Shown: positions 1 through 64,000 of the stretch, piece after piece | Layout: each line of letters opens with the position of its first letter | How positions within the stretch are numbered: the first letter of the stretch is position 1 | Made by a program: the position numbers and the translations under genes | Notes under the pieces: model-generated | What the model saw: only the letters and a program-made list of their open reading frames with translations | Told to the model about the DNA's origin: nothing | Databases searched by the model: none | Virus record (IMG/VR): IMGVR_UViG_3300032322_002195 | Span: 44,838 to 108,837 of that record | Direction: 5' to 3' (one strand) | DNA length: 64,000 bases | Origin: a virus

Positions 1-375
1 TTCTTGAGCAACGTTATTTAAGTTTGTTTTCATTTCTTCAGAATTTACTGGTATTTCAACATTTAAATAAAATGTTACTTCACAACTCATGAAGCTTCTC
101 TTTCCTTTTCTTATACCAGATTCTCTCAAATCTAAATCAACAATTGTCATTTCTTTGTTTAAATTTAAATTTGATGAATAATTAAATAACGTTTGTTTTA
201 TTTTCTTGATTAAATTTCTAATAGCTCTGTTGTAATTTCCGTCACAATCTTCTTTTGGTTGGGACCATGCAGAAACGTTTAAATAAACTGATTTTGGGTT
301 TTTGTTATTTACGCTCCCAAAAATAACGTTAAAGTCGTTAAAAATACTAGATTTTATTTCTTTTCCTGTTTTCAT
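1..375 (-). CDS. hypothetical protein, C-terminus off the left edge
   Basis: An ATG at 375 opens 125 codons that run to base 1 without a stop, so the protein is cut by the window edge. It begins MKTGKEIKSSIFNDF and has alternating hydrophobic stretches (SVYLNVSAW, MTIVDLDLRE, CEVTFYLNVEIP) that suggest a beta-rich fold. It is the most downstream gene seen in the leftward head-gene run. I recognise no family. Confidence 0.6.
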   Translation of the reverse strand, partial: MKTGKEIKSSIFNDFNVIFGSVNNKNPKSVYLNVSAWSQPKEDCDGNYNRAIRNLIKKIKQTLFNYSSNLNLNKEMTIVDLDLRESGIRKGKRSFMSCEVTFYLNVEIPVNSEEMKTNLNNVAQE

Positions 376-432
376 ATTTACCTGGTTTTTTATAACACAA
401 GTATAATGAAAAAAAATGAATGTGTCAAGCGA

Positions 433-771
433 TTATTTTAGCTTATCCCACAAAGCAATTGTAATACCGATTGCTATTTGAACAAATGTAATTATAGCTA
501 TTGCAGCTGCCCAACGATTCTTTTGCCTATATATTTCGTCTTTAGCCTCTTTCATTTGACTAGGAGACCAAACATCATTAACCTTTTCAATCCATTTAGC
601 ATGTGTATCTACTTTTCCTTCAACATTTTTAACCTCAGTAAGTTTTTGGTTCAACTCAGAAAAACGAGTATCCATGTCAGTTCTCATTCTGTCATAGTTT
701 TCATTAAGCCTCTCAAGTTCTTTTAAAACTAGCTTACTGTAATCACCCCAAGTTCCTGTTTCTTCACTCAT
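433..771 (-). CDS. coiled-coil protein with C-terminal membrane anchor
   Basis: 112 aa. Residues about 10-75 are charged and heptad-like (LKELERLNENYDRMRTDM), and residues about 87-108 form one hydrophobic segment (AAAIAIITFVQIAIGITIAL) followed by WDKLK. This layout, a coiled coil plus tail anchor, is shared by XhlA-type phage proteins that act with holins, but the resemblance is architectural only. Two bases separate it from the upstream 72-aa gene, so the two are probably co-transcribed. Confidence 0.7.
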   Translation of the reverse strand: MSEETGTWGDYSKLVLKELERLNENYDRMRTDMDTRFSELNQKLTEVKNVEGKVDTHAKWIEKVNDVWSPSQMKEAKDEIYRQKNRWAAAIAIITFVQIAIGITIALWDKLK

Positions 772-773
772 GA

Positions 774-992
774 TTATAATTTAACGTTGTTTAGTATATT
801 AGTTATTTTTAAACACATTTTTTCGTAACACTTTATTTTAGTTACTGATGATTTTGATTCCGATATTTCATCTTTACCTTCTTCAATGATATTTTTTAAT
901 TCTTTTAAAATTAAAAAATTTTCATCTTTATGAGTTGTTTCACAAATTTTTTGTGTTAATTCTCTTAATTTTAAAATATTTTCATTATACAT
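774..992 (-). CDS. small hypothetical protein
   Basis: 72 aa, rich in Lys and Glu and predicted helical (ENFLILKELKNIIEEGKDEI). It sits 8 bases downstream of the 263-aa gene and 2 bases upstream of the membrane-anchored coiled-coil gene, so it belongs to the same leftward operon. No family recognised. Confidence 0.6.
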   Translation of the reverse strand: MYNENILKLRELTQKICETTHKDENFLILKELKNIIEEGKDEISESKSSVTKIKCYEKMCLKITNILNNVKL

Positions 993-1000
993 TGGCGTTA

Positions 1001-1792
1001 TTAATTTTCTTTTAAAGTATTCTTAAGGTCTATAATTTTAGAAATATTTTTTATAAAATCCTCGTTTATTTCTTGTTTATCATTTAATAATCTGTCTTTA
1101 ACCCTTAAAAGTTTGTCTTTTGTTTCTAAATCAGAACCATCTAGTTTCTCATTAATCAAATCAATACACTCTCTTACAACTTTACCATAAACCTCTTTTT
1201 TCTGTTCATCAGTAGATTCGATTATAACTTTAAGAATTTGTTTTTCTGATTTATCCAAAGTGCTGTATTTTTGATTGTATTTCTCGACCATGATAGTAGT
1301 CAACATACTATTAGGTAATTCTATACTTTCAGAAATTACTTTTTCTTTGTTATTTACGATATAATCAATTATTTTGCTAGTTGCTTCAACAATCACATCA
1401 ATATTCTCTGGAGATTTACTTGTGAATATAAGAGTAGAAATACTTTCATAAAGTTCTTTTTTATCGTCTAGTACATCTTTTTCAAATAAAAGATTTTGCA
1501 CCAATTTTGAATTTGCTTCAAATATTTCTTTTTTATCGTATTTAGAAAACAAATCAATATTTTCTTTTACAAACATATTAGCTTTATTGATATCTTTTTC
1601 TACTTTTTGCTCAATGTTGGTGTAAACTAAAAATTGAGTTTTAAGTATCTCGTTTTCTTTTAAAGACTTAACATAGTTTTTAAACAAGTCTTTTTTTGGC
1701 TTATCCTCTGACATAACGCTTTCGGCCAAAAGTGTGTTATAAACACTTTTTATGTGACCAAAATTTTTTGTTATTTGACTTAAATTTGTCAT
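1001..1792 (-). CDS. putative head-associated (prohead core-like) helical protein
   Basis: 263 aa, almost entirely charged helices with no catalytic motif. It lies immediately downstream of the portal gene, the place where T4-type genomes keep prohead core and scaffold genes (67, 68, 21, 22). Residues 20-27 read TLLAESVM, which matches the T4 prohead-protease cleavage pattern (I/L)xE. The head-core role is inferred from position and composition only. An ATAAATATT box (1809-1817) lies just upstream of the start. Confidence 0.65.
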   Translation of the reverse strand: MTNLSQITKNFGHIKSVYNTLLAESVMSEDKPKKDLFKNYVKSLKENEILKTQFLVYTNIEQKVEKDINKANMFVKENIDLFSKYDKKEIFEANSKLVQNLLFEKDVLDDKKELYESISTLIFTSKSPENIDVIVEATSKIIDYIVNNKEKVISESIELPNSMLTTIMVEKYNQKYSTLDKSEKQILKVIIESTDEQKKEVYGKVVRECIDLINEKLDGSDLETKDKLLRVKDRLLNDKQEINEDFIKNISKIIDLKNTLKEN

Positions 1793-1837
1793 ACCTTTAA
1801 TTTACTTAATAAATATTGTTATTTTATGCAAAAGAAT

Positions 1838-3922
1838 TTATTCTCCTAACATTTTATCGATTCCATTTATCATGTCATCAACATCTTTGTTTATTTTTAC
1901 GTTTTTGTCGTAAATTTTTACTCTTTCGTTAATTTCTTTTTTTATCGGGTTTATAGATTCTAGCAAAGCATCAACAAATCTACCTTGATAATGTTTGGTT
2001 CTATCATCTAACTTTTTAGCTAACATTTTTTTCTGTTCTTTCAATATTTTATTAACCTTTTTAACAGATTCAGTTACTTCAGTTGGAGCAGCCTCTTCAG
2101 CTCCAGCCTCTGTACCAGCTTCTTCAGCTCCAGCTATTTCAGCACCTGTTTCGGCTTCACCCCCAGCTTCGGTAGCGGCTTCACTTTCACCACCTTCTTC
2201 ACCACCAAAATCTAAGTCTTCACCACCTACTCCTCCACCACCAAAAGAGCCACCTAATCCTCCACCACCGCCAGTTGAACCACCAGATTCACCTTCAGCC
2301 CCACCAGCAGCCTCACCACCTTCTCCACTACCACCTTTAAGTGCTAATTTAAAATCACCGTAAACTCTATCCACGATATCAAACATACCAGTATGTTTGA
2401 TAACATTTGCTGAATTGGCCAATTCAGCAGCAGCAGCTTTTTCAAGCCTTTGTTCTAACAAATCTTTTTTGATTTCATCATCAGACATACCAAGAACATC
2501 TCTTTTTGCACGAGTCATTGACATCGCAGCAAAGCCATTACCAGCATCAGAAACTGCGTCTTTATAAAGAGTAACTTTGCTTTGTAAGTGTTCTACTTTA
2601 AGCATTTCTGCTTGAGTAGATGGATTATTAAGAGTAAGTGTAAAGTTATCAAAATCTTCGTCAAAACCTAACAAATACAAATGAATAATAGCTATCTTAT
2701 TAAGTTCTTGAAGCATTGATTGTTGTATGCGATTAATAGTCCTTGAAAAACGTATATCTTGCAATGCAAGGTTTTTACCTTCACCAGCTGTCTCATCAAA
2801 ACCTAAAAATGGTTTTGGAACACGCAAAGCAGTGAATAGATTATTCCTCAAATATTCAATATCAGCAATTTGGTCCAAGTTAGAAGCACCAGGAAGTGTA
2901 TCAATTGGATTTGGTGCATCTTCAGTACGAACAGGGATGAAAAAATCTTGGTCATTTGATAACTGATTGTATCTAAGGTCCATTTGACCAGTTTGTGGGT
3001 CGGTAATTGGAATTCGTTTAAACCTATCAGCTATTTCATTTACATATGCTGGTACGTCTGCGTCTTCAATATTACCAACATATATTTTATAAACACGTCT
3101 TTCTGGTGCACGAGTAACACGATATACCAACATAGAGTCTTCTGATAAAATAAGTTGTTTCCAAATACGTCTGGCTTTCTCTAACATACTCGTACCATAA
3201 GGCAAACGTCTATCATCACCAGTTAATCTAAAGTGAGCTATTTGCCAAGAATTAAATTCAACATCACGACCTCTCCAATAAAATTTTACTTTATCAGCAA
3301 CCGCAACATTTCCGTTTGGTGTTTCTCTACCAGTAATCATATCAAACAAACCGCTTTCCCTTCTTTCCATTTCATAGTTTGGCATTTGTTTTCCGCCAGT
3401 TACTCCGTGAACATCATCAATATTTAAAAACACAAAGTTATCACCATATTTTACAGTATTCCTTGTCCACATTGGTAACGATGTATGTATATCTAATCTA
3501 TTAAAAAATAAATCTTCTAATATCCCCTTAACACGACTACTATCAGAATAAACATTCAATACTTTTCCCTTGTCATTAAGAGTTGTTGATTCTTCAGCCA
3601 TTATATCTAATGCAGCAGCAATAATTGGATAAAACTCCATAGCCTCAAAATCTGAGTAAGAACCAATACGAGTTGTTTCATAGTTTATTGATTGTTGAAA
3701 AAGTCCGCTCTCAACCTTTTTCCACATCTGAGACAAATACTTGTTTTGTTGCGCTTGCAACTTAGCTCTTTCAAAATCAACTTTATTATCTGTTTTAAGC
3801 AACACATCGTTACCCATATTGTAACGTTGTGGTTGTGGTTGACTTTGGTTTAGTTTTGCTGAATCAGGACCTAATATTTGTCCCAATCTTTGAAATATAG
3901 TTAAATTTTTATTTTCTGCCAT
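1838..3922 (-). CDS. portal vertex protein, T4 gp20-like
   Basis: 694 aa. Residues about 60-480 look like a T4 gp20-type portal: SYSDFEAMEFYPIIAAALDI, TVKYGDNFVFLN, GTSMLEKARRIWKQLILSED, VTRAPERRVYKI and a later LRVPKPFLGFDE. It would form the twelve-subunit ring through which DNA enters the head. T4 gp20 has 524 residues; the extra length is a Gly/Ser/Glu-rich stretch (about 545-620) and a charged helical tail. It lies downstream of the terminase with one small gene between them. Confidence 0.92.
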   Translation of the reverse strand: MAENKNLTIFQRLGQILGPDSAKLNQSQPQPQRYNMGNDVLLKTDNKVDFERAKLQAQQNKYLSQMWKKVESGLFQQSINYETTRIGSYSDFEAMEFYPIIAAALDIMAEESTTLNDKGKVLNVYSDSSRVKGILEDLFFNRLDIHTSLPMWTRNTVKYGDNFVFLNIDDVHGVTGGKQMPNYEMERRESGLFDMITGRETPNGNVAVADKVKFYWRGRDVEFNSWQIAHFRLTGDDRRLPYGTSMLEKARRIWKQLILSEDSMLVYRVTRAPERRVYKIYVGNIEDADVPAYVNEIADRFKRIPITDPQTGQMDLRYNQLSNDQDFFIPVRTEDAPNPIDTLPGASNLDQIADIEYLRNNLFTALRVPKPFLGFDETAGEGKNLALQDIRFSRTINRIQQSMLQELNKIAIIHLYLLGFDEDFDNFTLTLNNPSTQAEMLKVEHLQSKVTLYKDAVSDAGNGFAAMSMTRAKRDVLGMSDDEIKKDLLEQRLEKAAAAELANSANVIKHTGMFDIVDRVYGDFKLALKGGSGEGGEAAGGAEGESGGSTGGGGGLGGSFGGGGVGGEDLDFGGEEGGESEAATEAGGEAETGAEIAGAEEAGTEAGAEEAAPTEVTESVKKVNKILKEQKKMLAKKLDDRTKHYQGRFVDALLESINPIKKEINERVKIYDKNVKINKDVDDMINGIDKMLGE

Positions 3923-3968
3923 AATATTGTTTTATTATAATTTAAGTTTTAATTCTAAAAAATAAAGA

Positions 3969-4202
3969 TTACTGCACGTAATCACATTCTACGTATGCTA
4001 ATCTTTCTTGCTCACCAATAGGACTAACTGCTAAAGTATAAACATAATTGGTTATCCAATCTTGACCTTGACTTCCTGATATTGCATTACAGAAAAACGG
4101 TTTTTTTGTAATGTTTTGTTTTTTTATGATATTTGATTGAATTGGTGACCATTTATAAAGTATTGGACCATATGTTTTAAGTACAAATGTATTTTTTGCC
4201 AT
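3969..4202 (-). CDS. small hypothetical protein between terminase and portal genes
   Basis: 77 aa starting MAKNTFVLKTYGPILYKW. It lies 11 bases after the terminase stop and 46 bases before the portal start, all leftward. Two Cys residues and no repeats. No family recognised; its position suggests a virion or packaging accessory role. Confidence 0.65.
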   Translation of the reverse strand: MAKNTFVLKTYGPILYKWSPIQSNIIKKQNITKKPFFCNAISGSQGQDWITNYVYTLAVSPIGEQERLAYVECDYVQ

Positions 4203-4213
4203 TTTATTTAGAT

Positions 4214-5995
4214 TTATTTCATTCCATTAAATAACCACATGTATTGACCTAAAGGGTCTTGCATATTTTTAGAAATAGCTGGGTTAAATTTAGGTTTTGG
4301 CGTTGTCGCCTTATTTCTGTTTTCTTTGCTAACAAAACTACCAGAAGCTGGTTCTTCTTTTACCGATGGTGAACCAACCACCCAACTACTTAGCATAGCT
4401 TTGTTTTGTTTTTCTAATCTTTCTAGATTTTTAAAAGAATGTTCTACAACCCATAAACACATAGCCATTGCCATTAGCAAATCGTCATGATAACCATCCA
4501 TGTGGTCTGGTCTACCATTTTTGTAAATAAATGTTTTCATCTCAGATGTCATTCTAACCGAACGAATTTTAACAGCGTCCGTTCTAATTTTAAATTCTAA
4601 GTTTGAAATCATTGGTAGACGAACTGATGTTGCGTGAAAACCTGGTATTTTATTATCTTTATTATAACTAGTTAATTCTCTTTGTTTAGAAGATAAAACT
4701 TTTCCATTTTGGCTATCATAGTGTAATCTTTTATAATTAAATTCTAGTAATTTAAGAATAGTTGAAACACCCATACCACCAGTTGCATCCACCACAGTGT
4801 AAGCCTTGTATAAATTTCCATATTCTTCAACAATTTGAGCCAATAAATCTGGTTGTATCTTTCCTTGATATTCTACGACTTGCTCCATGGTTGTAAAATC
4901 CAATATAACCATTGTTGAAGAATCCTCTCCATCACCTCTGGATACGTCCACACCCATTATGTATTGATGTCCCTCTTGTGGCTCATCCCAAATCCATATT
5001 TCACCCTCTGGGCCAGCGGTATATAACGGTTCTCTTACGTTGTTTTTGTTTTGGAATTCAATGTGTTCTTCGTCAATAACGTTACCACCTGAACCAATGA
5101 AAGACACGTCCAATTCTTGTGCAATCATCTTAGCATCATTATTCATACCACGACACATTTCTTCATACCATGAAGATGTTGGTTTCCAACCTCCCAAAAT
5201 TCTTTTTTCGTAAGAATTAAAAGTAAATTCAACCTCATCTTCTGTCACTTCATCTTTGACCCAACGTAAATCTTTATTGTAACGCAAGTCTTCATACCAT
5301 TTCATTTCAATAATATTGAAATTGTTTTCCTTTTTCCTAGCTTGGTCATATGTTTTGTAATAAAGTGCGTCCATACCACGAGGTGTTGATATAAGAGTTG
5401 CTTTGCCACCAGTACCCAAAGCCGTCAAAGCAGCACCAAATACTTCGGCACCATTATCAATATATGCGGCTTCATCCATAACTAAGTAAGTTGGAGTGAA
5501 ACCACGCAACGCATCTTTAGATGTAGCAACCGCTTTTACACGACTACCATTAGGTAATTTTATTTCTTTTTTAGAGTCAGTAAGGAATATTGACTTTTCT
5601 TCATTTTTTTGATTACCATAGTATTCAGAACCCCAAACCCATCTTGGTAATTGAGAAACAAACTCTTTAATTTTTGCCAAAAATTCAAACGCCAACTCTT
5701 GTTTGTTGGCAATGATAAGAACAGCTTCTGGGTTTTCAGCATCAGCAAAACCAACCTTTATTGCCATATAAGCTGCCGTTGTCGTTGATACCCCAGCCTG
5801 TCTTGGTTTTGTGATTAAATTAAACCTATGCTTTTCATAAGCATAGATTATTTCTTTTTGTCTTGGGAATAGCTTAAACGGTACAAACCCTTCTTGAGTT
5901 TTATCAAATGTTTCCAAATAAGTCTCAATACCATATATCGGACTTGTTAAACATTTGGCATATTCTTTAAATATTTCTGTTTTTGTTAATAGCAT
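4214..5995 (-). CDS. terminase large subunit, T4 gp17-like
   Basis: 593 aa, close to the 610 of T4 gp17. The N-terminal ATPase has an adenine-binding-type Q (LFPRQKEII), a Walker A-like loop KPRQAGVSTTTAA (about 60-73) and Walker B YLVMDEAAYID (about 168). The C-terminal RNase H-fold nuclease shows acidic residues in IMGVDVSRGDGED (about 345), VDATGGMG and HDDLLMAMAM (about 500). It would power DNA packaging through the portal and cut the concatemer. No small terminase subunit was recognised. Confidence 0.95.
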   Translation of the reverse strand: MLLTKTEIFKEYAKCLTSPIYGIETYLETFDKTQEGFVPFKLFPRQKEIIYAYEKHRFNLITKPRQAGVSTTTAAYMAIKVGFADAENPEAVLIIANKQELAFEFLAKIKEFVSQLPRWVWGSEYYGNQKNEEKSIFLTDSKKEIKLPNGSRVKAVATSKDALRGFTPTYLVMDEAAYIDNGAEVFGAALTALGTGGKATLISTPRGMDALYYKTYDQARKKENNFNIIEMKWYEDLRYNKDLRWVKDEVTEDEVEFTFNSYEKRILGGWKPTSSWYEEMCRGMNNDAKMIAQELDVSFIGSGGNVIDEEHIEFQNKNNVREPLYTAGPEGEIWIWDEPQEGHQYIMGVDVSRGDGEDSSTMVILDFTTMEQVVEYQGKIQPDLLAQIVEEYGNLYKAYTVVDATGGMGVSTILKLLEFNYKRLHYDSQNGKVLSSKQRELTSYNKDNKIPGFHATSVRLPMISNLEFKIRTDAVKIRSVRMTSEMKTFIYKNGRPDHMDGYHDDLLMAMAMCLWVVEHSFKNLERLEKQNKAMLSSWVVGSPSVKEEPASGSFVSKENRNKATTPKPKFNPAISKNMQDPLGQYMWLFNGMK

Positions 5996-6006
5996 ATTAT
6001 TTTAAC

Positions 6007-6015
6007 TATAAATAT
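6007..6015 (-). promoter_or_regulatory. ATATTTATA box before terminase gene (putative late promoter)
   Basis: On the coding strand ATATTTATA lies about 11 bases before the terminase ATG. The same box precedes many other left-arm genes, while the host-type -7 box is absent here. It equals the reverse complement of the T4 late promoter TATAAATA with one more base. Confidence 0.45.
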
Positions 6016-6074
6016 GCCAAAACACAATAAAAACAATTAAGACCCCAATTGGAGCCTTAATTCATTTGTTTTTA

Positions 6075-7337
6075 TTATTTAAACAAGTCTTCAAAATCAA
6101 ACCCTTCATCCAAATCATCATCTGGCTTACCACCCATTAACTCGTCCAAATCAAAGCCTTCGTCTTTTATTTCATGATGAGTGTTTATTTCATTCATCGC
6201 TTCGTTAAATTCATCGTTTTGTATTTCTTTTTTGATTTCTTTAACAATGGTTTCTATTATAATTTTACCCTCTTTGGTACCAGCCATAATTTCTCTCATC
6301 TTTGTATTGAACTCTTTAACAGGCAAAGCCGCTAAATCGCAGTAAATTTGATGTTTTAAATGAAAATCATCTGGCTCAATCATTGAAGCAAATCGACCCC
6401 ATAGACTTGGACCTAGCCTCATATCCCATGGCTCAGCTGCTAAAAAATCAGCTTTATTTATAACATATTCACCAATTCTTTTTTCTTTTGGTAAACCATG
6501 TGCCGATATAAGTTCCATAACACCCTTTACTAATTCATGAATAAGAACTGGAAATACCATTGCTTGAGCATATATTACTGCTTTTGGGTTTGATTGAGTT
6601 GGAAATTGAACTCTTACAACACCACCGTTAACACCATTATCCATTTCTGGTATAATATAATACATATAGTCAGCAGCGGACATCATTTTAGCGTATTTGT
6701 TTGGTAAGCGTGGGTCAAAATTAGTCAATTCATCATCAACCATATGGTACATGTGGTTGGTTTTTTTAGCAGCACCTTGTATCATTGCATTCAAAAACCT
6801 ACGCTTATAAACTTCTTCGTTAGCGCCAACCATTTCATCATGATTCATAAACTCAACTTCCATGGCCATTGGTTTTGGATTCTTTTTGGTTCCAACCATA
6901 GTTATCTCTGTTGTCAATTCAGCATGAATTTCAACAATATCTTCACTCATATCAAACTCTTCACGAATCATTTTTTCAGCCAATTTCTCCAAAGCTTTTT
7001 TATGTTTTGCTTCTATACCGATGGTTTCATATACCATCGGCATCATTTCTTTCAAAACATTTGAATTATTTATTACATCAACATCGTGAGCTCTTTTATA
7101 GCGATTGGCAACTTCTTTAAAACGTTCACCCATTATTTTCTCTTCAAAAGTAGATTCATCATTTTCTGGGAAAATAGGGTGTTTACCCAAAGAATGTTTT
7201 CTCAAAACCAAATCTTCTTCAAGTTTTGGGTGCATTCTTTCAGTTAACCCTTCTGGATATAAAACACCCTCGTTTAACGTTTTAGGTTTGTTACTTTGTT
7301 TAAGTGCGTTTTCAACTATTTTTCTGTAGTTACTCAT
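6075..7337 (-). CDS. hypothetical phage structural protein
   Basis: 420 aa, one of the larger head-region proteins. It begins MSNYRKIVENALKQ and has PKTLNEGVLYPE at about 19-30, an (I/L)xE-type cleavage-like site. The body is helical with a well-structured middle, and the tail is acidic (FDLDELMGGKPDDDLDEGFD). The gene overlaps the upstream 303-aa gene by 8 bases. I do not recognise the family; context makes a virion protein likely. Confidence 0.75.
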   Translation of the reverse strand: MSNYRKIVENALKQSNKPKTLNEGVLYPEGLTERMHPKLEEDLVLRKHSLGKHPIFPENDESTFEEKIMGERFKEVANRYKRAHDVDVINNSNVLKEMMPMVYETIGIEAKHKKALEKLAEKMIREEFDMSEDIVEIHAELTTEITMVGTKKNPKPMAMEVEFMNHDEMVGANEEVYKRRFLNAMIQGAAKKTNHMYHMVDDELTNFDPRLPNKYAKMMSAADYMYYIIPEMDNGVNGGVVRVQFPTQSNPKAVIYAQAMVFPVLIHELVKGVMELISAHGLPKEKRIGEYVINKADFLAAEPWDMRLGPSLWGRFASMIEPDDFHLKHQIYCDLAALPVKEFNTKMREIMAGTKEGKIIIETIVKEIKKEIQNDEFNEAMNEINTHHEIKDEGFDLDELMGGKPDDDLDEGFDFEDLFK

Positions 7338-8241
7338 TATTTATATTTTTTACTTTGATAATTCTTTTTGTTTTACCCTCAGATAATTGAGCGTTTTGTT
7401 GTTCTGGTTTAACTTTAGACATGTCTTTTAATCCACTTATTAATTGTGATAAACCATTTCTAGGCACACCAATCATTTCAGCAAAAGCTGCTATAACCTC
7501 TCTTTTAGCTACTGGTGTTTTTATAGTTGTAATAACATTTGAAGGAATTCTTTTTTGTATTAAATCCATTAATTTTTTTGCTTTGATATTCATTTCTTCA
7601 TCACTTTCCTCACCAGTTGGCGTAACTTCGTTTACAACATGTTTTTTAGGTCCAAATACCTTTCCTTCAAAGTATTTTTTAAACTCCCTAATTCCCATGT
7701 ATCTCTCCTCGTCAAGCATATTTGCTTTAGCCAATTCTTCTATTGTTTTAAACTTTCTAAATTTTCCAGTTTTCTCATTAACAATATAATGCCTGAATTC
7801 ACCAAGACCTAATGTTTTATTTTCATTGGCTGTTTCTTCTTTTACCTCCATCGCCTCTTTCATAGGTTTTGCAATATTTTCTTCAAAATATTGCATATCA
7901 TGAATTATATTGTCACCATTATCATCAACGTCATCATAACAATAAACCGCTAAAACAACTTCTTTATTTGGCATTAACCCTCTAACCATTTGATATCTTT
8001 TATCACCGATAGAAAATGGTTGTGATATTTCACCAGTTTTAGAATCTTTAACATTTGATAAATATTGTATTGTTGATTGGTCTTGTGGTTGAATAACGTT
8101 ATCGATTTCAGTTATTTTTTTATCTATAGGTAGAATATTAACTTTTTGACCTTTTAAATCAGAAATAGTTTGTTTTAGTTCTGATTTAGGAATCATAATA
8201 GTTGGCGTTTCAACTTCTTTTATTTTATTTTGTTTCTCCAT
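7330..8241 (-). CDS. hypothetical phage protein
   Basis: 303 aa, Lys/Glu-rich, with a disordered-looking N terminus and a C-terminal helical part ending KTKRIIKVKNINNE. Its 3' end overlaps the next gene by 8 bases and its 5' end overlaps the 137-aa gene by 17, typical of a tight phage operon. No catalytic motif seen. Confidence 0.7.
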   Translation of the reverse strand: MEKQNKIKEVETPTIMIPKSELKQTISDLKGQKVNILPIDKKITEIDNVIQPQDQSTIQYLSNVKDSKTGEISQPFSIGDKRYQMVRGLMPNKEVVLAVYCYDDVDDNGDNIIHDMQYFEENIAKPMKEAMEVKEETANENKTLGLGEFRHYIVNEKTGKFRKFKTIEELAKANMLDEERYMGIREFKKYFEGKVFGPKKHVVNEVTPTGEESDEEMNIKAKKLMDLIQKRIPSNVITTIKTPVAKREVIAAFAEMIGVPRNGLSQLISGLKDMSKVKPEQQNAQLSEGKTKRIIKVKNINNE

Positions 8242-8638
8242 GATATTGTTGGTTATAATTTAATATTAGGTCTTTTTCATATAACTTTTCTTCAACTTCT
8301 TTTATTTTTTCTCCAAATTTAAAACAAAGTCTTTTTTCTGGATATGAGTCATAAGCATTAATGTTTTCCCATGCCAATGCAATAACACCATCAACAGCAT
8401 CCCATACGGCAAATGTGTCACTGTTTTGAATAACATCTAATTTTAATTCAGACTCCAAACGTCCAACTTTTTTAATAAAATTGTCATGAGGGGCTTGTGG
8501 TCTACCAGAAGCTGGAAAAGTATCCCATTCTTCACCATCAATATTTTTACTTGTATCTGAAAATATAAATTCAAACAAGTAATTACCTTGATAGTTTTTG
8601 CCAACCATGTTAACATATATGAGATACAAATCTTTCAT
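8225..8638 (-). CDS. hypothetical phage protein
   Basis: 137 aa of mixed alpha/beta composition (MKDLYLIYVNMVGKNYQGNY, DTFAVWDAVDGVIALAWEN). It shares one base with the upstream gene's stop and overlaps the downstream gene by 17 bases. Looks like a compact globular protein; no family recognised. Confidence 0.7.
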   Translation of the reverse strand: MKDLYLIYVNMVGKNYQGNYLFEFIFSDTSKNIDGEEWDTFPASGRPQAPHDNFIKKVGRLESELKLDVIQNSDTFAVWDAVDGVIALAWENINAYDSYPEKRLCFKFGEKIKEVEEKLYEKDLILNYNQQYHGETK

Positions 8639-10224
8639 TATTTTTCAGCTTTTGGGTCTGGTTGAACGTTAGGCATTGGAAGAAAAGGTTTATTTTTTCT
8701 ACTTGGTATGTTTGGTTCACTAGGTTTGGTTTCAGGTGTTACTTTAGGTTTGACAACTGGTTCAATAGTAGGCTCTATCATAATATCATCTTCTCTGAAT
8801 GTTTCTCTTAACATATTTTTAATAATGTTTTTAGGTTCAAATATACTTAAATTTTCTGATATAGACAAGTTCTCGTTGCTCTTTTTCCCCCAACTTTTAC
8901 CTTTTTTAGGTGTACCACATGCTGAAGGTGTTGGCCTACAAGCTGGATATTTTCTATTTTCACCTTCTTTTCTACCACAAGGTTTGCATTTTTTCCTACC
9001 AGTTTTCTCATCTGTTCTACATGTGTTGCAATCTACCCAACCTTGTGATTTTCCTTCACCACCTTGTCTAGAAAACCACCCATGAAGACCCTGTTCTTTT
9101 TCTTTAGAAAAATCAGTCTTTTTAGACTCATTCATTTTTTCATCTTTGGCTAAAAATGCATCAATCCACGCTTGCAATTCATGAACATCTGGCGCATATT
9201 CCTTTCCCTTTTTTCTAGTGATAGCACTATGAGCCAAATTAATTAATTCTTTGGTGTATTCTTCAGATTCATTTGTTTTTTTTCTACCTTGACAATGTGC
9301 TCTTTGGCTAAATCCTTTTGGATTGTTGCAATCTATGCTTCTTTTGTATTTTTCAGACCATTTTTCTTCAATTGAGGCTTCTTTCAAAACAGAGATATCG
9401 TCATAATCTGAATTTAAAATTTTTATTTGTGTGTTTTTAGCAATTACATTATGTTTATCATCAACATAAATAAAAGGACTAGTCCATAAAATTAAATCCC
9501 CTAAATACATCACCATTTGGAAATGATTTGTTGGATTTTTAGATTTATTTTTAAACTCCACTTCTTCAACCCCACCAACTAAATCATTTGATATCTGATA
9601 TAATAAATGACGAGCCACGTTTTCATTTATATCAGCCAAATTATCATCATAGTCAATTTTCCACATAGGAATCCACTCTGTTTTCATTCTTTCATTGAAT
9701 TTTTTGAATGGGATTTTATATGATTTTATTTTTTCAATTATTCCTTTTATTGTTTCATCTTCAGACTCATTGGTTTTATTTCCCCAATTAGCAGCACCGA
9801 CCTTACGACATTGAACTAGCGAACCTGAACCGTAGGCACTTGGCCATACATCATATCTAGCTCTAACTTTATAATAACAAGCGTCTTTTTTACCTTTTTT
9901 CTTTTTTCCTTCTTCAATTGCTTCATAAACAACCAAATCATCATCAAACTTTGTTTCAATAATTTCCACCATCAAATCACCAGAACCCTTAATAACTCTA
10001 TGAAAAGTATTCTTAGGAATAAAAAATTCTTCATTAACATTTAATTTTTTTGGTAACTCATTGTCAAATTGTACCAACCAATCGTTTTCATTTAAAGGAA
10101 TTACAATTCTGTCTTCTTTATCACGATGCCATACCAATTCATCACTTTCAACAAGATTTGAGAAAGTTCTTCTAATCACATTACCATTTTTTTCTTCACT
10201 ATATGGTTTCATATTACTTTTCAT
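8638..10224 (-). CDS. multi-module protein: cupin-like N-terminus plus Cys-containing phage modules
   Basis: 528 aa built of blocks. Residues about 10-90 resemble a cupin barrel (ENDWLVQF, FFIPKNTFHRVIKGSGDL). Then come a module with YDVWPSAYGSGSLVQCRKVG (about 125), one with SIDCNNPKGFSQRAHCQGRK (about 300), and a DUF5872-like block GLHGWFSRQGGEG with CNTC, CKPCGRK and KYPACRPTPSACG (about 380-440). Each module is bounded by NES or SNEN. The order recalls head-internal or core proteins of large phages, but the function is unknown. The start is the ATG at 10224, inside the upstream gene's end. Confidence 0.75.
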   Translation of the reverse strand: MKSNMKPYSEEKNGNVIRRTFSNLVESDELVWHRDKEDRIVIPLNENDWLVQFDNELPKKLNVNEEFFIPKNTFHRVIKGSGDLMVEIIETKFDDDLVVYEAIEEGKKKKGKKDACYYKVRARYDVWPSAYGSGSLVQCRKVGAANWGNKTNESEDETIKGIIEKIKSYKIPFKKFNERMKTEWIPMWKIDYDDNLADINENVARHLLYQISNDLVGGVEEVEFKNKSKNPTNHFQMVMYLGDLILWTSPFIYVDDKHNVIAKNTQIKILNSDYDDISVLKEASIEEKWSEKYKRSIDCNNPKGFSQRAHCQGRKKTNESEEYTKELINLAHSAITRKKGKEYAPDVHELQAWIDAFLAKDEKMNESKKTDFSKEKEQGLHGWFSRQGGEGKSQGWVDCNTCRTDEKTGRKKCKPCGRKEGENRKYPACRPTPSACGTPKKGKSWGKKSNENLSISENLSIFEPKNIIKNMLRETFREDDIMIEPTIEPVVKPKVTPETKPSEPNIPSRKNKPFLPMPNVQPDPKAEK

Positions 10225-10666
10225 TTTTTTCTTGCCATTTATATGAAATAGAATCTTCTTTAATAGGTCCTCCTTTAGCCCATGTTCTACAGCTTCTAGC
10301 CGAATGACACTTAAAATGATGCATCCAACAATACCCTAATCTTCCATCTTCATCAGAAACTGGCCCTGGCATGCAATCATCCATTCTCGGAGATATATCA
10401 AAAGCAACGCAATTTCCACATTTAGATTCCATAGCTGCTTCAACGCTAGTATTCCAATGGTCGGCTATCTTTTCCCAAAAATCAGCTGGTTCATCAACAT
10501 TTAATGGACCATACTGAATATGTGGTTCGTTTATCGCAGCATCTCTATTTTTGGTGTTTAATTCCAAATCTTGAGTTGCTTCAGGACATTCCATTTCTGG
10601 TTTGCCCAAAAGTTGTCTGTTTTTACGTTCAATTAAACGTTGTTTTTGTTTTGATATTCTGTTCAT
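10214..10666 (-). CDS. Cys-rich putative metal-binding phage protein
   Basis: 150 aa from the ATG at 10666 (MNRISKQKQRL); an ATG at 10690 also exists but lies inside the upstream gene. The C-terminal half has CGNCVAFDISPRMDDCMPG and then LGYCWMHHFKCHSARSCRTW, six Cys and three His in a conserved-looking pattern that suggests zinc or iron-sulfur binding. Similar Cys blocks occur in other large phages, with unknown function. Confidence 0.75.
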   Translation of the reverse strand: MNRISKQKQRLIERKNRQLLGKPEMECPEATQDLELNTKNRDAAINEPHIQYGPLNVDEPADFWEKIADHWNTSVEAAMESKCGNCVAFDISPRMDDCMPGPVSDEDGRLGYCWMHHFKCHSARSCRTWAKGGPIKEDSISYKWQEKNEK

Positions 10667-10680
10667 AATTAATATTTTTT

Positions 10681-12222
10681 TTACCACCATGTACCACCAC
10701 CAGCTAAACCTAATGATTTAGCATATCTTGGTAAACGACATGCCCAGTAGCCTGGAGATGTTCTATCAGTCTTTGAAGGACAGTTATGTCTATCAGAAAA
10801 AGCTTTTCTAGCTTTAGGGTCTCTTAATTTAACAGCCAAGTTACCACCACCAGATTTAGCACCGAAAGAAACTTTTTTAATGTTACCAGACTGAGGGTCT
10901 CTTACATAAACATAAAATTTCTTTGAACCACCTCTTTTAGGTTTACCTAGTTGAACTTTTTTACCTTTGTACTTGGCTTCATTTAAAGTTCTATTATTCT
11001 CATAATTTTTTAAATCGCCAATAACAACATGTTTACCGTTTTCAGCATTATATTTAACTATAAGCGTTTCATTCCCTTTATCATCATCACCTATAAAATA
11101 GTTTACATTATCATTGCTCAAACTAAAATATAAATTTCTACCATAATCGTCTTCTTCACCTGTCATTACTTTATCCCCAGACGCTGATTCGATAGCTGAT
11201 TTAATCCAGTCAAAACTCTCCTCAAACTCTTCATAAATAAAGTTCATTTTTATCTTCTTACCTTCAATTATGATATATTGATTATCAAATTCGTTAACAA
11301 TAAAACCATCATTCTCATTAAGTTTGATTAAACCTTTTGAATATAAAGCTTTAACTTCTTTAATTAAATTGAAAAATTTTTCAGAACCAATTCTATATAT
11401 CGTTTCATTCAAAGGTATTTCATTTTCAATATGGTATTTTAAATCATCTGAAATTGGTGTTTCTGTATGCAATTCCATTGGTGCCGACCATTCATCTTCT
11501 GAATCTACGTGATAATCGTTCAATCTACCCTCAATAAAGTGATAAACTTCTTCAACATCATCAGCTGAAGTCGCTATGTGGTCCAAAGCCCAACCATGTC
11601 CATCTGATAATAAAGCATCAACCTCATCATAATTCATTTTTAATAATTCACCAGCAGCGTGATGGATTGTTTTTAGATTTTGCCAAAACATGTAATTGTT
11701 TGATTCTCTTTCAATTGGATTGTGTGTTTTTTGATATTCAGCCTCTTCGCTACCTTCTGGCGCAAATATGCTTAATTTTTTAGGGTTTATTGTCATCATA
11801 TTTTCTTCAATCCCCTCTTCTCCACCAAAATCTAAATTTTCATCATCCGATGGCTCTTCTGCTGGTTGCTCATCATCCATAGGCTCTTCCGCTGGTTGTT
11901 CATCATCCATAGGCTCTTCTGCTGGTTGCTCAGATGACATATCATCATCTTTACCAGAAGATTTAACTTTATTAATAATGTCTTTTTGGTCTTCAGCATC
12001 CATTTCAGACGTATGGGTAGCTGATAATAACGAGTTAATTGCAAATTTTTCTAATTCAAAATCTGGTTGACCTTGTTCCTCATTATATTTTCTGAGTGAT
12101 TGACCTAACTTTCCAGTTAGTTGTTGGATAAATTTCTTTGGGTCTGATTCCTCGTCTGCCTCAACACCAGCATCAAATGGCTCATCATCAAATGGTTTAT
12201 CATTTGATTTAGGTTGCTCCAT
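10681..12222 (-). CDS. acidic modular head-associated protein, probably the second half of a frameshifted gene
   Basis: 513 aa from the ATG at 12222, but the frame stays open upstream through about 50 further codons (repeated PAEAP and EEPAE) to a run of ten A at 12372-12381 where the upstream gene ends. No start codon or ribosome site is evident there, so this is probably read by -1 slippage. Residues about 100-130 repeat PAEEPMDDEQ; the C terminus has RTLNEAKYKGKKVQL and a Cys module KAFSDRHNC...GYWACRLPRYAKSLGL. Likely a virion or core protein. Confidence 0.75.
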   Translation of the reverse strand: MEQPKSNDKPFDDEPFDAGVEADEESDPKKFIQQLTGKLGQSLRKYNEEQGQPDFELEKFAINSLLSATHTSEMDAEDQKDIINKVKSSGKDDDMSSEQPAEEPMDDEQPAEEPMDDEQPAEEPSDDENLDFGGEEGIEENMMTINPKKLSIFAPEGSEEAEYQKTHNPIERESNNYMFWQNLKTIHHAAGELLKMNYDEVDALLSDGHGWALDHIATSADDVEEVYHFIEGRLNDYHVDSEDEWSAPMELHTETPISDDLKYHIENEIPLNETIYRIGSEKFFNLIKEVKALYSKGLIKLNENDGFIVNEFDNQYIIIEGKKIKMNFIYEEFEESFDWIKSAIESASGDKVMTGEEDDYGRNLYFSLSNDNVNYFIGDDDKGNETLIVKYNAENGKHVVIGDLKNYENNRTLNEAKYKGKKVQLGKPKRGGSKKFYVYVRDPQSGNIKKVSFGAKSGGGNLAVKLRDPKARKAFSDRHNCPSKTDRTSPGYWACRLPRYAKSLGLAGGGTWW

Positions 12223-12365
12223 AGGGGCGCTATCAACAGATGCTGGCTCTTCAGCTGGGGCTTCAGCTGGGGCTTCAGCTGGTTCTTCAACTGAAGCCTC
12301 TACATCTGGTTGACTAGACGCTGGTAACTTTAATTTGTATTTTGTTTCTTCGTCTAAATTACTTT

Positions 12366-12381
12366 TTAGACTTTTTTTTTT
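12366..12381 (-). other. A10 slippery run at gene end (possible -1 frameshift site)
   Basis: The upstream 302-aa frame reads GTA AAA AAA AAA GTC TAA here. Shifting back one base gives AAA AAA AAA AGT CTA AAA and continues into the 513-aa frame without a stop. Tandem AAA codons are a classic -1 slip sequence. A one-base homopolymer error in the assembly would give the same picture. Confidence 0.5.
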
Positions 12382-13274
12382 ACTTCACCTTCGGTAAGTC
12401 TATCAATGATTGCGTCCATATTTTTAAGTGCGTTAAAAATACTTAGTTTGGATTCTTTAACCTCACTTTTTTTTGCACCAGCAATCTTATCAGCGTAAGT
12501 AATTTTGTCTTTTGGTTCAGCTAAAGCTGCAAATTCTTTTTCTTTTGCAGTCATTTCTTCGCCTTCTCCCATATCAATCATCTCATCAATAGCTTTTTCA
12601 GCTTCAGTCATTTCAACCTCATCCATATAAGCTTCTTCATACATAGATTCATACATAGATTCGTCCATTGCTTCATCCATCCCATTTTTTTTCTTAACGT
12701 CCATTACACATGCTTCATACTTGTCTTTGTTTTCTCTACCAACACTAGCTGTGCAAATAGCCCATGGATTATTTTTCTTTTTTGCCTCATCCATATACAT
12801 TTCATCCATAGGGGTGTTTTCTTCCAAATTTCCATGACCTGTAAACCCATTGCCTTTCATTTCAGAAAAACCACCAGCCATAGGCATGTTTTCAGTCAAA
12901 AGATTGTCATTTAAAAAAACATTTATTTCACCATCATAGTTATACGCTTCAGCAAGACTTCTGAACTTAAGATTCAAATGCTTTATAGCTTTTGCGTAAG
13001 AAGGATAAGCTTCTTGTTTTTTATTTTGTAAACCGCCAATATACTTGAAATCTTCAGCAACCAAATTTTTGATTTTATCAGATTTTTTAATATACCATTC
13101 GTGGTTTTCTCTTACAATAGCATAAGCATTCCCATCTGGTCCAACCTTTGTCAATTCCACTACGATATTAGATTTGTTTTCATTGATTGGTTTTATCCCC
13201 ATCAATTGTTTCATACGCTCATTTATTTCATGACCCTTTAACCCTATTGGATTAATTAGTATATTTTTTTTCAT
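12366..13274 (-). CDS. acidic modular phage protein (first half of possible frameshifted gene)
   Basis: 302 aa. The middle has the short phage module NPWAICTASVGRENKDKYEA (about 165-185) with Cys, followed by Met/Glu-rich low complexity (MDEAMDESMYESMYEEAYMD). It has GGFSEMKGNGFTGHG and several NEN/TEN sites. It ends LTEGEVKKKV at the A10 run, and composition continues smoothly into the next frame. Probably a head-associated protein. Confidence 0.75.
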   Translation of the reverse strand: MKKNILINPIGLKGHEINERMKQLMGIKPINENKSNIVVELTKVGPDGNAYAIVRENHEWYIKKSDKIKNLVAEDFKYIGGLQNKKQEAYPSYAKAIKHLNLKFRSLAEAYNYDGEINVFLNDNLLTENMPMAGGFSEMKGNGFTGHGNLEENTPMDEMYMDEAKKKNNPWAICTASVGRENKDKYEACVMDVKKKNGMDEAMDESMYESMYEEAYMDEVEMTEAEKAIDEMIDMGEGEEMTAKEKEFAALAEPKDKITYADKIAGAKKSEVKESKLSIFNALKNMDAIIDRLTEGEVKKKV

Positions 13275-13331
13275 ATTTTTAAGTCTATTTTTATCTTTTA
13301 TTTTAAATAAATATCTTATCTTTTTTAAAAA

Positions 13332-13601
13332 TTATCTAACATCAGTGTCTCCATACCTATCAACAACAGAGCTTCCTTGATAAACATCATTTTTATCACC
13401 CAAAAGAAAACATCCAGTCCCACCACTTATACTTCTTACCAAGATTGATACTGTTGATGAAGCACCGACAGATACGCTGGTTCCGTTTACAACAACTGAG
13501 CACCCAGCATTTCCACCATATATCTCACTATATGTGTGTGCACTAAAAATAGGTGTTTGAGCAGGTACGATTATTGAATATACATTATTAAATTTTGGCA
13601 T
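13332..13601 (-). CDS. small hypothetical protein, Ser/Gly/Val-rich
   Basis: 89 aa, beta-prone (GCSVVVNGTSVSVGASSTVS), starting MPKFNNVYSIIVPAQTPIFS. It could be a small virion decoration or fibre-associated protein, by composition only. An ATATTTATA box lies at 13618-13626, about 17 bases upstream. Confidence 0.65.
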   Translation of the reverse strand: MPKFNNVYSIIVPAQTPIFSAHTYSEIYGGNAGCSVVVNGTSVSVGASSTVSILVRSISGGTGCFLLGDKNDVYQGSSVVDRYGDTDVR

Positions 13602-13617
13602 ATTTAAAATATTTTCT

Positions 13618-13626
13618 TATAAATAT
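13618..13626 (-). promoter_or_regulatory. ATATTTATA box (putative late promoter)
   Basis: Coding-strand ATATTTATA 17 bases before the 89-aa gene and downstream of the thyA terminator, so it is well placed to restart transcription. Confidence 0.4.
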
Positions 13627-13640
13627 CTGTAAAAATAAAA

Positions 13641-13661
13641 AAGCACCTAAATTAGGTGCTT
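13641..13661. terminator. hairpin terminator after thymidylate synthase gene
   Basis: AAGCACCTAA and TTAGGTGCTT form a 10-bp stem with a one-base gap, flanked by A and T runs on both sides, so it could act in either direction. It lies 36 bases past the thyA stop. Confidence 0.75.
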
Positions 13662-13696
13662 TTAAAAAATATCATACAATTATTTTTACAAAATGT

Positions 13697-14932
13697 TTAA
13701 TTAGATAAAGGTAAATTTATTTTTGGGTGAGATTTATAATTTTCAAGGGTAAAATCTGTATTATCTAAATGTGTTATTAAACTTAAATCCTCAGTTAACG
13801 ATTTGAAAAAGGAATCCGTTTTACCAAAAATCAATTTTGGTAGTGGGTATGGTTCTCTAGTTCTTTTCGGAACGTTCAAATTATCAAATAAATCATGTGA
13901 CGGAAAAGTTACGTTTAATAAACGTTTAGTGTCTTTTTCGTTTATTTCATACATCCGTTCAATTCGCTCATCCAAAGTCAACTTCCTACCAATCTGTTCT
14001 TTTAACCCGTCTATATGATTTAAATATATATGACAATCACCTAAATTACCAATTAATTCGTCAGGAACCATGTTTACCATCTTCGCAATTATTTCTAATA
14101 GCAAACCATAACTAGCTATATTAAAAGGTAGACCAAGACCTGTATCCACTGAACGTTGATTCCACATTAAAGAGATTGCTCTAGTTGGAATTTCACAATC
14201 ATTCATTATTTTAATGTTCAAATCTTTTATATATGAATTTGTTTCAGTTCTAAAATTCTTAGTATTGGGTTTAAATATATCGCATCTTTCTTCATAACTC
14301 AACTCTCTTGTATAAAATTGAAAAAAGTTATGACAAGGTGGAAGTACGCATTGGTCTAATTCTCCAACATTCCAAGCTGATACAAGAAGTCTCCTAGAAT
14401 CTGGGTTTGTTTTAATTTCATTGATTAGGTTTGCGATTTGGTCTATCGAATATTCGTCATAGACTCCATTCACTTTTGTATTACTCTCGTAACCAGTCCA
14501 ATTTCTCCACTGCTTACCATAAATTGGACCTAATTCACCCCACTTTTTAGCAAACTCATCATCTGTTTTGATTTTGTTGATGAACTCTTCTTGAGATAAC
14601 GGATTGATATAAATAGGTCCTTCACCAATAGGTTTCCAATTATTAAACCAATTCTTATATGCGTCACCCACCCAAATAGTATTACCTTGTTCTAACAACC
14701 ATTTTAAATCAGTTCTACCTTGTAAAAACCAAAGCAACTCAGTTACTACTGATTTGAAATGAATTTTCTTGGTTGTAAGCAATGGAAAGCCATCTTTCAT
14801 AGAATGTCTTATCTGTCTACCGAATACAGATAGAGTGTCACCATTTCTTGTTTCTTTTTTAGTACCATTATCAAGAATGTCTTGACATAGTGCTAAATAA
14901 TCTTTATCTAATTTATTATTCATAACTTCCAT
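13697..14932 (-). CDS. thyA: thymidylate synthase (ThyA type) with insertions
   Basis: 411 aa against about 264 in the bacterial enzyme. Core motifs are present: GRQIRHSMKDGFPLLTTKK near the N terminus, the active-site Cys in QCVLPPCHNFFQFY (about 196), MWNQRSVDTGLGLPFNIASY and the dUMP-binding LGDCHIYLNHIDGL. It makes dTMP from dUMP using methylene-tetrahydrofolate for phage DNA. Extra segments lie at about 105-135 (LSQEEFINKIKTDDEFAKKW) and 205-240 (ELSYEERCDIFKPNTKN); similar text recurs in the 136-aa gene upstream. Confidence 0.95.
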   Translation of the reverse strand: MEVMNNKLDKDYLALCQDILDNGTKKETRNGDTLSVFGRQIRHSMKDGFPLLTTKKIHFKSVVTELLWFLQGRTDLKWLLEQGNTIWVGDAYKNWFNNWKPIGEGPIYINPLSQEEFINKIKTDDEFAKKWGELGPIYGKQWRNWTGYESNTKVNGVYDEYSIDQIANLINEIKTNPDSRRLLVSAWNVGELDQCVLPPCHNFFQFYTRELSYEERCDIFKPNTKNFRTETNSYIKDLNIKIMNDCEIPTRAISLMWNQRSVDTGLGLPFNIASYGLLLEIIAKMVNMVPDELIGNLGDCHIYLNHIDGLKEQIGRKLTLDERIERMYEINEKDTKRLLNVTFPSHDLFDNLNVPKRTREPYPLPKLIFGKTDSFFKSLTEDLSLITHLDNTDFTLENYKSHPKINLPLSN

Positions 14933-14963
14933 AATTTATTTTATTTTTATTTGTTTATTTATT

Positions 14964-15170
14964 TTAATAACTGTTAAGTTTTAATAGTTCGTCTTTCTCA
15001 TATGATATTTCAAATTCTCTATAATTGGCACAATCATCTATTGAATTTAATTGATAAAGATAATAATCATTTGTGTATACTGTGATTGAAATTATAATTT
15101 TAGGATTCTGTTCTTTATCGGTTTTGATATAAACATTGTCACCTATATTATATTTTGTATTAATTTTCAT
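14964..15170 (-). CDS. small hypothetical protein
   Basis: 68 aa, beta-prone (MKINTKYNIGDNVYIKTDKE, KIIISITVYTNDYYLYQLN). The start resembles small SH3-like domains that open with a GDxV turn, a weak similarity. It overlaps the 136-aa gene by 11 bases and precedes thyA. Confidence 0.65.
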   Translation of the reverse strand: MKINTKYNIGDNVYIKTDKEQNPKIIISITVYTNDYYLYQLNSIDDCANYREFEISYEKDELLKLNSY

Positions 15171-15570
15171 AACTTTCTATTGTTTTATCGTTGTATGTTA
15201 TTGTTATTAGTTTGGTTGGGGTTGTTGTGTAATATTCATTATCAAACTCAGGAGTATTGCTTTCATCATATTCCATTCCTGTCTCATAATTGTTTCCGAA
15301 CCAAAGTTTATACCTTTCTGAATACGTTAAATTTCTTTCTTCAATTTTTAATCCCCAACTTTCAGAGAATTCTTTATTGGTTTTGATTCGGTAGATGAAT
15401 TCTTCTTGAGTAAGAATAGTTAATGTTTCAGGATTACTAAACATCATATCAATATGAGGTTGTGAACCGATAATATCACCACATTCATAACCATCTTTAA
15501 TCTCAGATGCATTAAGCAAAAAATTATTGTAAACTTCGTGAATAATCTGATTGTATTTATCTTTATTCAT
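15160..15570 (-). CDS. hypothetical protein sharing text with the thyA insertions
   Basis: 136 aa. The stretch TILTQEEFIYRIKTNKEFSE (about 51-70) and LTYSERYKLWFG (about 79-90) echo the two extra segments of the nearby thymidylate synthase (LSQEEFINKIKTDDEF and LSYEERCDIF), in the same order. No other family recognised. It may be a stand-alone copy of the inserted module. Confidence 0.65.
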   Translation of the reverse strand: MNKDKYNQIIHEVYNNFLLNASEIKDGYECGDIIGSQPHIDMMFSNPETLTILTQEEFIYRIKTNKEFSESWGLKIEERNLTYSERYKLWFGNNYETGMEYDESNTPEFDNEYYTTTPTKLITITYNDKTIESYEN

Positions 15571-15582
15571 AGTTTGCTACGG

Positions 15583-16062
15583 TTAATCGTTAGCAGATGT
15601 AGGCTCTGGGTTAGACGCTTTGTTGTATTCACCTATCCGAGCTTCAACTTTGTTCAACAAAGAAGCGTCAATTTTACCAGTTGAAATATAAGAACCAATC
15701 AATACGTTCATAGCCTCAAGCATTGTTTTGGTCTTAACTTCAGTTGAAACGCTATCCTCAGCTGCTTTCAATTCATCAACTTCTTTTAAGATTAAGGCCA
15801 AAGAAGCGTCACTTAATTTGTCAAGTTTTTCAAAAATTGTATATTTTTTCTTGATGTGAGCATTAAAAACCGACCCGTTGCTATCAGCGGTTTCAAATCT
15901 CATGTAATCACTCGATGCAACATCAGGATACTTGTACTGACCACCATTATTGAAGATAACTGTTAGTTCTTTTGTTGCAGTATCATAAACTGAACCGCAA
16001 ATAGTAGAAGACGAATACATCGCCTTAATTTTTCCGTTTTTTTCTTGTCTTTTAAGAATCAT
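15583..16062 (-). CDS. KTSC-domain protein
   Basis: 159 aa. Residues about 15-75 fit the KTSC domain: SSTICGSVYDTATKELTVIF, NGGQYKYPDVASSDY, then ADSNGSVFNAHIKKKY. KTSC domains occur alone or fused to lysyl-tRNA synthetase-like and phage proteins and have no settled function. The rest (about 85-159) is helical. Confidence 0.85.
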   Translation of the reverse strand: MILKRQEKNGKIKAMYSSSTICGSVYDTATKELTVIFNNGGQYKYPDVASSDYMRFETADSNGSVFNAHIKKKYTIFEKLDKLSDASLALILKEVDELKAAEDSVSTEVKTKTMLEAMNVLIGSYISTGKIDASLLNKVEARIGEYNKASNPEPTSAND

Positions 16063-16077
16063 TTTGTTTTAATTTAT

Positions 16078-16302
16078 TTATTGTGCATGTGTTTTGTAAG
16101 CTTCAATATCTTTTAATTGAAAAATTTTACCAGTGCTAGTCAACGAACCGTTTATTTCATCACGCTCGTCAACCACAACGATAATGTAATCACCAGTTAT
16201 CATAAGACCACAGTCATTAAAAGTTAACTTTATATTAGATAGATTATTTTTTTGACTTGCCTTAACAAGCAATTCAACTTTTCCAAATTTTGGGGCTGTC
16301 AT
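16078..16302 (-). CDS. small hypothetical protein
   Basis: 74 aa, beta-rich (KVELLVKASQKNNLSNIKLT, GDYIIVVVDERDEINGSL). The first gene of the leftward run that ends with thyA, divergent from the ClpC-like gene. The 95 bases between the two ATG codons must hold both promoters. Confidence 0.65.
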   Translation of the reverse strand: MTAPKFGKVELLVKASQKNNLSNIKLTFNDCGLMITGDYIIVVVDERDEINGSLTSTGKIFQLKDIEAYKTHAQ

Positions 16303-16349
16303 TATTTACATTTTATACAAAGATACAAATATTTATTCATACAATCAAG

Positions 16350-16382
16350 TGTTGTAAGTTTAAAAATAATTTAGTATATTTG
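16350..16382 (+). promoter_or_regulatory. host-type promoter for the ClpC-like gene
   Basis: TATATTTG at 16375-16382 with TGTTG at 16350-16354, about 20 bases upstream, fits the Bacteroidota -33/-7 layout. The predicted transcript would start about 10 bases before the ATG at 16398. Confidence 0.6.
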
Positions 16383-16397
16383 CCAAAAGCCGAACAG

Positions 16398-18896
16398 ATG
16401 AACAGAGATGTATATCCTAAAGTAAAGATTATTATTAACGAATCTATGAAAGAAGCTAAAACCTTCAATGATTCAAAAGTAAGACCAGAACATTTGGTTT
16501 TATCTATCTTAATGGATTATGATAATGAATGTGTTAAAGCGTTAAATTTTTTAAATGTAAATACATCAGAATTATATGATAGATTATCTGACCACCTTAA
16601 AAGAAGCGATATAAATCCTAGAATAAATGTATATTTAAAAAAAACCATTCCATTTTCAGATGAAACAAAAGTTATCATAAAATCTTTGGATGAAGAATGT
16701 GAAAAATTAAATGACAATATGATTGATACGATTCATATTATGTTGGCCATTTTGATTAAAAAAAATGAAATAAGTGAAATGTTAAATGAATTTTATGGTG
16801 TTACATATGATAGTTTTAAAAATGTTATAAAAAATATGAAAGAAGAATACAACAACGCATATGAAGGTGACGAAATAAATGATGAGAATGAATCATTCAA
16901 AAAGAAACCAAAGCAAAATGATAACAAAAGTAAAACCCCAGTTTTAGATAATTTCTGTAGAGACGTATCAAAGGCTGTTGAAAAGGGTGAAATAGACCCA
17001 GTTGTTGGGCGTACTGTTGAAATAAAACGTGTTTCACAAATTCTTTCTAGAAGAAAAAAGAACAACCCAATTTTGATTGGTGAACCAGGCGTAGGTAAAA
17101 CCGCTATTGTAGAAGGTCTGGCTCAATTAATAAAAGATGGTAACGCACCTAGAACACTAATTTATAAAAGAATTTTTACATTAGATTTGGCTTCATTGGT
17201 TGCTGGTACAAAATATCGTGGACAATTTGAAGAGAGGATGAAAGCCGTTTTGGAAGAATGCAAGGCCAACCCAGATATAATTCTTTTTATTGATGAATTA
17301 CACACTATTGTTGGTGCTGGAAATGCTTCTGGGTCATTAGACGCTTCAAACATATTCAAACCAGCTTTAGCACGTGGTGAAATACAAATTATTGGTGCTA
17401 CCACATTGGATGAATATAGAGAAAATATTGAAAAAGATGGTGCGCTTACCAGACGCTTTCAACAAGTATTGGTTGAAGAACCTACATTGGAAGAAACAAA
17501 AACCATTCTAATGAACATCAAAGAAAAATATGAGAAACACCATAAAGTAACTTATACTGAAGAAGCTATTGATGAATGTGTTAAACTATCAGCTAGATAT
17601 ATAATGGATAGGTCTATGCCAGATAAAGCAATTGATGTTTTGGATGAAGCTGGTGCAACAACAAATGTTGTTTTAGAAAAACCAGAAAAAATTAAAGAAT
17701 TAGAAATAAAGAAAAATCAAATTTTAGAAAAGAAAAAAGAAGTTGTCTTAAAACAAAAGTATGAAGAAGCTGCTAAGCTTAGGGATGATGAAAGGAAAAC
17801 TCTAGACCAACTTCAATTAGCTATGAATGAATGGAATGAGTCTTTAGATAAAAAAACAACTGTTGTTGGTGTTGAATTAATCTCTGAAGTTGTATCAATG
17901 ATGACAGGAATTCCTTTAACAAAGATTTCAATTCAAGAAAGCAAAAGATTGATTAATCTAGATAAAGAATTAACTGGTAAGATTATAGGTCAAGATGATG
18001 CTGTTATTAAAGTAGTTAAAGCAATTAAACGTAATAGAATTGGAATCAAAGATAAAAATAAACCTGTTGGAACCTACATTTTCCTTGGTCCCAGCGGGGT
18101 TGGTAAAACTTTATTAGCAAAATTGTTGGCTGAACATGTCTATGGGGATTCTGATGCTCTTATTAGAATGGATATGTCTGAATATATGGAAAAACATTCT
18201 GTTTCTAGAATGGTTGGAGCCCCTCCAGGTTACGTTGGTTATGAACAAGGTGGACAATTAACTGAAAAAGTTAGAAGAAAACCTCATTGTGTTATTCTAT
18301 TCGATGAAATTGAAAAAGCACATGAGGACGTATTCAACCTACTTCTTCAACTACTAGATGAAGGTCACTTGACTGATGGTTTGGGTAGAAAGATTAATTT
18401 TAAAAATGCTTTGATAATAATGACATCAAACATCGGTGTTAAAGAAGTAAACTCTTTTGGTAAAACTTTAGGTTTTGAAACGGCTGCTTCTATTGTCAAC
18501 GAAGAAAATAAAGCTCGTGATATCATTGAAAAAGCTTTGAAGAAAAAATTTAGACCAGAATTTTTAAACCGTATTGATGAAGCTATTATTTTCAGGGGTT
18601 TAACTGAAGAGGATATTCATAAAATAATTTATCTAGAAGTTGAAAGTTTAGAAAAAAGATTAAATGAATTGAATTTTAAACTTAAAATAAGTAACGAAGC
18701 TGTTGAATTTTTAGCAAAACAAGGATACGATGAAGCTTATGGTGCTAGACCCTTGGCCAGAGCAATACAACACTATGTAGAAGACGCTATTGCGGATGAA
18801 ATACTAAACGAAACAATAAAAGAAGGTGAAACAATTTCAATAGGTTTAGATAAAGAAAAAATAACGATAAAATCAATAAAATCAAAAACAAAATAA
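16398..18896 (+). CDS. clpC: ClpC-type AAA+ unfoldase
   Basis: 832 aa from the ATG at 16398, chosen because the promoter -7 box ends at 16382; the frame extends further up but would overlap the divergent gene. Double Clp_N repeat (about 5-140), AAA1 with [13 protein letters not shown] and [14 protein letters not shown], a UVR-like [12 protein letters not shown] in the middle domain, and AAA2 with [12 protein letters not shown] and [14 protein letters not shown]. The loop TLGFE after AAA2 Walker B matches the ClpP-docking L/IGF tripeptide, so it may borrow host ClpP. Full length and no missing motif. Confidence 0.93.
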
Positions 18897-18900
18897 TTAA

Positions 18901-18926
18901 GGGCCAGAATTTTCTGGCTCTTTTTT
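18901..18926 (+). terminator. terminator after clpC
   Basis: GGGCCAGAA and TTCTGGCTC form a stem closed by a short loop and followed by six T. It begins 5 bases after the clpC stop. Confidence 0.85.
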
Positions 18927-18938
18927 ATATTTATTGAT

Positions 18939-19670
18939 ATGATTGAGGATATTCTAAAAGATAAGTATGGTAATTATTTAGTTGGCTTAGACATCTATGA
19001 AAATAGAGGTAGTCTTAGATTGTCTAGAATTATTATAAAACCAGAATATATGGGTAAAGGTATTGGTAGCAAAATTATGGAAGATTTGGTAGAGTATGCT
19101 GACAATAATAAAAAAATAATCGTTCTGACCCCATCAAGTGATTTTGGCGGTAATAAAAACCGTTTGATACAATTTTATAAACGTTTTGGTTTTAAACACA
19201 ACAAAGGCCACCATAAAAGTTTTGAATTTATGGACTCTATGATTAGATATCCAAATTTAAATGAAACTATGAAACCATTTATAAAAACTTTACTTAGAGA
19301 AAGTTTGATGACTAAAGAAGATTCTGTTATTAGACAAGTTGTTGATTTTGTTAATTTTTCTAAAGAATTCTTAGGTATTGACGATGATATTAAAGTTAAA
19401 TTGGCATTTGAAAGGACACCAGATTTAAAAACAACAGCTTATTACAGCACCAATGGTTTTGTGGTCGTATACGCAAAAGATAGAGCCATAATAGATGTTT
19501 GCCGTTCAATAGCTCATGAGCTAGTTCATCATAAACAAAACTTGGATGGGAGACTTAGAGATGCTGCTCGTGATGGTGAAGACGGTTCACCAATAGAAAA
19601 TGAGGCAAACGCTATTTCTGGTATTATAATTAGAAAATACGGTAGACTTAATCCAGAGATTTATGTGTAA
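18939..19670 (+). CDS. fusion of GNAT acetyltransferase and HExxH metallopeptidase-like domains
   Basis: 243 aa. Residues 1-95 are GNAT-like: SRIIIKPEYMGKGIGSKIME carries the Q/RxxGxG/A acetyl-CoA loop and FYKRFGFKHNKGHH the usual FYxxxGF. Residues about 105-243 have AHELVHHKQN with an HExxH zinc motif and a later acidic ENEANAISG that could give the third ligand. Between them is FIKTLLRESLMTKE, a protease-site-like junction. An ATATTTATT box lies at 18927-18935, 3 bases before the ATG. The two domains may act on the same target; this is not known. Confidence 0.8.
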   Translation: MIEDILKDKYGNYLVGLDIYENRGSLRLSRIIIKPEYMGKGIGSKIMEDLVEYADNNKKIIVLTPSSDFGGNKNRLIQFYKRFGFKHNKGHHKSFEFMDSMIRYPNLNETMKPFIKTLLRESLMTKEDSVIRQVVDFVNFSKEFLGIDDDIKVKLAFERTPDLKTTAYYSTNGFVVVYAKDRAIIDVCRSIAHELVHHKQNLDGRLRDAARDGEDGSPIENEANAISGIIIRKYGRLNPEIYV

Positions 19671-20520
19671 CACAAAACAACTTTTACGAGAAGAACTTTA
19701 TTTACACAATAGAAAAAAACTATTGTCTGAACAATCTCTATTGATTATACAAGATGATTTTTACGTCAAAACAACATTAGGTATCGATAAATTCCTTTAT
19801 GAAAATAATTTATTTGAATACAAAAAATTAATAATTGAACAACAAATAATTATAGAATCAATGCTAGTTTCTATAAACAATTATTTAGGTAATATGGTTC
19901 AAAAAGGTAAAGAAAAATCTTTGCAGTTAATGAATGATATTAAAAATGTTAAAGATTTAGCAATATTATTTAAAAATATTTTACTGGACCCAAAATTGAT
20001 GGAAGAAGCTATTGAAAATGTTAAAAATGCTATTAATAATCAGTTGGATAGAATTAAATTGTTGATAGAAAAAGTTATTCAAGTTATTTCTGTAAATTTG
20101 GTTGGTTTTACAGATAAATTAAAAACTTTTTTAGATAATGTTTTAAAATATGGTAAAGAATTCCTTGATAAAAAAGGCTGGGTTGGCTTTATAATGGGGT
20201 TAGGATTAGCCGTGTTATTAACATGGGTTAATAAAAATTGGTTGGAAAAATTAGGGGGTGTAGTTTTGGACAAAACGATAGAGCAAATTAAAAACATTGA
20301 GTCAGTTATAAATATTTTCAATAGCTTAAAAGATTTGTCATCATACGTTGCCAGTAACTTAGGTATTGAAAACATCCTAAAATGGTTTATAAATTTTGGT
20401 ACTAAGACTCAATTAATTGGTGTAACGTTTTTAGCAGCTGAAATAATCAAAATAATTTACGATATTTTAGTCCCAACGGTTAGAGACGTAAAAACAAGAT
20501 TTAATTTGTCAAAAACTTAA
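19663..20520 (+). CDS. hypothetical protein with two hydrophobic segments
   Basis: 285 aa, overlapping the upstream gene by 8 bases. Begins MCNTKQLLREELYLHNRKK with a LLRE motif, then a long helical region, and hydrophobic segments at about 172-190 (GWVGFIMGLGLAVLLTWV) and 250-270 (IGVTFLAAEIIKIIYDIL). Either a membrane protein or a DNA-injected internal virion protein; no family recognised. Confidence 0.7.
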   Translation: MCNTKQLLREELYLHNRKKLLSEQSLLIIQDDFYVKTTLGIDKFLYENNLFEYKKLIIEQQIIIESMLVSINNYLGNMVQKGKEKSLQLMNDIKNVKDLAILFKNILLDPKLMEEAIENVKNAINNQLDRIKLLIEKVIQVISVNLVGFTDKLKTFLDNVLKYGKEFLDKKGWVGFIMGLGLAVLLTWVNKNWLEKLGGVVLDKTIEQIKNIESVINIFNSLKDLSSYVASNLGIENILKWFINFGTKTQLIGVTFLAAEIIKIIYDILVPTVRDVKTRFNLSKT

Positions 20521-20530
20521 TAAACTGCTC

Positions 20531-20698
20531 ATGTATAATAAAAAAACTATATTAGAATCTCTAAAAAGATTATTAGAAGCCAATAAAAATAAAGTTGATA
20601 TTGGTGATGAAATACATTTACCAGACCTTACGATGAAGAAAAAAGATTTATTAAAATATCTAAAAAATACTTATAACATAATTCTTAAAGAAGATTAA
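20531..20698 (+). CDS. small hypothetical protein
   Basis: 55 aa: starts MYNKKTILESLKRLLEANKN, ends NTYNIILKED. It fills the gap between its neighbours (10 bases after one, 1 base before the next) on the same strand. The N terminus again has a LLEA motif like other proteins of this cluster. Confidence 0.6.
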   Translation: MYNKKTILESLKRLLEANKNKVDIGDEIHLPDLTMKKKDLLKYLKNTYNIILKED

Positions 20699-20699
20699 A

Positions 20700-21338
20700 A
20701 TGAACACAATTAAAGGTGGTAAAGCAGATAAAATGTCTGTTGAAAACATTGCAAATAAATTCAACGTATCTGTTGAAAAAGTTAAGGCACAAATTAAAAA
20801 AGGTGTTGAGATTGAAAAAGAACACACCAATGATAAAGAAAAAGCAACAGAAATAGCCATGGACCACGTATCTGAATTTCCAGATTACTACGATAGAATA
20901 GAAAAAATGGAAAAGGATGCTAAGAAAAAATGGGAAGTTAATGAATCAAAACTTATTATTAAGAGTTTATTAAAAGAAGGTCTTACTAGAAAAGAAATTA
21001 TTGATTTTTTCTTGGAATTAGGTTTTTTCTTGTCTTTAAATTTAGCAAAAGTTCAACAAGAGGCAAAAGATTCTAACTCATTAACCGAATTAAATCTAAT
21101 GATGCAAACTATTAGTAAACCATTGATAAACGGTAAAAATATTTTTGAGTTAAATAAAGAAATCAGTTCAATAGTTAATAACCCTAAAATGTTGTCGGCA
21201 CTATTAGGGCAAGTAAAAAATTTGATAGAATATGTTGAACCTAGAATAAAAAAATACGTTAAAGATAGTGATAAAAAAAATATATGGCTTAAAAAAATGG
21301 ATAATTTTAAAACCATATATTTGAATATAATTAAATAG
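20700..21338 (+). CDS. DUF5661-like phage protein
   Basis: 212 aa. Residues 1-75 read GGKADKMSVENIANKF, KKGVEIEKEHTNDKEKATEI, AMDHVSEFPDYYDRIEKME, which I know as a DUF5661-type block found in many large phages. From about 80 there is ESKLIIKSLLKEGLTRKEII, another LxE-type site, followed by a helical region. Last gene of the rightward cluster; its end overlaps the convergent GNAT gene by 8 bases. Confidence 0.8.
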   Translation: MNTIKGGKADKMSVENIANKFNVSVEKVKAQIKKGVEIEKEHTNDKEKATEIAMDHVSEFPDYYDRIEKMEKDAKKKWEVNESKLIIKSLLKEGLTRKEIIDFFLELGFFLSLNLAKVQQEAKDSNSLTELNLMMQTISKPLINGKNIFELNKEISSIVNNPKMLSALLGQVKNLIEYVEPRIKKYVKDSDKKNIWLKKMDNFKTIYLNIIK

Positions 21339-21753
21339 TGATTTCACCAACATACTCGTGACTAAAACAAATTCGTTTGTTGTCAAAGTAATGTTCCTTG
21401 TACATATTCTTAACCGTAACATCCTTACGCAATTTTCTATTTTTGCTGGTGCCAACCCAAAGTGGTGACTTCTCCCTGTAATGGCCCATGCGTGGATGAC
21501 TAGTTCTAGAAAAATATCTGTGACCTTGGTCAATATGAATCTGACCAATCGCATCTGAAAATCTCACTCCAATTCCCATACCTTGATAATCTGGAAGAAT
21601 AACCGTTCGATGACCACGCCATGCATTTTTTAATGTACCGCTAGGCAAAGTTAAAGTTGCTCCAAATGCAACAACTTGGTTTTCCCAAACCCCTACATAA
21701 CATCTAGCTGCTTTATTTATATTTCCATCTAAATAGTGATGGTCTTTAAACAT
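21331..21753 (-). CDS. GNAT-like acetyltransferase partner of ABC ATPase (COG2401-like pair)
   Basis: 140 aa. NAWRGHRTVILPDYQGMGIG (about 44-63) holds the acetyl-CoA loop of GNAT enzymes, followed by SHPRMGHYREKSPLWVGTSK. Archaeal and bacterial COG2401 proteins fuse such a domain to an ABC ATPase; here the two are separate genes overlapping by 25 bases. Substrate unknown. Confidence 0.75.
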   Translation of the reverse strand: MFKDHHYLDGNINKAARCYVGVWENQVVAFGATLTLPSGTLKNAWRGHRTVILPDYQGMGIGVRFSDAIGQIHIDQGHRYFSRTSHPRMGHYREKSPLWVGTSKNRKLRKDVTVKNMYKEHYFDNKRICFSHEYVGEITI

Positions 21754-22418
21754 TCCCCAACTATCATAGTTTGTGCGATATATTTTGATAGTGATTTTTG
21801 GTCGGACAAAAAAAAACCGTGAAGCAATTCACCAGTATCCGTATTTAAAACCCAATCAGGTTCCAACCAATCAATGATGTCATAATGACATGTTGATAGA
21901 ACAACATTTTCAATATCATTACTTTTGATATATTTTGATAAAGCTACGCTAGCTGCTTTTGCTACGTTACGGTCAACAACGCTGGTATATTCATCAATAA
22001 CAGCACCAGTTTTAAGCTTTCTGGCTAAGTCAGCTCTGAATTTCTCACCATTGGATAAAACATCATATGGCTTATACCACGAAGGGATTGAATTAAAACC
22101 AACAGAGCTAAGTCTGTTGACACCATTGTCTGGTGTGTCAAAATGTGATATGACTGCTTTCTTAGATTCCCAAATAGGGTTCTCTTCTGAACCAAAATGC
22201 CGTAATAAAGTTGATTTTCCAGACCCTGAAGAACCTACAATCACACCTAATTTAAAACTTTTAGGCAATTTTTTTGGAAATTTCCATGGATAAAATTTTG
22301 AAGTGCCGTCAAATCGGCAATCGAATGCCGTTTCTGTTGCCGAAATAAATTCATCTTTATTAACTGAGCAAATCAAAGGCTCAGATTCTTTTTCCAATTT
22401 CTCAATCAAGTTATCCAT
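21729..22418 (-). CDS. ABC-type ATPase (COG2401-like), soluble
   Basis: 229 aa. Walker A GVIVGSSGSGKSTLLRHFG (about 58-76), signature-like VLSNGEKFRADLARKL (about 120-135), Walker B-like GAVIDEYTSVVDRNVA with Asp-Glu, and a switch His in LSTCHYDIIDWLEPDWV. No membrane segments, so not a transporter by itself. It precedes and overlaps the acetyltransferase gene. A perfect inverted repeat lies directly upstream of its ATG. Confidence 0.85.
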   Translation of the reverse strand: MDNLIEKLEKESEPLICSVNKDEFISATETAFDCRFDGTSKFYPWKFPKKLPKSFKLGVIVGSSGSGKSTLLRHFGSEENPIWESKKAVISHFDTPDNGVNRLSSVGFNSIPSWYKPYDVLSNGEKFRADLARKLKTGAVIDEYTSVVDRNVAKAASVALSKYIKSNDIENVVLSTCHYDIIDWLEPDWVLNTDTGELLHGFFLSDQKSLSKYIAQTMIVGECLKTITI

Positions 22419-22419
22419 A

Positions 22420-22448
22420 TGTCACAAAAATATATTAAATTTGTGACA
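22420..22448. promoter_or_regulatory. operator-like inverted repeat before the ABC/GNAT operon
   Basis: TGTCACAAA (22420-22428) and TTTGTGACA (22440-22448) are perfect 9-base arms separated by 11 A/T bases. One arm abuts the start codon at 22418, so a bound dimer would block expression. Confidence 0.6.
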
Positions 22449-22462
22449 AGTAAAGACAAAAA

Positions 22463-22498
22463 AATGGCTAGACATTTTGAAAAAAATGCCCAGCCATT
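22463..22498 (-). terminator. terminator after the 70-aa gene
   Basis: On the minus strand AATGGCTGGGCATTTT and AAAATGTCTAGCCATT pair (two wobbles) around a 4-base loop, followed by a T run. It lies between two leftward genes and separates the 70-aa gene from the ABC/GNAT operon. Confidence 0.75.
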
Positions 22499-22516
22499 AA
22501 TATTTTAATAGTGTGA

Positions 22517-22729
22517 TTATTTCTTTTTAACCTCAGTCAAAGATTTGACAGCAGCCTCTAATTTAGCAATTTTACTTTCCAGTACTGTTGCTTTATCTGA
22601 TTTATTTTTAGCTTGTTCGTTAATCCACTCTTGTTTTTTTACAGCAACAGCTTCGTTAACAATTTTGTCAATCAAATCGACTAATTCACTCTCTTTAATC
22701 TTAACTGTTTTTTTTGCTACTTTTGACAT
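22517..22729 (-). CDS. small coiled-coil protein
   Basis: 70 aa, Lys-rich and helical. KIKESELVDLIDKIVNEAVA at the N terminus resembles the ITExQL...LNE start of other proteins here; the rest is a short coiled coil (ESKIAKLEAAVKSLTEVKKK). ATATTTATA box at 22761-22769. Confidence 0.65.
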   Translation of the reverse strand: MSKVAKKTVKIKESELVDLIDKIVNEAVAVKKQEWINEQAKNKSDKATVLESKIAKLEAAVKSLTEVKKK

Positions 22730-22760
22730 TTGTTTGAGTTTTATAAAATCTTATTATTAC

Positions 22761-22769
22761 TATAAATAT
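22761..22769 (-). promoter_or_regulatory. ATATTTATA box (putative late promoter)
   Basis: Coding-strand ATATTTATA about 32 bases upstream of the 70-aa gene, downstream of the 51-aa gene. Confidence 0.4.
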
Positions 22770-22807
22770 ATCGAATTTATAAAAAAGATTCATATCGTTT
22801 AAAAATC

Positions 22808-22963
22808 TTACTCGTCAACTCTAACCACATCAAATATAGTAAGTAAATCGTATAAATTAAGTCTTTTAATTTTGGAAAAATATTCCTGAGCTTCTATTAG
22901 TGAATTAGCTATCGTGTAAGTTATTGTCTCACCAAAACTGTTTTTAAGTGCGTATTTATTCAT
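22808..22963 (-). CDS. small hypothetical protein
   Basis: 51 aa: starts MNKYALKNSFGETITYTIAN and continues SLIEAQEYFSKIKRLN. It is compact, with a strand-helix pattern seen in small phage proteins of the same size, and sits 24 bases downstream of the DUF458 gene. No function known. Confidence 0.6.
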   Translation of the reverse strand: MNKYALKNSFGETITYTIANSLIEAQEYFSKIKRLNLYDLLTIFDVVRVDE

Positions 22964-22987
22964 TTTTAATTTTTATTATTAAATAAG

Positions 22988-23518
22988 TTAACATAATTTA
23001 TCAGCACATGATGAACTAGCGTAAGCATCTGGTTTTATTTTAAAATCATAACCCATTCCAAGTATATAACCAACAGCATGTTGTAATGCTTTATTTGAAT
23101 CATATGTTGGATTTGGATTGATATCAGCATGAATTTCAAGTTTAACTCCATAAGAATCCAATAAGCTTGCTATACTGTAAGCAGCTTCAATAGATTTACC
23201 AACTTCATAAACCATTCTTTCATTTATGATTTCTTTATCTGCTAATTTTCTATTAGTTTGTTTTGTTTTAAATGTGTGCATATGAGTGTGAGATATCACA
23301 ATACCACCACGACCAACAATAACACCACCACCTAAATCCTCAAAAGTTGAAATTAAAATTACAGTAACAAAATTATATTTTGGACCACTAATTTTTTGAG
23401 AGTCAGTCCCAATTGAAACCTTTAATGTGTATCCCTTTTCAACTTCTTCTATTATAATACTTTCTAAGTAATCATTAATAGGTACTGTAATTTTTTTGTT
23501 GTTTCTTTTCCATTCCAT
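22988..23518 (-). CDS. DUF458 (YkuK-like) RNase H-fold protein
   Basis: 176 aa. VSIGTDSQKI (about 34), an ISHTHMHTFKTKQT stretch, EIHADINPNPTYDSNKALQH and GMGYDFKIKPDAYASSSCAD are hallmark stretches of the DUF458/YkuK family. The conserved Asp and Glu fit a ribonuclease H-like metal site, though activity is not established. Complete length. Confidence 0.9.
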   Translation of the reverse strand: MEWKRNNKKITVPINDYLESIIIEEVEKGYTLKVSIGTDSQKISGPKYNFVTVILISTFEDLGGGVIVGRGGIVISHTHMHTFKTKQTNRKLADKEIINERMVYEVGKSIEAAYSIASLLDSYGVKLEIHADINPNPTYDSNKALQHAVGYILGMGYDFKIKPDAYASSSCADKLC

Positions 23519-23553
23519 TTTATTTAGTTTTTAATTTTGTTATTAATAAAAAA

Positions 23554-23575
23554 AACCCCAGTTAATTCTGGGGTT
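23554..23575. terminator. terminator between LRR and DUF458 genes
   Basis: AACCCCAG and CTGGGGTT pair around TTAATT, with A and T runs outside. It lies 5 bases beyond the LRR gene's stop on the minus strand. Confidence 0.8.
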
Positions 23576-23579
23576 AAAT

Positions 23580-24992
23580 TTAGTTTATTAAAGTTTGTGG
23601 TAACAAACTTTTTAATTTTCTATAATTTTCCACCCCTATATCTTCTTCTCTTACCCCTAGTCTATGTAACGAACCACCGTTACTTTTATCCAAATAAGAA
23701 ATTTCATACGGTATATCTTTAATTATATTTCCAGTTAGGTTCAAAAAAACAAGATTTTTAAGATTGCCAATTTCACTTGGCAATTTTTTTATTTTATTGT
23801 CCGTCAGAACCAACATTTCTAGAGTTGTCAAATTACCTATAGATGGATGTAAATCAACCAATCCAGCTCCAGTTATAATAAGCTGGTCGATTAATTTAAA
23901 TTTACTCATGTCTGGTAATTTTGGTACTTCTCTTCTCATAATTTTTATTGTCGGTACATTCTCATGATACATTTCAAACAAACTCTCAGAAAAACCAAAC
24001 TTGATTAGAAAGTCTAAATATTTGTTTGAATCTAATCCCTTTTTGTAATCTTTAGCCATTCCCATCAATTCCTCATAAAAGAAATTACTTAATCCTTCGC
24101 TTTCCACCAAAACATTTTCATAAATTCCAACATTTTGTGCGTTCTTTCTGTCTTTTAATTGACCCGTTTCAAAATGTATTTGAAACAACTCATCCGATTC
24201 TTTTGTAAAAAATTTGTTATTTATTATAATATAAATATCAGAGTTTTCACCGTTTGGTTTTTTATAATTTTGAGTGTAATTCTTAAACATACCATTGCCT
24301 TCTTTAGCCGTACACCAGTTGGCAAATTTATCAAATATAACATTTGCAGATGTTGTCTTTGGAATAAATAATGTAAATTTTCTATCCCTTACTGGTATTT
24401 CAGCTTGCCCAGACTCAACAAATTTATTCATGGTCCTCTCAACAGCGCTTGGTTCTCTTTCAATAAATGGGTCCACAGCATCAAAAAGTTGAGCCAATGA
24501 CTTGTATTGATTGATATTAGTCGGGTCGCTAATGTGTTTAAGACTATAACTAGCAGAACATAATTCCTTAAATTTCTTTTTTCGTTTGTTGTCTTCAAAC
24601 ATAACAAGATAAGTTTTGGCTTGTGGCAAATCTTCAGTTACAAACCTAGAAGCTTGCGCCATTTCTTTTTCAGAACCTGTTTTGATGTACCTAGTAAAAG
24701 TGTTTAACATCCATTGCAAATACATTTTGTTTTCCGTTGGGTCTGCAACAACCATATCAGCAAACACATTTGAAGCAACACTAATCTTTTTTAAGATTCT
24801 ACCCTTTTCATTAAACCTAGTAGAGTTAATAGCAATAACTTCTCCACTATTTGTTAAAATAGGGTTGCCTTGAAAACCTAATTCTAAAAGTTCTTTTAAC
24901 TTTAAATTAGTTCTTTCAACATCAATGTTTTCAAAAACATCAAACTGCTCAGCCAAAAAAGTTAATCTATCTGTTATATTAGACTCTTTCAT
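23580..24992 (-). CDS. leucine-rich-repeat protein
   Basis: 470 aa. Residues about 365-445 hold four LRR units (IGNLTTLEMLVLTDNKIKKL, IGNLKNLVFLNLTGNIIKDI). The long N-terminal part (1-350) has no motif I recognise; it includes FTLFIPKTTSANVIFDKFAN and a KPNGENSDIYIIINNKFFTK strand pair. A -7-like TATCTTTG lies at 25007-25014. LRRs imply a protein-binding role, possibly at the host surface or against a host factor. Confidence 0.8.
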   Translation of the reverse strand: MKESNITDRLTFLAEQFDVFENIDVERTNLKLKELLELGFQGNPILTNSGEVIAINSTRFNEKGRILKKISVASNVFADMVVADPTENKMYLQWMLNTFTRYIKTGSEKEMAQASRFVTEDLPQAKTYLVMFEDNKRKKKFKELCSASYSLKHISDPTNINQYKSLAQLFDAVDPFIEREPSAVERTMNKFVESGQAEIPVRDRKFTLFIPKTTSANVIFDKFANWCTAKEGNGMFKNYTQNYKKPNGENSDIYIIINNKFFTKESDELFQIHFETGQLKDRKNAQNVGIYENVLVESEGLSNFFYEELMGMAKDYKKGLDSNKYLDFLIKFGFSESLFEMYHENVPTIKIMRREVPKLPDMSKFKLIDQLIITGAGLVDLHPSIGNLTTLEMLVLTDNKIKKLPSEIGNLKNLVFLNLTGNIIKDIPYEISYLDKSNGGSLHRLGVREEDIGVENYRKLKSLLPQTLIN

Positions 24993-25039
24993 AACACATT
25001 TTAAATCAAAGATACGAAAATATTTTTAACAAGACAAGA

Positions 25040-25381
25040 CTATGGTAAAAATCTTTTCATCAAATCATCGTCCAAATATTCCTCAACCCTACGCTTTAAA
25101 AACCAAGTTAAATTATCAAAACTGTCAGAATCCCTATTTATAACATCTAATAAAACTATGTTTGGATTTTCACCGTCAGTTAACCTATATTTTATCTCGT
25201 CTATAACGTCTGTACGATTATAACTCATAAGTTGTTGTAATATAACACCATAAGTTTCCCATCTAGCCTCTTCATCCTCATTCAATGTTTTCACAATATT
25301 ATTCACATGCTTTTGGTACGCTTTATCCAGTGTAGTTTTTTTTCCTTTTGTGGGTATTATTAACAAATTAAAATCCCTCAT
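25040..25381 (-). CDS. hypothetical protein
   Basis: 113 aa, helical and acidic, starting MRDFNLLIIPTKGKKTTLDK and ending VEEYLDDDLMKRFLP. Upstream ATATTTATA box at 25412-25420. No family recognised. Confidence 0.65.
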   Translation of the reverse strand: MRDFNLLIIPTKGKKTTLDKAYQKHVNNIVKTLNEDEEARWETYGVILQQLMSYNRTDVIDEIKYRLTDGENPNIVLLDVINRDSDSFDNLTWFLKRRVEEYLDDDLMKRFLP

Positions 25382-25411
25382 AAGCGTATTTTAAATAGAA
25401 TCGTTATTTAC

Positions 25412-25420
25412 TATAAATAT
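25412..25420 (-). promoter_or_regulatory. ATATTTATA box (putative late promoter)
   Basis: Coding-strand ATATTTATA 31 bases upstream of the 113-aa gene, in the short gap after the glycosyltransferase gene. Confidence 0.4.
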
Positions 25421-25422
25421 CT

Positions 25423-26460
25423 TTAAAGTCCCATTTCACCAAGCTTTTGAATAACATCTTCTACTTTTGTCTGAGCATCAATCGAATAATTTACTCTATC
25501 TAAATCTTCAACACAAAATCGAGTGATATTTGTTTGAAATTCATGCCATTTAGGTGTAACATCGCTAACCATAACTACATGAGTACCAAGGGCCCAAGCC
25601 AACCAACTTAGCCCAGAACTAACCCCTAAATGAGCTTTAGCGTGATATATGTCTAACGCCCTTTTTTCCAAAGATATATCGCCAGTCAAATCAATTACAT
25701 TTCTTAAATTTGTTGGTTCTTTTGAAATAACCAAAACTTGGTAGTCTTTTGAACCCAAATAATCAACAACTTTTTGCCACCCATCTACATCTTTCCATTT
25801 TTTTATATCTGAACTCCCATGTTCGGACAACGTCACGTAATTACCTTTTATTCTTGGCGATAAATGCTTACATAAAATACTCAAATCTGGCCTAATTTCA
25901 ACACGGTCCAACCCCAATGTGTCAGTTGCAACTATTTGTAATGGTACTTTGCTAACTTTAACAGGGCAATAATATGGGTTGTCATCATCACTGGCCCCAA
26001 TGTAATATTGGGTATAAACATTGTCAATTTGTGTATTTGGTTTTACAAATAAAATTTCTGGATATGCATCTATAAATAAATTATTATAAAAAGTAGAACA
26101 AATAACTGTACATTGATGTTTCTTTCTGAATTCTTCAACATATGGCATCCAAGCAATGTTATCACCCAAAGCATATGCGTCAAATTTAATAAATATTTTT
26201 TTACCATTTGGATTAAAAAATTCATGATAAACAGGTGTACCATCCTCATCATCAATAATTATTAACCAATTGGTAAACCATTGTTTTGTTTTTGCTACAA
26301 TCGTTTGATTTGTTTGACATGAACCAGAACTAACCAATCCTTTATTAAACTCATAAAAGAAAACATTATATTTTTTAGGTATGTCCCCAATAATGCTAAC
26401 CCTAGGTGCATTACCTTCTTTTGGTAATGTCGTTACATAACTAACTTTAAAACAATTCAT
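25423..26460 (-). CDS. glycosyltransferase, O-heptosyltransferase (Aah/TibC)-like
   Basis: 345 aa. DEDGTPVYHEFFNPNGKKIF, FDAYALGDNIAWMPYVEEF, CSTFYNNLFIDAYPEI and the C-terminal HAKAHLGVSSGLSWLAWALG follow the autotransporter O-heptosyltransferase type (GT9-like fold). It would transfer a sugar from a nucleotide sugar to a protein, perhaps a phage fibre or a host surface protein. Two bases follow the 106-aa gene's start region, so it is likely co-transcribed with genes on either side. Confidence 0.8.
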   Translation of the reverse strand: MNCFKVSYVTTLPKEGNAPRVSIIGDIPKKYNVFFYEFNKGLVSSGSCQTNQTIVAKTKQWFTNWLIIIDDEDGTPVYHEFFNPNGKKIFIKFDAYALGDNIAWMPYVEEFRKKHQCTVICSTFYNNLFIDAYPEILFVKPNTQIDNVYTQYYIGASDDDNPYYCPVKVSKVPLQIVATDTLGLDRVEIRPDLSILCKHLSPRIKGNYVTLSEHGSSDIKKWKDVDGWQKVVDYLGSKDYQVLVISKEPTNLRNVIDLTGDISLEKRALDIYHAKAHLGVSSGLSWLAWALGTHVVMVSDVTPKWHEFQTNITRFCVEDLDRVNYSIDAQTKVEDVIQKLGEMGL

Positions 26461-26461
26461 T

Positions 26462-26782
26462 TTAAAAATTTTTAATCTTATAATATAATCTTTCTAATTC
26501 TGGTGTAAACACCTTTACATCTTCAATTGTCTCGATAATCGAATCATTAGTGCTATTTTCTTCTGTCAATATATATTGAAGTTCTTTAACTTTTAACATG
26601 TCTTTTATGGAATGTTTGAGTTCTAAAACTACTTGATTGTACGTGGCCCAAACTTTTCTTTTTTCTGTTGATTTGGCCATAAGGTTTTCAGTGACTTTAA
26701 TTTCGTATTCGTGTTCTAAATTAGATTTAAACCCACCATACTGTTCATCAAGAACTTTCCTTATTTTAGCCTTTAAGTCCAT
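26462..26782 (-). CDS. hypothetical protein
   Basis: 106 aa, helical and charged, with a LEHEYEIKVTENLMAKSTEK stretch. One base separates it from the downstream glycosyltransferase and four from the upstream gene, an operon arrangement. No family recognised. Confidence 0.65.
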   Translation of the reverse strand: MDLKAKIRKVLDEQYGGFKSNLEHEYEIKVTENLMAKSTEKRKVWATYNQVVLELKHSIKDMLKVKELQYILTEENSTNDSIIETIEDVKVFTPELERLYYKIKNF

Positions 26783-26786
26783 ATCA

Positions 26787-27125
26787 CTAATTCATAGCCA
26801 CATTCTTTGACAAATTATAGTTATCATCAATGTTCCCAAAAACCCAATCTTTAATAACTTGTTGTGTAAATTCTTCACCCATCTTGTACTTGTATTTCAT
26901 ATACTCATACAAAGATTTGGGTGAAATAACCTCACCATCAGCCCTAACCTCAATCATGGGTGTTTCGTAATATTCACCACCTTCACGAACAAATTTTTGA
27001 ACAGCTTCATAATTCATGTCTAAATCCTTTTTCATCTTTTTAACCATGTTTGAATGAGCACTTTCGTTCAGAGTTTGTTTTAAACGATTAAATTGTCCCT
27101 CTGTTATTATAATCTTCTTTTTCAT
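26787..27125 (-). CDS. hypothetical protein with ITEGQ...LNE N-terminus
   Basis: 112 aa. It begins with KKIIITEGQFNRLKQTLNES, closely like the N terminus of the 150-aa protein at 29036-29488. The LNE followed by Ser matches the T4 prohead-protease pattern, so residues 1-21 may be a capsid-targeting propeptide. The rest is mixed alpha/beta without a known motif. ATATTTATA box at 27129-27137, right before the ATG. Confidence 0.7.
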   Translation of the reverse strand: MKKKIIITEGQFNRLKQTLNESAHSNMVKKMKKDLDMNYEAVQKFVREGGEYYETPMIEVRADGEVISPKSLYEYMKYKYKMGEEFTQQVIKDWVFGNIDDNYNLSKNVAMN

Positions 27126-27128
27126 ATC

Positions 27129-27137
27129 TATAAATAT
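27129..27137 (-). promoter_or_regulatory. ATATTTATA box (putative late promoter)
   Basis: Coding-strand ATATTTATA starting only 3 bases before the ATG of the 112-aa gene and just beyond the thioredoxin terminator. Confidence 0.4.
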
Positions 27138-27152
27138 CTATTCACAATAAAA

Positions 27153-27172
27153 AAGGGCTCATATGAGCCCTT
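27153..27172. terminator. terminator after thioredoxin gene
   Basis: AAGGGCTCAT and ATGAGCCCTT form a perfect 10-bp palindrome with A/T runs on both sides, 2 bases past the thioredoxin stop. Confidence 0.85.
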
Positions 27173-27174
27173 AA

Positions 27175-27498
27175 TCACAATAACAAATTATTTATTTTTT
27201 GTTCTATTTCATTTTTAGGTTTAAAACCACTGAATCTATCAATTATTTCACCGTTTTTGATGAAAATTAAGGTAGGGATACCCCTTATACCGTATTTAAC
27301 AGCTGCTCCAGAATTCTCATCAACATTTATCTTACCAATGTTAATTTTATCATTATCTTTGAATTCTGTAGAGAGTTCATCAATTATTGGGGTTAACATT
27401 CTACATGGACCGCACCATGGTGCCCAAAAATCCAATACGGTTATCTCTTTTTCTTTTAAAACACTTTCTAATGTGTTATCAGTTACTTCTAATGCCAT
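27175..27498 (-). CDS. trxA: thioredoxin
   Basis: 107 aa, the usual thioredoxin length. VLDFWAPWCGPCRMLTPIID carries the WCGPC active site (about 28-32) and YGIRGIPTLIFIKNGE the cis-Pro loop. A cytoplasmic dithiol reductase, probably supplying ribonucleotide reductase or another phage enzyme. ATATTTATA box at 27527-27535. Confidence 0.95.
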   Translation of the reverse strand: MALEVTDNTLESVLKEKEITVLDFWAPWCGPCRMLTPIIDELSTEFKDNDKINIGKINVDENSGAAVKYGIRGIPTLIFIKNGEIIDRFSGFKPKNEIEQKINNLLL

Positions 27499-27526
27499 TT
27501 ACTTAAGTTTTATTTTTTGTTATAAT

Positions 27527-27535
27527 TATAAATAT
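27527..27535 (-). promoter_or_regulatory. ATATTTATA box (putative late promoter)
   Basis: Coding-strand ATATTTATA 28 bases upstream of the thioredoxin ATG, in the gap to the divergent 83-aa gene. Confidence 0.4.
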
Positions 27536-27558
27536 ACAAAACAATTTTGAAATAATCA

Positions 27559-27810
27559 ATGTCCGATTCAGAAATTATTTGGAAGTACCTAGACCGTGAA
27601 TACCCTAATGACCATTTGGTTATTTATTTGTATGTTTGTGGGAATGTTAGGAGTAATAAAAAAGCTCTAACAAGTGTCTGCGATTCAATCAAAACTATAT
27701 TTAGCCCACCAATTAATGAATCAATTATTAAATCAACAGTCACTGGGTTTTTAGAAAATAAACTTAAACTATATAAAAAAGGTGAGATTCAAGTAAAGTC
27801 TTTATATTAA
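27559..27810 (+). CDS. small hypothetical protein
   Basis: 83 aa starting MSDSEIIWKYLDREYPNDHL. Its middle, YVCGNVRSNKKALTSVCDSI, has two Cys. Rightward, convergent with the 104-aa gene, sharing 4 bases. No family recognised. Confidence 0.6.
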   Translation: MSDSEIIWKYLDREYPNDHLVIYLYVCGNVRSNKKALTSVCDSIKTIFSPPINESIIKSTVTGFLENKLKLYKKGEIQVKSLY

Positions 27811-28121
27811 ATAATATCACCACAATTTGGAAAAAATTCTTTTACCAATCTGACAGGTTCTTCAAACTTTTCAAATTTACGCAATGAAAAAAAGTTTAAT
27901 ATATATACCCCACATTCTTCATTACTAAAAGAAAATATATCAGTTAACATCCTAGAAATAATTGATATATGGCTAATTTCTTGTTTTGACAAAACCCTAT
28001 CATTTAAAGAAGCTGCCATCAATCTACAATAACTAAAATGAGTCATGCAATTTGTTTGTTTGTAAAGTTTTAAAGTTACTTCACAAATTAATAAATAAAC
28101 ATGGTTATCAAATTTTTTCAT
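27807..28121 (-). CDS. hypothetical protein
   Basis: 104 aa from the ATG at 28121 (MKKFDNHVYLLICEVTL); an earlier start would overlap the divergent gene's promoter. Helical, four Cys. The ATG is 25 bases from that of the divergent 82-aa gene. Confidence 0.6.
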   Translation of the reverse strand: MKKFDNHVYLLICEVTLKLYKQTNCMTHFSYCRLMAASLNDRVLSKQEISHISIISRMLTDIFSFSNEECGVYILNFFSLRKFEKFEEPVRLVKEFFPNCGDII

Positions 28122-28146
28122 TATGTTTGATGTAATATTTATAAAT

Positions 28147-28395
28147 ATGTGTACTGATATAGACAAAAATCTCGTAAAAAAATTTTTAGTATTAAATTAT
28201 CCAGTTTCTAGGATAAAACATAATCTAAGATTTAGACGAGCTATAATTTTAGATGATGGAAGTTTTTTTATACTAGGTGAAAACAATCAACAAACACTAA
28301 AGTATAAATTATTAGAATCACTTAAAATAGTGTTTAATTACGAAGATTCAGACCTATTAAAAATATTGGATACTTTATTTCCATCCAAATCTTGA
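28147..28395 (+). CDS. small hypothetical protein
   Basis: 82 aa from the ATG at 28147 (MCTDIDKNLVKKFLVLNYPV). This start is preferred because an ATATTTATA box (28135-28143) ends 3 bases before it. Its stop abuts the convergent lipoprotein gene. Weak similarity in style to the 83-aa gene at 27559 (both end in a small helical YE/DLLKIL segment), not enough for a family. Confidence 0.6.
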   Translation: MCTDIDKNLVKKFLVLNYPVSRIKHNLRFRRAIILDDGSFFILGENNQQTLKYKLLESLKIVFNYEDSDLLKILDTLFPSKS

Positions 28396-28980
28396 TTACC
28401 AATACTCAATCTTTTTTAACGTTAATTGTGTCCAATAATGACAATTGTACCCATCTATGCTACCCTCAACTTCTTGTATCTGAATAGCAACCAAACTATC
28501 TTGTTCACTTATTGTTTGACCGCTAAAAGGTCTAGCAGAACCACCCATTAACGATTGACCAAAAACTGGGTCCTCAACTATTCTATGGTCGTATCCAACA
28601 TAATAAACAGCGTATTGTTTAGTTGTATCATCATTTAAGATGAAATCACCGTAGCCTGGGAAATTAATGGGTTTGTAAAAAGAATATGTTGTGTAATTCC
28701 TAATGATAACCTCTATATCAAACATTGGACCACCCCACCTTAAACTTGAAGTGTCCTTGTTATCACCAAAATGTCTATAAACCTTTCTTTCCCCAGTTTC
28801 ATTGTTGTCAACATACATAACCCCATCAACAACCAAAAATTTACCCCACATACTGATTCCAGTAATGCTGTCAAATTTAGGCTCCTTAAAAGGATATTCA
28901 TCTGTTGGTAAAACTTCTTTATGACAAGAATTAAAACCTAAAACTAAAAATAAACTAATTAATTTAAAATACTTTTTCAT
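28396..28980 (-). CDS. putative lipoprotein
   Basis: 194 aa from the ATG at 28980: MKKYFKLISLFLVLGFNSC is a signal peptide with lipobox and Cys at residue 19. The mature part is beta-rich with tryptophans and no known motif. It would be exported and lipidated in the host envelope, as for superinfection-exclusion proteins, but that role is a guess. A host-type promoter precedes it, unlike its left-arm neighbours. Confidence 0.75.
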   Translation of the reverse strand: MKKYFKLISLFLVLGFNSCHKEVLPTDEYPFKEPKFDSITGISMWGKFLVVDGVMYVDNNETGERKVYRHFGDNKDTSSLRWGGPMFDIEVIIRNYTTYSFYKPINFPGYGDFILNDDTTKQYAVYYVGYDHRIVEDPVFGQSLMGGSARPFSGQTISEQDSLVAIQIQEVEGSIDGYNCHYWTQLTLKKIEYW

Positions 28981-28992
28981 ATTTGCTTTTTG

Positions 28993-29025
28993 CAAAGGTA
29001 TGAAAAATATTTTAAAAAACCAAAC
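28993..29025 (-). promoter_or_regulatory. host-type promoter for the lipoprotein gene
   Basis: Coding strand TTTGG (29020-29024) and TACCTTTG (28993-29000) with 19 bases between, the Bacteroidota -33/-7 pattern. Confidence 0.7.
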
Positions 29026-29035
29026 TTTTTATAAT

Positions 29036-29488
29036 TTACAAAGTAAATACAGTTATTTTTGCCAATTTAACCATTAAATTTCCTTCATTGTCATTAGCCA
29101 AATCAACCTCAACAGCATCGTCAATAGTTATAATTCCACGTCCATTTTCTAACTCCAATTCTACATTATCCCAATTAACATTTAATTTTATTATTTCACT
29201 ATTGGTGTCTTCATTGGTCACAAAAAAACTAATCTCAGTCTCTAATTCTTCAGGTCCTTCAACACTGTATAGTGATATATCTTTGATTCCCCAGCTTCTT
29301 CCATCTATTTCTATATCATAAAATAAACGTATTTTAACAGGTTCAATGTAATCAATATCATTACCCTTGTATTTCAAACCATAACTGTTAAAACTTACAT
29401 TAACGTCTTTGTTATATTTGTTTGAAGTAGCCTCATTCAAACTTGATTTAATCATTTCTAATTGACCTTCTGTAATCTTTATTCTCAT
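29036..29488 (-). CDS. hypothetical protein with ITEGQ...LNE N-terminus
   Basis: 150 aa. MRIKITEGQLEMIKSSLNEA matches the start of the 112-aa protein at 26787-27125 and ends in an LNE site. The body is beta-rich (KIRLFYDIEIDGRSWGIKDI). Possibly a capsid-targeted protein. TATAAATAAATAT lies at 29496-29508 upstream. Confidence 0.7.
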   Translation of the reverse strand: MRIKITEGQLEMIKSSLNEATSNKYNKDVNVSFNSYGLKYKGNDIDYIEPVKIRLFYDIEIDGRSWGIKDISLYSVEGPEELETEISFFVTNEDTNSEIIKLNVNWDNVELELENGRGIITIDDAVEVDLANDNEGNLMVKLAKITVFTL

Positions 29489-29542
29489 AACTTTTTATAA
29501 ATAAATATCTTTATTTTTTTTAAAATTTTAGTATATTTGTAT

Positions 29543-29995
29543 ATGGCTAATCTTAATTTTAAAGATGATTTGATTCTTTCTCAAACTGGTGAAATAAAAA
29601 CCATAAACTTTTTGGAACAAAAAGGATTAAAATACCTCTCATCAAACAACGATAATAAATATGATTTGATGATGGGTAAAGATGAAAAAGTCTTTACATA
29701 CGAAGTAAAAACTGATTTTAAATGTGCACCACTATTCGATACGGGAAATTTATTTGTTGAATTTGAATGCAGAAAACACCCTTCTGGAATATCTGTAACA
29801 AAATCAGATTGGTTTGTTACATATTTTATATACCTTGATGAATTATGGTTTATTAAAAGTGAAAACTTAAAAAAACTTATAAATGATAATGATTTTCAAA
29901 TATTTATTGATGCTGGAGATATCAACAGCGAAACAAAAGGTTATCTGATAAACAGAAAGAAATTCAAAAAACATTTTCATGTCTACAAAGTCTAA
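29543..29995 (+). CDS. putative PD-(D/E)xK-type nuclease
   Basis: 150 aa from the ATG at 29543. NKYDLMMGKDEKVFTYEVKT (about 40-60) gives the D...ExK spacing of restriction-like nucleases, preceded by a helix and followed by strands. TATATTTG at 29532-29539 lies 3 bases before the ATG, so the message would be leaderless or use a nearby start. It overlaps the downstream HNH gene by 17 bases, suggesting a nuclease pair. Confidence 0.65.
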   Translation: MANLNFKDDLILSQTGEIKTINFLEQKGLKYLSSNNDNKYDLMMGKDEKVFTYEVKTDFKCAPLFDTGNLFVEFECRKHPSGISVTKSDWFVTYFIYLDELWFIKSENLKKLINDNDFQIFIDAGDINSETKGYLINRKKFKKHFHVYKV

Positions 29996-30566
29996 CAAAA
30001 AACCAAAACTTTTAATTGAACTTATCCCAACAACCTGCCATTATAGTAATGTAAGAACAACCGTTAAAAAAAAAGAATGGGACAAAATAAGATTTATTTC
30101 CTATGAATCGGCCAATAATAAATGCGAAATATGTGGCGATATTGGCAAAAATCAAGGTTATAACCACAACGTTGAATGTCATGAAATATGGGAATATGAC
30201 GATGAAAATAAAATACAAAAACTGGTTGGCCTAATATCACTTTGCCCAACTTGCCACCAAGTTAAACACATAGGTCGAGCCATAGCAATAGGTAAACATA
30301 AACAAGCCTATGCTCAACTCATGAAAGTTAACAAATGGACCCAAAAACAAGTAGAAGAACATATTTTAGAATCATTTGAAATCCATAAAGAAAGGTCAAA
30401 ACATGAATGGGAACTAAACCTATCAATACTCACTGAAGAACCATACAATATAAAAATAAAAAACTATACAACAAGAATATTTGAAGCGAAAAAAATTAAA
30501 AGAAAAAGAAAACGCTCAAAAACTATTCTAAAGAAAAAACCAAATAAAAGACCACCAAAAAATTGA
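29979..30566 (+). CDS. HNH-type zinc-binding nuclease-like protein
   Basis: 195 aa. NNKCEICGDIGKNQGYNHNV, then ECHEIWEYDDE and LISLCPTCHQVKHIGRA give a CxxC...H-E...CxxCH zinc-finger HNH layout. The C terminus is very basic (KKIKRKRKRSKTILKKKPNK), fitting DNA or RNA binding. Translated in overlap with the upstream nuclease-like gene. Confidence 0.8.
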   Translation: MSTKSNKKPKLLIELIPTTCHYSNVRTTVKKKEWDKIRFISYESANNKCEICGDIGKNQGYNHNVECHEIWEYDDENKIQKLVGLISLCPTCHQVKHIGRAIAIGKHKQAYAQLMKVNKWTQKQVEEHILESFEIHKERSKHEWELNLSILTEEPYNIKIKNYTTRIFEAKKIKRKRKRSKTILKKKPNKRPPKN

Positions 30567-30571
30567 TGCTT

Positions 30572-31300
30572 TTAATGGTAATTAATTATAAACCATTCAC
30601 CTTCATACGTCTCAACCAAAGCCGTCTTTGATTCAACCCAATCACCAGAATTCATATAATTGATACCATCTATAACACTAATCTCAGCTTTATGAATATG
30701 ACCACATATAACACCGTCATAACCATTTTGTTTTGCATATGTAACCATATGGTTTTCAAAATCCCCAACATACTTTGTAGCTTGTTTAACACTATCCTTT
30801 ATAACCTTAGATAAAGAAAAATACTCCATCCCAACAAACTCACGATATTTGTTATACCACTTGTTTAACCATAAACATAAATCATAACCAATGCTACCTA
30901 TCTTAGCCAACCATTTCATGTCATTTATAAAAACATCAAAAATATCACCATGTATAACCAAATAACGCTTGCCATCAATACCAATATGCTCCATATCCCT
31001 TTTTATAAAAACATTGCCAATGTTAAAAGGAATAAAATTAGCTAAAAAATCATCATGATTACCCATCACCCAAATAACATCATTCTCTTGAGCAATTTCT
31101 AATATCTTTCTAATACATTTCATGTGATTCTCATCCCATTTAGAACCCCTATTTAAAGCCCAACCATCAATAATATCACCATTTAATATTAATTTCTCAC
31201 ACTTGTTATCCCTTAAAAAATTAACCACATCATTAGCCCTAGAATATTGAGACCCTAAATGTATGTCTGATAAAATAATTGTTTTGTAATTCATGACCAA
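30572..31300 (-). CDS. metallophosphoesterase, LpxH-like
   Basis: 242 aa. All five metal blocks are present: LSDIHLGS, LNGDIIDGW, VMGNHDDFL, VIHGDIFDVF and VICGHIHKAE. This is the calcineurin-type fold of UDP-2,3-diacylglucosamine hydrolases and related enzymes of envelope lipid metabolism. It overlaps the glycosyltransferase gene by 10 bases, so the two may jointly alter the host surface. Confidence 0.9.
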   Translation of the reverse strand: MVMNYKTIILSDIHLGSQYSRANDVVNFLRDNKCEKLILNGDIIDGWALNRGSKWDENHMKCIRKILEIAQENDVIWVMGNHDDFLANFIPFNIGNVFIKRDMEHIGIDGKRYLVIHGDIFDVFINDMKWLAKIGSIGYDLCLWLNKWYNKYREFVGMEYFSLSKVIKDSVKQATKYVGDFENHMVTYAKQNGYDGVICGHIHKAEISVIDGINYMNSGDWVESKTALVETYEGEWFIINYH

Positions 31301-31983
31301 TAACCTATGTCTTTTTTAAAATATTCCTTATTATTTTTATTTAATAAATTTTTGATAAAATAAATTATAAAATTAGCAAACCCAAATTTTTTAAACCTCC
31401 TGTCATCAAAATAAACACTTTTTTTAACTACATAAAATTTATTTGGATTTACCTCTCTACTTAAAAAATAATCCTCACAATGCATCAATTCAACATCAAA
31501 ACCACCTATTGACCAAAAAACATCCTTTTTAATCATAAAAAATCCACCAACAACAAATGGTTTGTCTAATTTAGAACACATCACTATTAAATTAGTAATA
31601 TAATACGCTAACTTTACCCTTAAATTACTTCTGCTATCCAATAAAACCCCAACCAAATCATTCCCACCAATAATAGATTTAATACACTCAAAAATAATAA
31701 ACTTATCATCAAAATAACAATCCGCATCCAAAAAAAGAAAAATATCACCAGACGCAACCCTAGCACCATTGTTCCTACCAAAACTAGGTAAACCTCCCTC
31801 AATAACTTTTATAGGTAAAACATCCCTATATTTATCAATTACCAATAAAGTCTTATCACTAGAATTAGCATCGGCAATAATAATCTCATACTCTATAGGC
31901 ATCTCTTGAACCAAAATAGAATCCAATAATTTACCAATATACCGCTCCTCATTTTTACAAGGTATTATAATAGATAACTCCAT
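31291..31983 (-). CDS. family 2 glycosyltransferase
   Basis: 230 aa. LSIIIPCKNEERYIGKLLDS, IIADANSSDKT and FLFLDADCYFDDKF (DxD-like) define a GT-A fold family 2 enzyme; FVVGGFFMIKKDVFWSIGGF and HCEDYFLSREV complete the domain. Substrates unknown. A TATTTATT box lies about 3 bases upstream of the start. Confidence 0.9.
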   Translation of the reverse strand: MELSIIIPCKNEERYIGKLLDSILVQEMPIEYEIIIADANSSDKTLLVIDKYRDVLPIKVIEGGLPSFGRNNGARVASGDIFLFLDADCYFDDKFIIFECIKSIIGGNDLVGVLLDSRSNLRVKLAYYITNLIVMCSKLDKPFVVGGFFMIKKDVFWSIGGFDVELMHCEDYFLSREVNPNKFYVVKKSVYFDDRRFKKFGFANFIIYFIKNLLNKNNKEYFKKDIGYWS

Positions 31984-32062
31984 AACAATAAATACAAGTT
32001 ACATCATATAACTGTGTTAAGAAATTAATATCTTTAAAACTTAGCACAATTCGTTTTTTAAA

Positions 32063-32071
32063 ATATTTATA
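32063..32071 (+). promoter_or_regulatory. ATATTTATA box (putative late promoter)
   Basis: ATATTTATA 17 bases before the 286-aa nucleotidyltransferase-like gene, at the divergent junction with the glycosyltransferase operon. Confidence 0.4.
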
Positions 32072-32088
32072 AATAAATCCATACCCAA

Positions 32089-32949
32089 ATGAAATTTTTT
32101 AGACTAGAAAAAACATTATTGTTTGAAAACAAACCAATCAATCGCCCAATACAACAATTGGACGAAATAGATGCATTGGCCTCAACAATAGACGATAATA
32201 TCTCCAAAGAAGCAAATATACCAAAAGATGTTTTAAATAGTTTTAAAATAAAAGATAATTTAAATCAAGATATTTGGTCAGAAGATAAACTGAACCCAAA
32301 AATTAAAAAAAAATTAATCAATATAGCCAAAGATTTCTTGAAAGATATAGAACTACCAAAAGGTATCAAAATAAATGATATTATCTTTACTGGTAGCCTA
32401 GCAAATTATAATTGGTCAAAATTTTCAGATATAGATTTACATATTGTAATAGACTTTAAACAATTTGAAGCTGATGAAAAAATGGTGGAAGATTATTTCT
32501 ACGCCCAAAAATCAATCTGGAACCAAGAACATGATATAACCGTATTTGATTACCCAGTAGAACTATATGTACAAGATGTAAATCATGAACTAGTAGCCAA
32601 CGCTGTTTATTCAGTTCTTCGTGATAAATGGTTAAAAAAACCAAAACGTGAAGAATTTGACGTAGATAGAAAAGCAATCAAAGATAGCGCTGAAAAATAT
32701 ATTCATTACCTTAAAGATATTCGCCAAGACTATAAAGATAAACATTACCAAAAAGTCATTGATAAAGTAACCAAGCTAAAAAATAAAATAAAAAATATGA
32801 GAAAAGCTGGTTTGGAAAGCGGAGGCGAATATAGCCACGAAAATTTGGTTTTTAAAGTACTTAGACGAACACAATTTATGGATATATTAGATAGCTTCAA
32901 ATCAAAAGCATATGATAATCTCATGTCTATATCAGAACCTATGAAATAA
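32089..32949 (+). CDS. Pol-beta-type nucleotidyltransferase-like protein
   Basis: 286 aa. IIFTGSLANYNWSKFSDIDL (about 100-120) is the GS...DxD motif, followed by a third carboxylate candidate in HDITVFDYPVELYVQD. The N terminus starts MKFFRLEKTLLFENKPI. The C-terminal half is basic and helical. The target is unknown; it is followed after 12 bases by the 253-aa gene. Confidence 0.75.
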   Translation: MKFFRLEKTLLFENKPINRPIQQLDEIDALASTIDDNISKEANIPKDVLNSFKIKDNLNQDIWSEDKLNPKIKKKLINIAKDFLKDIELPKGIKINDIIFTGSLANYNWSKFSDIDLHIVIDFKQFEADEKMVEDYFYAQKSIWNQEHDITVFDYPVELYVQDVNHELVANAVYSVLRDKWLKKPKREEFDVDRKAIKDSAEKYIHYLKDIRQDYKDKHYQKVIDKVTKLKNKIKNMRKAGLESGGEYSHENLVFKVLRRTQFMDILDSFKSKAYDNLMSISEPMK

Positions 32950-32961
32950 ATCTTATATAAT

Positions 32962-33723
32962 ATGAAAGATTTTATCAGAAAAAAACTTCACGAAGCAATA
33001 AAATATTTGCCATATAGTGACAAAGAAGAATTAAAAGCAGGTGGCCCTTACTCAAGCCTTAGTAACCCGTCCTATAAACTAGACATAAATAAAATTAGAT
33101 ATAGAATGGCAAAAGCCGCTAGCATCGCCAATGAATATAAACAAAAAACTGGTGATGATAAATACTTCATGCTCCCAGATGATGGTGAAGGCTTCTATCA
33201 AGTAGAATTTAAACATGATGGTCAAATAAAAACAAAACATATCAGAGCCAGTGCCGATATGCAACAAATTGACCAACCATTCAGACCCACCGATGTAGGA
33301 ACCTGTAATTCATTTCAAAATATCGCTAGATACTGTTTCGTAAAAGCTGGTAAAAAATTGCCAGATGGTAAATTTAGCGCTGGCGCTAGCCCAGCTGAAG
33401 ATGCCGCTAATAAAGCCCTGCTAATATTTAAACACGAAATCCTAGATTTCTACAGTGACGCTGGTTATGGTGATGAAAAATCAGCCCAAATATCCAAAGA
33501 AAAAATGACCGACAAACAAGCACAACATAAACTTAAAAAAGACCTAGAAACCAAAATAGGTAGAAGACTTAGAGATGTTGAATGGTTCAAATACCTACAA
33601 ACTGGTGAAGAACCAAAACAAAAACAAACCCTGTCAATAGACCAAGAAAAAGCTGACGAATTTGAAAAAAGACAACAAGCAGCAATGAATAGAAGAGCAA
33701 CCGCACTGGCAAGATTAAAATAA
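32962..33723 (+). CDS. hypothetical protein
   Basis: 253 aa. It begins MKDFIRKKLHEAIKYLPYSD, an LxE-bearing N terminus shared in style with neighbours. The middle has DVGTCNSFQNIARYCFVKAG and GASPAEDAANKALLIF; the tail is Lys/Gln-rich. Possibly a virion internal protein. No family recognised. Its end overlaps the convergent PcfJ-like gene by 9 bases. Confidence 0.7.
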   Translation: MKDFIRKKLHEAIKYLPYSDKEELKAGGPYSSLSNPSYKLDINKIRYRMAKAASIANEYKQKTGDDKYFMLPDDGEGFYQVEFKHDGQIKTKHIRASADMQQIDQPFRPTDVGTCNSFQNIARYCFVKAGKKLPDGKFSAGASPAEDAANKALLIFKHEILDFYSDAGYGDEKSAQISKEKMTDKQAQHKLKKDLETKIGRRLRDVEWFKYLQTGEEPKQKQTLSIDQEKADEFEKRQQAAMNRRATALARLK

Positions 33724-35091
33724 ACCTATATCCACACCCAATTCATTAACCTCCATATGTACCTTGTTGTAATTACCCACATACCCTTTTTCCTCAGCTT
33801 CAACCAAACCCATTTCTTCGCTAACCATAAAATCAATTAACTTTTTGTTAACCAATTTAACCAACTCTTCAGGTGCGTTAATATTGTATTTGCCCTTAAA
33901 CTGAACATTTTTTAATATCTTCTTCTCAACATTTCTATACTGAGGAATCTGTCCATCAATACTCTCTTTAATTTTAAATGACTCAGTAACATGTGAAAGC
34001 TCCAATGTATAACCATCAACATGATATATCGCACAAGCCCCTCTATCAACTTTATTCATATATGTGCCAACACAATGATTCTGAACCATACCCTCAGCCA
34101 ACATGTCTTTGTTGGTCGATAATAACTTGAATCCAGAAAAATTGGCAAATGCTTTGAATATTGGCCGTACATTTAATTCAACCTCCAACTCACTTTCTAA
34201 CAAAATGTTGGTTATCTCTCTGGCCCAAATATCATGCTCAGTCTTTAATCTATTTAAACTCCACCTACAATTTACCCTCCTACCAAGTATCCTAGCCATT
34301 CTACATGTGTCATAAAAATATTCCGAATTCAACATTTCCTCAGTCAAATGCTCAACCCCATCCAATATCTTCATAAAACCCCTCCAAATAACAATACCTT
34401 TTTTACCACCTGTAACAATTTGACCAAATCTTTTACTACTTAAAATAATCTCACCCAATTTGTGATGAACTCCAAGCACTGCCAAACTCATATCTTTTAA
34501 CTTGAATATCTCATCCTTGACAATTTTGTTGAATGTCAACCTATAAGAAACTTTGCTCTCATAAACTGTCTTGAACCAATGAAAACGTTTTTTAAAATAT
34601 TGAAAAATTTTAGAACCTAAAATCCTTTCACTGGTCTTATTAACATAAACTGATATATTCTCACAATCACCTATGAAACCTCTTAAAAGTTCAAACGTTA
34701 ATGGTTGAATTTTTTTATTATTGGTATACCAAAATTTTTCCTTTCGATATATAACACTAGATATCTTTTTTTGAGAACTGTAAATTTTATTGGTCGTGCT
34801 TATACCAAAATAATTTATAAAATGACTAATTTCAAATTCACCATTCTCAAATTCAAATAAAACAACTCTGTTAAATGAAAAATTATTTTTTCCCTTGTTA
34901 AAAAATTTAACCCTAGCTCTAAAAGGAGACTCCTTGTAAACCCTAAACAATTCGGAAACATTTGTCTTGTCAGACTCGTAAATTAATGTGTATGTTGGCT
35001 TAACCAAAACCCTATCCTTCTTGCACCTTTTCTTTATAGGTTTATCTTTTATCTCAGTTATAACCCTAGGCTCATTAAAAAGTTTTATCAT
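33715..35091 (-). CDS. PcfJ-like protein
   Basis: 458 aa. The C-terminal region (about 330-440) shows the PcfJ-type block MVQNHCVGTYMNKVDRGACA, IYHVDGYTLELS and GQIPQYRNVEK. PcfJ homologues are common on plasmids and phages of Bacteroidota and Firmicutes; function unknown. A host-type promoter lies directly upstream. Confidence 0.8.
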   Translation of the reverse strand: MIKLFNEPRVITEIKDKPIKKRCKKDRVLVKPTYTLIYESDKTNVSELFRVYKESPFRARVKFFNKGKNNFSFNRVVLFEFENGEFEISHFINYFGISTTNKIYSSQKKISSVIYRKEKFWYTNNKKIQPLTFELLRGFIGDCENISVYVNKTSERILGSKIFQYFKKRFHWFKTVYESKVSYRLTFNKIVKDEIFKLKDMSLAVLGVHHKLGEIILSSKRFGQIVTGGKKGIVIWRGFMKILDGVEHLTEEMLNSEYFYDTCRMARILGRRVNCRWSLNRLKTEHDIWAREITNILLESELEVELNVRPIFKAFANFSGFKLLSTNKDMLAEGMVQNHCVGTYMNKVDRGACAIYHVDGYTLELSHVTESFKIKESIDGQIPQYRNVEKKILKNVQFKGKYNINAPEELVKLVNKKLIDFMVSEEMGLVEAEEKGYVGNYNKVHMEVNELGVDIGLF

Positions 35092-35108
35092 AAAATTTTA
35101 TTTATCTA

Positions 35109-35140
35109 CAAAGGTATACAAAAGATTTAAATTTACAAAA
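35109..35140 (-). promoter_or_regulatory. host-type promoter for the PcfJ-like gene
   Basis: Coding strand TTTG (35136-35139) and TACCTTTG (35109-35116) with 19 bases between. Confidence 0.65.
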
Positions 35141-35146
35141 TTTTCC

Positions 35147-35315
35147 CAAAAAAAAATTTTTTCAAAAAAGGGTATCCTTATTCTTAACTTAAAATTTCCC
35201 CAAAAAATTTTTTTCAAAAAAGGGGTGACCATATTTTTAAGTCAAAATTTCCAGAAAAAAATTTTTTTTAAAAAAGGGGTATCCTTATTCTTAACTTAAA
35301 ATTTCCAGAAAAATT
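35147..35315. repeat. three tandem repeats of about 62 bp
   Basis: Units contain AAAATTTCC(C/A), an A/T block, AAAAAAGGGG and ATCCTTATTCTTAACTT. Copies one and three are nearly the same; the middle copy differs (GGTGACCATATTTTTAAGTC). The A/T blocks are self-complementary. It fills the gene-free gap between the PcfJ-like and DUF932 genes. Confidence 0.75.
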
Positions 35316-35330
35316 TTAAACGGATAATCG

Positions 35331-35418
35331 TACCCCCTTTATAGGGGGGTCAAAAAACCCTACGGGAGGGGGGTAACGGGGGAGGGGGTACGGAGGGGGT
35401 CCTATACGGGGGGAGGGG
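35331..35418 (+). other. G-run-rich region, possible G-quadruplex
   Basis: CCCCC TTTATA GGGGG hairpin at about 35334-35349, followed at 35364-35418 by eight runs of three to six G on the plus strand, broken by one to six bases. This is extreme in a genome of about 30 percent GC. The rest of the gap to 35588 shows nothing further that I can name. Confidence 0.7.
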
Positions 35419-35587
35419 TTAGATTGTTATGATGGTGCAAAGGTAGTAAAAATATCCATATAAACAAACTTTTTTGAAAATATTTTTATCTTTGTTAAAC
35501 AATGTATTTTAAAGCGTTTTAAGCGTGTTTCATATTGTTTTGGGGTATTGATATAGGTGAGGGGTTAAAAGTTGCTATAAAGCAAAA

Positions 35588-35610
35588 AAACCGCCTTTTT
35601 GGGGCGGTTT
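35588..35610 (-). terminator. terminator after DUF932 gene
   Basis: AAACCGCC and GGCGGTTT pair around a 7-base loop, followed on the minus strand by a T run; 21 bases past the DUF932 stop. Confidence 0.85.
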
Positions 35611-35630
35611 CTTTGTTTGGTTTGGTTTGC

Positions 35631-36515
35631 TTAGTTTAATTCGGCATAAACCAATTGGTGGGCTGTTTCGTTCATTTTTGCAGCACTTGCAAAAAGAATT
35701 GTTTCTTGGTCACCTTCTGCGAGGTTGTGAGTAGTGTACCTTGTAACACCTTGCAATAGGCTGAAAAGGTTTGCGCCTGTATTTTGCATTTCAATTGCTA
35801 CTGATTGATTGATAGCATCCAAAATGTTACGTTTGCGGGTATTAAGGTCGTTGTATTCTTTAACATCATAGCCTGTCAAAGCAGTCAAAAAGGTATCAAT
35901 ATCTTTTTGTTTTACTGATTTCAAAACTGATTGGTTAAGTAGTTCCACATGGTTTCTAGTCATTTCGGCAGCTTTCAAAATTTCATTGGTGAAATAAGAT
36001 ACTTTGATAACATTGCCTTTGGTATTTTTCATAGAAAGGTCAACGTCTTTTTGCCAATTTTTAGCACCATTTGCACACCACAAGCGAAGGGAATAGAAAC
36101 CGAGGGAAATTTTTGTTTTTCCATCAAAACCTGTTCTGAATTCCAAAGCCGTTTCCAAGGCATCGCCTACCATTGGGGTTTTAAGTTCGTATTTTTTGAA
36201 AGGGATACGGAAAGCTACTTTTGAACCGCCACGATATTCTGTATAGGTCAATTTTGAAAGGTCAAGATTAAGATTAGACTGCAATACAGAGTGCTGAATT
36301 GAATCCAAAAACAAGTGTAAATCCATTGGTTCAAAATCTTTACCAACAACACCCAAGGCATTGCCTCCGTTTGATTTATAGATACCATAGGCATCGGGTG
36401 AATTGTAACCATCAATACCTGAATGCAATTGGATTTTTTTGGCTACCAATACTTGGCTTTTAAGGTTTTCAAATGAATTCATTTGGTTTTCGATTGTTGA
36501 AAGGATGTTTTCCAT
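35631..36515 (-). CDS. DUF932 protein
   Basis: 294 aa. AYGIYKSNGGNALGVVGKDF, FRTGFDGKTKISLGFYSLRL, WCANGAKNW and TRNHVELLNQSVLKS follow the DUF932 (phage/plasmid-like, TIGR03299) pattern. These proteins are widespread on mobile elements with no settled role. Host-type promoter at 36547-36578, then a short leader. Confidence 0.85.
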   Translation of the reverse strand: MENILSTIENQMNSFENLKSQVLVAKKIQLHSGIDGYNSPDAYGIYKSNGGNALGVVGKDFEPMDLHLFLDSIQHSVLQSNLNLDLSKLTYTEYRGGSKVAFRIPFKKYELKTPMVGDALETALEFRTGFDGKTKISLGFYSLRLWCANGAKNWQKDVDLSMKNTKGNVIKVSYFTNEILKAAEMTRNHVELLNQSVLKSVKQKDIDTFLTALTGYDVKEYNDLNTRKRNILDAINQSVAIEMQNTGANLFSLLQGVTRYTTHNLAEGDQETILFASAAKMNETAHQLVYAELN

Positions 36516-36546
36516 TTTTTAAATATTTAATTGATTAATGATGGGG

Positions 36547-36578
36547 CAAAGGTAGTAAAAAAATTGAAACTACCAAAT
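36547..36578 (-). promoter_or_regulatory. host-type promoter for DUF932 gene
   Basis: Coding strand TTTGGTAG with its TTTGG at 36573-36577, and TACCTTTG at 36547-36554. Confidence 0.75.
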
Positions 36579-36682
36579 TTTATTTTAATTAATTTGAAAA
36601 AGTTTATTAACAATTAGGTTGTTAATAACTTTATTTGGTAGATTGAAAAATTTTTATTATATTACGCACGTGTGTATGTGTA

Positions 36683-36763
36683 TAAAAAAATATAAGGCAG
36701 GTTGGAGTATACTCTTCCGTTGTTTTTTGAACCCCAGCCCGTTGTTTTTGAATTATCAACGGG
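36683..36763 (-). ncRNA. small RNA element, copy 1
   Basis: A host-type promoter (36765-36797) fires leftward into CCCGTTG...CAACGGG (7-bp hairpin), then GAGTATACTCCAACCTGCC and TTATATTTTTTT, where it should stop. No reading frame of note. The tail is nearly identical to copies at 37.6 and 62.2 kb. Nothing else is seen in the 36579-36680 gap. Confidence 0.6.
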
Positions 36764-36764
36764 A

Positions 36765-36797
36765 CAAAGATAGGGAATAAATTTGTAACTACCAAAT
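36765..36797 (-). promoter_or_regulatory. host-type promoter of small RNA copy 1
   Basis: TTTGG at 36792-36796 and TATCTTTG at 36765-36772 on the minus strand. Confidence 0.75.
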
Positions 36798-36820
36798 TTA
36801 TTTTAATTTATTTATAAAAA

Positions 36821-36848
36821 AAAAGCACCCTATTAATAGAGTGCTTTT
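36821..36848 (-). terminator. terminator after the 172-aa gene
   Basis: AAAAGCAC and GTGCTTTT enclose the self-complementary CTATTAATAG; a T run follows on the minus strand, 16 bases past the stop. Confidence 0.8.
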
Positions 36849-36864
36849 TTGTGGTGTGTTTATG

Positions 36865-37383
36865 TTATTCAGCGAACATAATTTTCGCACCGCATTTGAT
36901 TTCTTTGATACCTGACAATTTGACAGTTCTCACAATAATATCATTTTCAAGTTCTTGGTTTGTTGCTTTGCTTGGTGCTGGTTTAAATTTCTTTATAGTG
37001 GAAATTTGCTCGTCTGTTGCTTCAATACCATCTACGAAGTATTTTAGCGTTTTAGCGTTATTACAAGCGAAAAACAAATATAAAGCGGTTGTATCTTTTT
37101 TATTGCAAACGATTGAGCCGTTAAAGCCATCATTCACTTTCTGAAACCAATTTTCTTTGGCTTCAAAATCTGCTTCTTTACCTTCTTTCTCTCTGCGATT
37201 GTTTACCATATTGGTATAATTCGCATTAAGGAGCATATTGTAATTAACCATTTTGGTAATTTTGGCAGTTGCCAATGGATTGCCCCTTTTCAGTTGCTTT
37301 TCTTCTACGATTGCGGTCATTTGTGCGAAAGTAGCAGAACCGCCATCATTGATAAGGGTTTCGATAATTGATTGTTTGTTCAT
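36865..37383 (-). CDS. hypothetical protein
   Basis: 172 aa. The N-terminal half is helix-turn-helix-like (SATFAQMTAIVEEKQLKRGN, KITKMVNYNML), the C-terminal half beta-rich (GSIVCNKKDTTALYLFFACN). Could be a small DNA-binding regulator; not recognised. Promoter at 37416-37448 with a degenerate -7 (TTTATTTG). Confidence 0.7.
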   Translation of the reverse strand: MNKQSIIETLINDGGSATFAQMTAIVEEKQLKRGNPLATAKITKMVNYNMLLNANYTNMVNNRREKEGKEADFEAKENWFQKVNDGFNGSIVCNKKDTTALYLFFACNNAKTLKYFVDGIEATDEQISTIKKFKPAPSKATNQELENDIIVRTVKLSGIKEIKCGAKIMFAE

Positions 37384-37552
37384 ACGTTTGTTTGTTTAAT
37401 TGTTTAACGATGATGCAAATAAAGGAATTATTTTTGACATTACCAAATTTAAATGAATTTATTTTAAGTTAGTTTATCAACATTTTTTTGTTGATAACTT
37501 AATTTGGTAGTATGGAATTTTTTTTGTACTTTTGCAAACTTTTTTCGGATAT

Positions 37553-37622
37553 GTATAAAAAAAATATAAGGTAGGTCGGAGTATACCTTCCGTTACCTTG
37601 TGAGCAACGTCCCGTCTGATTG
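37553..37622 (-). ncRNA. small RNA element, copy 2
   Basis: Promoter at 37629-37661. The transcript has CGTTGCTCACAAGGTAACG, then AAGGTA...TACCTT as a 6-bp hairpin around TACTCCGACC, then a T run, so it ends like a terminator. It keeps the GTATACTCC-ACCT-CCTTATAT tail of copies 1 and 3 but its 5' part is diverged. Confidence 0.55.
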
Positions 37623-37628
37623 ACACTG

Positions 37629-37661
37629 CAAATATAAAAAAAAGGTTTGAGATTACCAAAC
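37629..37661 (-). promoter_or_regulatory. host-type promoter of small RNA copy 2, overlapping a terminator
   Basis: TTTGG at 37656-37660 and TATATTTG at 37629-37636 (minus strand). AAGGTTTG and CAAACCTT flank the -33 box as a hairpin followed by eight T, so it also looks like a terminator for the lipoprotein gene upstream. Confidence 0.65.
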
Positions 37662-37689
37662 CTTTTTGAAAATAAATTTGTTAAATTTT

Positions 37690-37929
37690 TTACCACCTAT
37701 CATACCACTTTGAAGCATAGTAGTTTCTTGCTTTTTTATGGCTTTGTTTTTTAGGTTTCACATAGTAGGGTGTTTTGCTTGCTTTCTGTCCCCAAACTAC
37801 TTCCGTTCCTCTTGATATGGGTGTTGGCGCACCTTTACCCATAGAAACTGAATAGCAAGGTGATGTAGTGCTGCAAGAGCTAATAAAGAGGGTAAGAGCT
37901 GCGAGGGTTGATAATACGATTGTTTTCAT
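37690..37929 (-). CDS. small lipoprotein
   Basis: 79 aa from the ATG at 37929. MKTIVLSTLAALTLFISSCS is a signal peptide with lipobox, Cys at 19. The mature part is short and basic (KPKKQSHKKARNYYASKWYD). Exported lipid-anchored product; role unknown. Promoter at 37950-37981. Confidence 0.75.
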   Translation of the reverse strand: MKTIVLSTLAALTLFISSCSTTSPCYSVSMGKGAPTPISRGTEVVWGQKASKTPYYVKPKKQSHKKARNYYASKWYDRW

Positions 37930-38022
37930 GTTTGTTTGTTTTAGTGATGCAAAGATAGACAAGTTTTTGATATTTCCAAATTTTAAATGAATTTATTTTA
38001 TAAAAAAATTTTTGGTAGAAAA

Positions 38023-38054
38023 TTTGGTAGATTGAAAAAAAGTTTGTATATTTG
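38023..38054 (+). promoter_or_regulatory. host-type promoter of the tRNA-like RNA transcript
   Basis: TTTGGTAG at 38023-38030 and TATATTTG at 38047-38054, rightward. The predicted start falls at or just before the first paired base of the RNA cluster (38060). Confidence 0.75.
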
Positions 38055-38059
38055 CAGTG

Positions 38060-38126
38060 TTGTAAATGGTTCACAAGGTGTCTGAAAGTGGACTAACCAA
38101 ATACGCAGGTCAATCGACATTTACAA
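38060..38126 (+). ncRNA. folded RNA element A, closed by a 9-bp stem
   Basis: TTGTAAATG and CATTTACAA (38060-38068, 38118-38126) close a 67-nt element. Inside are GGTT...AACC and GTC...GAC pairings. It is tRNA-sized with an acceptor-like stem but has no recognisable T-arm loop. It shares spaced motifs (AAGT, GACTA, TACGCA) with element E. Confidence 0.5.
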
Positions 38127-38129
38127 CAT

Positions 38130-38229
38130 AGTCAGAGAAGCATGATTAGGTTATATGCCCTACTTGGGTTGAAGTAGTTACTTCGTAATTCCGCATGGGT
38201 GATAGCAGGTTCGAATCCTGTCCTGACTA
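38130..38229 (+). tRNA. tRNA-like RNA B, irregular anticodon region
   Basis: Acceptor AGTCAG with CTGACT, D-arm GCAT...ATGC with an AGG loop, and a canonical T-arm GCAGG-TTCGAAT-CCTGT. The middle stem CTACT/AGTAG has an 8-base loop TGGGTTGA without the usual U33, followed by 27 bases before the T-arm including TTAC-TTC-GTAA. At 100 nt it is long, and I cannot assign an anticodon. Confidence 0.5.
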
Positions 38230-38234
38230 CTAAT

Positions 38235-38310
38235 TAGACCAACCTCCTTCCCATTAGAACAGGACGCTCAGGATTTAAGTAGGGTTTGATTCCCCTTAAT
38301 TAATTGGTCA
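38235..38310 (+). tRNA. tRNA-like RNA C, degenerate
   Basis: GACCAA (38237-38242) pairs with TTGGTC (38304-38309). A T-arm-like GGG-TTTGATT-CCC lies at 38282-38294. D-arm and anticodon arm are not clear, and the T-arm does not stack directly on the outer stem. Could be a decayed tRNA or part of a larger fold. Confidence 0.35.
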
Positions 38311-38315
38311 ATTTT

Positions 38316-38394
38316 GGTTAAATGGCGTAGCTGGATAGCGCAAGGATAGTGGCAGACCCCACCCTTTACACAGGTTCGAATCCTGTTTTAACCA
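38316..38394 (+). tRNA. tRNA-like RNA D, extended anticodon arm
   Basis: Perfect 7-bp acceptor GGTTAAA/TTTAACC, D-arm GCGT...GCGC with loop AGCTGGATA, perfect T-arm ACAGG-TTCGAAT-CCTGT, discriminator A. The anticodon arm is abnormal: AAGG-ATA-GTGG-CAGACC-CCAC-CCTT, an 8-bp bulged stem with a 6-base loop and no U33. Probably processed as a tRNA but perhaps unable to decode. Confidence 0.55.
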
Positions 38395-38417
38395 CGAATG
38401 CAGTTCAAATCTGCTCG

Positions 38418-38495
38418 TTGACTGAGGTTATGGTAAGTAGACTATTGAGGTACGCACTCAACTTAGAAATAAGGTAGAATGAAGTGAACAGTCAA
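38418..38495 (+). ncRNA. folded RNA element E, tRNA-like with ACG loop
   Basis: TTGACTG/CAGTCAA close the element; TTGAG-GTACGCA-CTCAA is a perfect 5-bp, 7-base-loop arm (would read ACG). CTTA-GAAA-TAAG is an extra hairpin. No T-arm is visible. Just before it, GCAG-TTCAAAT-CTGC at 38400-38414 is a free-standing T-arm-like hairpin. Confidence 0.45.
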
Positions 38496-38497
38496 AA

Positions 38498-38526
38498 AAA
38501 AGGGGTTGCTAATGCACCCCTTTTTT
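38498..38526 (+). terminator. terminator of the tRNA-like transcript
   Basis: AAAGGGG...TGC-TAAT-GCA-CCCC (one bulged T) followed by six T. It begins 3 bases after element E, defining a transcript of about 465 nt. Confidence 0.85.
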
Positions 38527-38534
38527 ATTTATAT

Positions 38535-38550
38535 GTACGCAAATGTGTAC
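38535..38550. repeat. 16-bp palindrome, copy 1
   Basis: GTACGCAAATGTGTAC, one base off the copies at 62961 and 63159. It follows directly on the terminator of the tRNA-like transcript. Confidence 0.6.
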
Positions 38551-38705
38551 TATTTTTTTAGGTTAATGAATCTATTTTTTGTTTCACCTTTTAATCGGTA
38601 ATTAAATTTGAATCCAGAGCCATCTTCAAATTCAATCATTTGAATTGGGAGTTGGAAAGAGAAGTGGTTTTTTTCTATTTCTGATATTGCTTGTTGAAGT
38701 TTCAT
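38550..38705 (-). CDS. small hypothetical protein
   Basis: 51 aa: begins MKLQQAISEIEKNHFSFQLP and has FEDGSGFKFNYRLKGET. A short helix followed by strands. Second gene of a leftward pair, 10 bases after the 42-aa gene. No family recognised. Confidence 0.55.
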   Translation of the reverse strand: MKLQQAISEIEKNHFSFQLPIQMIEFEDGSGFKFNYRLKGETKNRFINLKK

Positions 38706-38715
38706 ATTAATTTAT

Positions 38716-38844
38716 TTAAATGTTATTGAATATAAGAGCCACATAAAGCAGAGTAAATAGGGAACCCAAAAAGATTATTGGGTAATAGAACTCTAATGGA
38801 TTTGATTTCCTTTTTTGGTTTAGGGATGATAAAACTTGTTTCAT
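38716..38844 (-). CDS. very small membrane protein
   Basis: 42 aa: MKQVLSSLNQKRKSNPLEFY then one membrane segment (PIIFLGSLFTLLYVALIF). Host-type promoter directly upstream (38870-38901). Single-pass, inside-positive N terminus. Function unknown. Confidence 0.55.
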   Translation of the reverse strand: MKQVLSSLNQKRKSNPLEFYYPIIFLGSLFTLLYVALIFNNI

Positions 38845-38869
38845 TGTTTTGATTATTTAATTGATAGGA

Positions 38870-38901
38870 CAAAGATAAGCAAATTAATTTAAACTACCAA
38901 A
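38870..38901 (-). promoter_or_regulatory. host-type promoter (right-arm family)
   Basis: TTTGG at 38897-38901 and TATCTTTG at 38870-38877 on the minus strand. About forty promoters of this family occur from here to 62.1 kb; positions of the others are given with their genes. The whole spacer (TAG-TTTAAATTAATTTGC here) is often conserved too, beyond what the two boxes require. Confidence 0.8.
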
Positions 38902-38991
38902 TTTATTTTGAATTTTGAAGACCTACTCAAATATTTTATTAAAAACCAATTGGTTGCAAAAAGGTATGTATATATGATAGTTATAGGTAAT

Positions 38992-39162
38992 TTAAAAACT
39001 GACCATGTGCCAAATTTTACATTCTATATCTAATTTAAGTTGTTGCTCTTTAATTTTGCTTTCATTAGCCCAGTAATATTTCCAAAATTCATCATCTGAT
39101 TGAAATTGTCCTATTTTTATTTCTTTCGTTTCAGCAAAATTAAACATAAAGTACTGTTTCAT
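38992..39162 (-). CDS. small hypothetical protein
   Basis: 56 aa: MKQYFMFNFAETKEIKIGQF then DDEFWKYYWANESKI. Aromatic and acidic; resembles one-domain host-takeover peptides only in size. No clear promoter seen upstream. Confidence 0.5.
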   Translation of the reverse strand: MKQYFMFNFAETKEIKIGQFQSDDEFWKYYWANESKIKEQQLKLDIECKIWHMVSF

Positions 39163-39284
39163 AATTCAGTTTTTAAACATACCTATAACAAAGTGTATAA
39201 GTAATGTGGCTAAATAAATTTAGTTCTAAGTTGAAAGTATGTGCAAAGCCACACTACTCATACACTCAACCGTTAGCGGTAATC

Positions 39285-39545
39285 TTAAAGACACTCCGCA
39301 TATTCAATATATTCTTTATGCCTTTGTCTAAAATGATTGAGATGCCATTTAGACCTTTCAATAAATTCTTTCGGTGCATTTTTACTTTCGAGCCAATAAA
39401 GGTGGTTCTTTTCCTTTTCAATCATTCTTTCGACAAAAGGTATTATATCGTTTACCATTTGCTCCTTGAAAGAAAGACTACCGCTAACAACAGGTTTATT
39501 CAATGCGGGTTTTCTGCTCCCAAATAACATTTTTAGTAATTTCAT
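39285..39545 (-). CDS. small hypothetical protein
   Basis: 86 aa, basic N terminus (MKLLKMLFGSRKPALNKPVV) and a long helix rich in Glu, Lys, His and aromatic residues. The gene spans part of an inverted-repeat-rich stretch (39205-39617) and could be a mobile cassette. Confidence 0.55.
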   Translation of the reverse strand: MKLLKMLFGSRKPALNKPVVSGSLSFKEQMVNDIIPFVERMIEKEKNHLYWLESKNAPKEFIERSKWHLNHFRQRHKEYIEYAECL

Positions 39546-39610
39546 ATTTTCTGCTTTTAAGTTAATTTATCTGTTAATTCTAGCACTAAATAAACCTGCG
39601 GTACGTTAGC
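39484..39610. repeat. long imperfect inverted repeat, attC-like layout
   Basis: Outer arms GCTAAC/GTTAGC and inner arms CAGGTTTATT (39491-39500)/AATAAACCTG (39589-39598) face each other over 127 bases. A further GTTAGCGGTA/TACCGCTAAC pair links 39272 and 39479. Nested arms of this kind recall integron attC sites, but the exact core consensus is not met. Confidence 0.4.
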
Positions 39611-39622
39611 AGAAAAAGTTTG

Positions 39623-39913
39623 CTAAAACCTCTTTCCACAATTATTGCAGTGATAACCTCTATGAGTTCGTACTCTGTCTTGGGTACTGTGAAAGCAAAC
39701 TTCATCTGCTAACACAGTACATAACTTTTTTTTTAGGTATTTAATTACATCAGCCCAATATTCATCATTAGGAGAAAAACCTATATTTGATGCTATTTTT
39801 TCGGCACACCAAATTGCTATCCTTATCGAAATGGCTTCTTTTGTTCCTCCTGAAGATGGTGCATATTCATACGCTTCATCAATTAGTTTTTCTGCTTGTT
39901 GTTCTACTGTCAT
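39623..39913 (-). CDS. small protein with C-terminal zinc ribbon
   Basis: 96 aa. The N-terminal part is helical (EAISIRIAIWCAEKIASNIG). The tail TQDRVRTHRGYHCNNCGKRF has CxxC, with an earlier Cys and His (EVCFH) likely completing a zinc site. Promoter at 39957-39989 contributes the coding end of the next gene upstream. Confidence 0.65.
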   Translation of the reverse strand: MTVEQQAEKLIDEAYEYAPSSGGTKEAISIRIAIWCAEKIASNIGFSPNDEYWADVIKYLKKKLCTVLADEVCFHSTQDRVRTHRGYHCNNCGKRF

Positions 39914-39969
39914 TACTTGTCGTTTTTAACTAATCATAATTGATTATTTGATAAGACAAAGATAAGCAA

Positions 39970-40227
39970 TTAATTTGAATCTTCCAAATAAAATTTTACA
40001 AAAGGTTCCATCTTAAATTCCTTTACAAATTCGTATTGTTGGTCTTTTGGGATTACATCCAATAATTCTCTTATTCTTGGTGTATCGTTAATTAAAAAAC
40101 CACCAGTCATAAATTGTTGTCCATCTTTTTCAATAGCTGCTAAACTATTTGTTTTATTGATAGCATTGGCCAACAATATAACTTCTTCATATCCATTTGT
40201 GTCAGGTGTAATGTGTAAAATTTTCAT
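39970..40227 (-). CDS. small hypothetical protein
   Basis: 85 aa starting MKILHITPDTNGYEEVILLA. Its last codons (LEDSN then stop) are written by the -33 region of the downstream promoter. Own promoter at 40254-40286. Confidence 0.65.
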   Translation of the reverse strand: MKILHITPDTNGYEEVILLANAINKTNSLAAIEKDGQQFMTGGFLINDTPRIRELLDVIPKDQQYEFVKEFKMEPFVKFYLEDSN

Positions 40228-40291
40228 TTGTTTTGATTATTTAATTGATAGGACAAAGATAAGCAAATTAATTTAAACTACCAAATTTATT

Positions 40292-40540
40292 TCAATCGTC
40301 ATCTCTCTCAAATTGCGATAAAAAATTTTGTACCTTATCGTTTAAATCTTTATGTTCTTTTTTTAATTTAGAATGATAACTTTGATAATAGTTTAAACCA
40401 TCAATAAGAGCTTGTTGTTCGCTTTTGGCATGAATTGCTATATTAAAACCAGCTACGTTATCCCAAAGATAATACCCATCCGTACATTCTGTCAAAATTA
40501 GTCTATCAGTTTTAAATACATTTCTAATTGCTTTTCCCAT
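40292..40540 (-). CDS. small hypothetical protein
   Basis: 82 aa, MGKAIRNVFKTDRLILTECT at the start, a beta segment (GYYLWDNVAGFNIAIHAKSE), then a helix. Own promoter at 40560-40592. No family recognised. Confidence 0.65.
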   Translation of the reverse strand: MGKAIRNVFKTDRLILTECTDGYYLWDNVAGFNIAIHAKSEQQALIDGLNYYQSYHSKLKKEHKDLNDKVQNFLSQFERDDD

Positions 40541-40572
40541 GATTGATTTTTTGATAGGGCAAAGATAAGTAA

Positions 40573-40782
40573 TTAATTTGAATCTACCAAATAAAATTTG
40601 ATATTATTTTTATTTACTGGGGTTACATAACCTTTTAAATAAATTAATTCATTTTCTATTTTGATTGGAACAAATATTCCACCATTAATATAAACCCTGC
40701 CAACAATCCTATATGGTTTATTTAATTCAATGTTTTCTATTGGTGTTTTGGTTGCCAATAAATAAGCAGCTGTCATACTCAT
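40573..40782 (-). CDS. small hypothetical protein
   Basis: 69 aa, beta-prone (NKPYRIVGRVYINGGIFVPI). It ends YLVDSN, again coded by the downstream promoter's -33 region. Its own promoter (40802-40833) uses TTTG followed by TTTATATCA instead of the usual TTTGGTAG, with TATCTTTG at 40802-40809. Confidence 0.6.
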   Translation of the reverse strand: MSMTAAYLLATKTPIENIELNKPYRIVGRVYINGGIFVPIKIENELIYLKGYVTPVNKNNIKFYLVDSN

Positions 40783-40835
40783 AATTGATTATTTGATAGG
40801 ACAAAGATAAGTAATTAAATTGATATAAACAAAAA

Positions 40836-40856
40836 AGGGTGAAAATATTTTCACCC
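40836..40856 (-). terminator. terminator after the 64-aa gene
   Basis: GGGTGAAAAT and ATTTTCACCC form a 10-bp palindrome followed by TTTTTT on the minus strand; the -33 box of the next promoter begins within the T run. Confidence 0.8.
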
Positions 40857-40880
40857 AATTTATCATCAATCAAAACGCTT

Positions 40881-41075
40881 TTATAATGTTGGATATTTTT
40901 CTAGGAATTCGGTATAAACTTCATTAGGATTAATTTCAACGCTGGTATCTTTATATTTCATTACCAAATATTTCACAAAATTAATTTTATGATTGATAAA
41001 TGAATTATCATTGCCAGCAATTATTTCTTGAATATCATTTAAATGTGATGCGATGATTAGAGATACTTTTGCCAT
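40881..41075 (-). CDS. small hypothetical protein
   Basis: 64 aa: MAKVSLIIASHLNDIQEIIA, helical, ending FLEKYPTL. Own promoter at 41098-41129 just upstream of the ATG. No family recognised. Confidence 0.6.
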   Translation of the reverse strand: MAKVSLIIASHLNDIQEIIAGNDNSFINHKINFVKYLVMKYKDTSVEINPNEVYTEFLEKYPTL

Positions 41076-41129
41076 GTTGTTTAATTATTTGATAGGACAA
41101 AGATAAGTAATTAATTTAAACTACCAAAT

Positions 41130-41396
41130 TTATTTTTGTGGAATAGTTACTCTTGTTAAGATAAATTCTTCTTGAAAATCTCCATTATCCCATTTGATTT
41201 TTGTTAATTGGAATTGTTCTTCTTTTGGTCTAAGGGAATTCAAGTATTCAACACGACCCATTTTAACACCTTGTGAATTTTTTCCTGAGTGACCAATTCG
41301 GTTAAATTCATTTAATTCCTCTTCGCTTAAGAAATCTAACGTTTTACCATTAACATGACCCAATGAGGTGCTTATTCTAAAATTTTCTATTATCAT
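41130..41396 (-). CDS. small hypothetical protein
   Basis: 88 aa: MIIENFRISTSLGHVNGKTL, then FLSEEELNEFNRIGHSG, ending in strands (GDFQEEFILTRVTIPQK). Own promoter at 41418-41450, which overlaps a terminator hairpin. Confidence 0.65.
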   Translation of the reverse strand: MIIENFRISTSLGHVNGKTLDFLSEEELNEFNRIGHSGKNSQGVKMGRVEYLNSLRPKEEQFQLTKIKWDNGDFQEEFILTRVTIPQK

Positions 41397-41425
41397 TTGT
41401 TTTGATTATTGATAAGACAAAGATA

Positions 41426-41469
41426 AGTATAAAAAACGAAACCACCAAATTTCTTTGATGGTTTCTTTT
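41426..41469 (-). terminator. terminator hairpin whose 3' arm is a promoter -33 box
   Basis: GAAACCATC and GGTGGTTTC pair around a loop containing AAATT, then a T run; the 3' arm includes TTTGGTGG of the promoter at 41418-41450. Confidence 0.65.
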
Positions 41470-41472
41470 AAA

Positions 41473-41769
41473 TTAGTTTAAGATTTCTTGAATGCTCGGC
41501 TTATCCAATTCTGCCTTATAATCTGCCAAAATCTTTTCAAATTCGGGAAGACATTCAGCAGCCGTTTTTCCTTTTAAACCATAATAGTCTTTTAAATCTT
41601 TTAGCTTAATTCCTTTGAATTTCATTCCAAGTGAAAGGATTTTAAGATTATAGCGGTGTGTAGCCAATTGATAACCAAAGTAATCTATTTTTTTGTTACC
41701 CATTGAAACACTTGGTGTACTTAATTCACCATTTCTAACTTGTTGTTGTGCTTGTTCGAATTTTGTCAT
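41473..41769 (-). CDS. hypothetical protein
   Basis: 98 aa. DYFGYQLATHRYNLKILSLG and GIKLKDLKDYYGLKGKTAAE look like a small helical, perhaps DNA-contacting protein. Own promoter at 41790-41822. Confidence 0.65.
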   Translation of the reverse strand: MTKFEQAQQQVRNGELSTPSVSMGNKKIDYFGYQLATHRYNLKILSLGMKFKGIKLKDLKDYYGLKGKTAAECLPEFEKILADYKAELDKPSIQEILN

Positions 41770-41824
41770 TGTTTTAATTATTGATAGGGCAAAGATAAGT
41801 AAATTAATTTAAACTACCAAATTT

Positions 41825-41977
41825 TTATTTAGAATTTTTTTTGTCACCCTCAAAGACAAACCCACTGGAAAACCACCATAGAGCCAACCTGAAAGACCAA
41901 TAAATATTTCTACCATGATTACGCCCATTGATATAACATTCATAGGCTTTTTTTACTCTGTATTTTGTAATTTTCAT
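41825..41977 (-). CDS. very small hypothetical protein
   Basis: 50 aa: MKITKYRVKKAYECYINGRN, later IYWSFRLALWWFSSGFVFEG. Basic and Trp-rich. Promoter at 41982-42014 ends 5 bases before the ATG, implying a very short leader. Confidence 0.55.
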   Translation of the reverse strand: MKITKYRVKKAYECYINGRNHGRNIYWSFRLALWWFSSGFVFEGDKKNSK

Positions 41978-42014
41978 ACTGCAAAGATAAGTAAATTAAT
42001 TTAAACTACCAAAT

Positions 42015-42266
42015 TTATTTTTTTCCCACCGCACTACTGATAACTTCTAAATCTGAAATTCGTTCCATTAAGGCATCAATCTCATGTTGCATTTTGTCCT
42101 TATCGTCTTCAAGTTCTACAACCGCTGCGATTAGGTCATCAATCTCATGTTGCATTTTGTCCTTATCGCCTTCAAGTTCTTCAATCTCTGCGATTAGGTC
42201 ATCAATGATGCTTTCAAAATCTCTTTTGGCGATATCAACTCGCCTTGATAAACGTGTATTATCCAT
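42015..42266 (-). CDS. coiled-coil protein with internal duplication
   Basis: 83 aa. A 21-residue block is present twice in tandem: EIEELEGDKDKMQHEIDDLI and AVVELEDDKDKMQHEIDALM. Heptads run through both, so it probably forms a coiled-coil oligomer. Own promoter at 42297-42329. Confidence 0.7.
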   Translation of the reverse strand: MDNTRLSRRVDIAKRDFESIIDDLIAEIEELEGDKDKMQHEIDDLIAAVVELEDDKDKMQHEIDALMERISDLEVISSAVGKK

Positions 42267-42337
42267 TTTAAAATTTGTTATTGATTATTGATAAGGCAAA
42301 GATAAGTAATTATTTTGAATTTACCAAATTTATTTCA

Positions 42338-42365
42338 AAAAAAAAGGGAGAAATTTCTCCCTTTT
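42338..42365 (-). terminator. terminator after the 112-aa gene
   Basis: AAGGGAGAAA and TTTCTCCCTT form a perfect stem with T runs; it spans the 112-aa gene's stop. Confidence 0.75.
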
Positions 42366-42367
42366 AT

Positions 42368-42706
42368 TTAGTATGCACTTGTTGGCATATTTTGATTTTG
42401 TTCGTAGCTTTGGCTTTCCCATTCAGAATCTGGGTTTGTAAGGCTATGGTAGTATTGTTTAAGTTGTTCAGCTATTTTATCTAACTTAACTTGTTGTTTG
42501 TCGGTGCAAGGTTTTCGGTAAGCGTTTATTGTGTTATCCGAACAAACCCTACCAAGCAAACCACCACCTAAGTAATTCTGATAACTTGTCATTTTTTCAC
42601 CCTTAAATCCGAGAGTATCCAAAGATATTTCAATTCCACCACCACGTGAAGTAATTTGTGAACGTAGTGTGATTTTTTCAAAGTCGATTTGTTTTGCTTT
42701 TGCCAT
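42368..42706 (-). CDS. hypothetical protein
   Basis: 112 aa. SQITSRGGGIEISLDTLGFK and NYLGGGLLGRVCSDNTINAY are the distinctive parts. Promoter at 42726-42758. No family recognised. Confidence 0.65.
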   Translation of the reverse strand: MAKAKQIDFEKITLRSQITSRGGGIEISLDTLGFKGEKMTSYQNYLGGGLLGRVCSDNTINAYRKPCTDKQQVKLDKIAEQLKQYYHSLTNPDSEWESQSYEQNQNMPTSAY

Positions 42707-42770
42707 TGTTTAATTATTGATAGGGCAAAGATAAGTAATTCATTTTAATCTACCAAATTTATTTTCAAAA

Positions 42771-42802
42771 AAAAAAAAGGATTGCATTTCTGCAACCCTT
42801 TC
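42771..42802 (-). terminator. terminator after the 224-aa gene
   Basis: AAGGGTTGCAGAAATGCAATCCTT on the minus strand pairs end to end with one wobble and is followed by a long T run. Confidence 0.7.
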
Positions 42803-42826
42803 TCATCATCAATCAAACAAACTTAT

Positions 42827-43501
42827 TTAACTTTCAGCAACAAGTAGTGTTTTATACTCTTTTTCTGTTAAGTGTCTTGGTGTTTCCAATTCTTTGTAAC
42901 TACCTTTTGGTTTAATCAAAATACAATCACCTTGTCGGATAATCTTTTCAATCTTTCCTTTTGGCACATTCGTTTGAATAGTCCACGCAATACATTGAAT
43001 AGCGTTTACTTTATTTATTTCGTAATTCCAACTATTCTCGTTATTCGTGTTATACACACTACGAGGTTCAACCCAAATAAGATATTCTCTGTCGGTTGAT
43101 GTATCTTTGCATTTCACATAATATGAATTTTGCATTTTTTGCCAACCCTCTAACCCTTCACTAAATACTTCACCACTCACTTCATAAAGTTCATAGGTAT
43201 CATTGAATGTATGTTCAACAACTTCACCATTCTCTGTTACCCAAGTGGTTGATTTTGTCAGCGTTTTTGAACTAAGTAATTTAGGGTTTACTTCTTTAAC
43301 TAACCTATCCAACCCAAAGATAAGCATACCAACCCTTCTTTGTTCCAAATTAGGCAACCCAGCAATTTGTTTAAAAGATAGTGGTTTGATGTCTGCCCAA
43401 ATGTCTTCAAGTTCGGGGAAAGGACAATTTTCGTGTTTCAGTTTAAGTAAACCACACCCTAAATCATAAGGGAATTTTGTGTTGTTGATAACGATTTGCA
43501 T
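42827..43501 (-). CDS. hypothetical protein
   Basis: 224 aa, mixed alpha/beta, with FPYDLGCGLLKLKHENCPFP near the start and IWVEPRSVYNTNNENSW in the middle. Promoter 43524-43556. No family recognised. Confidence 0.7.
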   Translation of the reverse strand: MQIVINNTKFPYDLGCGLLKLKHENCPFPELEDIWADIKPLSFKQIAGLPNLEQRRVGMLIFGLDRLVKEVNPKLLSSKTLTKSTTWVTENGEVVEHTFNDTYELYEVSGEVFSEGLEGWQKMQNSYYVKCKDTSTDREYLIWVEPRSVYNTNNENSWNYEINKVNAIQCIAWTIQTNVPKGKIEKIIRQGDCILIKPKGSYKELETPRHLTEKEYKTLLVAES

Positions 43502-43523
43502 ATTGTTTAATTTTTATTTAAGA

Positions 43524-43556
43524 CAAAGATAAGGGGAATTTTTCAATTCCCCAAAT
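43524..43556 (-). promoter_or_regulatory. host-type promoter with a hairpin in its spacer
   Basis: On the minus strand TTTGG then GGGAATTGAAAAATTCCCC and TTATCTTTG. GGGGAATT and AATTCCCC form an 8-bp stem exactly between the -33 and -7 boxes, which may hold a regulator or a terminator. Confidence 0.65.
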
Positions 43557-43572
43557 ATTTTTCTGTTTTTTT

Positions 43573-44211
43573 TTAATCACTATCTCTGTAAATTGTGTAT
43601 TCTCTACTCACCGTCAAAGTAAGGTCATTACCAACAAGCACCAAATCTTCGTTATCTTCATTTGTAGTGAAAACAAACCAATCAGTAGCTTCACCTTCTG
43701 CATCTTCGGGTTCAAAGGCATAGCAAGATTGAATGATTTTTTCTTCCAAACTTTCAACCAATTTTTCTTGTTTGTCAGTTAAGATAAAATCTTTTTTGTA
43801 ATTGATAGTGAAATTACCTTCTTCACCATTGAGGTTATCAACAAATTCAGAAACAAAAGCAGCTTCTTCATCAGTTAATGAAACTTTTGTTTTACCATCA
43901 AATCTTTCACTCCACTCACTTTGAGCATTTTTTATGTAATAAAAATCATCTTCATCTTCATTTAAAGTAATTTCAACGCAACCACTTTCACCTTGATAGT
44001 GTCCGTCTGAATTTACATAAAATTCAACATTGTTGTAAGTTTTTCTGTCAAAATAATCAACCAATTCTTGATTTTCAACCCATTCATTTTCTTTGTCAAA
44101 AATCTCAATGTCGGTATCGCCCATACTATCTCCACCGCAATTAAATTTAAAATTGATGTGGTCAATACCCAACTCTTTCCAAAGTTTTACGATTTTTTCT
44201 GTTTGTTCCAT
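43573..44211 (-). CDS. acidic hypothetical protein
   Basis: 212 aa with many Asp and Glu (GGDSMGDTDIEIFDKENEWV, ITLNEDEDDFYYIKNAQSEW). Strongly acidic proteins of early phage regions sometimes mimic DNA; that is only a possibility here. Own promoter at 44237-44267. Confidence 0.7.
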   Translation of the reverse strand: MEQTEKIVKLWKELGIDHINFKFNCGGDSMGDTDIEIFDKENEWVENQELVDYFDRKTYNNVEFYVNSDGHYQGESGCVEITLNEDEDDFYYIKNAQSEWSERFDGKTKVSLTDEEAAFVSEFVDNLNGEEGNFTINYKKDFILTDKQEKLVESLEEKIIQSCYAFEPEDAEGEATDWFVFTTNEDNEDLVLVGNDLTLTVSREYTIYRDSD

Positions 44212-44268
44212 TTTTTATTTGATTTTTAATTTACAGCAAAGATAAACATTATTTTTGAATTACCAAAT

Positions 44269-44664
44269 TTATTGTCTTATTTTTTCCAAAAATTCTTTTG
44301 CGGTTAGTTCCGATTCGGGATTGTCAATGTTTTTAACTCCGTTACACATCCACGCTTGAACTTCCAAATGTTTCAAATAGTCTTGTGGTGTTGGCACAAA
44401 TCTCATTTTAAAATCTTCTGCGATATGCAACATAGCAATATCAACCGTATCAACACTTTTGCCATCGGAATTTACAATGTTATACCCAAAGATTTTAGGT
44501 ATGATAGTGTAAGCAAACCAAGTGTTATGTGTTAATAACCTTGATGAATTGTTATTCATTGTAGCCTTTGGGCTATCAAGTAATTCGTGAATTGGTAAGT
44601 AACATTCAACACTACCACCCCACCTTTTAACCGAACTCTTTGCGTGTATCATTGGATTTGCCAT
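44269..44664 (-). CDS. DUF6915-like protein
   Basis: 131 aa. MIHAKSSVKRWGGSVECYLP, IHELLDSPKA and HIAEDFKMRFVPTPQDYLKH resemble the DUF6915 layout (HA-SS-WGG, YLPIH, SK, H-ED-G/R-P) found in phages and plasmids. Function unknown. Own promoter at 44697-44728. Confidence 0.7.
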   Translation of the reverse strand: MANPMIHAKSSVKRWGGSVECYLPIHELLDSPKATMNNNSSRLLTHNTWFAYTIIPKIFGYNIVNSDGKSVDTVDIAMLHIAEDFKMRFVPTPQDYLKHLEVQAWMCNGVKNIDNPESELTAKEFLEKIRQ

Positions 44665-44730
44665 AATTGTTTGTTTATTTGTTATTGATTATGGTGCAAA
44701 GATAATAAATTATTTTGAACTACCAAATTT

Positions 44731-44973
44731 TTATTTAGAATTTTTTAATACCTCTCCAATAGCTATATGCAAATCTTTTAATTGTTCTCTTGTCATATAA
44801 GGTATCATCATTGTATGATAGTACAAATTCCTACGTTCTGAACGACTATCGTGGTCTGGATATAGATTATTATCTTCAATGCTAATATAACCAACATTAC
44901 CAGTTAAACCAACATATATCTTATGCCCATTAGCATAGGTAAATCTTTGTGCAAGTTTTTGTTGTTTTGCCAT
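44731..44973 (-). CDS. small hypothetical protein
   Basis: 80 aa, basic start MAKQQKLAQRFTYANGHKIY, strands, and C-terminal helix ending VLKNSK, coded by the next promoter. The upstream junction is TAAATAAAGTA, used repeatedly between paired genes here. Confidence 0.65.
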   Translation of the reverse strand: MAKQQKLAQRFTYANGHKIYVGLTGNVGYISIEDNNLYPDHDSRSERRNLYYHTMMIPYMTREQLKDLHIAIGEVLKNSK

Positions 44974-44997
44974 TTTAAATTACTTTATTTAAAAATA

Positions 44998-45022
44998 AAA
45001 ATGGGTTGTTTCCAACCCATTT
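44998..45022 (-). terminator. terminator after the 88-aa gene
   Basis: AAATGGGTTG and CAACCCATTT pair around a 3-base loop; a T run follows on the minus strand. Confidence 0.75.
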
Positions 45023-45060
45023 ACCCCCCATACTGAATCATCTACTGAAATCCATACTGC

Positions 45061-45327
45061 TTAATCCCAAACTCTACTAATAGTTGCATTAAACGGATTG
45101 TATTCAATTTGTTTCCCAAGAACCCAATTTCCTTGTTCAACTTGCAAACCTTTGTGTTCAGCAAAATTGCCATTAGGTTCTTCGTGTTTCAATACACTAT
45201 TTTCTTTTACAGAAATCTCTGCAAAATCTGTTAGCGTATCTTCCGTTGAAAAGCTACCATATAAGGTATGTTGGTTTGCACCTTCACCTTTTAGGATTGT
45301 CTGTTTTGTTTTTTTACGTTTTGCCAT
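45061..45327 (-). CDS. small hypothetical protein
   Basis: 88 aa. LKGEGANQHTLYGSFSTEDT and VLGKQIEYNPFNATISRVWD. Lys-rich N terminus. Promoter at 45344-45376 close to the ATG. No family recognised. Confidence 0.6.
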   Translation of the reverse strand: MAKRKKTKQTILKGEGANQHTLYGSFSTEDTLTDFAEISVKENSVLKHEEPNGNFAEHKGLQVEQGNWVLGKQIEYNPFNATISRVWD

Positions 45328-45387
45328 TTTGTTTAATTTTATGCAAAGATAAGAAAAAAATTTTAATCTACCAAATTTATTTTGAAA

Positions 45388-45513
45388 TTAATTTAAATAA
45401 ACTCCATCCAATAAAATCTGATAAGCCAGACTCAATTCGTTTGGTCTATTGAGACGCAAATTAAATTCGGTTGAAATCAATTTCAATTGTGGTAAAAGCA
45501 TGGAAAATTTCAT
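45388..45513 (-). CDS. very small hypothetical protein
   Basis: 41 aa: MKFSMLLPQLKLISTEFNLR, then LSLAYQILLDGVYLN. It begins 7 bases after the 57-aa gene's stop through the repeated junction TAAAGTAAAATG, so it is probably translated with it. Confidence 0.5.
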   Translation of the reverse strand: MKFSMLLPQLKLISTEFNLRLNRPNELSLAYQILLDGVYLN

Positions 45514-45519
45514 TTTACT

Positions 45520-45693
45520 TTATTTAAAAGTTTCGTAAAGTTTTTGAATTTCAGAACCTGTCAACCATTTAGGTAATCTGTCTTGAGAACCAATAAGGTT
45601 TGATTTTCTTAGGATTTTAATCTGCTCCTCTTGTGTTTTAGCCCTCCACCATTGAAGGGCTAAACTTCTATCTTCGTTGCTAATATTATCCAT
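45520..45693 (-). CDS. small hypothetical protein
   Basis: 57 aa: MDNISNEDRSLALQWWRAKT, then NLIGSQDRLPKWLTGSEI. Promoter 45711-45743. The WWRAKT/LTGSEIQKLY pattern recurs in small Bacteroidota phage proteins as I recall; no function. Confidence 0.6.
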   Translation of the reverse strand: MDNISNEDRSLALQWWRAKTQEEQIKILRKSNLIGSQDRLPKWLTGSEIQKLYETFK

Positions 45694-45742
45694 TTTTTTA
45701 TTATTGAATGCAAAGATAAGTAAATTAATTTAATCTACCAAA

Positions 45743-45949
45743 TTAATTTTCAATTTCTTCAACTGAACAATAATCGGCAATATCCACCAATGGAATTCTA
45801 CCATAATCACGAGAAGAATAATGCCCTTGACTTTCGTAGCGTTTTACGAACTTCTTGATTTCACTTTGGAGTTGGCTTTCAGTATAGGTTAGTTTATCCA
45901 TACGGATATCAAAACCATCAGGTGAAAGAATACGGAATCTTTTTTTCAT
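45743..45949 (-). CDS. small hypothetical protein
   Basis: 68 aa, starting MKKRFRILSPDGFDIRMDKL, with ESQGHYSSRDYGRIPLVDIA. Promoter at 46058-46089 is unusually far (about 105 bases) and the leader contains a 10-bp inverted repeat, so expression may be controlled in the RNA. Confidence 0.65.
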   Translation of the reverse strand: MKKRFRILSPDGFDIRMDKLTYTESQLQSEIKKFVKRYESQGHYSSRDYGRIPLVDIADYCSVEEIEN

Positions 45950-45975
45950 TTTAATTTATTTTAAATTTAACAAAA

Positions 45976-46052
45976 TGTGATAAGGCATTAACATAATGTT
46001 GGGACTAAACCTCACTTCTTATGTATATTTACTTCGTTATCTCCTTATCACA
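45976..46052 (-). promoter_or_regulatory. structured leader of the 68-aa gene
   Basis: TGTGATAAGG (45976-45985) and CCTTATCACA (46043-46052) are perfect 10-base arms that close the 5' leader; inside are AACAT-ATGTT and a GTGAGG stretch. The -7 box ends 6 bases before the first arm, so the RNA starts with this stem. Confidence 0.5.
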
Positions 46053-46089
46053 CTATGCAAAGATAGTAATTATTTTGAATCTACCAAAT

Positions 46090-46317
46090 TTATGCGTAAA
46101 TTATTTCACCATTCCATTGTGGGTGTGAATACATTTCGGGGCACAAATAACAATCGTACCCTCTTTCTTCAAGGTCATCAATGTATTGGTCATATTGGTC
46201 AGCCAAGATTTGAACGTGCGTTCCCTTGTCAAATACTCGTACAGGCGATTTGTCGGTCTTATCTTCGTGTGAAGTATCCCAAGTTCCGTTGATAAAGATG
46301 TTGATTAATGTGTTCAT
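46090..46317 (-). CDS. small hypothetical protein
   Basis: 75 aa from the ATG at 46317; the frame upstream only reads through the promoter (46339-46370). GTWDTSHEDKTDKSPVRVFD and QYIDDLEERGYDCYLCPEMY with a CxxC-like pair. No family recognised. Confidence 0.65.
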   Translation of the reverse strand: MNTLINIFINGTWDTSHEDKTDKSPVRVFDKGTHVQILADQYDQYIDDLEERGYDCYLCPEMYSHPQWNGEIIYA

Positions 46318-46369
46318 GTTTTGATTATTTTGATAGGACAAAGATAGTAATTATTTTGAATCTACCAAA

Positions 46370-46690
46370 TTAATTTGATATTCTTTTTTCTGTTTTAATT
46401 TGTTCAGTTTCATATTGCTCGGCAACAAATAATATTTCTTCCAACACATCCTTTGACAAATTCTCATACGCAACTTCGTAATCGTGTATGCTGTCGCTAC
46501 CCATACTGCTACAATCATATACTCTAACTTCAACTGATTTATAGTTAAAGTATTCTGCCAATGCAATCAAATCACCCATTTCATTTACAACTGGGCTGTT
46601 ACTTGGTTCTACTTCACCGCTACCAAAAGGTTCAAACTCTCTAATAATGGTTTTAATTTGTTTGATGATTGATTTCTTAGTCTTAGCCAT
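46370..46690 (-). CDS. hypothetical protein
   Basis: 106 aa. PVVNEMGDLIALAEYFNYKS and VEVRVYDCSSMGSDSIHDYE are the core; it ends in a helix. An overlapping frame (46351-46566) is a shadow. Promoter at 46712-46743, inside the 3' end of the next gene. Confidence 0.65.
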   Translation of the reverse strand: MAKTKKSIIKQIKTIIREFEPFGSGEVEPSNSPVVNEMGDLIALAEYFNYKSVEVRVYDCSSMGSDSIHDYEVAYENLSKDVLEEILFVAEQYETEQIKTEKRISN

Positions 46691-46723
46691 GTTTTAATTA
46701 TTTTGATAGGGCAAAGATAGTAA

Positions 46724-46996
46724 TTATTTTGAATCTGCCAAATCTTTTTTCAATTTTTTTATCACATTTAAATCAGCCTCAATCGGACCAGCTACAGCTG
46801 CAATGGAATCCTTAACACTCAAACCCCAAAAATCTTTATTCCAAATTTCAGTACGGAATTTATCAATTACGCTTTCACAAGCTGAAAGACTTTCTTTATC
46901 CAAACCCTTATAAGTTTTGGAAGGCTTTAACCCAAATAGGGTAAAGAAATAATGTTGCTTAACAAGCTTAATTGAATTACGAAAATCCTGTTCCAT
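46724..46996 (-). CDS. hypothetical protein
   Basis: 90 aa, MEQDFRNSIKLVKQHYFFTL, helical, ending KKDLADSK with the last codons supplied by the downstream promoter. Four bases after the 58-aa gene, so the pair share the promoter at 47198-47230. Confidence 0.65.
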   Translation of the reverse strand: MEQDFRNSIKLVKQHYFFTLFGLKPSKTYKGLDKESLSACESVIDKFRTEIWNKDFWGLSVKDSIAAVAGPIEADLNVIKKLKKDLADSK

Positions 46997-47000
46997 GATT

Positions 47001-47177
47001 TTAATCTAATTTTTCTAAATTCTTATAAAGAAAGATAACTTCATCTTGTTCTTGTTCGGTTAATGAATCCCCAAGAATTTCAAGCTTATCAGCTAATTCT
47101 TGTGATGCTTGACCTTTCTCTTCAATTTCTTGGTTAACCAAATTTTGAAGTTCAATAAATTCTAATGCTTTGCTCAT
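47001..47177 (-). CDS. small acidic protein
   Basis: 58 aa from the ATG at 47177: MSKALEFIELQNLVNQEIEE, one long acidic helix. The apparent 17-residue extension upstream (VVSFFILIFVLSNQSN) is merely the promoter read as codons, so it was not used. Confidence 0.65.
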   Translation of the reverse strand: MSKALEFIELQNLVNQEIEEKGQASQELADKLEILGDSLTEQEQDEVIFLYKNLEKLD

Positions 47178-47197
47178 GTTTGATTGATTTGATAAGA

Positions 47198-47253
47198 CAA
47201 AGATAAGAATAAAAAACGAAACCACCAAATTTATTTTGATGGTTTCATTGAAT
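47198..47253 (-). promoter_or_regulatory. fused terminator and host-type promoter
   Basis: GAAACCATC and GGTGGTTTC pair around AAAATAAATTT, then a T run: a terminator for the 145-aa gene. The same 3' arm is the TTTGG -33 box (47225-47229) of the promoter whose TATCTTTG lies at 47198-47205. Confidence 0.65.
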
Positions 47254-47254
47254 T

Positions 47255-47692
47255 TTATTTTATTTCATTGGTTTGATAAATCACTCGTTTATATAACTGG
47301 CCTTCATGTCTTGGAGTTGCAACAATCACATCAACGATTTGATATGTTTCATCCTTAGCCAAATAAATAAATTCAGTTAGAACATTACTTTCAACTTTTT
47401 GTTTGCGATTACGATTGTAAAAATCGGTTATGTCAGTTTCAACAATTACAATTTCTGCATCTTCAACAGATACAATAAATCTTGGATTAATTTCAATATT
47501 ACCACCTTCTACCAATAACAATTCCCAAAAACCATTTAATGCCTGTTCCTTATTAATCTTAGTAGTATAATAAGTATCTGTTGAACCACCTAAACCACCA
47601 CCATAACTCACAAGTATTTTTTTAACTTTTTTGGTTCTATGAGATAAAATTCTTGCTGGAGAGCAAGGTACACCAATTTGTATTGTTTTCAT
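47255..47692 (-). CDS. hypothetical protein
   Basis: 145 aa, beta-rich, with YGGGLGGSTDTYYTTKINKE and a Lys/Arg N terminus (RILSHRTKKVKKILVSYGGG). Ends where the downstream fused terminator-promoter begins. Own promoter at 47715-47746. Confidence 0.65.
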   Translation of the reverse strand: MKTIQIGVPCSPARILSHRTKKVKKILVSYGGGLGGSTDTYYTTKINKEQALNGFWELLLVEGGNIEINPRFIVSVEDAEIVIVETDITDFYNRNRKQKVESNVLTEFIYLAKDETYQIVDVIVATPRHEGQLYKRVIYQTNEIK

Positions 47693-47789
47693 TTTTAATT
47701 ATTTTTTGATAAGGCAAAGATAGTAATTATTTTGAATCTACCAAATTTATTTCAAAAAAAAAAATTATAAATAAAGTAAAATAAATTTG

Positions 47790-47817
47790 TTTATATCAAT
47801 ATTTTATCTATCTTTGC
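47790..47817 (+). promoter_or_regulatory. host-type promoter for the 85-aa gene
   Basis: TTTG at 47788-47791 followed by TTTATATCA, and TATCTTTG at about 47809-47816, rightward. It lies back to back with the leftward promoter at 47715-47746. Confidence 0.75.
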
Positions 47818-47835
47818 CCTATCAATTTAAAACAA

Positions 47836-48093
47836 ATGTCAAAACAAACTCAACGTAGCATTAGCGAAATCGCTCTAGAAATTCGCAAAGATTGGAAAGC
47901 AACTTCCAAAAATGGTATCTATTTTGGTGCTAAACCTTATTTAGAAGCTATGGAAATGCTTACCGATAAAACAAGCCGTTATGGTTATGATTCAGCTTCT
48001 AGCATTATAAACTACTTCTTAGCTAATGCTTCAACTTATCGTGGAACCAAAGCAAAAGAATTAAAAGCTGAATTGAAAGCGATAATCAAATAA
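47836..48093 (+). CDS. conserved small protein of Bacteroidota mobile elements
   Basis: 85 aa. RSISEIALEIRKDWKATSKN, GAKPYLEAMEMLTDKTSRYG and SASSIINYFLANASTYRGTK match a small family I know from Bacteroidota phages and plasmids (ISEIAxEIxKDW, PYLxAM, SAxxIxxYFLxNA). Function unknown. Own rightward promoter and terminator make it a single-gene unit. Confidence 0.75.
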   Translation: MSKQTQRSISEIALEIRKDWKATSKNGIYFGAKPYLEAMEMLTDKTSRYGYDSASSIINYFLANASTYRGTKAKELKAELKAIIK

Positions 48094-48109
48094 AGTAGTA
48101 TAAAATTAA

Positions 48110-48137
48110 GGCTCCAGATAATCTCTGGAGCTTTTTT
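48110..48137 (+). terminator. terminator after the 85-aa gene
   Basis: GGCTCCAGA and TCTGGAGC pair around TAATC and are followed by six T. Confidence 0.85.
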
Positions 48138-48162
48138 ATTTTCAGTACTTTTAAATGAATTT

Positions 48163-48189
48163 GTTTACAGTGATATATTTACTGTAAAC
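48163..48189. promoter_or_regulatory. operator-like inverted repeat before the 100-aa gene
   Basis: GTTTACAGT and ACTGTAAAC, perfect 9-base arms 9 bases apart, 14 bases before the ATG. TTTG and TATATTT overlap it, so a bound protein would cover the promoter. Confidence 0.55.
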
Positions 48190-48203
48190 TAATTTATTTA
48201 AAC

Positions 48204-48506
48204 ATGGAACAAAAATACTTCTTCGGTTGGGATAATATCAAATGGTTTATCTCAGAAATTTGCAAAATCTATTCATCACAACCTTCTTTCTTTTCTAAGA
48301 AAAGAATTGAATCTGGAATCGCTTTTATTATTGCTCAATGGGGAATGATTTATTTCCTAGTTACTCACTCATCAGCTTTAACGATGGGTGAATTTTTATT
48401 ATGGGCGACCACTGAATTTGCCGTATCAGGTTATATAATCAATCAAATTCAGAAAGAAAAAAAAGAAATCGTTTCGGAAGAAAATCCACAACAACTTAAT
48501 GATTAA
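48204..48506 (+). CDS. small phage membrane protein
   Basis: 100 aa. An amphipathic N terminus then two membrane segments (about 36-52 SGIAFIIAQWGMIYFLVT; about 60-80 MGEFLLWATTEFAVSGYIIN) and a charged tail. The size and layout suit a holin or superinfection-control protein; the glucosaminidase gene is 6 kb away. Not proven. Confidence 0.7.
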   Translation: MEQKYFFGWDNIKWFISEICKIYSSQPSFFSKKRIESGIAFIIAQWGMIYFLVTHSSALTMGEFLLWATTEFAVSGYIINQIQKEKKEIVSEENPQQLND

Positions 48507-48526
48507 CGGAGCTTAGCTGAATCCAT

Positions 48527-48542
48527 GTACACAAACGTGTAC
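48527..48542. repeat. 16-bp palindrome, copy 2
   Basis: GTACACAAACGTGTAC, a perfect match to its own reverse complement at all but the two central bases. It lies just past the 3' end of the large structured RNA. Confidence 0.6.
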
Positions 48543-48559
48543 ACCATATAAAATAGCCA

Positions 48560-49006
48560 AACCCCTGTCCACATTTCGGGCTCAGGGGTTGACTTTTTCT
48601 AATAATTGGCCGCATATAAGCTGCCTTCGGTTGTTAATGCGGGCATAGCCGCCCGCTGGCTGAATTAAGAGGTGAGAGCCCACCCCAATCAATCGGCTCA
48701 AACTGATTGAGATGTCACCACTTTTTGGCTCAATGGGATGCCTTCCCACCGACTTACGTCCCTTGGCAGGGAACCTTTTTCGGATGTTTGGGTACACAGT
48801 GCCAATCTGCCTTTCGGGAGGGGCTGATGTCCCATTTTTAATATAAGGTTTGACCGACCTTAGTTAATCCTTTTCAGGGGATACGGATGGTGCATTAGCA
48901 TACATATCACTATGATGTTTTTTGTAATCCTAGGACAGCTACCACAGTCTACATCCTAGGTACTCAACGCTTTTATAACTAATGTGTAAGTTAAGCGTAA
49001 ACTTAC
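48560..49006 (-). ncRNA. large structured RNA of about 450 nt, unknown family
   Basis: A host-type promoter (49013-49045) starts the leftward RNA. Clear stems, 5' to 3': GTAAGTT/AACTTAC; CCTAGGA/TCCTAGG; AAGGT/ACCTT; TCCCT-GCCA-AGGGA; TGGGA/TCCCA; GGTGA/TCACC enclosing TCAATC/GATTGA, whose loop GAGCC can pair with GGCTC downstream (pseudoknot); GCGGGC/GCCCGC; and a last AACCCCTG/CAGGGGTT followed by a U-rich stretch. Much higher GC than its surroundings. It is not RNase P, tmRNA, SRP RNA or a group I/II intron core as far as I can see. A 71-codon frame inside looks accidental. Confidence 0.7.
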
Positions 49007-49012
49007 AAGACA

Positions 49013-49045
49013 AAGGTAAGAAATAAATTTGATATTACCAAATTT
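49013..49045 (-). promoter_or_regulatory. host-type promoter of the large structured RNA
   Basis: Minus strand TTTGGTAA with TTTGG near 49039-49043, and TTACCTTTG at 49013-49021. Confidence 0.75.
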
Positions 49046-49061
49046 ATTTTCAATTTTTTTG

Positions 49062-49185
49062 CGGTCATAATTGGACTCGAACCAATAAGATGATGCTTAT
49101 ATGTCGTTATTCCTAGCAAATTGGTATTTATCATTTCCAAGTTGCCGCTATCTGATTAATCTCTAGCTTTACGACTAATATGACC
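49062..49185 (-). tRNA. tRNA-like RNA F with enlarged middle
   Basis: Acceptor GGTCATA/TATGACC (7 bp) and T-arm ATTGG-TTCGAGT-CCAAT are canonical. Between them lie about 90 bases instead of about 45, including GTCG/CGAC, TTGG/CCAA and ATAAG-CATCAT-CTTAT. No anticodon arm with U33 can be assigned. Own promoter at 49212-49243 (TACCTTTG, TTTGG). Confidence 0.5.
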
Positions 49186-49211
49186 AAGTATTAATTTCAA
49201 TGAACGTGAGA

Positions 49212-49243
49212 CAAAGGTAAGAAATAATTTTGATATTACCAAA
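49212..49243 (-). promoter_or_regulatory. host-type promoter of tRNA-like RNA F
   Basis: TTTGG at 49239-49243 and TACCTTTG at 49212-49219, minus strand; nearly the same sequence as the promoter of the large structured RNA. Confidence 0.7.
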
Positions 49244-49244
49244 T

Positions 49245-49418
49245 TTATTTTACCTTTTCAATGGCTGAAGATATTATCGTTCCTAATATAATTAATAATG
49301 ATTGGGTACCGATAATTTTTAAATAAATTTCGTTTTTATCACTCCAAAGAGCAAGTACGGCTATTGGAAACATACTAAGTAATATCAACCCAAGAATAGC
49401 GTTAATAGTTTTTTTCAT
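49245..49418 (-). CDS. very small membrane protein
   Basis: 57 aa: two membrane segments (NAILGLILLSMFPIAVLALW and IIGTQSLLIILGTIISSAI) joined by SDKNEIYLK. It ends KVK; its last codons overlap the -33 region of the promoter of RNA F. It begins 14 bases after the tRNA-Met 3' end. Confidence 0.6.
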   Translation of the reverse strand: MKKTINAILGLILLSMFPIAVLALWSDKNEIYLKIIGTQSLLIILGTIISSAIEKVK

Positions 49419-49431
49419 TTTTTTGTTTTTG

Positions 49432-49505
49432 TGCGCCCTGCTGGGCTCGAACCAGCGACCTATTGATTATGAGTCAATTGCTCTGACCAACTGAGCTAAG
49501 GGCGC
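49432..49505 (-). tRNA. tRNA with CAT anticodon (Met, or Ile if lysidine-modified)
   Basis: Full cloverleaf: acceptor GCGCCCT/AGGGCGC, D-arm GCTC-AGTTGGTCA-GAGC, anticodon arm ATTGA-CTCATAA-TCAAT, variable AGGTC, T-arm GCTGG-TTCGAGC-CCAGC, discriminator A. CCA is not encoded. This is the only wholly regular tRNA I see here. Confidence 0.93.
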
Positions 49506-49519
49506 AAATAATTATATCA

Positions 49520-49777
49520 TTATTTACTTTCTTGAATAATAAACTTCCCTTCGATAAGTCCATACTTGGATTTTTCTTGATAAGAATAAACCTCAACTGA
49601 ATCGGTTGATTTCATCGGTTTTGTCAATATCCAAAGTTGGTCATCTTTCCAAGAACAATTCATCAATTTTTGATTTTTTTCTAAGGTAAATGTTTGGGTT
49701 TGTCCATACTTTTTAACCAATACGTTATCGCAACTGGTTAAGGAAATTATTCCAATAAGTAATAATAGTTTTTTCAT
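49520..49777 (-). CDS. small lipoprotein
   Basis: 85 aa. MKKLLLLIGIISLTSCDNVL is a signal peptide with lipobox (Cys 16). Mature part begins DNVLVKKYGQTQTF, beta-rich, with MNCSWKDDQLWILTKPM. Transcribed toward the tRNA gene 14 bases away. Exported lipoprotein of unknown role. Confidence 0.75.
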   Translation of the reverse strand: MKKLLLLIGIISLTSCDNVLVKKYGQTQTFTLEKNQKLMNCSWKDDQLWILTKPMKSTDSVEVYSYQEKSKYGLIEGKFIIQESK

Positions 49778-49791
49778 GTTTTATAATTGTT

Positions 49792-49998
49792 TTATTTTTT
49801 ATTTGTTTTATGCCACTTGTCAACGTTTTCCCAATTTAGCATAGCTAATGCACCTAGAAGTGATTTATCACGTGGTTTTTGCAATCTTGCATATGTTTCA
49901 ACATTATCAATCATAACCTGAATGATTTGATGATGCTCAAGTGTTTGAGCCGTTTCAATCGACTTATGTATTTTTATGGTTGCTTTAACAAAATCCAT
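49792..49998 (-). CDS. small hypothetical protein
   Basis: 68 aa from the ATG at 49998 (MDFVKATIKIHKSIETAQTL); a longer frame reads only promoter sequence. Helical with basic C terminus. Promoter 50022-50054. Confidence 0.65.
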   Translation of the reverse strand: MDFVKATIKIHKSIETAQTLEHHQIIQVMIDNVETYARLQKPRDKSLLGALAMLNWENVDKWHKTNKK

Positions 49999-50034
49999 TT
50001 TAATTAGGTTGAATGATAAGACAAAGATAAGCAA

Positions 50035-50274
50035 TTATTTTGAATCTACCAAATTTATTTTTAATTGTAAATGGTCGAATCCTTTTATTTTATTGGTTGG
50101 TAAACCATTACGTTTCCACATCCCACTAATATAACCCTCATGCAAATTTGGTTTGCCCATATAAGGACACTTAACCATACCAACAATAATATTATCCAAA
50201 GGCAACCACCTTAGATTTTTTACTGGATAACCCTCAATGGTTTCTGTTATTTTATTTAATTCCTCTGTTTTCAT
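50035..50274 (-). CDS. small hypothetical protein
   Basis: 79 aa from the ATG at 50274 (MKTEELNKITETIEGYPVKN). Promoter -7 ends at 50279, only 4 bases before, so the message is nearly leaderless. It ends LKINLVDSK, the last six residues and stop being written by the downstream promoter. Confidence 0.65.
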   Translation of the reverse strand: MKTEELNKITETIEGYPVKNLRWLPLDNIIVGMVKCPYMGKPNLHEGYISGMWKRNGLPTNKIKGFDHLQLKINLVDSK

Positions 50275-50278
50275 AAGG

Positions 50279-50338
50279 CAAAGATAAAAATAAAAAATGA
50301 GATTACCAAATGATAACCCCATTTTTTTTTGAAACTTT
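50279..50338 (-). promoter_or_regulatory. fused terminator and host-type promoter
   Basis: GGGGTTATC and GGTAATCTC (with wobbles) pair around ATTT, followed by T-rich sequence, and the 3' arm carries TTTGG (about 50306-50310) of the promoter with TATCTTTG at 50279-50286. Confidence 0.6.
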
Positions 50339-50340
50339 TT

Positions 50341-50868
50341 TTACTCGGCAAAGTCAGGTTTTATTTCAGCATACCCGATTGGTTTCTTGCTTTCAACTGA
50401 AATAATATCTCTAGCCCACGTTCCAATGTACTTATTTTCACCTTCAAAGTCACCACCACCCCTGCCGTTTCCTTCGCACGTAAGCAATGGTAGAGGGTGT
50501 ATTTTAGTTCCTTTCCACATAGGGATTTCAGAAACCGAAAACTTATCCACAAATTGCTTTTTGGTGTGGTTTACAATGTAACGTGTTTCAGTTGTGGTAA
50601 ACCTTTCCGTAGGTTTAACTTTTTCTGTGTCCTTGCAACGGCCATACAAATTTGTTTTTCTGCCTTTGCATTCATCGGCATAGTCGCCAGCCCATACAAC
50701 CCTTTGAGGTTTGTTTTTGATTAGGCTTTCAAAGGCACTCACAAAATCATTTCCAATGTCGGAATGTTCCATGAGTTTAAGCCCATTGTCGTATTCGTGT
50801 GAATACATCCAAGATTTTACTGTTTTTTTGTTTTCAGCAAGCAAAATTGGTTTAAAATACTGTCCCAT
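50341..50868 (-). CDS. hypothetical protein
   Basis: 175 aa. MGQYFKPILLAENKKTVKSW, VVWAGDYADECKGRKTNLYG and GRGGGDFEGENKYIGTWARD. I recall similar proteins in Bacteroidota phages and conjugative elements with no function. Promoter 50898-50929. Confidence 0.7.
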   Translation of the reverse strand: MGQYFKPILLAENKKTVKSWMYSHEYDNGLKLMEHSDIGNDFVSAFESLIKNKPQRVVWAGDYADECKGRKTNLYGRCKDTEKVKPTERFTTTETRYIVNHTKKQFVDKFSVSEIPMWKGTKIHPLPLLTCEGNGRGGGDFEGENKYIGTWARDIISVESKKPIGYAEIKPDFAE

Positions 50869-50957
50869 TTTTTTAATTATTTAGTTGATTAGTGATGCAA
50901 AGATAGTAAAAAAAATGACACTACCAAATAGTAGTGCCACTTTTTTTGAAACTTTTT

Positions 50958-51707
50958 TTATCCGTTGTAAATTGTTTCTAATTGTTCATACAATTTACCC
51001 TCGCTTGTACTAAACACAAAGTGCTTAACAACGGCTTTCAAACGCTTAATCATGTGCTTATGATTATAGCCCTCTGTTCTAAGCATGAGCTTAATAAGAG
51101 CTTCATTCATTTGTCGTGTGTTTGGCACAATTTCAGCACACTCACTCACACAATCAATGAGTTCATCACCTTTTACTTTATTCACAATTTCAAACCTACC
51201 TTCTTTTACCATTTTGGTAGCCTTGGCTCTGTTTTGCATTGTATATGCTTGAATGATGATTGACACCTGCATATCAGAATAAGTGAGGTTCATTGCATTT
51301 TTCAGCAAACGATAGTCTTTGTTTCCACTTTCAGCCCAACCATGAATGTAGTCAGCTAATTTCCATGATTTGCTTGTATTGTTCAAGTCAATCATAAGTT
51401 GAGTTGTTTCAGCTTCACTCTTTGAATCCACAACGGTACAAGGAATATTATATCCTAAGTCCTTTAAACAATCACTCAAATGCTGTCCATCAACAATATA
51501 ATACTTGTTTTTCTTGCTATCCCACACCACAATCACATTACGCAATACACCATTTCGCATTACTGATAACTTCATGCTCAAAGAATGCTGTTTATTAATT
51601 GGTCTGTTTTTAGGTAGCACCGCTAATAGTCCATATTGGTCTGGGGTGATAACAACCATTTTGGTTTTTGTTTCGCTAACCATTGCGATTTCGTTTGTTT
51701 TTGACAT
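50958..51707 (-). CDS. ParB-like protein
   Basis: 249 aa from the ATG at 51707. PKNRPINKQHSLSMKLSVMR, NVIVVWDSKKNKYYIVDGQH and LGYNIPCTVVDSKSEAETT match the ParB/sulfiredoxin-like N-termin domain with the DGxHR-like motif as DGQHL. The C-terminal half is helical. It may act on DNA or be an ATP-dependent enzyme of that fold. Promoter 51732-51764. Confidence 0.8.
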   Translation of the reverse strand: MSKTNEIAMVSETKTKMVVITPDQYGLLAVLPKNRPINKQHSLSMKLSVMRNGVLRNVIVVWDSKKNKYYIVDGQHLSDCLKDLGYNIPCTVVDSKSEAETTQLMIDLNNTSKSWKLADYIHGWAESGNKDYRLLKNAMNLTYSDMQVSIIIQAYTMQNRAKATKMVKEGRFEIVNKVKGDELIDCVSECAEIVPNTRQMNEALIKLMLRTEGYNHKHMIKRLKAVVKHFVFSTSEGKLYEQLETIYNG

Positions 51708-51805
51708 TTTATTTATTATTTGATTATGAGACAAAGATAAGGAGAATTTTTTAAACTACCAAATTTATTTTAAACTTTTTTTACGCACCAATTAAATCCA
51801 AAAAT

Positions 51806-51900
51806 TCTTCACAACTGAAGTTTATGTGTTAAATCACTATACCAATCTTCAACCATTATGTAGTTACATAAATAGAAATGTGAAAAGGGGTAAATTTTAA
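51806..51900 (+). pseudogene. remnant of an HNH endonuclease gene
   Basis: The plus frame ending TAA at 51898-51900 reads TTEVYVLNHYTNLQPLCSYI then NRNVKRGKF. It matches the last 30 residues of the intact HNH gene at 60207-60821 (EDVIRLNHYTNLQPLCSYIN). Everything upstream is gone. It lies between two leftward genes, just beyond a promoter. Confidence 0.8.
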
Positions 51901-51911
51901 CTTACCCCTTA
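51885..51911. terminator. hairpin between HNH remnant and 172-aa gene
   Basis: AAGGGGTAA and TTACCCCTT pair around ATTTTAAC; flanking A/T runs are weak. Plausible bidirectional terminator. Confidence 0.6.
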
Positions 51912-51916
51912 ATTCC

Positions 51917-52435
51917 TCACGAATGCATATCGACAAACACTACCCAAAGTTTGCCATCGCCACTATCGGTTTGAGTTACACCGCACTCATCATAAGAGAA
52001 TGCGTAAAAGTTATCTTCCAATACATTAAATTGGTTTGATACCTTCTCACCGCTTTTTCTACGGAAGGCTTTGATTTGTTTTATTGATTTTATCTCATAC
52101 AAAAACTTGGCATACTTCTGCAACGACCACAATTCATTTGTATTGAAGCTCTCAACCTTTTTGCCTTTAGCCAATAACTTTTTGGCTGTTTCAGTGTATA
52201 GGTCAGACTGCATCCAACCTTTAATCATTTTGTTGATTTTGGCAATGGTATTGGTATTCTCATCGGGTTCATACCGACCATCAGAGGCTTTGTAAACCTC
52301 GTTATCTTCACTTACCGCACCACACATGGTACGCCAGTTGTTTTCGTTTCCCCAATCCATGAGGAAACTTTCTGCTTCTGAACAAGCATCTTCGCCATTC
52401 TCGGCTTTTACTACTACTAAATGTAAATTGTGCAT
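51917..52435 (-). CDS. hypothetical protein
   Basis: 172 aa. HLVVVKAENGEDACSEAESF, LMDWGNENNWRTMCGAVSED and the tail DECGVTQTDSGDGKLWVVFV. A conserved-looking phage/plasmid protein, function unknown. Promoter 52464-52495. Confidence 0.7.
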   Translation of the reverse strand: MHNLHLVVVKAENGEDACSEAESFLMDWGNENNWRTMCGAVSEDNEVYKASDGRYEPDENTNTIAKINKMIKGWMQSDLYTETAKKLLAKGKKVESFNTNELWSLQKYAKFLYEIKSIKQIKAFRRKSGEKVSNQFNVLEDNFYAFSYDECGVTQTDSGDGKLWVVFVDMHS

Positions 52436-52510
52436 GATTTATTTATTTAATTGATTAGTGATGCAAAGATAGTAATTATTTTGAATCTACCAAATTTATT
52501 TTAAACTTTT

Positions 52511-53332
52511 TTACTCGGTAGTTTCTTTGACTTTCAATAACTTGTCAATTTCAGCAACCCTTTCATATTGCTCATCAGCCAATGCAAGTTCTTTTAATTT
52601 ATTTAAAACAACCACAGCATAATCATCAACAAGATATTGTTCTTCGTGTGCCAATACTACAAGGCTGTCCGTAAACTCATCCAGTTCATCTTCCACGTTC
52701 TCACATAGGTAGTCCACAAGATAGTATTCATTTTCGTCACGAATCTCCATAGCCATTTTTAATGCTTCGGGGCTACCACCTTTTGGTACGTTTTCACCAA
52801 TACACTCTCCATTCTCTAATGTATATTCACCAACATTGTACCCAAAATCTTCATCAGCATATTCTACTTTAAAACGCAAAGTAGAATATTTTTCGGACAT
52901 TACCAACATAGCCCCCAAAGGTGTACTCCACGCTGTATGGAATTCAATGATAGGTTCACTTTCATTTTTTAATTGGTCGTAAGCATTCCACTTTGTACCC
53001 CAGTTGGCAATTTGCCAATCATACCAGTTGTCGTGTCCAAATTCATCATTGAATTTGTCAGACATCTCTTTGGTAATACCACGACTAACACCCCATTGCT
53101 TTTCAATGTCGGATAGTTCATTGTTGGCTATTCGTCTTTCTTGCTCATCATATTCCTTTTTAGATATGATTTTTGTAGGACTTTGTGTACCTTCCAATTC
53201 CTGTGGAATAGGTGCAAACGTATTGAAGTCAATAAATTGGTCTTCTCTTGTGCCTTTGATTTCAGCAAGACACTTTGCTACTTCTTGTTCATTACCGATA
53301 ATTGTAAGTCGATTGGTTACGTGATTAGGCAT
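52511..53332 (-). CDS. YubB ferredoxin-like (DUF1281) protein
   Basis: 273 aa. MPNHVTNRLTIIGNEQEVAK, FAPIPQEL, DWQIANWGTKWNAYD, EFHTAWSTPLGAML and EYADEDFGYNVGEY match the Api92-like/DUF1281 family of phages and plasmids. The C-terminal third is helical and acidic. Function unknown. Promoter 53364-53395. Confidence 0.85.
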   Translation of the reverse strand: MPNHVTNRLTIIGNEQEVAKCLAEIKGTREDQFIDFNTFAPIPQELEGTQSPTKIISKKEYDEQERRIANNELSDIEKQWGVSRGITKEMSDKFNDEFGHDNWYDWQIANWGTKWNAYDQLKNESEPIIEFHTAWSTPLGAMLVMSEKYSTLRFKVEYADEDFGYNVGEYTLENGECIGENVPKGGSPEALKMAMEIRDENEYYLVDYLCENVEDELDEFTDSLVVLAHEEQYLVDDYAVVVLNKLKELALADEQYERVAEIDKLLKVKETTE

Positions 53333-53411
53333 AATTATTTTTTTTTTAATTGATTAACGAGGGCAAAGATAGTAATTAATTTGAATCTACCAAATTTATT
53401 TTAAAATATTT

Positions 53412-53729
53412 TTAATACCCAAATTCAGGTTCAATTTTTACCTTTGATTTTATCCATTTGATAATCTCATCAGCGTAATATGAAGTGCTAAGGTCACAAA
53501 GGAATTCAGATAATTTCCATTCAGCATCTAGCTCATTTGCCAATACAGTGCCTCGTGTAAATTCTTTTGCTTTGCTTTGGTCAGAAGATTTTCTGCTACC
53601 AGTTGAGAAGTCCCATTCTTTACCAATTACTTGAATTATTTTGCCAGTGATTTCTACGGTAATTACACCGCCTTGAGCAACTTCGCCTAATTTCCAAGTT
53701 TTTGTTTTTAAGTTTCTAGGTTTAGCCAT
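53412..53729 (-). CDS. hypothetical protein
   Basis: 105 aa, basic start MAKPRNLKTKTWKLGEVAQG, then strands GGVITVEITGKIIQVIGKEW. It resembles neighbours with paralogous promoters only. Promoter 53752-53783. Confidence 0.65.
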   Translation of the reverse strand: MAKPRNLKTKTWKLGEVAQGGVITVEITGKIIQVIGKEWDFSTGSRKSSDQSKAKEFTRGTVLANELDAEWKLSEFLCDLSTSYYADEIIKWIKSKVKIEPEFGY

Positions 53730-53785
53730 GTTTTTAATTGATTAACGAGGGCAAAGATAGTAATTAATTTGAATCTACCAAATTT

Positions 53786-54043
53786 TTATTCGGAAATTTT
53801 CAATTCAACTTCACCAACTTCAAATAAATCTAAATGAAGTTTTTGAATTACTTCAAATAAATTTCCATCTACTAGATAATAAAAATCTTCTTCTAAGGTA
53901 ATATTAAACGTTTCTTGAATCGTCTTAGAATGACGAACCCATAAATTTTTAATATACTCCCTTAAATCATTTTCACCGCCAACTAATAAGACTCCACTCT
54001 CGTCTTCATCACGGACTTGTACCAATTGATATATTTTTGTCAT
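53786..54043 (-). CDS. small hypothetical protein
   Basis: 85 aa: MTKIYQLVQVRDEDESGVLL, mixed alpha/beta, ending VELKISE. Three bases separate it from the 59-aa gene upstream, so they are probably cotranscribed. Confidence 0.65.
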   Translation of the reverse strand: MTKIYQLVQVRDEDESGVLLVGGENDLREYIKNLWVRHSKTIQETFNITLEEDFYYLVDGNLFEVIQKLHLDLFEVGEVELKISE

Positions 54044-54046
54044 GTT

Positions 54047-54226
54047 CTAAATTTTTTCAAAATAACCTTGATGTGAAAAATAAAAAGTTTCTCCATTATC
54101 TATCTTATAAAGAATATCATTTGAAATAATGTCATTTGAAATTATGATAACAACCTCATCAAAGATTTCATTAGCATAATCAAAAACCCTAACTTTATCA
54201 CCCTTTTTTAAATTTATGGTTTCCAT
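54047..54226 (-). CDS. small hypothetical protein
   Basis: 59 aa: METINLKKGDKVRVFDYANE, beta-rich (SNDILYKIDNGETFYFSHQG), ending in YFEKI. It follows the 88-aa gene through the junction TAAATAAAGTA. The KKGDKVRV start is typical of small SH3-like barrels. Confidence 0.6.
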   Translation of the reverse strand: METINLKKGDKVRVFDYANEIFDEVVIIISNDIISNDILYKIDNGETFYFSHQGYFEKI

Positions 54227-54243
54227 CTTACTTTATTTAAAAG

Positions 54244-54510
54244 TCACATCCACCCTTCTTTTACAATACCAGCTTTGCCATCAACCATTCGCCATATCTC
54301 TGCCCATTCACCCCATTCTCCTCTACGACTTCTTAATACAGATATGTTGACTTCCAGATTTTCCTCCAGATGTCTTTTCATATTCTTCACCAATTCCCTA
54401 TATGTTGGATATTGAATGGTTTTATATGGACTACCTTTGCCATAACTATTGGAATACTCCCTTCTCGTTTCGTTGGTAATTATTGTTACCTGTGGTTTAA
54501 AGTTGCTCAT
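54244..54510 (-). CDS. small hypothetical protein
   Basis: 88 aa: MSNFKPQVTIITNETRREYS, with YRELVKNMKRHLEENLEVNI. The promoter (54515-54547) ends its -7 box 4 bases before the ATG, suggesting leaderless translation. Confidence 0.65.
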   Translation of the reverse strand: MSNFKPQVTIITNETRREYSNSYGKGSPYKTIQYPTYRELVKNMKRHLEENLEVNISVLRSRRGEWGEWAEIWRMVDGKAGIVKEGWM

Positions 54511-54527
54511 GGGACAAAGATAAATAT

Positions 54528-55097
54528 TTATTTTGAATTCACCAAATTTATTGTGTTAAATTCTTTGATTATTTTCTTTAACTTTTCAACATACATTGAA
54601 TCCTCAGCATAATTCGCCCTTAAATATTGAAAATATTCCTCCTCCGTTTTTATATCATTAAGGTATGCAGCGGCAAACATAGCATAATCTTGTACACTTT
54701 CCCTCCATGAATTATAATAAGCATGACCATTCTCAACACCTGAATTGGTTGTTGGTCGCTTGGTAGCCTCTTTCATCCCAAATAAATTATTATTCTCCTT
54801 GAATATATTTGATTTAAATTCATTCGTCTCCAATACAGCTTGTGCCAAAACAATATGGGGAAACCTTAGATTTAAATCCAATATGTATTCTTTTAACTTA
54901 TCTTTCGAAAATTTGGTGTTTTCTTTGATTATAATCGCTTTTGTTTCATTGCTGATATACGATATGTCATTTATCCGTTTTAATGCAATAAATGCAAAAA
55001 AACTCATCAAAACCAAAACAATCAAAACACAAATTAAAATAACCCTATTCGAAATATTCTCATAGGTTAAGCTTTTTTTGTTAAATTTATATATCAT
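54528..55097 (-). CDS. membrane-anchored glucosaminidase (lysis enzyme)
   Basis: 189 aa. A membrane anchor at about 18-40 (VILICVLIVLVLMSFFAFIA) is followed by a glucosaminidase domain: FPHIVLAQAVLETNEFKSNI, FKENNNLFGMKEA, AYYNSWRESVQDYAMFAAAY. The first Glu (LETN) is the expected catalytic acid. It would cut host peptidoglycan and is a signal-anchor endolysin candidate. It ends NTINLVNSK, with the last codons and stop made by the next promoter. Confidence 0.85.
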   Translation of the reverse strand: MIYKFNKKSLTYENISNRVILICVLIVLVLMSFFAFIALKRINDISYISNETKAIIIKENTKFSKDKLKEYILDLNLRFPHIVLAQAVLETNEFKSNIFKENNNLFGMKEATKRPTTNSGVENGHAYYNSWRESVQDYAMFAAAYLNDIKTEEEYFQYLRANYAEDSMYVEKLKKIIKEFNTINLVNSK

Positions 55098-55102
55098 TTT
55101 AT

Positions 55103-55249
55103 TTAAATTAATTTATTTTCTACTGAACGCCCTACTGAACCCCATACTGAACGACTTGCTGAACTCAATACTGAACGCCATACTGAATTCCATACTGAAT
55201 CCTGTACTGAATTCCCTACTGAATCACTTATTGATTTACCTATATTCAT
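55103..55249 (-). CDS. xxSV tetrapeptide-repeat protein (48 aa)
   Basis: Starts MNIGKSISDSVGNSVQDSVW and continues as SV-x-x units to VENKLI. SV is nearly always TCA GTA while the two residues between change. Its ATG overlaps the stop of the preceding repeat gene (55246-55428) by four bases, which favours translational coupling. Confidence 0.65.
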   Translation of the reverse strand: MNIGKSISDSVGNSVQDSVWNSVWRSVLSSASRSVWGSVGRSVENKLI

Positions 55250-55428
55250 TTTATTATATTTCTAGTTGGTCTCCTTACTGAATCCCTTACTGAATTCCGT
55301 ACTGAATTCAATACTGAAATAATTACTGAATTCCGTACTGAATTCAATACTGAATTACTTACTGAAATCAATACTGAATTACTTACTGAATTACTTACTT
55401 TATCTTTAACTGATTTACCTATTTCCAT
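55246..55428 (-). CDS. xxSV tetrapeptide-repeat protein (60 aa)
   Basis: Head MEIGKSVKDKVSNSV, about 11 SV-x-x units (I, L, R, S, N, D in the variable places), tail RRPTRNIIK. Middle member of a leftward overlapping trio. No homologue of known function; short proteins with similar DSVWDSV repeats exist in scattered phage and bacterial entries as I recall. Confidence 0.65.
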   Translation of the reverse strand: MEIGKSVKDKVSNSVSNSVLISVSNSVLNSVRNSVIISVLNSVRNSVRDSVRRPTRNIIK

Positions 55429-55534
55429 GTCTTATATTTCTGGTTGGTCTACTTACTGAATTCAATACTGAATTCCATACTGAATCAAATGCTAAATTAC
55501 TTACTTTAAACTTAATTGGTTTACCTATTTCCAT
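55415..55534 (-). CDS. xxSV tetrapeptide-repeat protein, short (39 aa)
   Basis: MEIGKPIKFKVSNLAFDSVW then only three units and the tail SRPTRNIRHGNR. It keeps the family head and tail but has lost most repeats. First gene of the trio, overlapping the next by 14 bases. Confidence 0.55.
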   Translation of the reverse strand: MEIGKPIKFKVSNLAFDSVWNSVLNSVSRPTRNIRHGNR

Positions 55535-55549
55535 AATCAGCCAAAATTA

Positions 55550-55762
55550 TTAAATATTAGAATGTTTTGGCTGATTTCTTTTATTATAATCAGCCAAAAT
55601 CCTTTTGTATTTAGCTAAATAATCCTCATATAACCCAATGTTAATTTGTTTTAATTTATTTAAATTAACAGGGGCTAACGTTTCACTAGGTTTCTTGGTT
55701 CCCAATCTTATTGCTCGAATTCCGTTTTCAATATTTTTTATATACAATTCCTCAGCTGTCAT
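55550..55762 (-). CDS. small hypothetical protein
   Basis: 70 aa from the ATG at 55762 (MTAEELYIKNIENGIRAIRL), Lys/Arg/Tyr-rich, one or two helices, ending PKHSNI. Five bases after the upstream gene's stop and 15 before the repeat trio. Confidence 0.6.
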   Translation of the reverse strand: MTAEELYIKNIENGIRAIRLGTKKPSETLAPVNLNKLKQINIGLYEDYLAKYKRILADYNKRNQPKHSNI

Positions 55763-55767
55763 CACAT

Positions 55768-56103
55768 TTATTTTTTAAATAATCTTTCCAACGCCTTTTG
55801 TTGGTCAATTTTTTCTCGCACCTCTTTGGCTGTCAATAAATGTACATACTGGAAGTCCCACGCATCGCCCAAAGGTAGGTGAACCAACTCAACTGGTTTC
55901 ATACTGGCAACCATATACTCCGCATAGCCATCAGCCACAGGAAAACGTATGATTTCACCAACATTTTTTTCGTTGTTGTGTTTCTGTAACATAGCCTTTA
56001 ATTCTGCTTTGTATTTATCACAAGCTTTCTCATAACCATTGATATTGCTAAAATCCAATTCGGGTACTTTGATTGATTTGGGTGCTAAATAAACTTTTGC
56101 CAT
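55768..56103 (-). CDS. hypothetical protein
   Basis: 111 aa from the ATG at 56103 (MAKVYLAPKSIKVPELDFSN). IIRFPVADGYAEYMVASMKP and LVHLPLGDAWDFQYVHLLTA suggest a small alpha/beta fold. The frame also runs upstream through the promoter (56129-56161), which I ignored. Confidence 0.65.
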   Translation of the reverse strand: MAKVYLAPKSIKVPELDFSNINGYEKACDKYKAELKAMLQKHNNEKNVGEIIRFPVADGYAEYMVASMKPVELVHLPLGDAWDFQYVHLLTAKEVREKIDQQKALERLFKK

Positions 56104-56128
56104 CGTATTATTGTTTTTGATTATGATA

Positions 56129-56180
56129 CAAAGATAAAAAAAAGAAATGACACTACCAAATGATAGCGTCACTTTTTTTA
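56129..56180 (-). promoter_or_regulatory. fused terminator and host-type promoter
   Basis: TGACGCTATC and GGTAGTGTCA pair (two wobbles) around ATTT, then A/T-rich sequence; the 3' arm holds TTTGG (about 56156-56160) of the promoter whose TATCTTTG lies at 56129-56136. Confidence 0.6.
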
Positions 56181-56681
56181 AAATAAATGTTGTGGTATGT
56201 TGGTATTCAATACCTCTTTGCCCTCTGCTTTGGCTTTGGCAATAGCGTTCTTTAATACCTCACGACCATTCGGTGCACTAACCAATTCAGCAATGGTAAT
56301 ATTACGACTGCCACTTTTCCATGTAAGTTGTGTGTAACCATTAGGTGTTTTTATACACAAACTTGTGAGCATATCCTTTTGTAACTTCTTGTCAAACTTG
56401 GCTTGGTCTTTGGCTTTTAACCAATCTTCCAACAAAAGGTCAATCTTAAATTCTAAATTCATTGGAAAATTAAAAACACTCGGTAACCCCAAACAAAATT
56501 GTTCAGCTTGTTTAAGCAATTCACGTTTGCCTTCGTAGGCATGATAAAAGGTAGAACCACCATGCCCATCATTTTTGGCATAGGCTACCTTTACATCGTT
56601 TACATACACATCAGCAACAAACGCATTGGTTTCCTCTGACATGGCTTCACTAAACTTGATGTTCTTTAATTGAATGTTCAT
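56178..56681 (-). CDS. hypothetical protein
   Basis: 167 aa. AFVADVYVNDVKVAYAKNDG, HGGSTFYHAYEGKRELLKQA and SLCIKTPNGYTQLTWKSGSR. I recall relatives in Bacteroidota mobile elements without a function. Promoter 56702-56734. Confidence 0.7.
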   Translation of the reverse strand: MNIQLKNIKFSEAMSEETNAFVADVYVNDVKVAYAKNDGHGGSTFYHAYEGKRELLKQAEQFCLGLPSVFNFPMNLEFKIDLLLEDWLKAKDQAKFDKKLQKDMLTSLCIKTPNGYTQLTWKSGSRNITIAELVSAPNGREVLKNAIAKAKAEGKEVLNTNIPQHLF

Positions 56682-56734
56682 GTTTTTTTATTGATTTAAG
56701 GCAAAGATAAATAAAATATTTTAATCTACCAAAT

Positions 56735-57007
56735 TTATTTTGAATTATTTATAGCTTCAAGCCAATTCTCTAATGTTTCAAAATACCCATCACCTTCATC
56801 AGCCCAACTATAACCCTCAAATTCTTTCTCAAATTTGTCAGTCCAATCCTCCGCAAGTTCATATATTCCACCAATACCTTGCGTTTCTGATACCTCTTTT
56901 ATATTACCCCTAGGTTTGTCCGATAATCTTTCAATGGTAATAAATGAAACAATCTCATGATACGTTTCAAGCCATGATGAAAATCCGTTTGGAAATACTT
57001 TATTCAT
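56735..57007 (-). CDS. hypothetical acidic protein
   Basis: 90 aa, MNKVFPNGFSSWLETYHEIV, Trp- and Glu-rich (FEKEFEGYSWADEGDGYFET). Ends AINNSK, the end being supplied by the downstream promoter. Promoter 57033-57064. Confidence 0.65.
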   Translation of the reverse strand: MNKVFPNGFSSWLETYHEIVSFITIERLSDKPRGNIKEVSETQGIGGIYELAEDWTDKFEKEFEGYSWADEGDGYFETLENWLEAINNSK

Positions 57008-57070
57008 TTTACTTTCGTTTAATTGATTAAGGCAAAGATAGTAATTATTTTGTAACTACCAAATTTATTT

Positions 57071-57108
57071 TAAAAATAAATCCCCCTAATTTCTTAGAGG
57101 GATTTTTA
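57071..57108 (-). terminator. terminator after the 214-aa gene
   Basis: AATCCCTCTAA and TTAGGGGGATT pair around GAAA. Almost the same hairpin recurs at 60880-60910. Confidence 0.7.
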
Positions 57109-57119
57109 TACTACTTTAT

Positions 57120-57764
57120 TTAACTTGCCAAAGCAACAAATGATTTTTGGATTTCTTTGTCAATTTGGATTAATTCATCCAAAGTGCTTGTGTTAGGCAC
57201 TTTATCTTTATGCGAGTATTGATACCTTCTATACTCCAACCCCACAATCTTATACACAACAATTTCTTTTCCACTTTCAAGTTTATGGGTTACCCTATCT
57301 CTTTTAAAATCAATGAAAATTTGCTGATAGTTCATACCATTGCAATAATCATATCGTGAATCTGAACTTGCGTATGGTCTTTTTTTGCTGACAACAAACA
57401 AATACATCTCATTGTATTCGTTTTTGGACAAAGGTTTTTCTTGAGTACCTTCGATTAATTTTTCGATAGTACCCTTCATATCTTGGTACATAGAATGACC
57501 TATTTGCACATCGAATACTTTCCCATACTCTTCCTTAAAGGCTTTCAATTCTTCTTCAAATTGATTTAGAAACACCTTCATCATCGTAAGGTTATGCTTT
57601 GTAATGGTTTGCTTAAACCTATCCTCTTCTTGAATGCACTCATTGATTGTATCAAAAGAGAATCTTTTACCCCCACCTACCTTTGGTTTTGGATTAATTC
57701 GTTCAAACTCTTTGATAAGGTCATCCACCAACCCTTGCTGAAATGATGTTAAATTGTTTGTCAT
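57120..57764 (-). CDS. hypothetical protein
   Basis: 214 aa, helical first half (QGLVDDLIKEFERINPKPKV), then VSKKRPYASSDSRYDYCNGM and IVGLEYRRYQYSHKDKVPN. Function unknown. Promoter 57795-57826. Confidence 0.7.
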   Translation of the reverse strand: MTNNLTSFQQGLVDDLIKEFERINPKPKVGGGKRFSFDTINECIQEEDRFKQTITKHNLTMMKVFLNQFEEELKAFKEEYGKVFDVQIGHSMYQDMKGTIEKLIEGTQEKPLSKNEYNEMYLFVVSKKRPYASSDSRYDYCNGMNYQQIFIDFKRDRVTHKLESGKEIVVYKIVGLEYRRYQYSHKDKVPNTSTLDELIQIDKEIQKSFVALAS

Positions 57765-57826
57765 TTTTTTAATTATTTAATTGATTAACGAATGCAAAGA
57801 TAGTAATTATTTTGTAACTACCAAAT

Positions 57827-58018
57827 TTATTTTGTTGAATTTCTTACTGAATCATCTACTGACAACCATACTGAATTCTCTACGTCATGTACTGAAATCC
57901 ATACTGAATCAATTACTGAATCACTTACTGAATTACCTACTGAATTAGTTAATGAATTCCTTACTGAATACCATACTGACTTACTTATTTTACCTTTAAC
58001 TGGTTTACCTATATTCAT
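57827..58018 (-). CDS. xxSV tetrapeptide-repeat protein (63 aa)
   Basis: Head MNIGKPVKGKISKSVWYSVR, then SV-x-x units with one slip (VHDVENSV) and end SVRNSTK; no RPTRNI tail. The final codons (NSTK stop) come from the -33 region of the downstream promoter. It follows the 114-aa gene by 10 bases. Confidence 0.65.
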   Translation of the reverse strand: MNIGKPVKGKISKSVWYSVRNSLTNSVGNSVSDSVIDSVWISVHDVENSVWLSVDDSVRNSTK

Positions 58019-58028
58019 ATTACTTTAT

Positions 58029-58373
58029 TTAAAAATTAGCCCTCAAATCTCCATAAGCCAAAGGAATACCACAATTTCCCCATTGAACATTTCCATCCAA
58101 ATACTCTTGCTTCATTTCAGTTGTAATAGTATCCAATAAATAATCGTATGCTATTTTCAACATTTCTGGTCTGTTGGTAGTTGGTGGATAAAAACCAAAT
58201 ATGTTATCCCTTGAATTAAGAATAAAGAAAATAAATACCCTACGTTTACCAAGTCCATATTGGTGAATATCTACCAACTTCTTAAACTTCGCAAAACTTA
58301 TTGGTTCACCAGTCTCCGTAATTAAACCCAATTCCTTCATCTTATGGGTTAAAATTGATATTGGTAATCTCAT
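58029..58373 (-). CDS. hypothetical protein
   Basis: 114 aa. MRLPISILTHKMKELGLITE, FAKFKKLVDIHQYGLGKRRV and VQWGNCGIPLAYGDLRANF. Possibly a helix-turn-helix N terminus. Promoter 58400-58432. Confidence 0.65.
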   Translation of the reverse strand: MRLPISILTHKMKELGLITETGEPISFAKFKKLVDIHQYGLGKRRVFIFFILNSRDNIFGFYPPTTNRPEMLKIAYDYLLDTITTEMKQEYLDGNVQWGNCGIPLAYGDLRANF

Positions 58374-58422
58374 GTCTTTATTGATTTAATTGATTAAGGC
58401 AAAGATAAATAAAATATTTTAA

Positions 58423-58755
58423 TTAACCAAATCTTAATTTAAAAATTTGTTCTTTGTATTTTTCATCTGTCAAAAAATCAGAAAAAAACCTATGCCTGAT
58501 TTCAGTTATTTTACCACCAGTCGTTGTGAAAAAATCATCCCCATCAGTTAATAAATCAGTTTTATGTTTTTTCATTTCACCATGTAATAACTTTTCAGTT
58601 TCAGCGTCTATCTTAACTGATGTGTTATGAAGAATACTTACTTCATTTACATTAAGAATAATTTGTTTCTCACCTATTTTAGTCCTCTTATCAAAACTAA
58701 AACTAATGTTACCAATAGGTATTAAATTAAAATTTTTTGTGCCTGTGAATTTCAT
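58423..58755 (-). CDS. hypothetical protein
   Basis: 110 aa from the ATG at 58755 (MKFTGTKNFNLIPIGNISFS), beta-rich: SFDKRTKIGEKQIILNVNEV, TTTGGKITEIRHRFFSDF. The upstream frame reads promoter only (58777-58808). No family recognised. Confidence 0.65.
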   Translation of the reverse strand: MKFTGTKNFNLIPIGNISFSFDKRTKIGEKQIILNVNEVSILHNTSVKIDAETEKLLHGEMKKHKTDLLTDGDDFFTTTGGKITEIRHRFFSDFLTDEKYKEQIFKLRFG

Positions 58756-58846
58756 GATTTGATTATTTTGATACCGCAAAGATAAACATTATTTTGTAAC
58801 TACCAAATTTATTTCAAAAAACCCCCCTAATAAATTAGAGGAATTT

Positions 58847-59101
58847 TTATTCTACTTTATTTAAAATTCTTATAACTACTGAATCCCATACTGAATTCCT
58901 TACTGAATTAGTTACTGAATCACTTACTGAATTCCATACTGAATCCTCTACTGAATCATATACTGAATCCTGTACTGAATTACTTACTGAATCATCTACT
59001 GAACGCCATACTGAATTACCTACTGAATCATCTACTGAACCCCATACTGAACGCCTTACTGAATTCCTTACTTTATCTTTAACTGATTTACCCAAATCCA
59101 T
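58847..59101 (-). CDS. xxSV tetrapeptide-repeat protein (84 aa), longest copy
   Basis: Head MDLGKSVKDKVRNSVRRSVW and about 17 SV-x-x units (W, R, G, Y, D, N variable), tail VVIRILNKVE. Unlike most copies it has its own host-type promoter (59121-59153) right upstream, so it is clearly meant to be expressed alone. Confidence 0.75.
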   Translation of the reverse strand: MDLGKSVKDKVRNSVRRSVWGSVDDSVGNSVWRSVDDSVSNSVQDSVYDSVEDSVWNSVSDSVTNSVRNSVWDSVVIRILNKVE

Positions 59102-59120
59102 ATTTAAAGTTTTAATAATG

Positions 59121-59153
59121 CAAAGATAAATAAAATATTTGATTCCACCAAAT
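59121..59153 (-). promoter_or_regulatory. host-type promoter of the 84-aa repeat gene
   Basis: TTTGG at 59148-59152 and TATCTTTG at 59121-59128 (minus strand), 19 bases before the ATG. Confidence 0.75.
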
Positions 59154-59264
59154 TTAATTTAAACTAGCTAATGCTAATAAAATTAATTCATCCAAAATTA
59201 CATATATCGGAACCCCTCGCTCCTTTGCCCTTATTTCCAATTCCTCAATCGTTATATTTATCAT
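59154..59264 (-). CDS. very small hypothetical protein
   Basis: 36 aa: MINITIEELEIRAKERGVPI and YVILDELILLALASLN. A lone helix pair of acidic type. Its stop falls in the -33 region of the repeat gene's promoter, the arrangement seen for many right-arm genes. 11 bases after the GP88 gene. Confidence 0.5.
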   Translation of the reverse strand: MINITIEELEIRAKERGVPIYVILDELILLALASLN

Positions 59265-59275
59265 TTTTATCCTAA

Positions 59276-60088
59276 TTAATTTAAAACCATTTCCTTCTCA
59301 CCTACCTTTGAATAAAGTTCATTTAACTTTTCTTCAAGGGTTTGTGTTTTTACCACAAACCCACTAGAAAAAGCTAATTTGTTTTTTTCACCTCCACCTT
59401 TGCCAGTCATGAATTTATATTTCAATCCTAAAATAACACCTTTTGGTTTTAAGAAAGTTAAATCATCTTCATCCCCACTAATTACTTCAAACCCTTCATA
59501 AGTACTTGGTAATTTGTCAAATACAATCGCAACGTTTTTCCCCTTATTCAATAATTCAATTGCCTTAGCATGATTGGTTTCAGAACGACTGAAAGTCAAA
59601 TGATAATTGCTTGGTAATGCCTTTTCAAACCTTGTATGATTTTTTGTGTAATCATAAAAAGTTATATCACTATGTTTTTCAAAGATATTTTTACCCTCAA
59701 ATATCTTAAATTTCTCAAATACAATATCAGCAGTACCATTCAATCTTACCACCAATTCATGCGTAAGTTTAAATTTAGTTTTTAAATTGGTAATCTCTTC
59801 GTCAAGTTGATTCATAAAACCAATTCTATCTCTTAAGAAATATTCGGTCTTATCAATGCGACCTTGCATTACCTTTGGAAACATACCACCATTTCCACTA
59901 CCTACTAAACAAGTTGCGGCACAACCAGTCGAAGCATGAGAACATAAATTAATACCCTTGCTATTATTCGTATAGGAACTTAAATACATAATAGCTGTTT
60001 TGTAAGGTAAACCCTTTTTGTTGTAAACGTTTTCACCTTTCACTGTTTTGGCGTTGTTAAATGTCAATAATTGTTTGTTGTATTTCAT
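59276..60088 (-). CDS. GP88-domain protein
   Basis: 270 aa from the ATG at 60088. INLCSHASTGCAATCLVGSG, GRIDKTEYFLRDRIGF, VVRLNGTADI and FYDYTKNHTRFEKALPSNYH fit the Gene product 88 family, seen in many phages. The three Cys near the N terminus suggest a metal site. Function unknown. Promoter 60116-60147. Confidence 0.85.
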   Translation of the reverse strand: MKYNKQLLTFNNAKTVKGENVYNKKGLPYKTAIMYLSSYTNNSKGINLCSHASTGCAATCLVGSGNGGMFPKVMQGRIDKTEYFLRDRIGFMNQLDEEITNLKTKFKLTHELVVRLNGTADIVFEKFKIFEGKNIFEKHSDITFYDYTKNHTRFEKALPSNYHLTFSRSETNHAKAIELLNKGKNVAIVFDKLPSTYEGFEVISGDEDDLTFLKPKGVILGLKYKFMTGKGGGEKNKLAFSSGFVVKTQTLEEKLNELYSKVGEKEMVLN

Positions 60089-60206
60089 TTTATTATATTG
60101 ATTAATTATCGGGTACAAAGATAAGCATAATTTTTAATCTACCAAATTTTTATTGTATAATCGTAAAAACTTTTTACTTTCTGATATTTATTATTAAATT
60201 TAATTT

Positions 60207-60821
60207 ATGAAAAAATGTAATATATGTAATTTGGAAAAAGAAATAGATGCTTTTACTAAAACCAAATATAAAGGTGAGATAAAATATAGACCTACCTGTA
60301 AACAATGTACTTCTGAAAGAGTTAAAAAATGGGTAAATGATAATAAAGAAAAAAGAAAAGAATATATTAAAAATTATTCGAAAATTAATAAAGATTATAT
60401 AAATAAAAAAAGCCGAGATTATTATAAAAATAATACTGAAAAAGTCATAAAGTATTCGATTGAATATAAAAAGAATAGAAGAAAAAATGATGAGGTTTTT
60501 AGAATAAGTGATAATTTTAGAAAATTAATTCAAAAATCATTTCTAAAAATAAACCATAAAAAAACTTCTAAATCAATTCATATTCTTGGCTGTTCTTATG
60601 AAGATTTTAAACTACATCTCGAATCAAAATTTGAGTCTTGGATGAACTGGGATAATTATGCGAAATATAACACAACACCTAATTATGGTTGGGATATTGA
60701 CCATATTATACCAATATCATTGGCTAAAACTGTTGAAGATGTTATTAGATTGAACCATTATACCAATCTTCAACCATTATGTAGTTATATCAACAGACAT
60801 ATTAAAAGGGATAAAATTTAA
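60207..60821 (+). CDS. HNH endonuclease, probable homing type
   Basis: 204 aa. N-terminal zinc-finger block (KKCNICNLEKEIDAFTKTKY, RPTCKQC), a basic linker, and the HNH core GWDIDHIIPISLAKT, NHYTNLQPLCSYINRHIKRD. It lies on the opposite strand to its neighbours between two copies of the same promoter stretch (60112-60150, 60832-60870), as if inserted by duplication. A decayed relative is at 51806-51900. Confidence 0.85.
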   Translation: MKKCNICNLEKEIDAFTKTKYKGEIKYRPTCKQCTSERVKKWVNDNKEKRKEYIKNYSKINKDYINKKSRDYYKNNTEKVIKYSIEYKKNRRKNDEVFRISDNFRKLIQKSFLKINHKKTSKSIHILGCSYEDFKLHLESKFESWMNWDNYAKYNTTPNYGWDIDHIIPISLAKTVEDVIRLNHYTNLQPLCSYINRHIKRDKI

Positions 60822-60835
60822 TTGTTTATCGGGTG

Positions 60836-60867
60836 CAAAGATAGTAAATTATTTTAATCTACCAAAT
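60836..60867 (-). promoter_or_regulatory. orphan host-type promoter beyond the HNH gene
   Basis: TATCTTTG at 60836-60843 and TTTGG at 60862-60866, leftward, but facing the HNH gene on the other strand. It resembles the promoter at 60116-60147, including the preceding ATCGGG. Confidence 0.65.
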
Positions 60868-60879
60868 TTATTTTCAAAA

Positions 60880-60912
60880 AAATCCCCCTAATTTCTTAGA
60901 GGGATTTTTATT
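60880..60912. terminator. hairpin terminator
   Basis: AATCCCCCTAA and TTAGAGGGATT pair around TTTC and are flanked by A and T runs. Copies of this hairpin appear at 57071 and, weaker, at 58820 and 61680. Confidence 0.7.
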
Positions 60913-60970
60913 TTAATTAAGATAAAAGTTTTTACCTTAGCCGTATGAATGTTTTAAACCTTAAAATATT

Positions 60971-61609
60971 TTACCATTCTGGTTTAGACATATCTTTTTT
61001 TAATTTATCTATTAATGAAAGTAAATCATAATCAGTTTTTGGTTTGACGTTATAAAATTCAAGTTCATTTGAATTAAATGATTCGTCAACTGATACCTTC
61101 CAATTTTCAATAGCGGCTCTTGATAATCCAAGTATATTGTTTTCCCCTGAATAATGTACTATCCAAGATTGCCCATTAAATTTATTGATAAAGAAAACAT
61201 TTTCAATATCTATTATTGGCTCATTACCTATAAATTTAATTTTTAAAAATGTTTGCCCTTTTAATACTCCACATTTAGTTATATTTCCAAATTCAATAAA
61301 CGTTTCATCAACTTTATAATCACAATCAATTTCGTATTTATATTTCGTGTCTTTACAAGATATTGTAATTGTAACATCCCGTTTATCTTTACCTAATAAC
61401 CCCCTACCAATAATTTTACCAGTTTCTGGGTCTTTCATTTGGATTACATTATTTGCCGAATTAAATGTATTAGCAAAAAACGACAATGCGTTACTATACA
61501 AAATTTCTTTTGTAAAACTTGAATCAACAGAAACAACTTCTGAGGTCGATTGTCCAAAAGAATAAAAATACAAAAATAAAATATTAAAAAGTAAAATAAG
61601 TTTCTTCAT
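60971..61609 (-). CDS. secreted DUF4468-like protein
   Basis: 212 aa. MKKLILLFNILFLYFYSFGQ is a Sec signal. The part ILYSNALSFFANTFNSANNV, IQMKDPETGKIIGRG then DVTITISCKDTKYKYEIDCD recalls DUF4468 (TBP-like fold) proteins of Bacteroidota. Exported, role unknown. Promoter 61636-61667 (TACCTTTG). Confidence 0.75.
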   Translation of the reverse strand: MKKLILLFNILFLYFYSFGQSTSEVVSVDSSFTKEILYSNALSFFANTFNSANNVIQMKDPETGKIIGRGLLGKDKRDVTITISCKDTKYKYEIDCDYKVDETFIEFGNITKCGVLKGQTFLKIKFIGNEPIIDIENVFFINKFNGQSWIVHYSGENNILGLSRAAIENWKVSVDESFNSNELEFYNVKPKTDYDLLSLIDKLKKDMSKPEW

Positions 61610-61735
61610 TTGAATGTTTAATTAAATTGTTTATGCAAAGGTATTGAATTAATTTTAAACTACCAAATTTATTTTAAAAAAAAATCCCTCCATATTATAT
61701 GAAAGGATTTTTATTCTACTTAATTTAAAATTGGT

Positions 61736-62074
61736 TTATGATTGTGAAATTAAAGAAACCATTCCATTTTCATCCGCATTAAATTTTTCCCTAGCAAATG
61801 TTATAGCTTCTCCCCTTGTTTTAAACGATTGAACACAAATCCATTCATCACTATGTGAATTCGGAATGTCAACATAAAAGGTCTCAGTTCTTTCATCTAC
61901 ATCATCCACAAAAGTTGGTTCTTCAATATCCCCTTCTTCATAAGCAGCTATGGTATGATTAGGATAATCAGCTTTCGCATTCTTTAATTCCCGATATACC
62001 ATAAATGATGATAAATCACCAGACTCCCATTCCTCCCTAGATAAAATAGGTTGATAAAAAATTTCTTTACTCAT
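61736..62074 (-). CDS. hypothetical protein
   Basis: 112 aa. FYQPILSREEWESGDLSSFM, IPNSHSDEWICVQSFKTRGE. Acidic, mixed fold, likely an early protein. Promoter 62100-62131. Last gene before the 1.1-kb gene-poor stretch. Confidence 0.65.
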   Translation of the reverse strand: MSKEIFYQPILSREEWESGDLSSFMVYRELKNAKADYPNHTIAAYEEGDIEEPTFVDDVDERTETFYVDIPNSHSDEWICVQSFKTRGEAITFAREKFNADENGMVSLISQS

Positions 62075-62197
62075 TGTATTATTATTTTTGATTATACCGC
62101 AAAGATAGATAAATTTTTTAAACCACCAAATTTATTTCAAACTTTTTTATCCCCCCCTTATATATTAATATTGTATATGAATTTATTTGAAAATAAA

Positions 62198-62229
62198 TTT
62201 GGTGGTCTCATTTCTTTTACCTATCTTTG
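62198..62229 (+). promoter_or_regulatory. host-type promoter of small RNA copy 3
   Basis: TTTGG at 62198-62202 and TATCTTTG at 62222-62229, rightward, divergent from the leftward promoter at 62100-62131. Confidence 0.75.
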
Positions 62230-62230
62230 T

Positions 62231-62300
62231 CCCGTTGTTAATACAAAAACAACGGGCTGGGCTAACAACTTAGAAGAGTATACTCCAACCTGCCTTATAT
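62231..62300 (+). ncRNA. small RNA element, copy 3
   Basis: CCCGTTGTT and AACAACGGG form a 9-bp 5' hairpin, then GCTGGGCTAAC and the conserved tail AGAGTATACTCCAACCTGCC with TTATAT. Same layout as copy 1 at 36.7 kb on the other strand. Confidence 0.6.
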
Positions 62301-62326
62301 CCTAATTTGTTAAAATATGTTAAAAA

Positions 62327-62358
62327 TTTGGTAATGTCAAAATTTGTTTGTACCTTTG
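62327..62358 (+). promoter_or_regulatory. host-type promoter in the gene-poor region
   Basis: TTTGG from 62327 and TACCTTTG at 62351-62358. The only frame after it is a 36-codon one that reads through the next promoter. Confidence 0.6.
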
Positions 62359-62429
62359 TGCTTTAACTTTAATCTTGTCTATATGATTCGGTATGTTAAT
62401 AACTTTGTTGATAACTTCAAAAAGAAAAA

Positions 62430-62461
62430 TTTGGTGGTTACAAAAAGTTTTCATACCTTTG
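62430..62461 (+). promoter_or_regulatory. host-type promoter in the gene-poor region
   Basis: TTTGG at 62430-62434 and TACCTTTG at 62454-62461. It leads into an RNA with hairpins GCCCA...TGGGC (about 62557-62580) and TCCC...GGGA, and no convincing gene. Confidence 0.6.
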
Positions 62462-62659
62462 CTTTCACTAACTTAACGTGTATTCTAACATGAAACGAAT
62501 TTAAATACATACATATCTCAAAAATTTAACACCCCTTAAATAAAGGTCGTGTTATGCCCACTCCATAAGGATGATGGGCTATTCGTGTTTGTCCATGTGG
62601 AACAATTCACCCTTTCCCAAAATTCTGGGAGAAAATTCTTAAAGAGTTTACGAAAGGTA

Positions 62660-62800
62660 TTATGTTTTATAACTTTATATAACTTTATATACCTTTATAT
62701 AACTTTATATATCTTTATAGATTTTTATAGATGTGTGTTTATAGATTTTTATAGATGTTTATTTATGTTTTATAGATATTTTTTTTGTGGTCCTCTGGGT
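62660..62800. repeat. A/T tandem repeats
   Basis: Five units of TATAACTTTA/TATACCTTTA type (11 bases) give way to TTTATAGATTTTTATAGATG units (about 11-22 bases). Nearly pure A/T. The following 62800-62955 is also A/T-rich and I see no gene in it. Confidence 0.7.
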
Positions 62801-62960
62801 ATATTTTATAGGTTTTTGTAACCATTTGATTATCAATTCCTAATTTTCATTTAAATTCCAGACACATTTTCCCACTTTCTCCCACTTTTTTCCAGAAATT
62901 CTTAAAAATCCTCAAAAAAAGCTTAACGTGCTAACGTGGGTACGGTTTTGCTGGGGTTAT

Positions 62961-62976
62961 GTACACAAATGTGTAC
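62961..62976. repeat. 16-bp palindrome, copy 3
   Basis: GTACACAAATGTGTAC inside TTAT...ATT; the 23-base context is identical to copy 4. Confidence 0.7.
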
Positions 62977-63158
62977 ATTTTTAGGGTATTACATTTAAAA
63001 TTTTATACAGTTTATGTGATATAGTTTTTATTATTAGGTTGTTATATAATATGGCACAATTTTTATTTTATTTTCTGGGTTTTTCACGTTATTTTTTTTA
63101 GGGTTATGGAATATTGTCAAATGGTGTTATATATTTTTTAATAGTAAAAATAGTTTAT

Positions 63159-63174
63159 GTACACAAATGTGTAC
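63159..63174. repeat. 16-bp palindrome, copy 4
   Basis: GTACACAAATGTGTAC, 182 bases after copy 3, ending 8 bases before the repeat-gene array. The A/T-rich stretch between copies 3 and 4 holds no gene. Confidence 0.7.
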
Positions 63175-63181
63175 ATTGGTT

Positions 63182-63409
63182 TTAAGTCAATCTATTTTTA
63201 GCCCGTCTAATTGGTCGAATGACAGAATTCCTTACTGAACGCCATACTGAATCAATTACTGAATCCCATACTGAACTCCCTACTGAATCCCTTACTGAAT
63301 CATATACTGAATCATCTACTGAATTCCATACTGAACGCCTTACTGAATTCCTTACTGAATTCCTTACTGACTTAATTATTTTACCTTTAACTGATTTACC
63401 TAGTTCCAT
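63182..63409 (-). CDS. xxSV tetrapeptide-repeat protein (75 aa)
   Basis: Head MELGKSVKGKIIKSV, about 14 units (RNSV, WNSV, DDSV, YDSV, GSSV, WDSV and so on), tail IRPIRRAKNRLT. Last gene of the right-end array; it overlaps the one before by 14 bases. Confidence 0.7.
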   Translation of the reverse strand: MELGKSVKGKIIKSVRNSVRNSVRRSVWNSVDDSVYDSVRDSVGSSVWDSVIDSVWRSVRNSVIRPIRRAKNRLT

Positions 63410-63611
63410 TTATTATATTTTGAATTTGTCTGGTTACTGAATCCCTTACTGAAAGCCATACTGAATTACTTACTGAATCACTTACTGAATCATATACTGA
63501 ATCATCTACTAAATACCATACTGAACGCCTTACTGAACTCCGTACTGAATCACTTACTGAATTCGTTACTGAATTAGTTACTTTGCTTTTAACTGAATTA
63601 CCTAGTTTCAT
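63396..63611 (-). CDS. xxSV tetrapeptide-repeat protein (71 aa)
   Basis: Head MKLGNSVKSKVTNSVTNSVS, about 13 units, tail TRQIQNIINGTR. Second from the end of the array, overlapped on both sides (14 bases each). Confidence 0.7.
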   Translation of the reverse strand: MKLGNSVKSKVTNSVTNSVSDSVRSSVRRSVWYLVDDSVYDSVSDSVSNSVWLSVRDSVTRQIQNIINGTR

Positions 63612-63753
63612 TTCTTATATTACGGGTTGGTCGCATGACCGAATCATTTATTGAATCTTGAATTGAGTTATATACTGAATTCGTCACTGAATCACTTACT
63701 GAATCATATACTGAATCTTTTACTGAATCACTTATTGATTTACCTAGTTTCAT
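63598..63753 (-). CDS. xxSV tetrapeptide-repeat protein (51 aa)
   Basis: MKLGKSISDSVKDSVYDSVS, units drifting to SI (YNSI, QDSI), tail MRPTRNIRNETR. Same head-to-tail overlaps (14 bases) with both neighbours, which shows it belongs to the array despite its small size. Confidence 0.65.
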   Translation of the reverse strand: MKLGKSISDSVKDSVYDSVSDSVTNSVYNSIQDSINDSVMRPTRNIRNETR

Positions 63754-63967
63754 GTCTTATATTTCTGGTTGTTATGACTACTGAATCATATACTGAATTC
63801 CTTACTGAATCCAATACTGAACTCCGTACTGAATTCCATACTGAATTCCATACTGAATTAGTTAATGAATTAGTTAATGAATTAAATACTGAAATCATTA
63901 CTGAATTATTTAGTGAACGCCATACGGAATCACTTACTTTTTTATTTACTGGTTTACCTAGTTCCAT
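63740..63967 (-). CDS. xxSV tetrapeptide-repeat protein (75 aa)
   Basis: Head MELGKPVNKKVSDSVWRSLN, some units with SL for SV (RSL, NSL), tail YDSVVITTRNIRHETR. Overlaps neighbours by 14 and 10 bases. Confidence 0.7.
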   Translation of the reverse strand: MELGKPVNKKVSDSVWRSLNNSVMISVFNSLTNSLTNSVWNSVWNSVRSSVLDSVRNSVYDSVVITTRNIRHETR

Positions 63968-64000
63968 TTTCTTATATTTCCAGTTGAATTATATACTGAA
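63958..64000 (-). CDS. xxSV repeat protein, 3' end only
   Basis: The frame entering from the right edge reads SVYNSTGNIRKWN and stops at 63958, overlapping the next ATG by 10 bases. The repeat and the RNI-like tail identify it as another array member. Confidence 0.55.
   Translation of the reverse strand, partial: SVYNSTGNIRKWN

What the first reader, a model, noticed from the sequence alone, without database searches (positions are those of the whole stretch)
48560..49006. Large, GC-rich, multi-hairpin RNA of about 450 nt next to tRNA genes
A promoter, at least nine strong stems, a likely pseudoknot and a final terminator-like hairpin define one leftward RNA without a credible gene. It lies beside a tRNA and a tRNA-like gene. 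Big ornate phage RNAs such as GOLLD and ROOL are known to sit near tRNAs in phage genomes, but I cannot match this sequence to either and it is shorter than both. It may be a new class.
Basis: partly seen in the sequence, partly recalled or inferred. Interest (0 to 1): 0.85.

Follow-up and report, generated by a model that had tools for sequence, protein, structure and literature searches.

The report
New structured phage RNA beside tRNAs
A virus of Bacteroidota-type bacteria carries a roughly 460-letter gene that makes no protein but folds into an elaborate RNA found so far in only four related viruses; it resembles known giant phage RNAs in setting and style but is a different, undescribed family, so its job is still open.

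Summary
Window 48550-49006 (-) is a stand-alone, non-coding RNA gene: a Bacteroidota-type promoter, about 457 nt holding the highest G+C in the window, a conserved pseudoknotted core and an intrinsic terminator. It matches no Rfam family (E<=10). A 54-nt core led to homologues in four other virus records (three distinct sequences) out of about 150 related records searched. All sit in the same genomic slot, convergent with an 85-aa ORF, each with its own promoter and terminator. Helices covary: Pb UGGGA/UCCCA becomes UGAGC/GCUCA, and Pc and the terminator are rebuilt between lineages. No reading frame is conserved. A covariance model built without the fourth sequence found it at E=1e-10; that copy lies directly downstream of tRNA-Leu and tRNA-Met and carries a weak tRNA-like domain. 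Three relatives sharing the neighbouring holin-like gene carry genuine GOLLD instead. GOLLD and the homologues (not the window copy) begin with promoter plus a boxA-like element, a layout seen only at structured RNAs here. So this is a new, rare family of ornate phage RNA, like GOLLD/ROOL in setting but not a member of GOLLD and without a ROOL match. Its molecular function is inferred, not shown.

The parts
49011..49042 (-). Bacteroidota-type promoter, TTTGG (49042-49038) and TACCTTTG (49018-49011)
   Evidence: sequence; the same layout precedes all homologues and the tRNA-like gene
48550..49006 (-). the structured non-coding RNA, about 457 nt (ends inferred from promoter and terminator)
48722..48775 (-). 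conserved 54-nt core: GGUUCCCUGCCAAGGGACGUAAGUCGGUGGGAAGGCAUCCCAUUGAGCCAAAAA
   Evidence: nhmmer; models R1/R2, window 84.7 bits, L195 71.1 bits
48759..48772 (-). hairpin Pa (UCCCU-GCCA-AGGGA)
   Evidence: pairs in all four distinct sequences, with C-G to U-A change in L002
48732..48750 (-). hairpin Pb (GGUGGGA-AGGCA-UCCCAUU)
   Evidence: becomes GGUGAGC/GCUCAUU in L193, two double compensatory changes; one mismatch in L004
48671..48719 (-). Pc: outer helix GGUGA/UCACC and inner helix CAUCUCAAUC/GAUUGGGGUG
   Evidence: own-strand pairing 1.00 against 0.65 and 0.70 for strands swapped between homologues
48676..48700 (-). pseudoknot: Pc loop UGAGCC (48700-48695) with GGCUC (48680-48676)
   Evidence: UGAGC/GCUC in all four distinct sequences; strict layout in 0 of 2500 shuffles
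48550..48594 (-). terminator hairpin AACCCCUG/CAGGGGUU with AGUC/GGCU extension and 3' UUUU
   Evidence: a different stem at the same place in L002/L004 and L193
48526..48543 (.). palindrome TGTACACAAACGTGTACA between RNA and holin-like ORF (associated, role unknown)
   Evidence: shared by all homologous loci and L005, repeated elsewhere in the genome
48204..48506 (+). 100-aa holin-like membrane ORF, convergent neighbour (holin-like from sequence only, no family match)
   Evidence: present next to the RNA in L002-L004, not found in the L193 slot
47836..48093 (+). 85-aa ORF of unknown function, conserved convergent neighbour
   Evidence: present in all homologous loci, 55-82% identity, and in L005
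49061..49186 (-). neighbouring tRNA-like gene with own promoter and boxA-like GUUCAUUGAAA leader
   Evidence: separate transcript, not part of the RNA
49431..49505 (-). tRNA-Met (CAT)

Best explanation
It is a free-standing, trans-acting structured RNA of a T4-like (gp17-type terminase) phage of Bacteroidota. Shown from sequence: its own host-type promoter, its own terminator, no conserved coding, a conserved 3' half (hairpins Pa and Pb, then the pseudoknotted Pc domain) and a fast-changing 5' half. In L002/L004 and L193, but not in the window copy, the transcript begins with a boxA-like element (GUUC[AU]UU[GA]A). Inferred: host RNA polymerase makes it, with NusB/S10-type antitermination helping polymerase through the structured, untranslated transcript; it folds into a compact multidomain particle and works as RNA during infection. 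The role most likely resembles that of GOLLD and ROOL, i.e. an abundant RNA scaffold or assembly tied to the phage's tRNA/translation programme, because GOLLD itself sits in sister phages with the same leader layout and the two were never found in one record here. The oligomeric or cage state is an extrapolation.
For: Four distinct sequences (window; L002=L003; L004; L193) with a conserved core: nhmmer 6.7e-16 (L004 query) and 3.4e-10 (window query); model R1, built without L193, finds it at E=1.2e-10. Compensatory changes in Pa, Pb, Pc and terminator; own against swapped strands 1.00 v 0.65 and 1.00 v 0.70 for Pc, 0.94 v 0.56 for the terminator. Pseudoknot topology in all four; strict version 0/2500 shuffles for each of three. 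Same slot, convergent with the 85-aa ORF. Own promoter and terminator in each. No protein frame. BoxA-like motif within 60 nt of a promoter at five transcripts, all structured RNA (tRNA-like, sRNA, tRNA-Leu, two of this family), among about 280 promoter-like sites; the same motif type at the start of the three GOLLD genes. GOLLD over 300 bits in G073, G093, G100, which lack the R1 core; records with the core lack GOLLD. L193 holds a tRNA-like domain, 20.4 bits, inside its linker; GOLLD linkers sometimes hold tRNAs, GOLLD is most conserved in its 3' region and env-38 lies downstream of tRNA-Met (PMC12286853).
Against: Only four sequences, two of them close, so covariation is strong case by case but not statistically deep. 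The window copy has only z=-2.3 and no boxA in its leader. The RNA is half the length of GOLLD in the sister phages (about 900 nt) and shares no collinear sequence with it. Two homologues have no tRNA nearby. Mutual exclusion rests on few, partly incomplete records. No expression data.
Confidence: 0.6

Rival explanations
1. A tRNA-linked accessory RNA: it modifies, protects or mimics tRNAs (for example a decoy for host tRNA-cutting defences), as part of a set of odd tRNA-like RNAs these phages encode.
For: tRNA-Met and tRNA-like neighbours in the window; L193 lies directly after tRNA-Leu and tRNA-Met and contains a tRNA-like domain; L005 has tRNAs in the same slot; other tRNA-like genes with enlarged anticodon regions occur in window and relatives.
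Against: L002/L004 have no tRNA nearby and no tRNA-like domain was detected inside them; the conserved core is not tRNA-like.
Confidence: 0.17
2. An extremely diverged or truncated GOLLD (for instance its 5' cap domain only).
For: Sister phages carry GOLLD with a similar leader; a Pa-like hairpin UCCCU-ACCA-AGGGACUUA lies in the GOLLD 5' domain of G073 (R2 12.4 bits, E=0.023).
Against: GOLLD model (416 positions of the 3' region) finds nothing in any of the records with the core; direct comparison with three complete GOLLDs gives only scattered, non-collinear words; the Pa-like match has no Pb or Pc after it.
Confidence: 0.07
3. A base-pairing sRNA, or a transcript that interferes with the end of the convergent holin-like operon, acting by antisense or terminator interference.
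For: It is convergent with the 85-aa and holin-like ORFs in L002-L004 and the window.
Against: It ends at its own terminator before the ORF; the holin-like ORF was not found at that place in L193; conservation lies in structured core and pseudoknot rather than in a single-stranded seed.
Confidence: 0.08
4. A catalytic RNA (new ribozyme or group I-like remnant).
For: Pseudoknot, invariant CGUAAG segment; an HNH-type ORF follows it in L193.
Against: No match to group I, group II, RNase P or small self-cleaving ribozyme families; each copy is bounded by its own promoter and terminator rather than lying within a gene.
Confidence: 0.05
5. Chance structure or an unrecognised protein gene.
For: Window z-score is only -2.3; a 71-aa ORF exists.
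Against: Homologues, compensatory changes, synteny, indels out of frame, no conserved frame.
Confidence: 0.03

Closest known systems
GOLLD RNA (RF02032)
   Same: Phage-encoded, own promoter, boxA-like leader (in the other lineages here and in three GOLLDs of sister phages), often next to tRNA-Met, more conserved 3' than 5' half, hairpin loop pseudoknotted to a nearby strand, tRNA-like insert in the linker of one member.
   Different: No model match, no collinear sequence, about 460 nt against about 900 nt, different core; homo-oligomer not tested.
ROOL RNA (RF03087)
   Same: Phage-encoded, often near tRNA islands, pseudoknotted, no protein coding.
   Different: No model match (search without positive control), shorter than the 574-position model.
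T4 stable RNAs C and D (species 1 and 2), from memory
   Same: Stable RNAs of unknown function encoded with tRNAs in T4-type phages.
   Different: Much smaller; no sequence comparison made.
rRNA-type boxA antitermination leaders (PMC10250234 for E. coli)
   Same: GUUCUUUAAAA / GUUCAUUGA element soon after the start of untranslated structured transcripts.
   Different: Only sequence resemblance (boxA consensus from memory); the element is missing in the window copy, and host NusB/S10 binding is inferred.

Membership tests
GOLLD (RF02032) | score above the Rfam gathering cut-off (150 bits) | tested here: not met
   no match at E<=10 in G000, G002, G102, G103, G011, while sister records G073, G093, G100 score 305-322 bits in the same search
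GOLLD (RF02032) | length of about 800-900 nt with 5' and 3' domains | tested here: not met
   about 457-470 nt in all four sequences; sister GOLLDs about 900 nt
GOLLD (RF02032) | phage-encoded, often near tRNAs | tested here: met
   window and L193 near tRNAs; not L002/L004
GOLLD (RF02032) | homo-oligomeric RNA cage | not testable with these tools
   needs native gel, mass photometry or cryo-EM
ROOL (RF03087) | match to the Rfam model | tested here: inconclusive
   no match in 36 records, but no positive control rang; no ROOL hit in cmscan either
ROOL (RF03087) | homo-octameric nanocage | not testable with these tools
   needs structure work
tmRNA | tRNA-like domain plus resume ORF | tested here: not met
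   ARAGORN and Rfam give no tmRNA in the window
group I / group II intron, RNase P | match to the family model | tested here: not met
   no hit at E<=10, although Intron_gpI is detected in a relative
protein-coding gene | conserved reading frame | tested here: not met

The most novel reading that the evidence does not exclude
A new class of ornate phage RNA, half the size of GOLLD, that replaces GOLLD in a lineage of Bacteroidota T4-like phages and forms an RNA-only particle linked to phage tRNAs, sometimes with a tRNA-like domain carried in its linker.
Probability: 0.25. Interest if true: 0.85.

Novelty: new variant of a known kind. Interest (0 to 1): 0.62.

Why it matters
Large ornate phage RNAs (GOLLD, ROOL) are conspicuous, abundant and of unknown function. 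A smaller, apparently unrelated RNA in the same niche, in phages whose sisters carry GOLLD, gives a natural comparison. If two unrelated RNAs fill one role, what they share (promoter plus boxA-like leader, tRNA neighbourhood, tRNA-like linker, pseudoknotted 3' half) points to the role. At about 460 nt it is also easier to make and solve. The boxA-like leader offers a simple sequence signature for finding further untranslated RNA genes in Bacteroidota phages.

Tried and rejected
Blastn against phage isolates: only promoter matches or short chance words. Exact 31-mer core in IMG/VR and GTDB genomes: none. Looser core patterns gave only the known homologues plus chance matches, which lay in coding-like DNA or lacked the core structure on inspection. 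Core models R1/R2 against about 150 related virus records: one new true homologue. Homology to GOLLD by sequence and by R2: rejected. Coding: rejected. A loose version of the pseudoknot motif occurs in 7-16% of shuffles, so only the strict version, set after seeing the structures, and its recurrence at one place are used as evidence. MAFFT misaligns Pc, so Pc pairing was counted on hand-defined strands. Metagenome collection not scanned (cap of zero). No description of this RNA in the open-access papers searched.

Full report
What was checked. The stretch 48560-49006 on the - strand is a transcription unit of its own. Reading leftward it starts at a promoter of the Bacteroidota type (TTTGG, about 20 nt, TACCTTTG at 49042-49011) and ends in a hairpin AACCCCUG...CAGGGGUU extended by AGUC/GGCU and followed by UUUU (48594-48550). 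Its G+C, 0.46 in a genome of 0.31, is the peak of the 64-kb window. The fold is better than shuffles, but only moderately (z -2.34, 4 of 100). Rfam finds nothing in it at E<=10. tRNA-Met lies at 49431-49505(-), and a tRNA-like gene with its own promoter at about 49061-49186(-).

The phage. The window is part of a 108,837-base virus record. Its terminase is of the T4 gp17 type, with the best isolate match, about 31% identity, in Flavobacterium phage immuto. PHROGs also finds the portal. It has no close relative among sequenced isolates. Bacteroidota as host is inferred from the promoter type and these matches.

Homologues. Relatives of the 85-aa neighbour ORF led to L002/L003 (identical, two contigs) and L004, where the RNA lies in the same slot. 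The shared 54-nt core, GGUUCYCUGMCAAGRGRCGUAAGUCGGUGGSRAGGCAUCCCAUUGAGCCAAAAA, was made into a covariance model (R1). Against 100 related virus records it found one more true member, L193 (G011), E=1.2e-10. With R2 the window scores 84.7 bits, L002 82.1, L004 79.0 and the new one 71.1; the next match is 15.1. A further 50 records gave none. Further pattern scans of IMG/VR and two of GTDB genomes gave no other. So the family is rare: five known records, four distinct sequences. In all, the 85-aa ORF follows in convergent orientation; in L193 the holin-like ORF was not found there and an HNH-type ORF sits just after the terminator. In a more distant relative, L005, tRNAs occupy the slot.

Structure. 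Pa (UCCCU/AGGGA) varies by U-A and G-U replacements. Pb changes from GGUGGGA/UCCCAUU to GGUGAGC/GCUCAUU in L193, two double compensatory changes, with one mismatch in L004. Pc, just after the core, has an outer helix (GGUGA/UCACC; GAGUG/CACUC; GGGUG/CACCC; AGGUG/CACCU) and an inner helix that differs between window, L002/L004 and L193. Strands pair fully within a sequence but at 0.65 and 0.70 when swapped between sequences; for the terminator 0.94 against 0.56. The Pc loop holds UGAGC, which pairs with GCUC just 3' of the inner helix, in all four. A loose definition of this pseudoknot layout occurs in 7-16% of shuffled sequences; the strict one, chosen after the fact, in 0 of 2500 for each of three sequences. 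The 5' halves are alike only between L002 and L004. In L193 about 140 nt are inserted between core and Pc; they include a tRNA-like domain (20.4 bits; E 1.2 over 4227 families, so much stronger if only tRNA is asked). Reading frames are not conserved beyond the core, where DNA identity gives matches in several frames on both strands.

Leader. A motif GTTC[AT]TT[GA]A lies within 60 nt downstream of a promoter at five transcripts in the window genome, G002 and L195, out of about 280 promoter-like sites. All five are structured RNAs: two members of this family, a tRNA-like gene, an sRNA and a tRNA-Leu operon. It resembles the boxA of rRNA leaders. Similar elements begin the three GOLLD genes of relatives (GTTCTTTGAAA twice, GTTCTTAGAAA once). 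The window copy of our RNA lacks it. That the element recruits antitermination factors is inference.

Relation to GOLLD and ROOL. Three relatives sharing the holin-like ORF carry genuine GOLLD (305-322 bits). None of them has our core, and none of the records with our core has GOLLD; the sample is small and the records may be incomplete. GOLLD there is about 900 nt and shows no collinear similarity to our RNA. ROOL was not found in any record, but that search had no positive control. The published features of GOLLD (conserved 3' region, variable 5' region, proximity to tRNA-Met, tRNAs in the linker, loop pseudoknots; PMC12286853) are paralleled here. Membership is not supported; the analogy is.

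Conclusion. Shown: a real, non-coding, structured, transcription-unit-like RNA gene with homologues and compensatory changes, not in Rfam. Inferred: expression, antitermination, trans action as RNA, and a GOLLD-like role.

Noticed in passing
L200:2775-3365 (G073): A phage tmRNA match (RF00023, 49.7 bits) overlapping a group I intron match (RF00028, 94.7 bits) on the same strand, in a relative that also carries GOLLD: possibly a phage tmRNA interrupted by a group I intron.
   Followed up: no
window 38040-38500 (+): A second cluster of structured RNA: a promoter, a tRNA-like gene with an enlarged anticodon region (about 38129-38232) and a tRNA with unclear anticodon (38316-38395).
   Followed up: partly
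window 49061-49186 (-); L137:481-600; L005 slot: tRNA-like genes with T-arm and acceptor stem but D or anticodon arm replaced or enlarged by tens of nucleotides; recurrent in these phages.
   Followed up: partly
L137:738-1085: Another G+C-rich (48%) 348-nt structured RNA inside a tRNA array, ending in a terminator, without Rfam match at E<=1; not related to the window RNA by sequence.
   Followed up: no
window 38534, 48526, 62960, 63158: Palindrome of the type TGTACACATTTGTGTACA repeated in intergenic places and conserved in relatives; perhaps a protein-binding site.
   Followed up: no
window 35200-35440; L188:18670-18760: Very G-rich or C-rich low-complexity intergenic stretch, present at an apparently equivalent place in the relative.
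   Followed up: no
L193:306-412; window 48797-48812: A separate pseudoknot-capable RNA of about 105 nt between tRNA-Met and the RNA's promoter in L193 shares GGCAGAUYGGCACUGU with the 5' part of the window RNA.
   Followed up: partly
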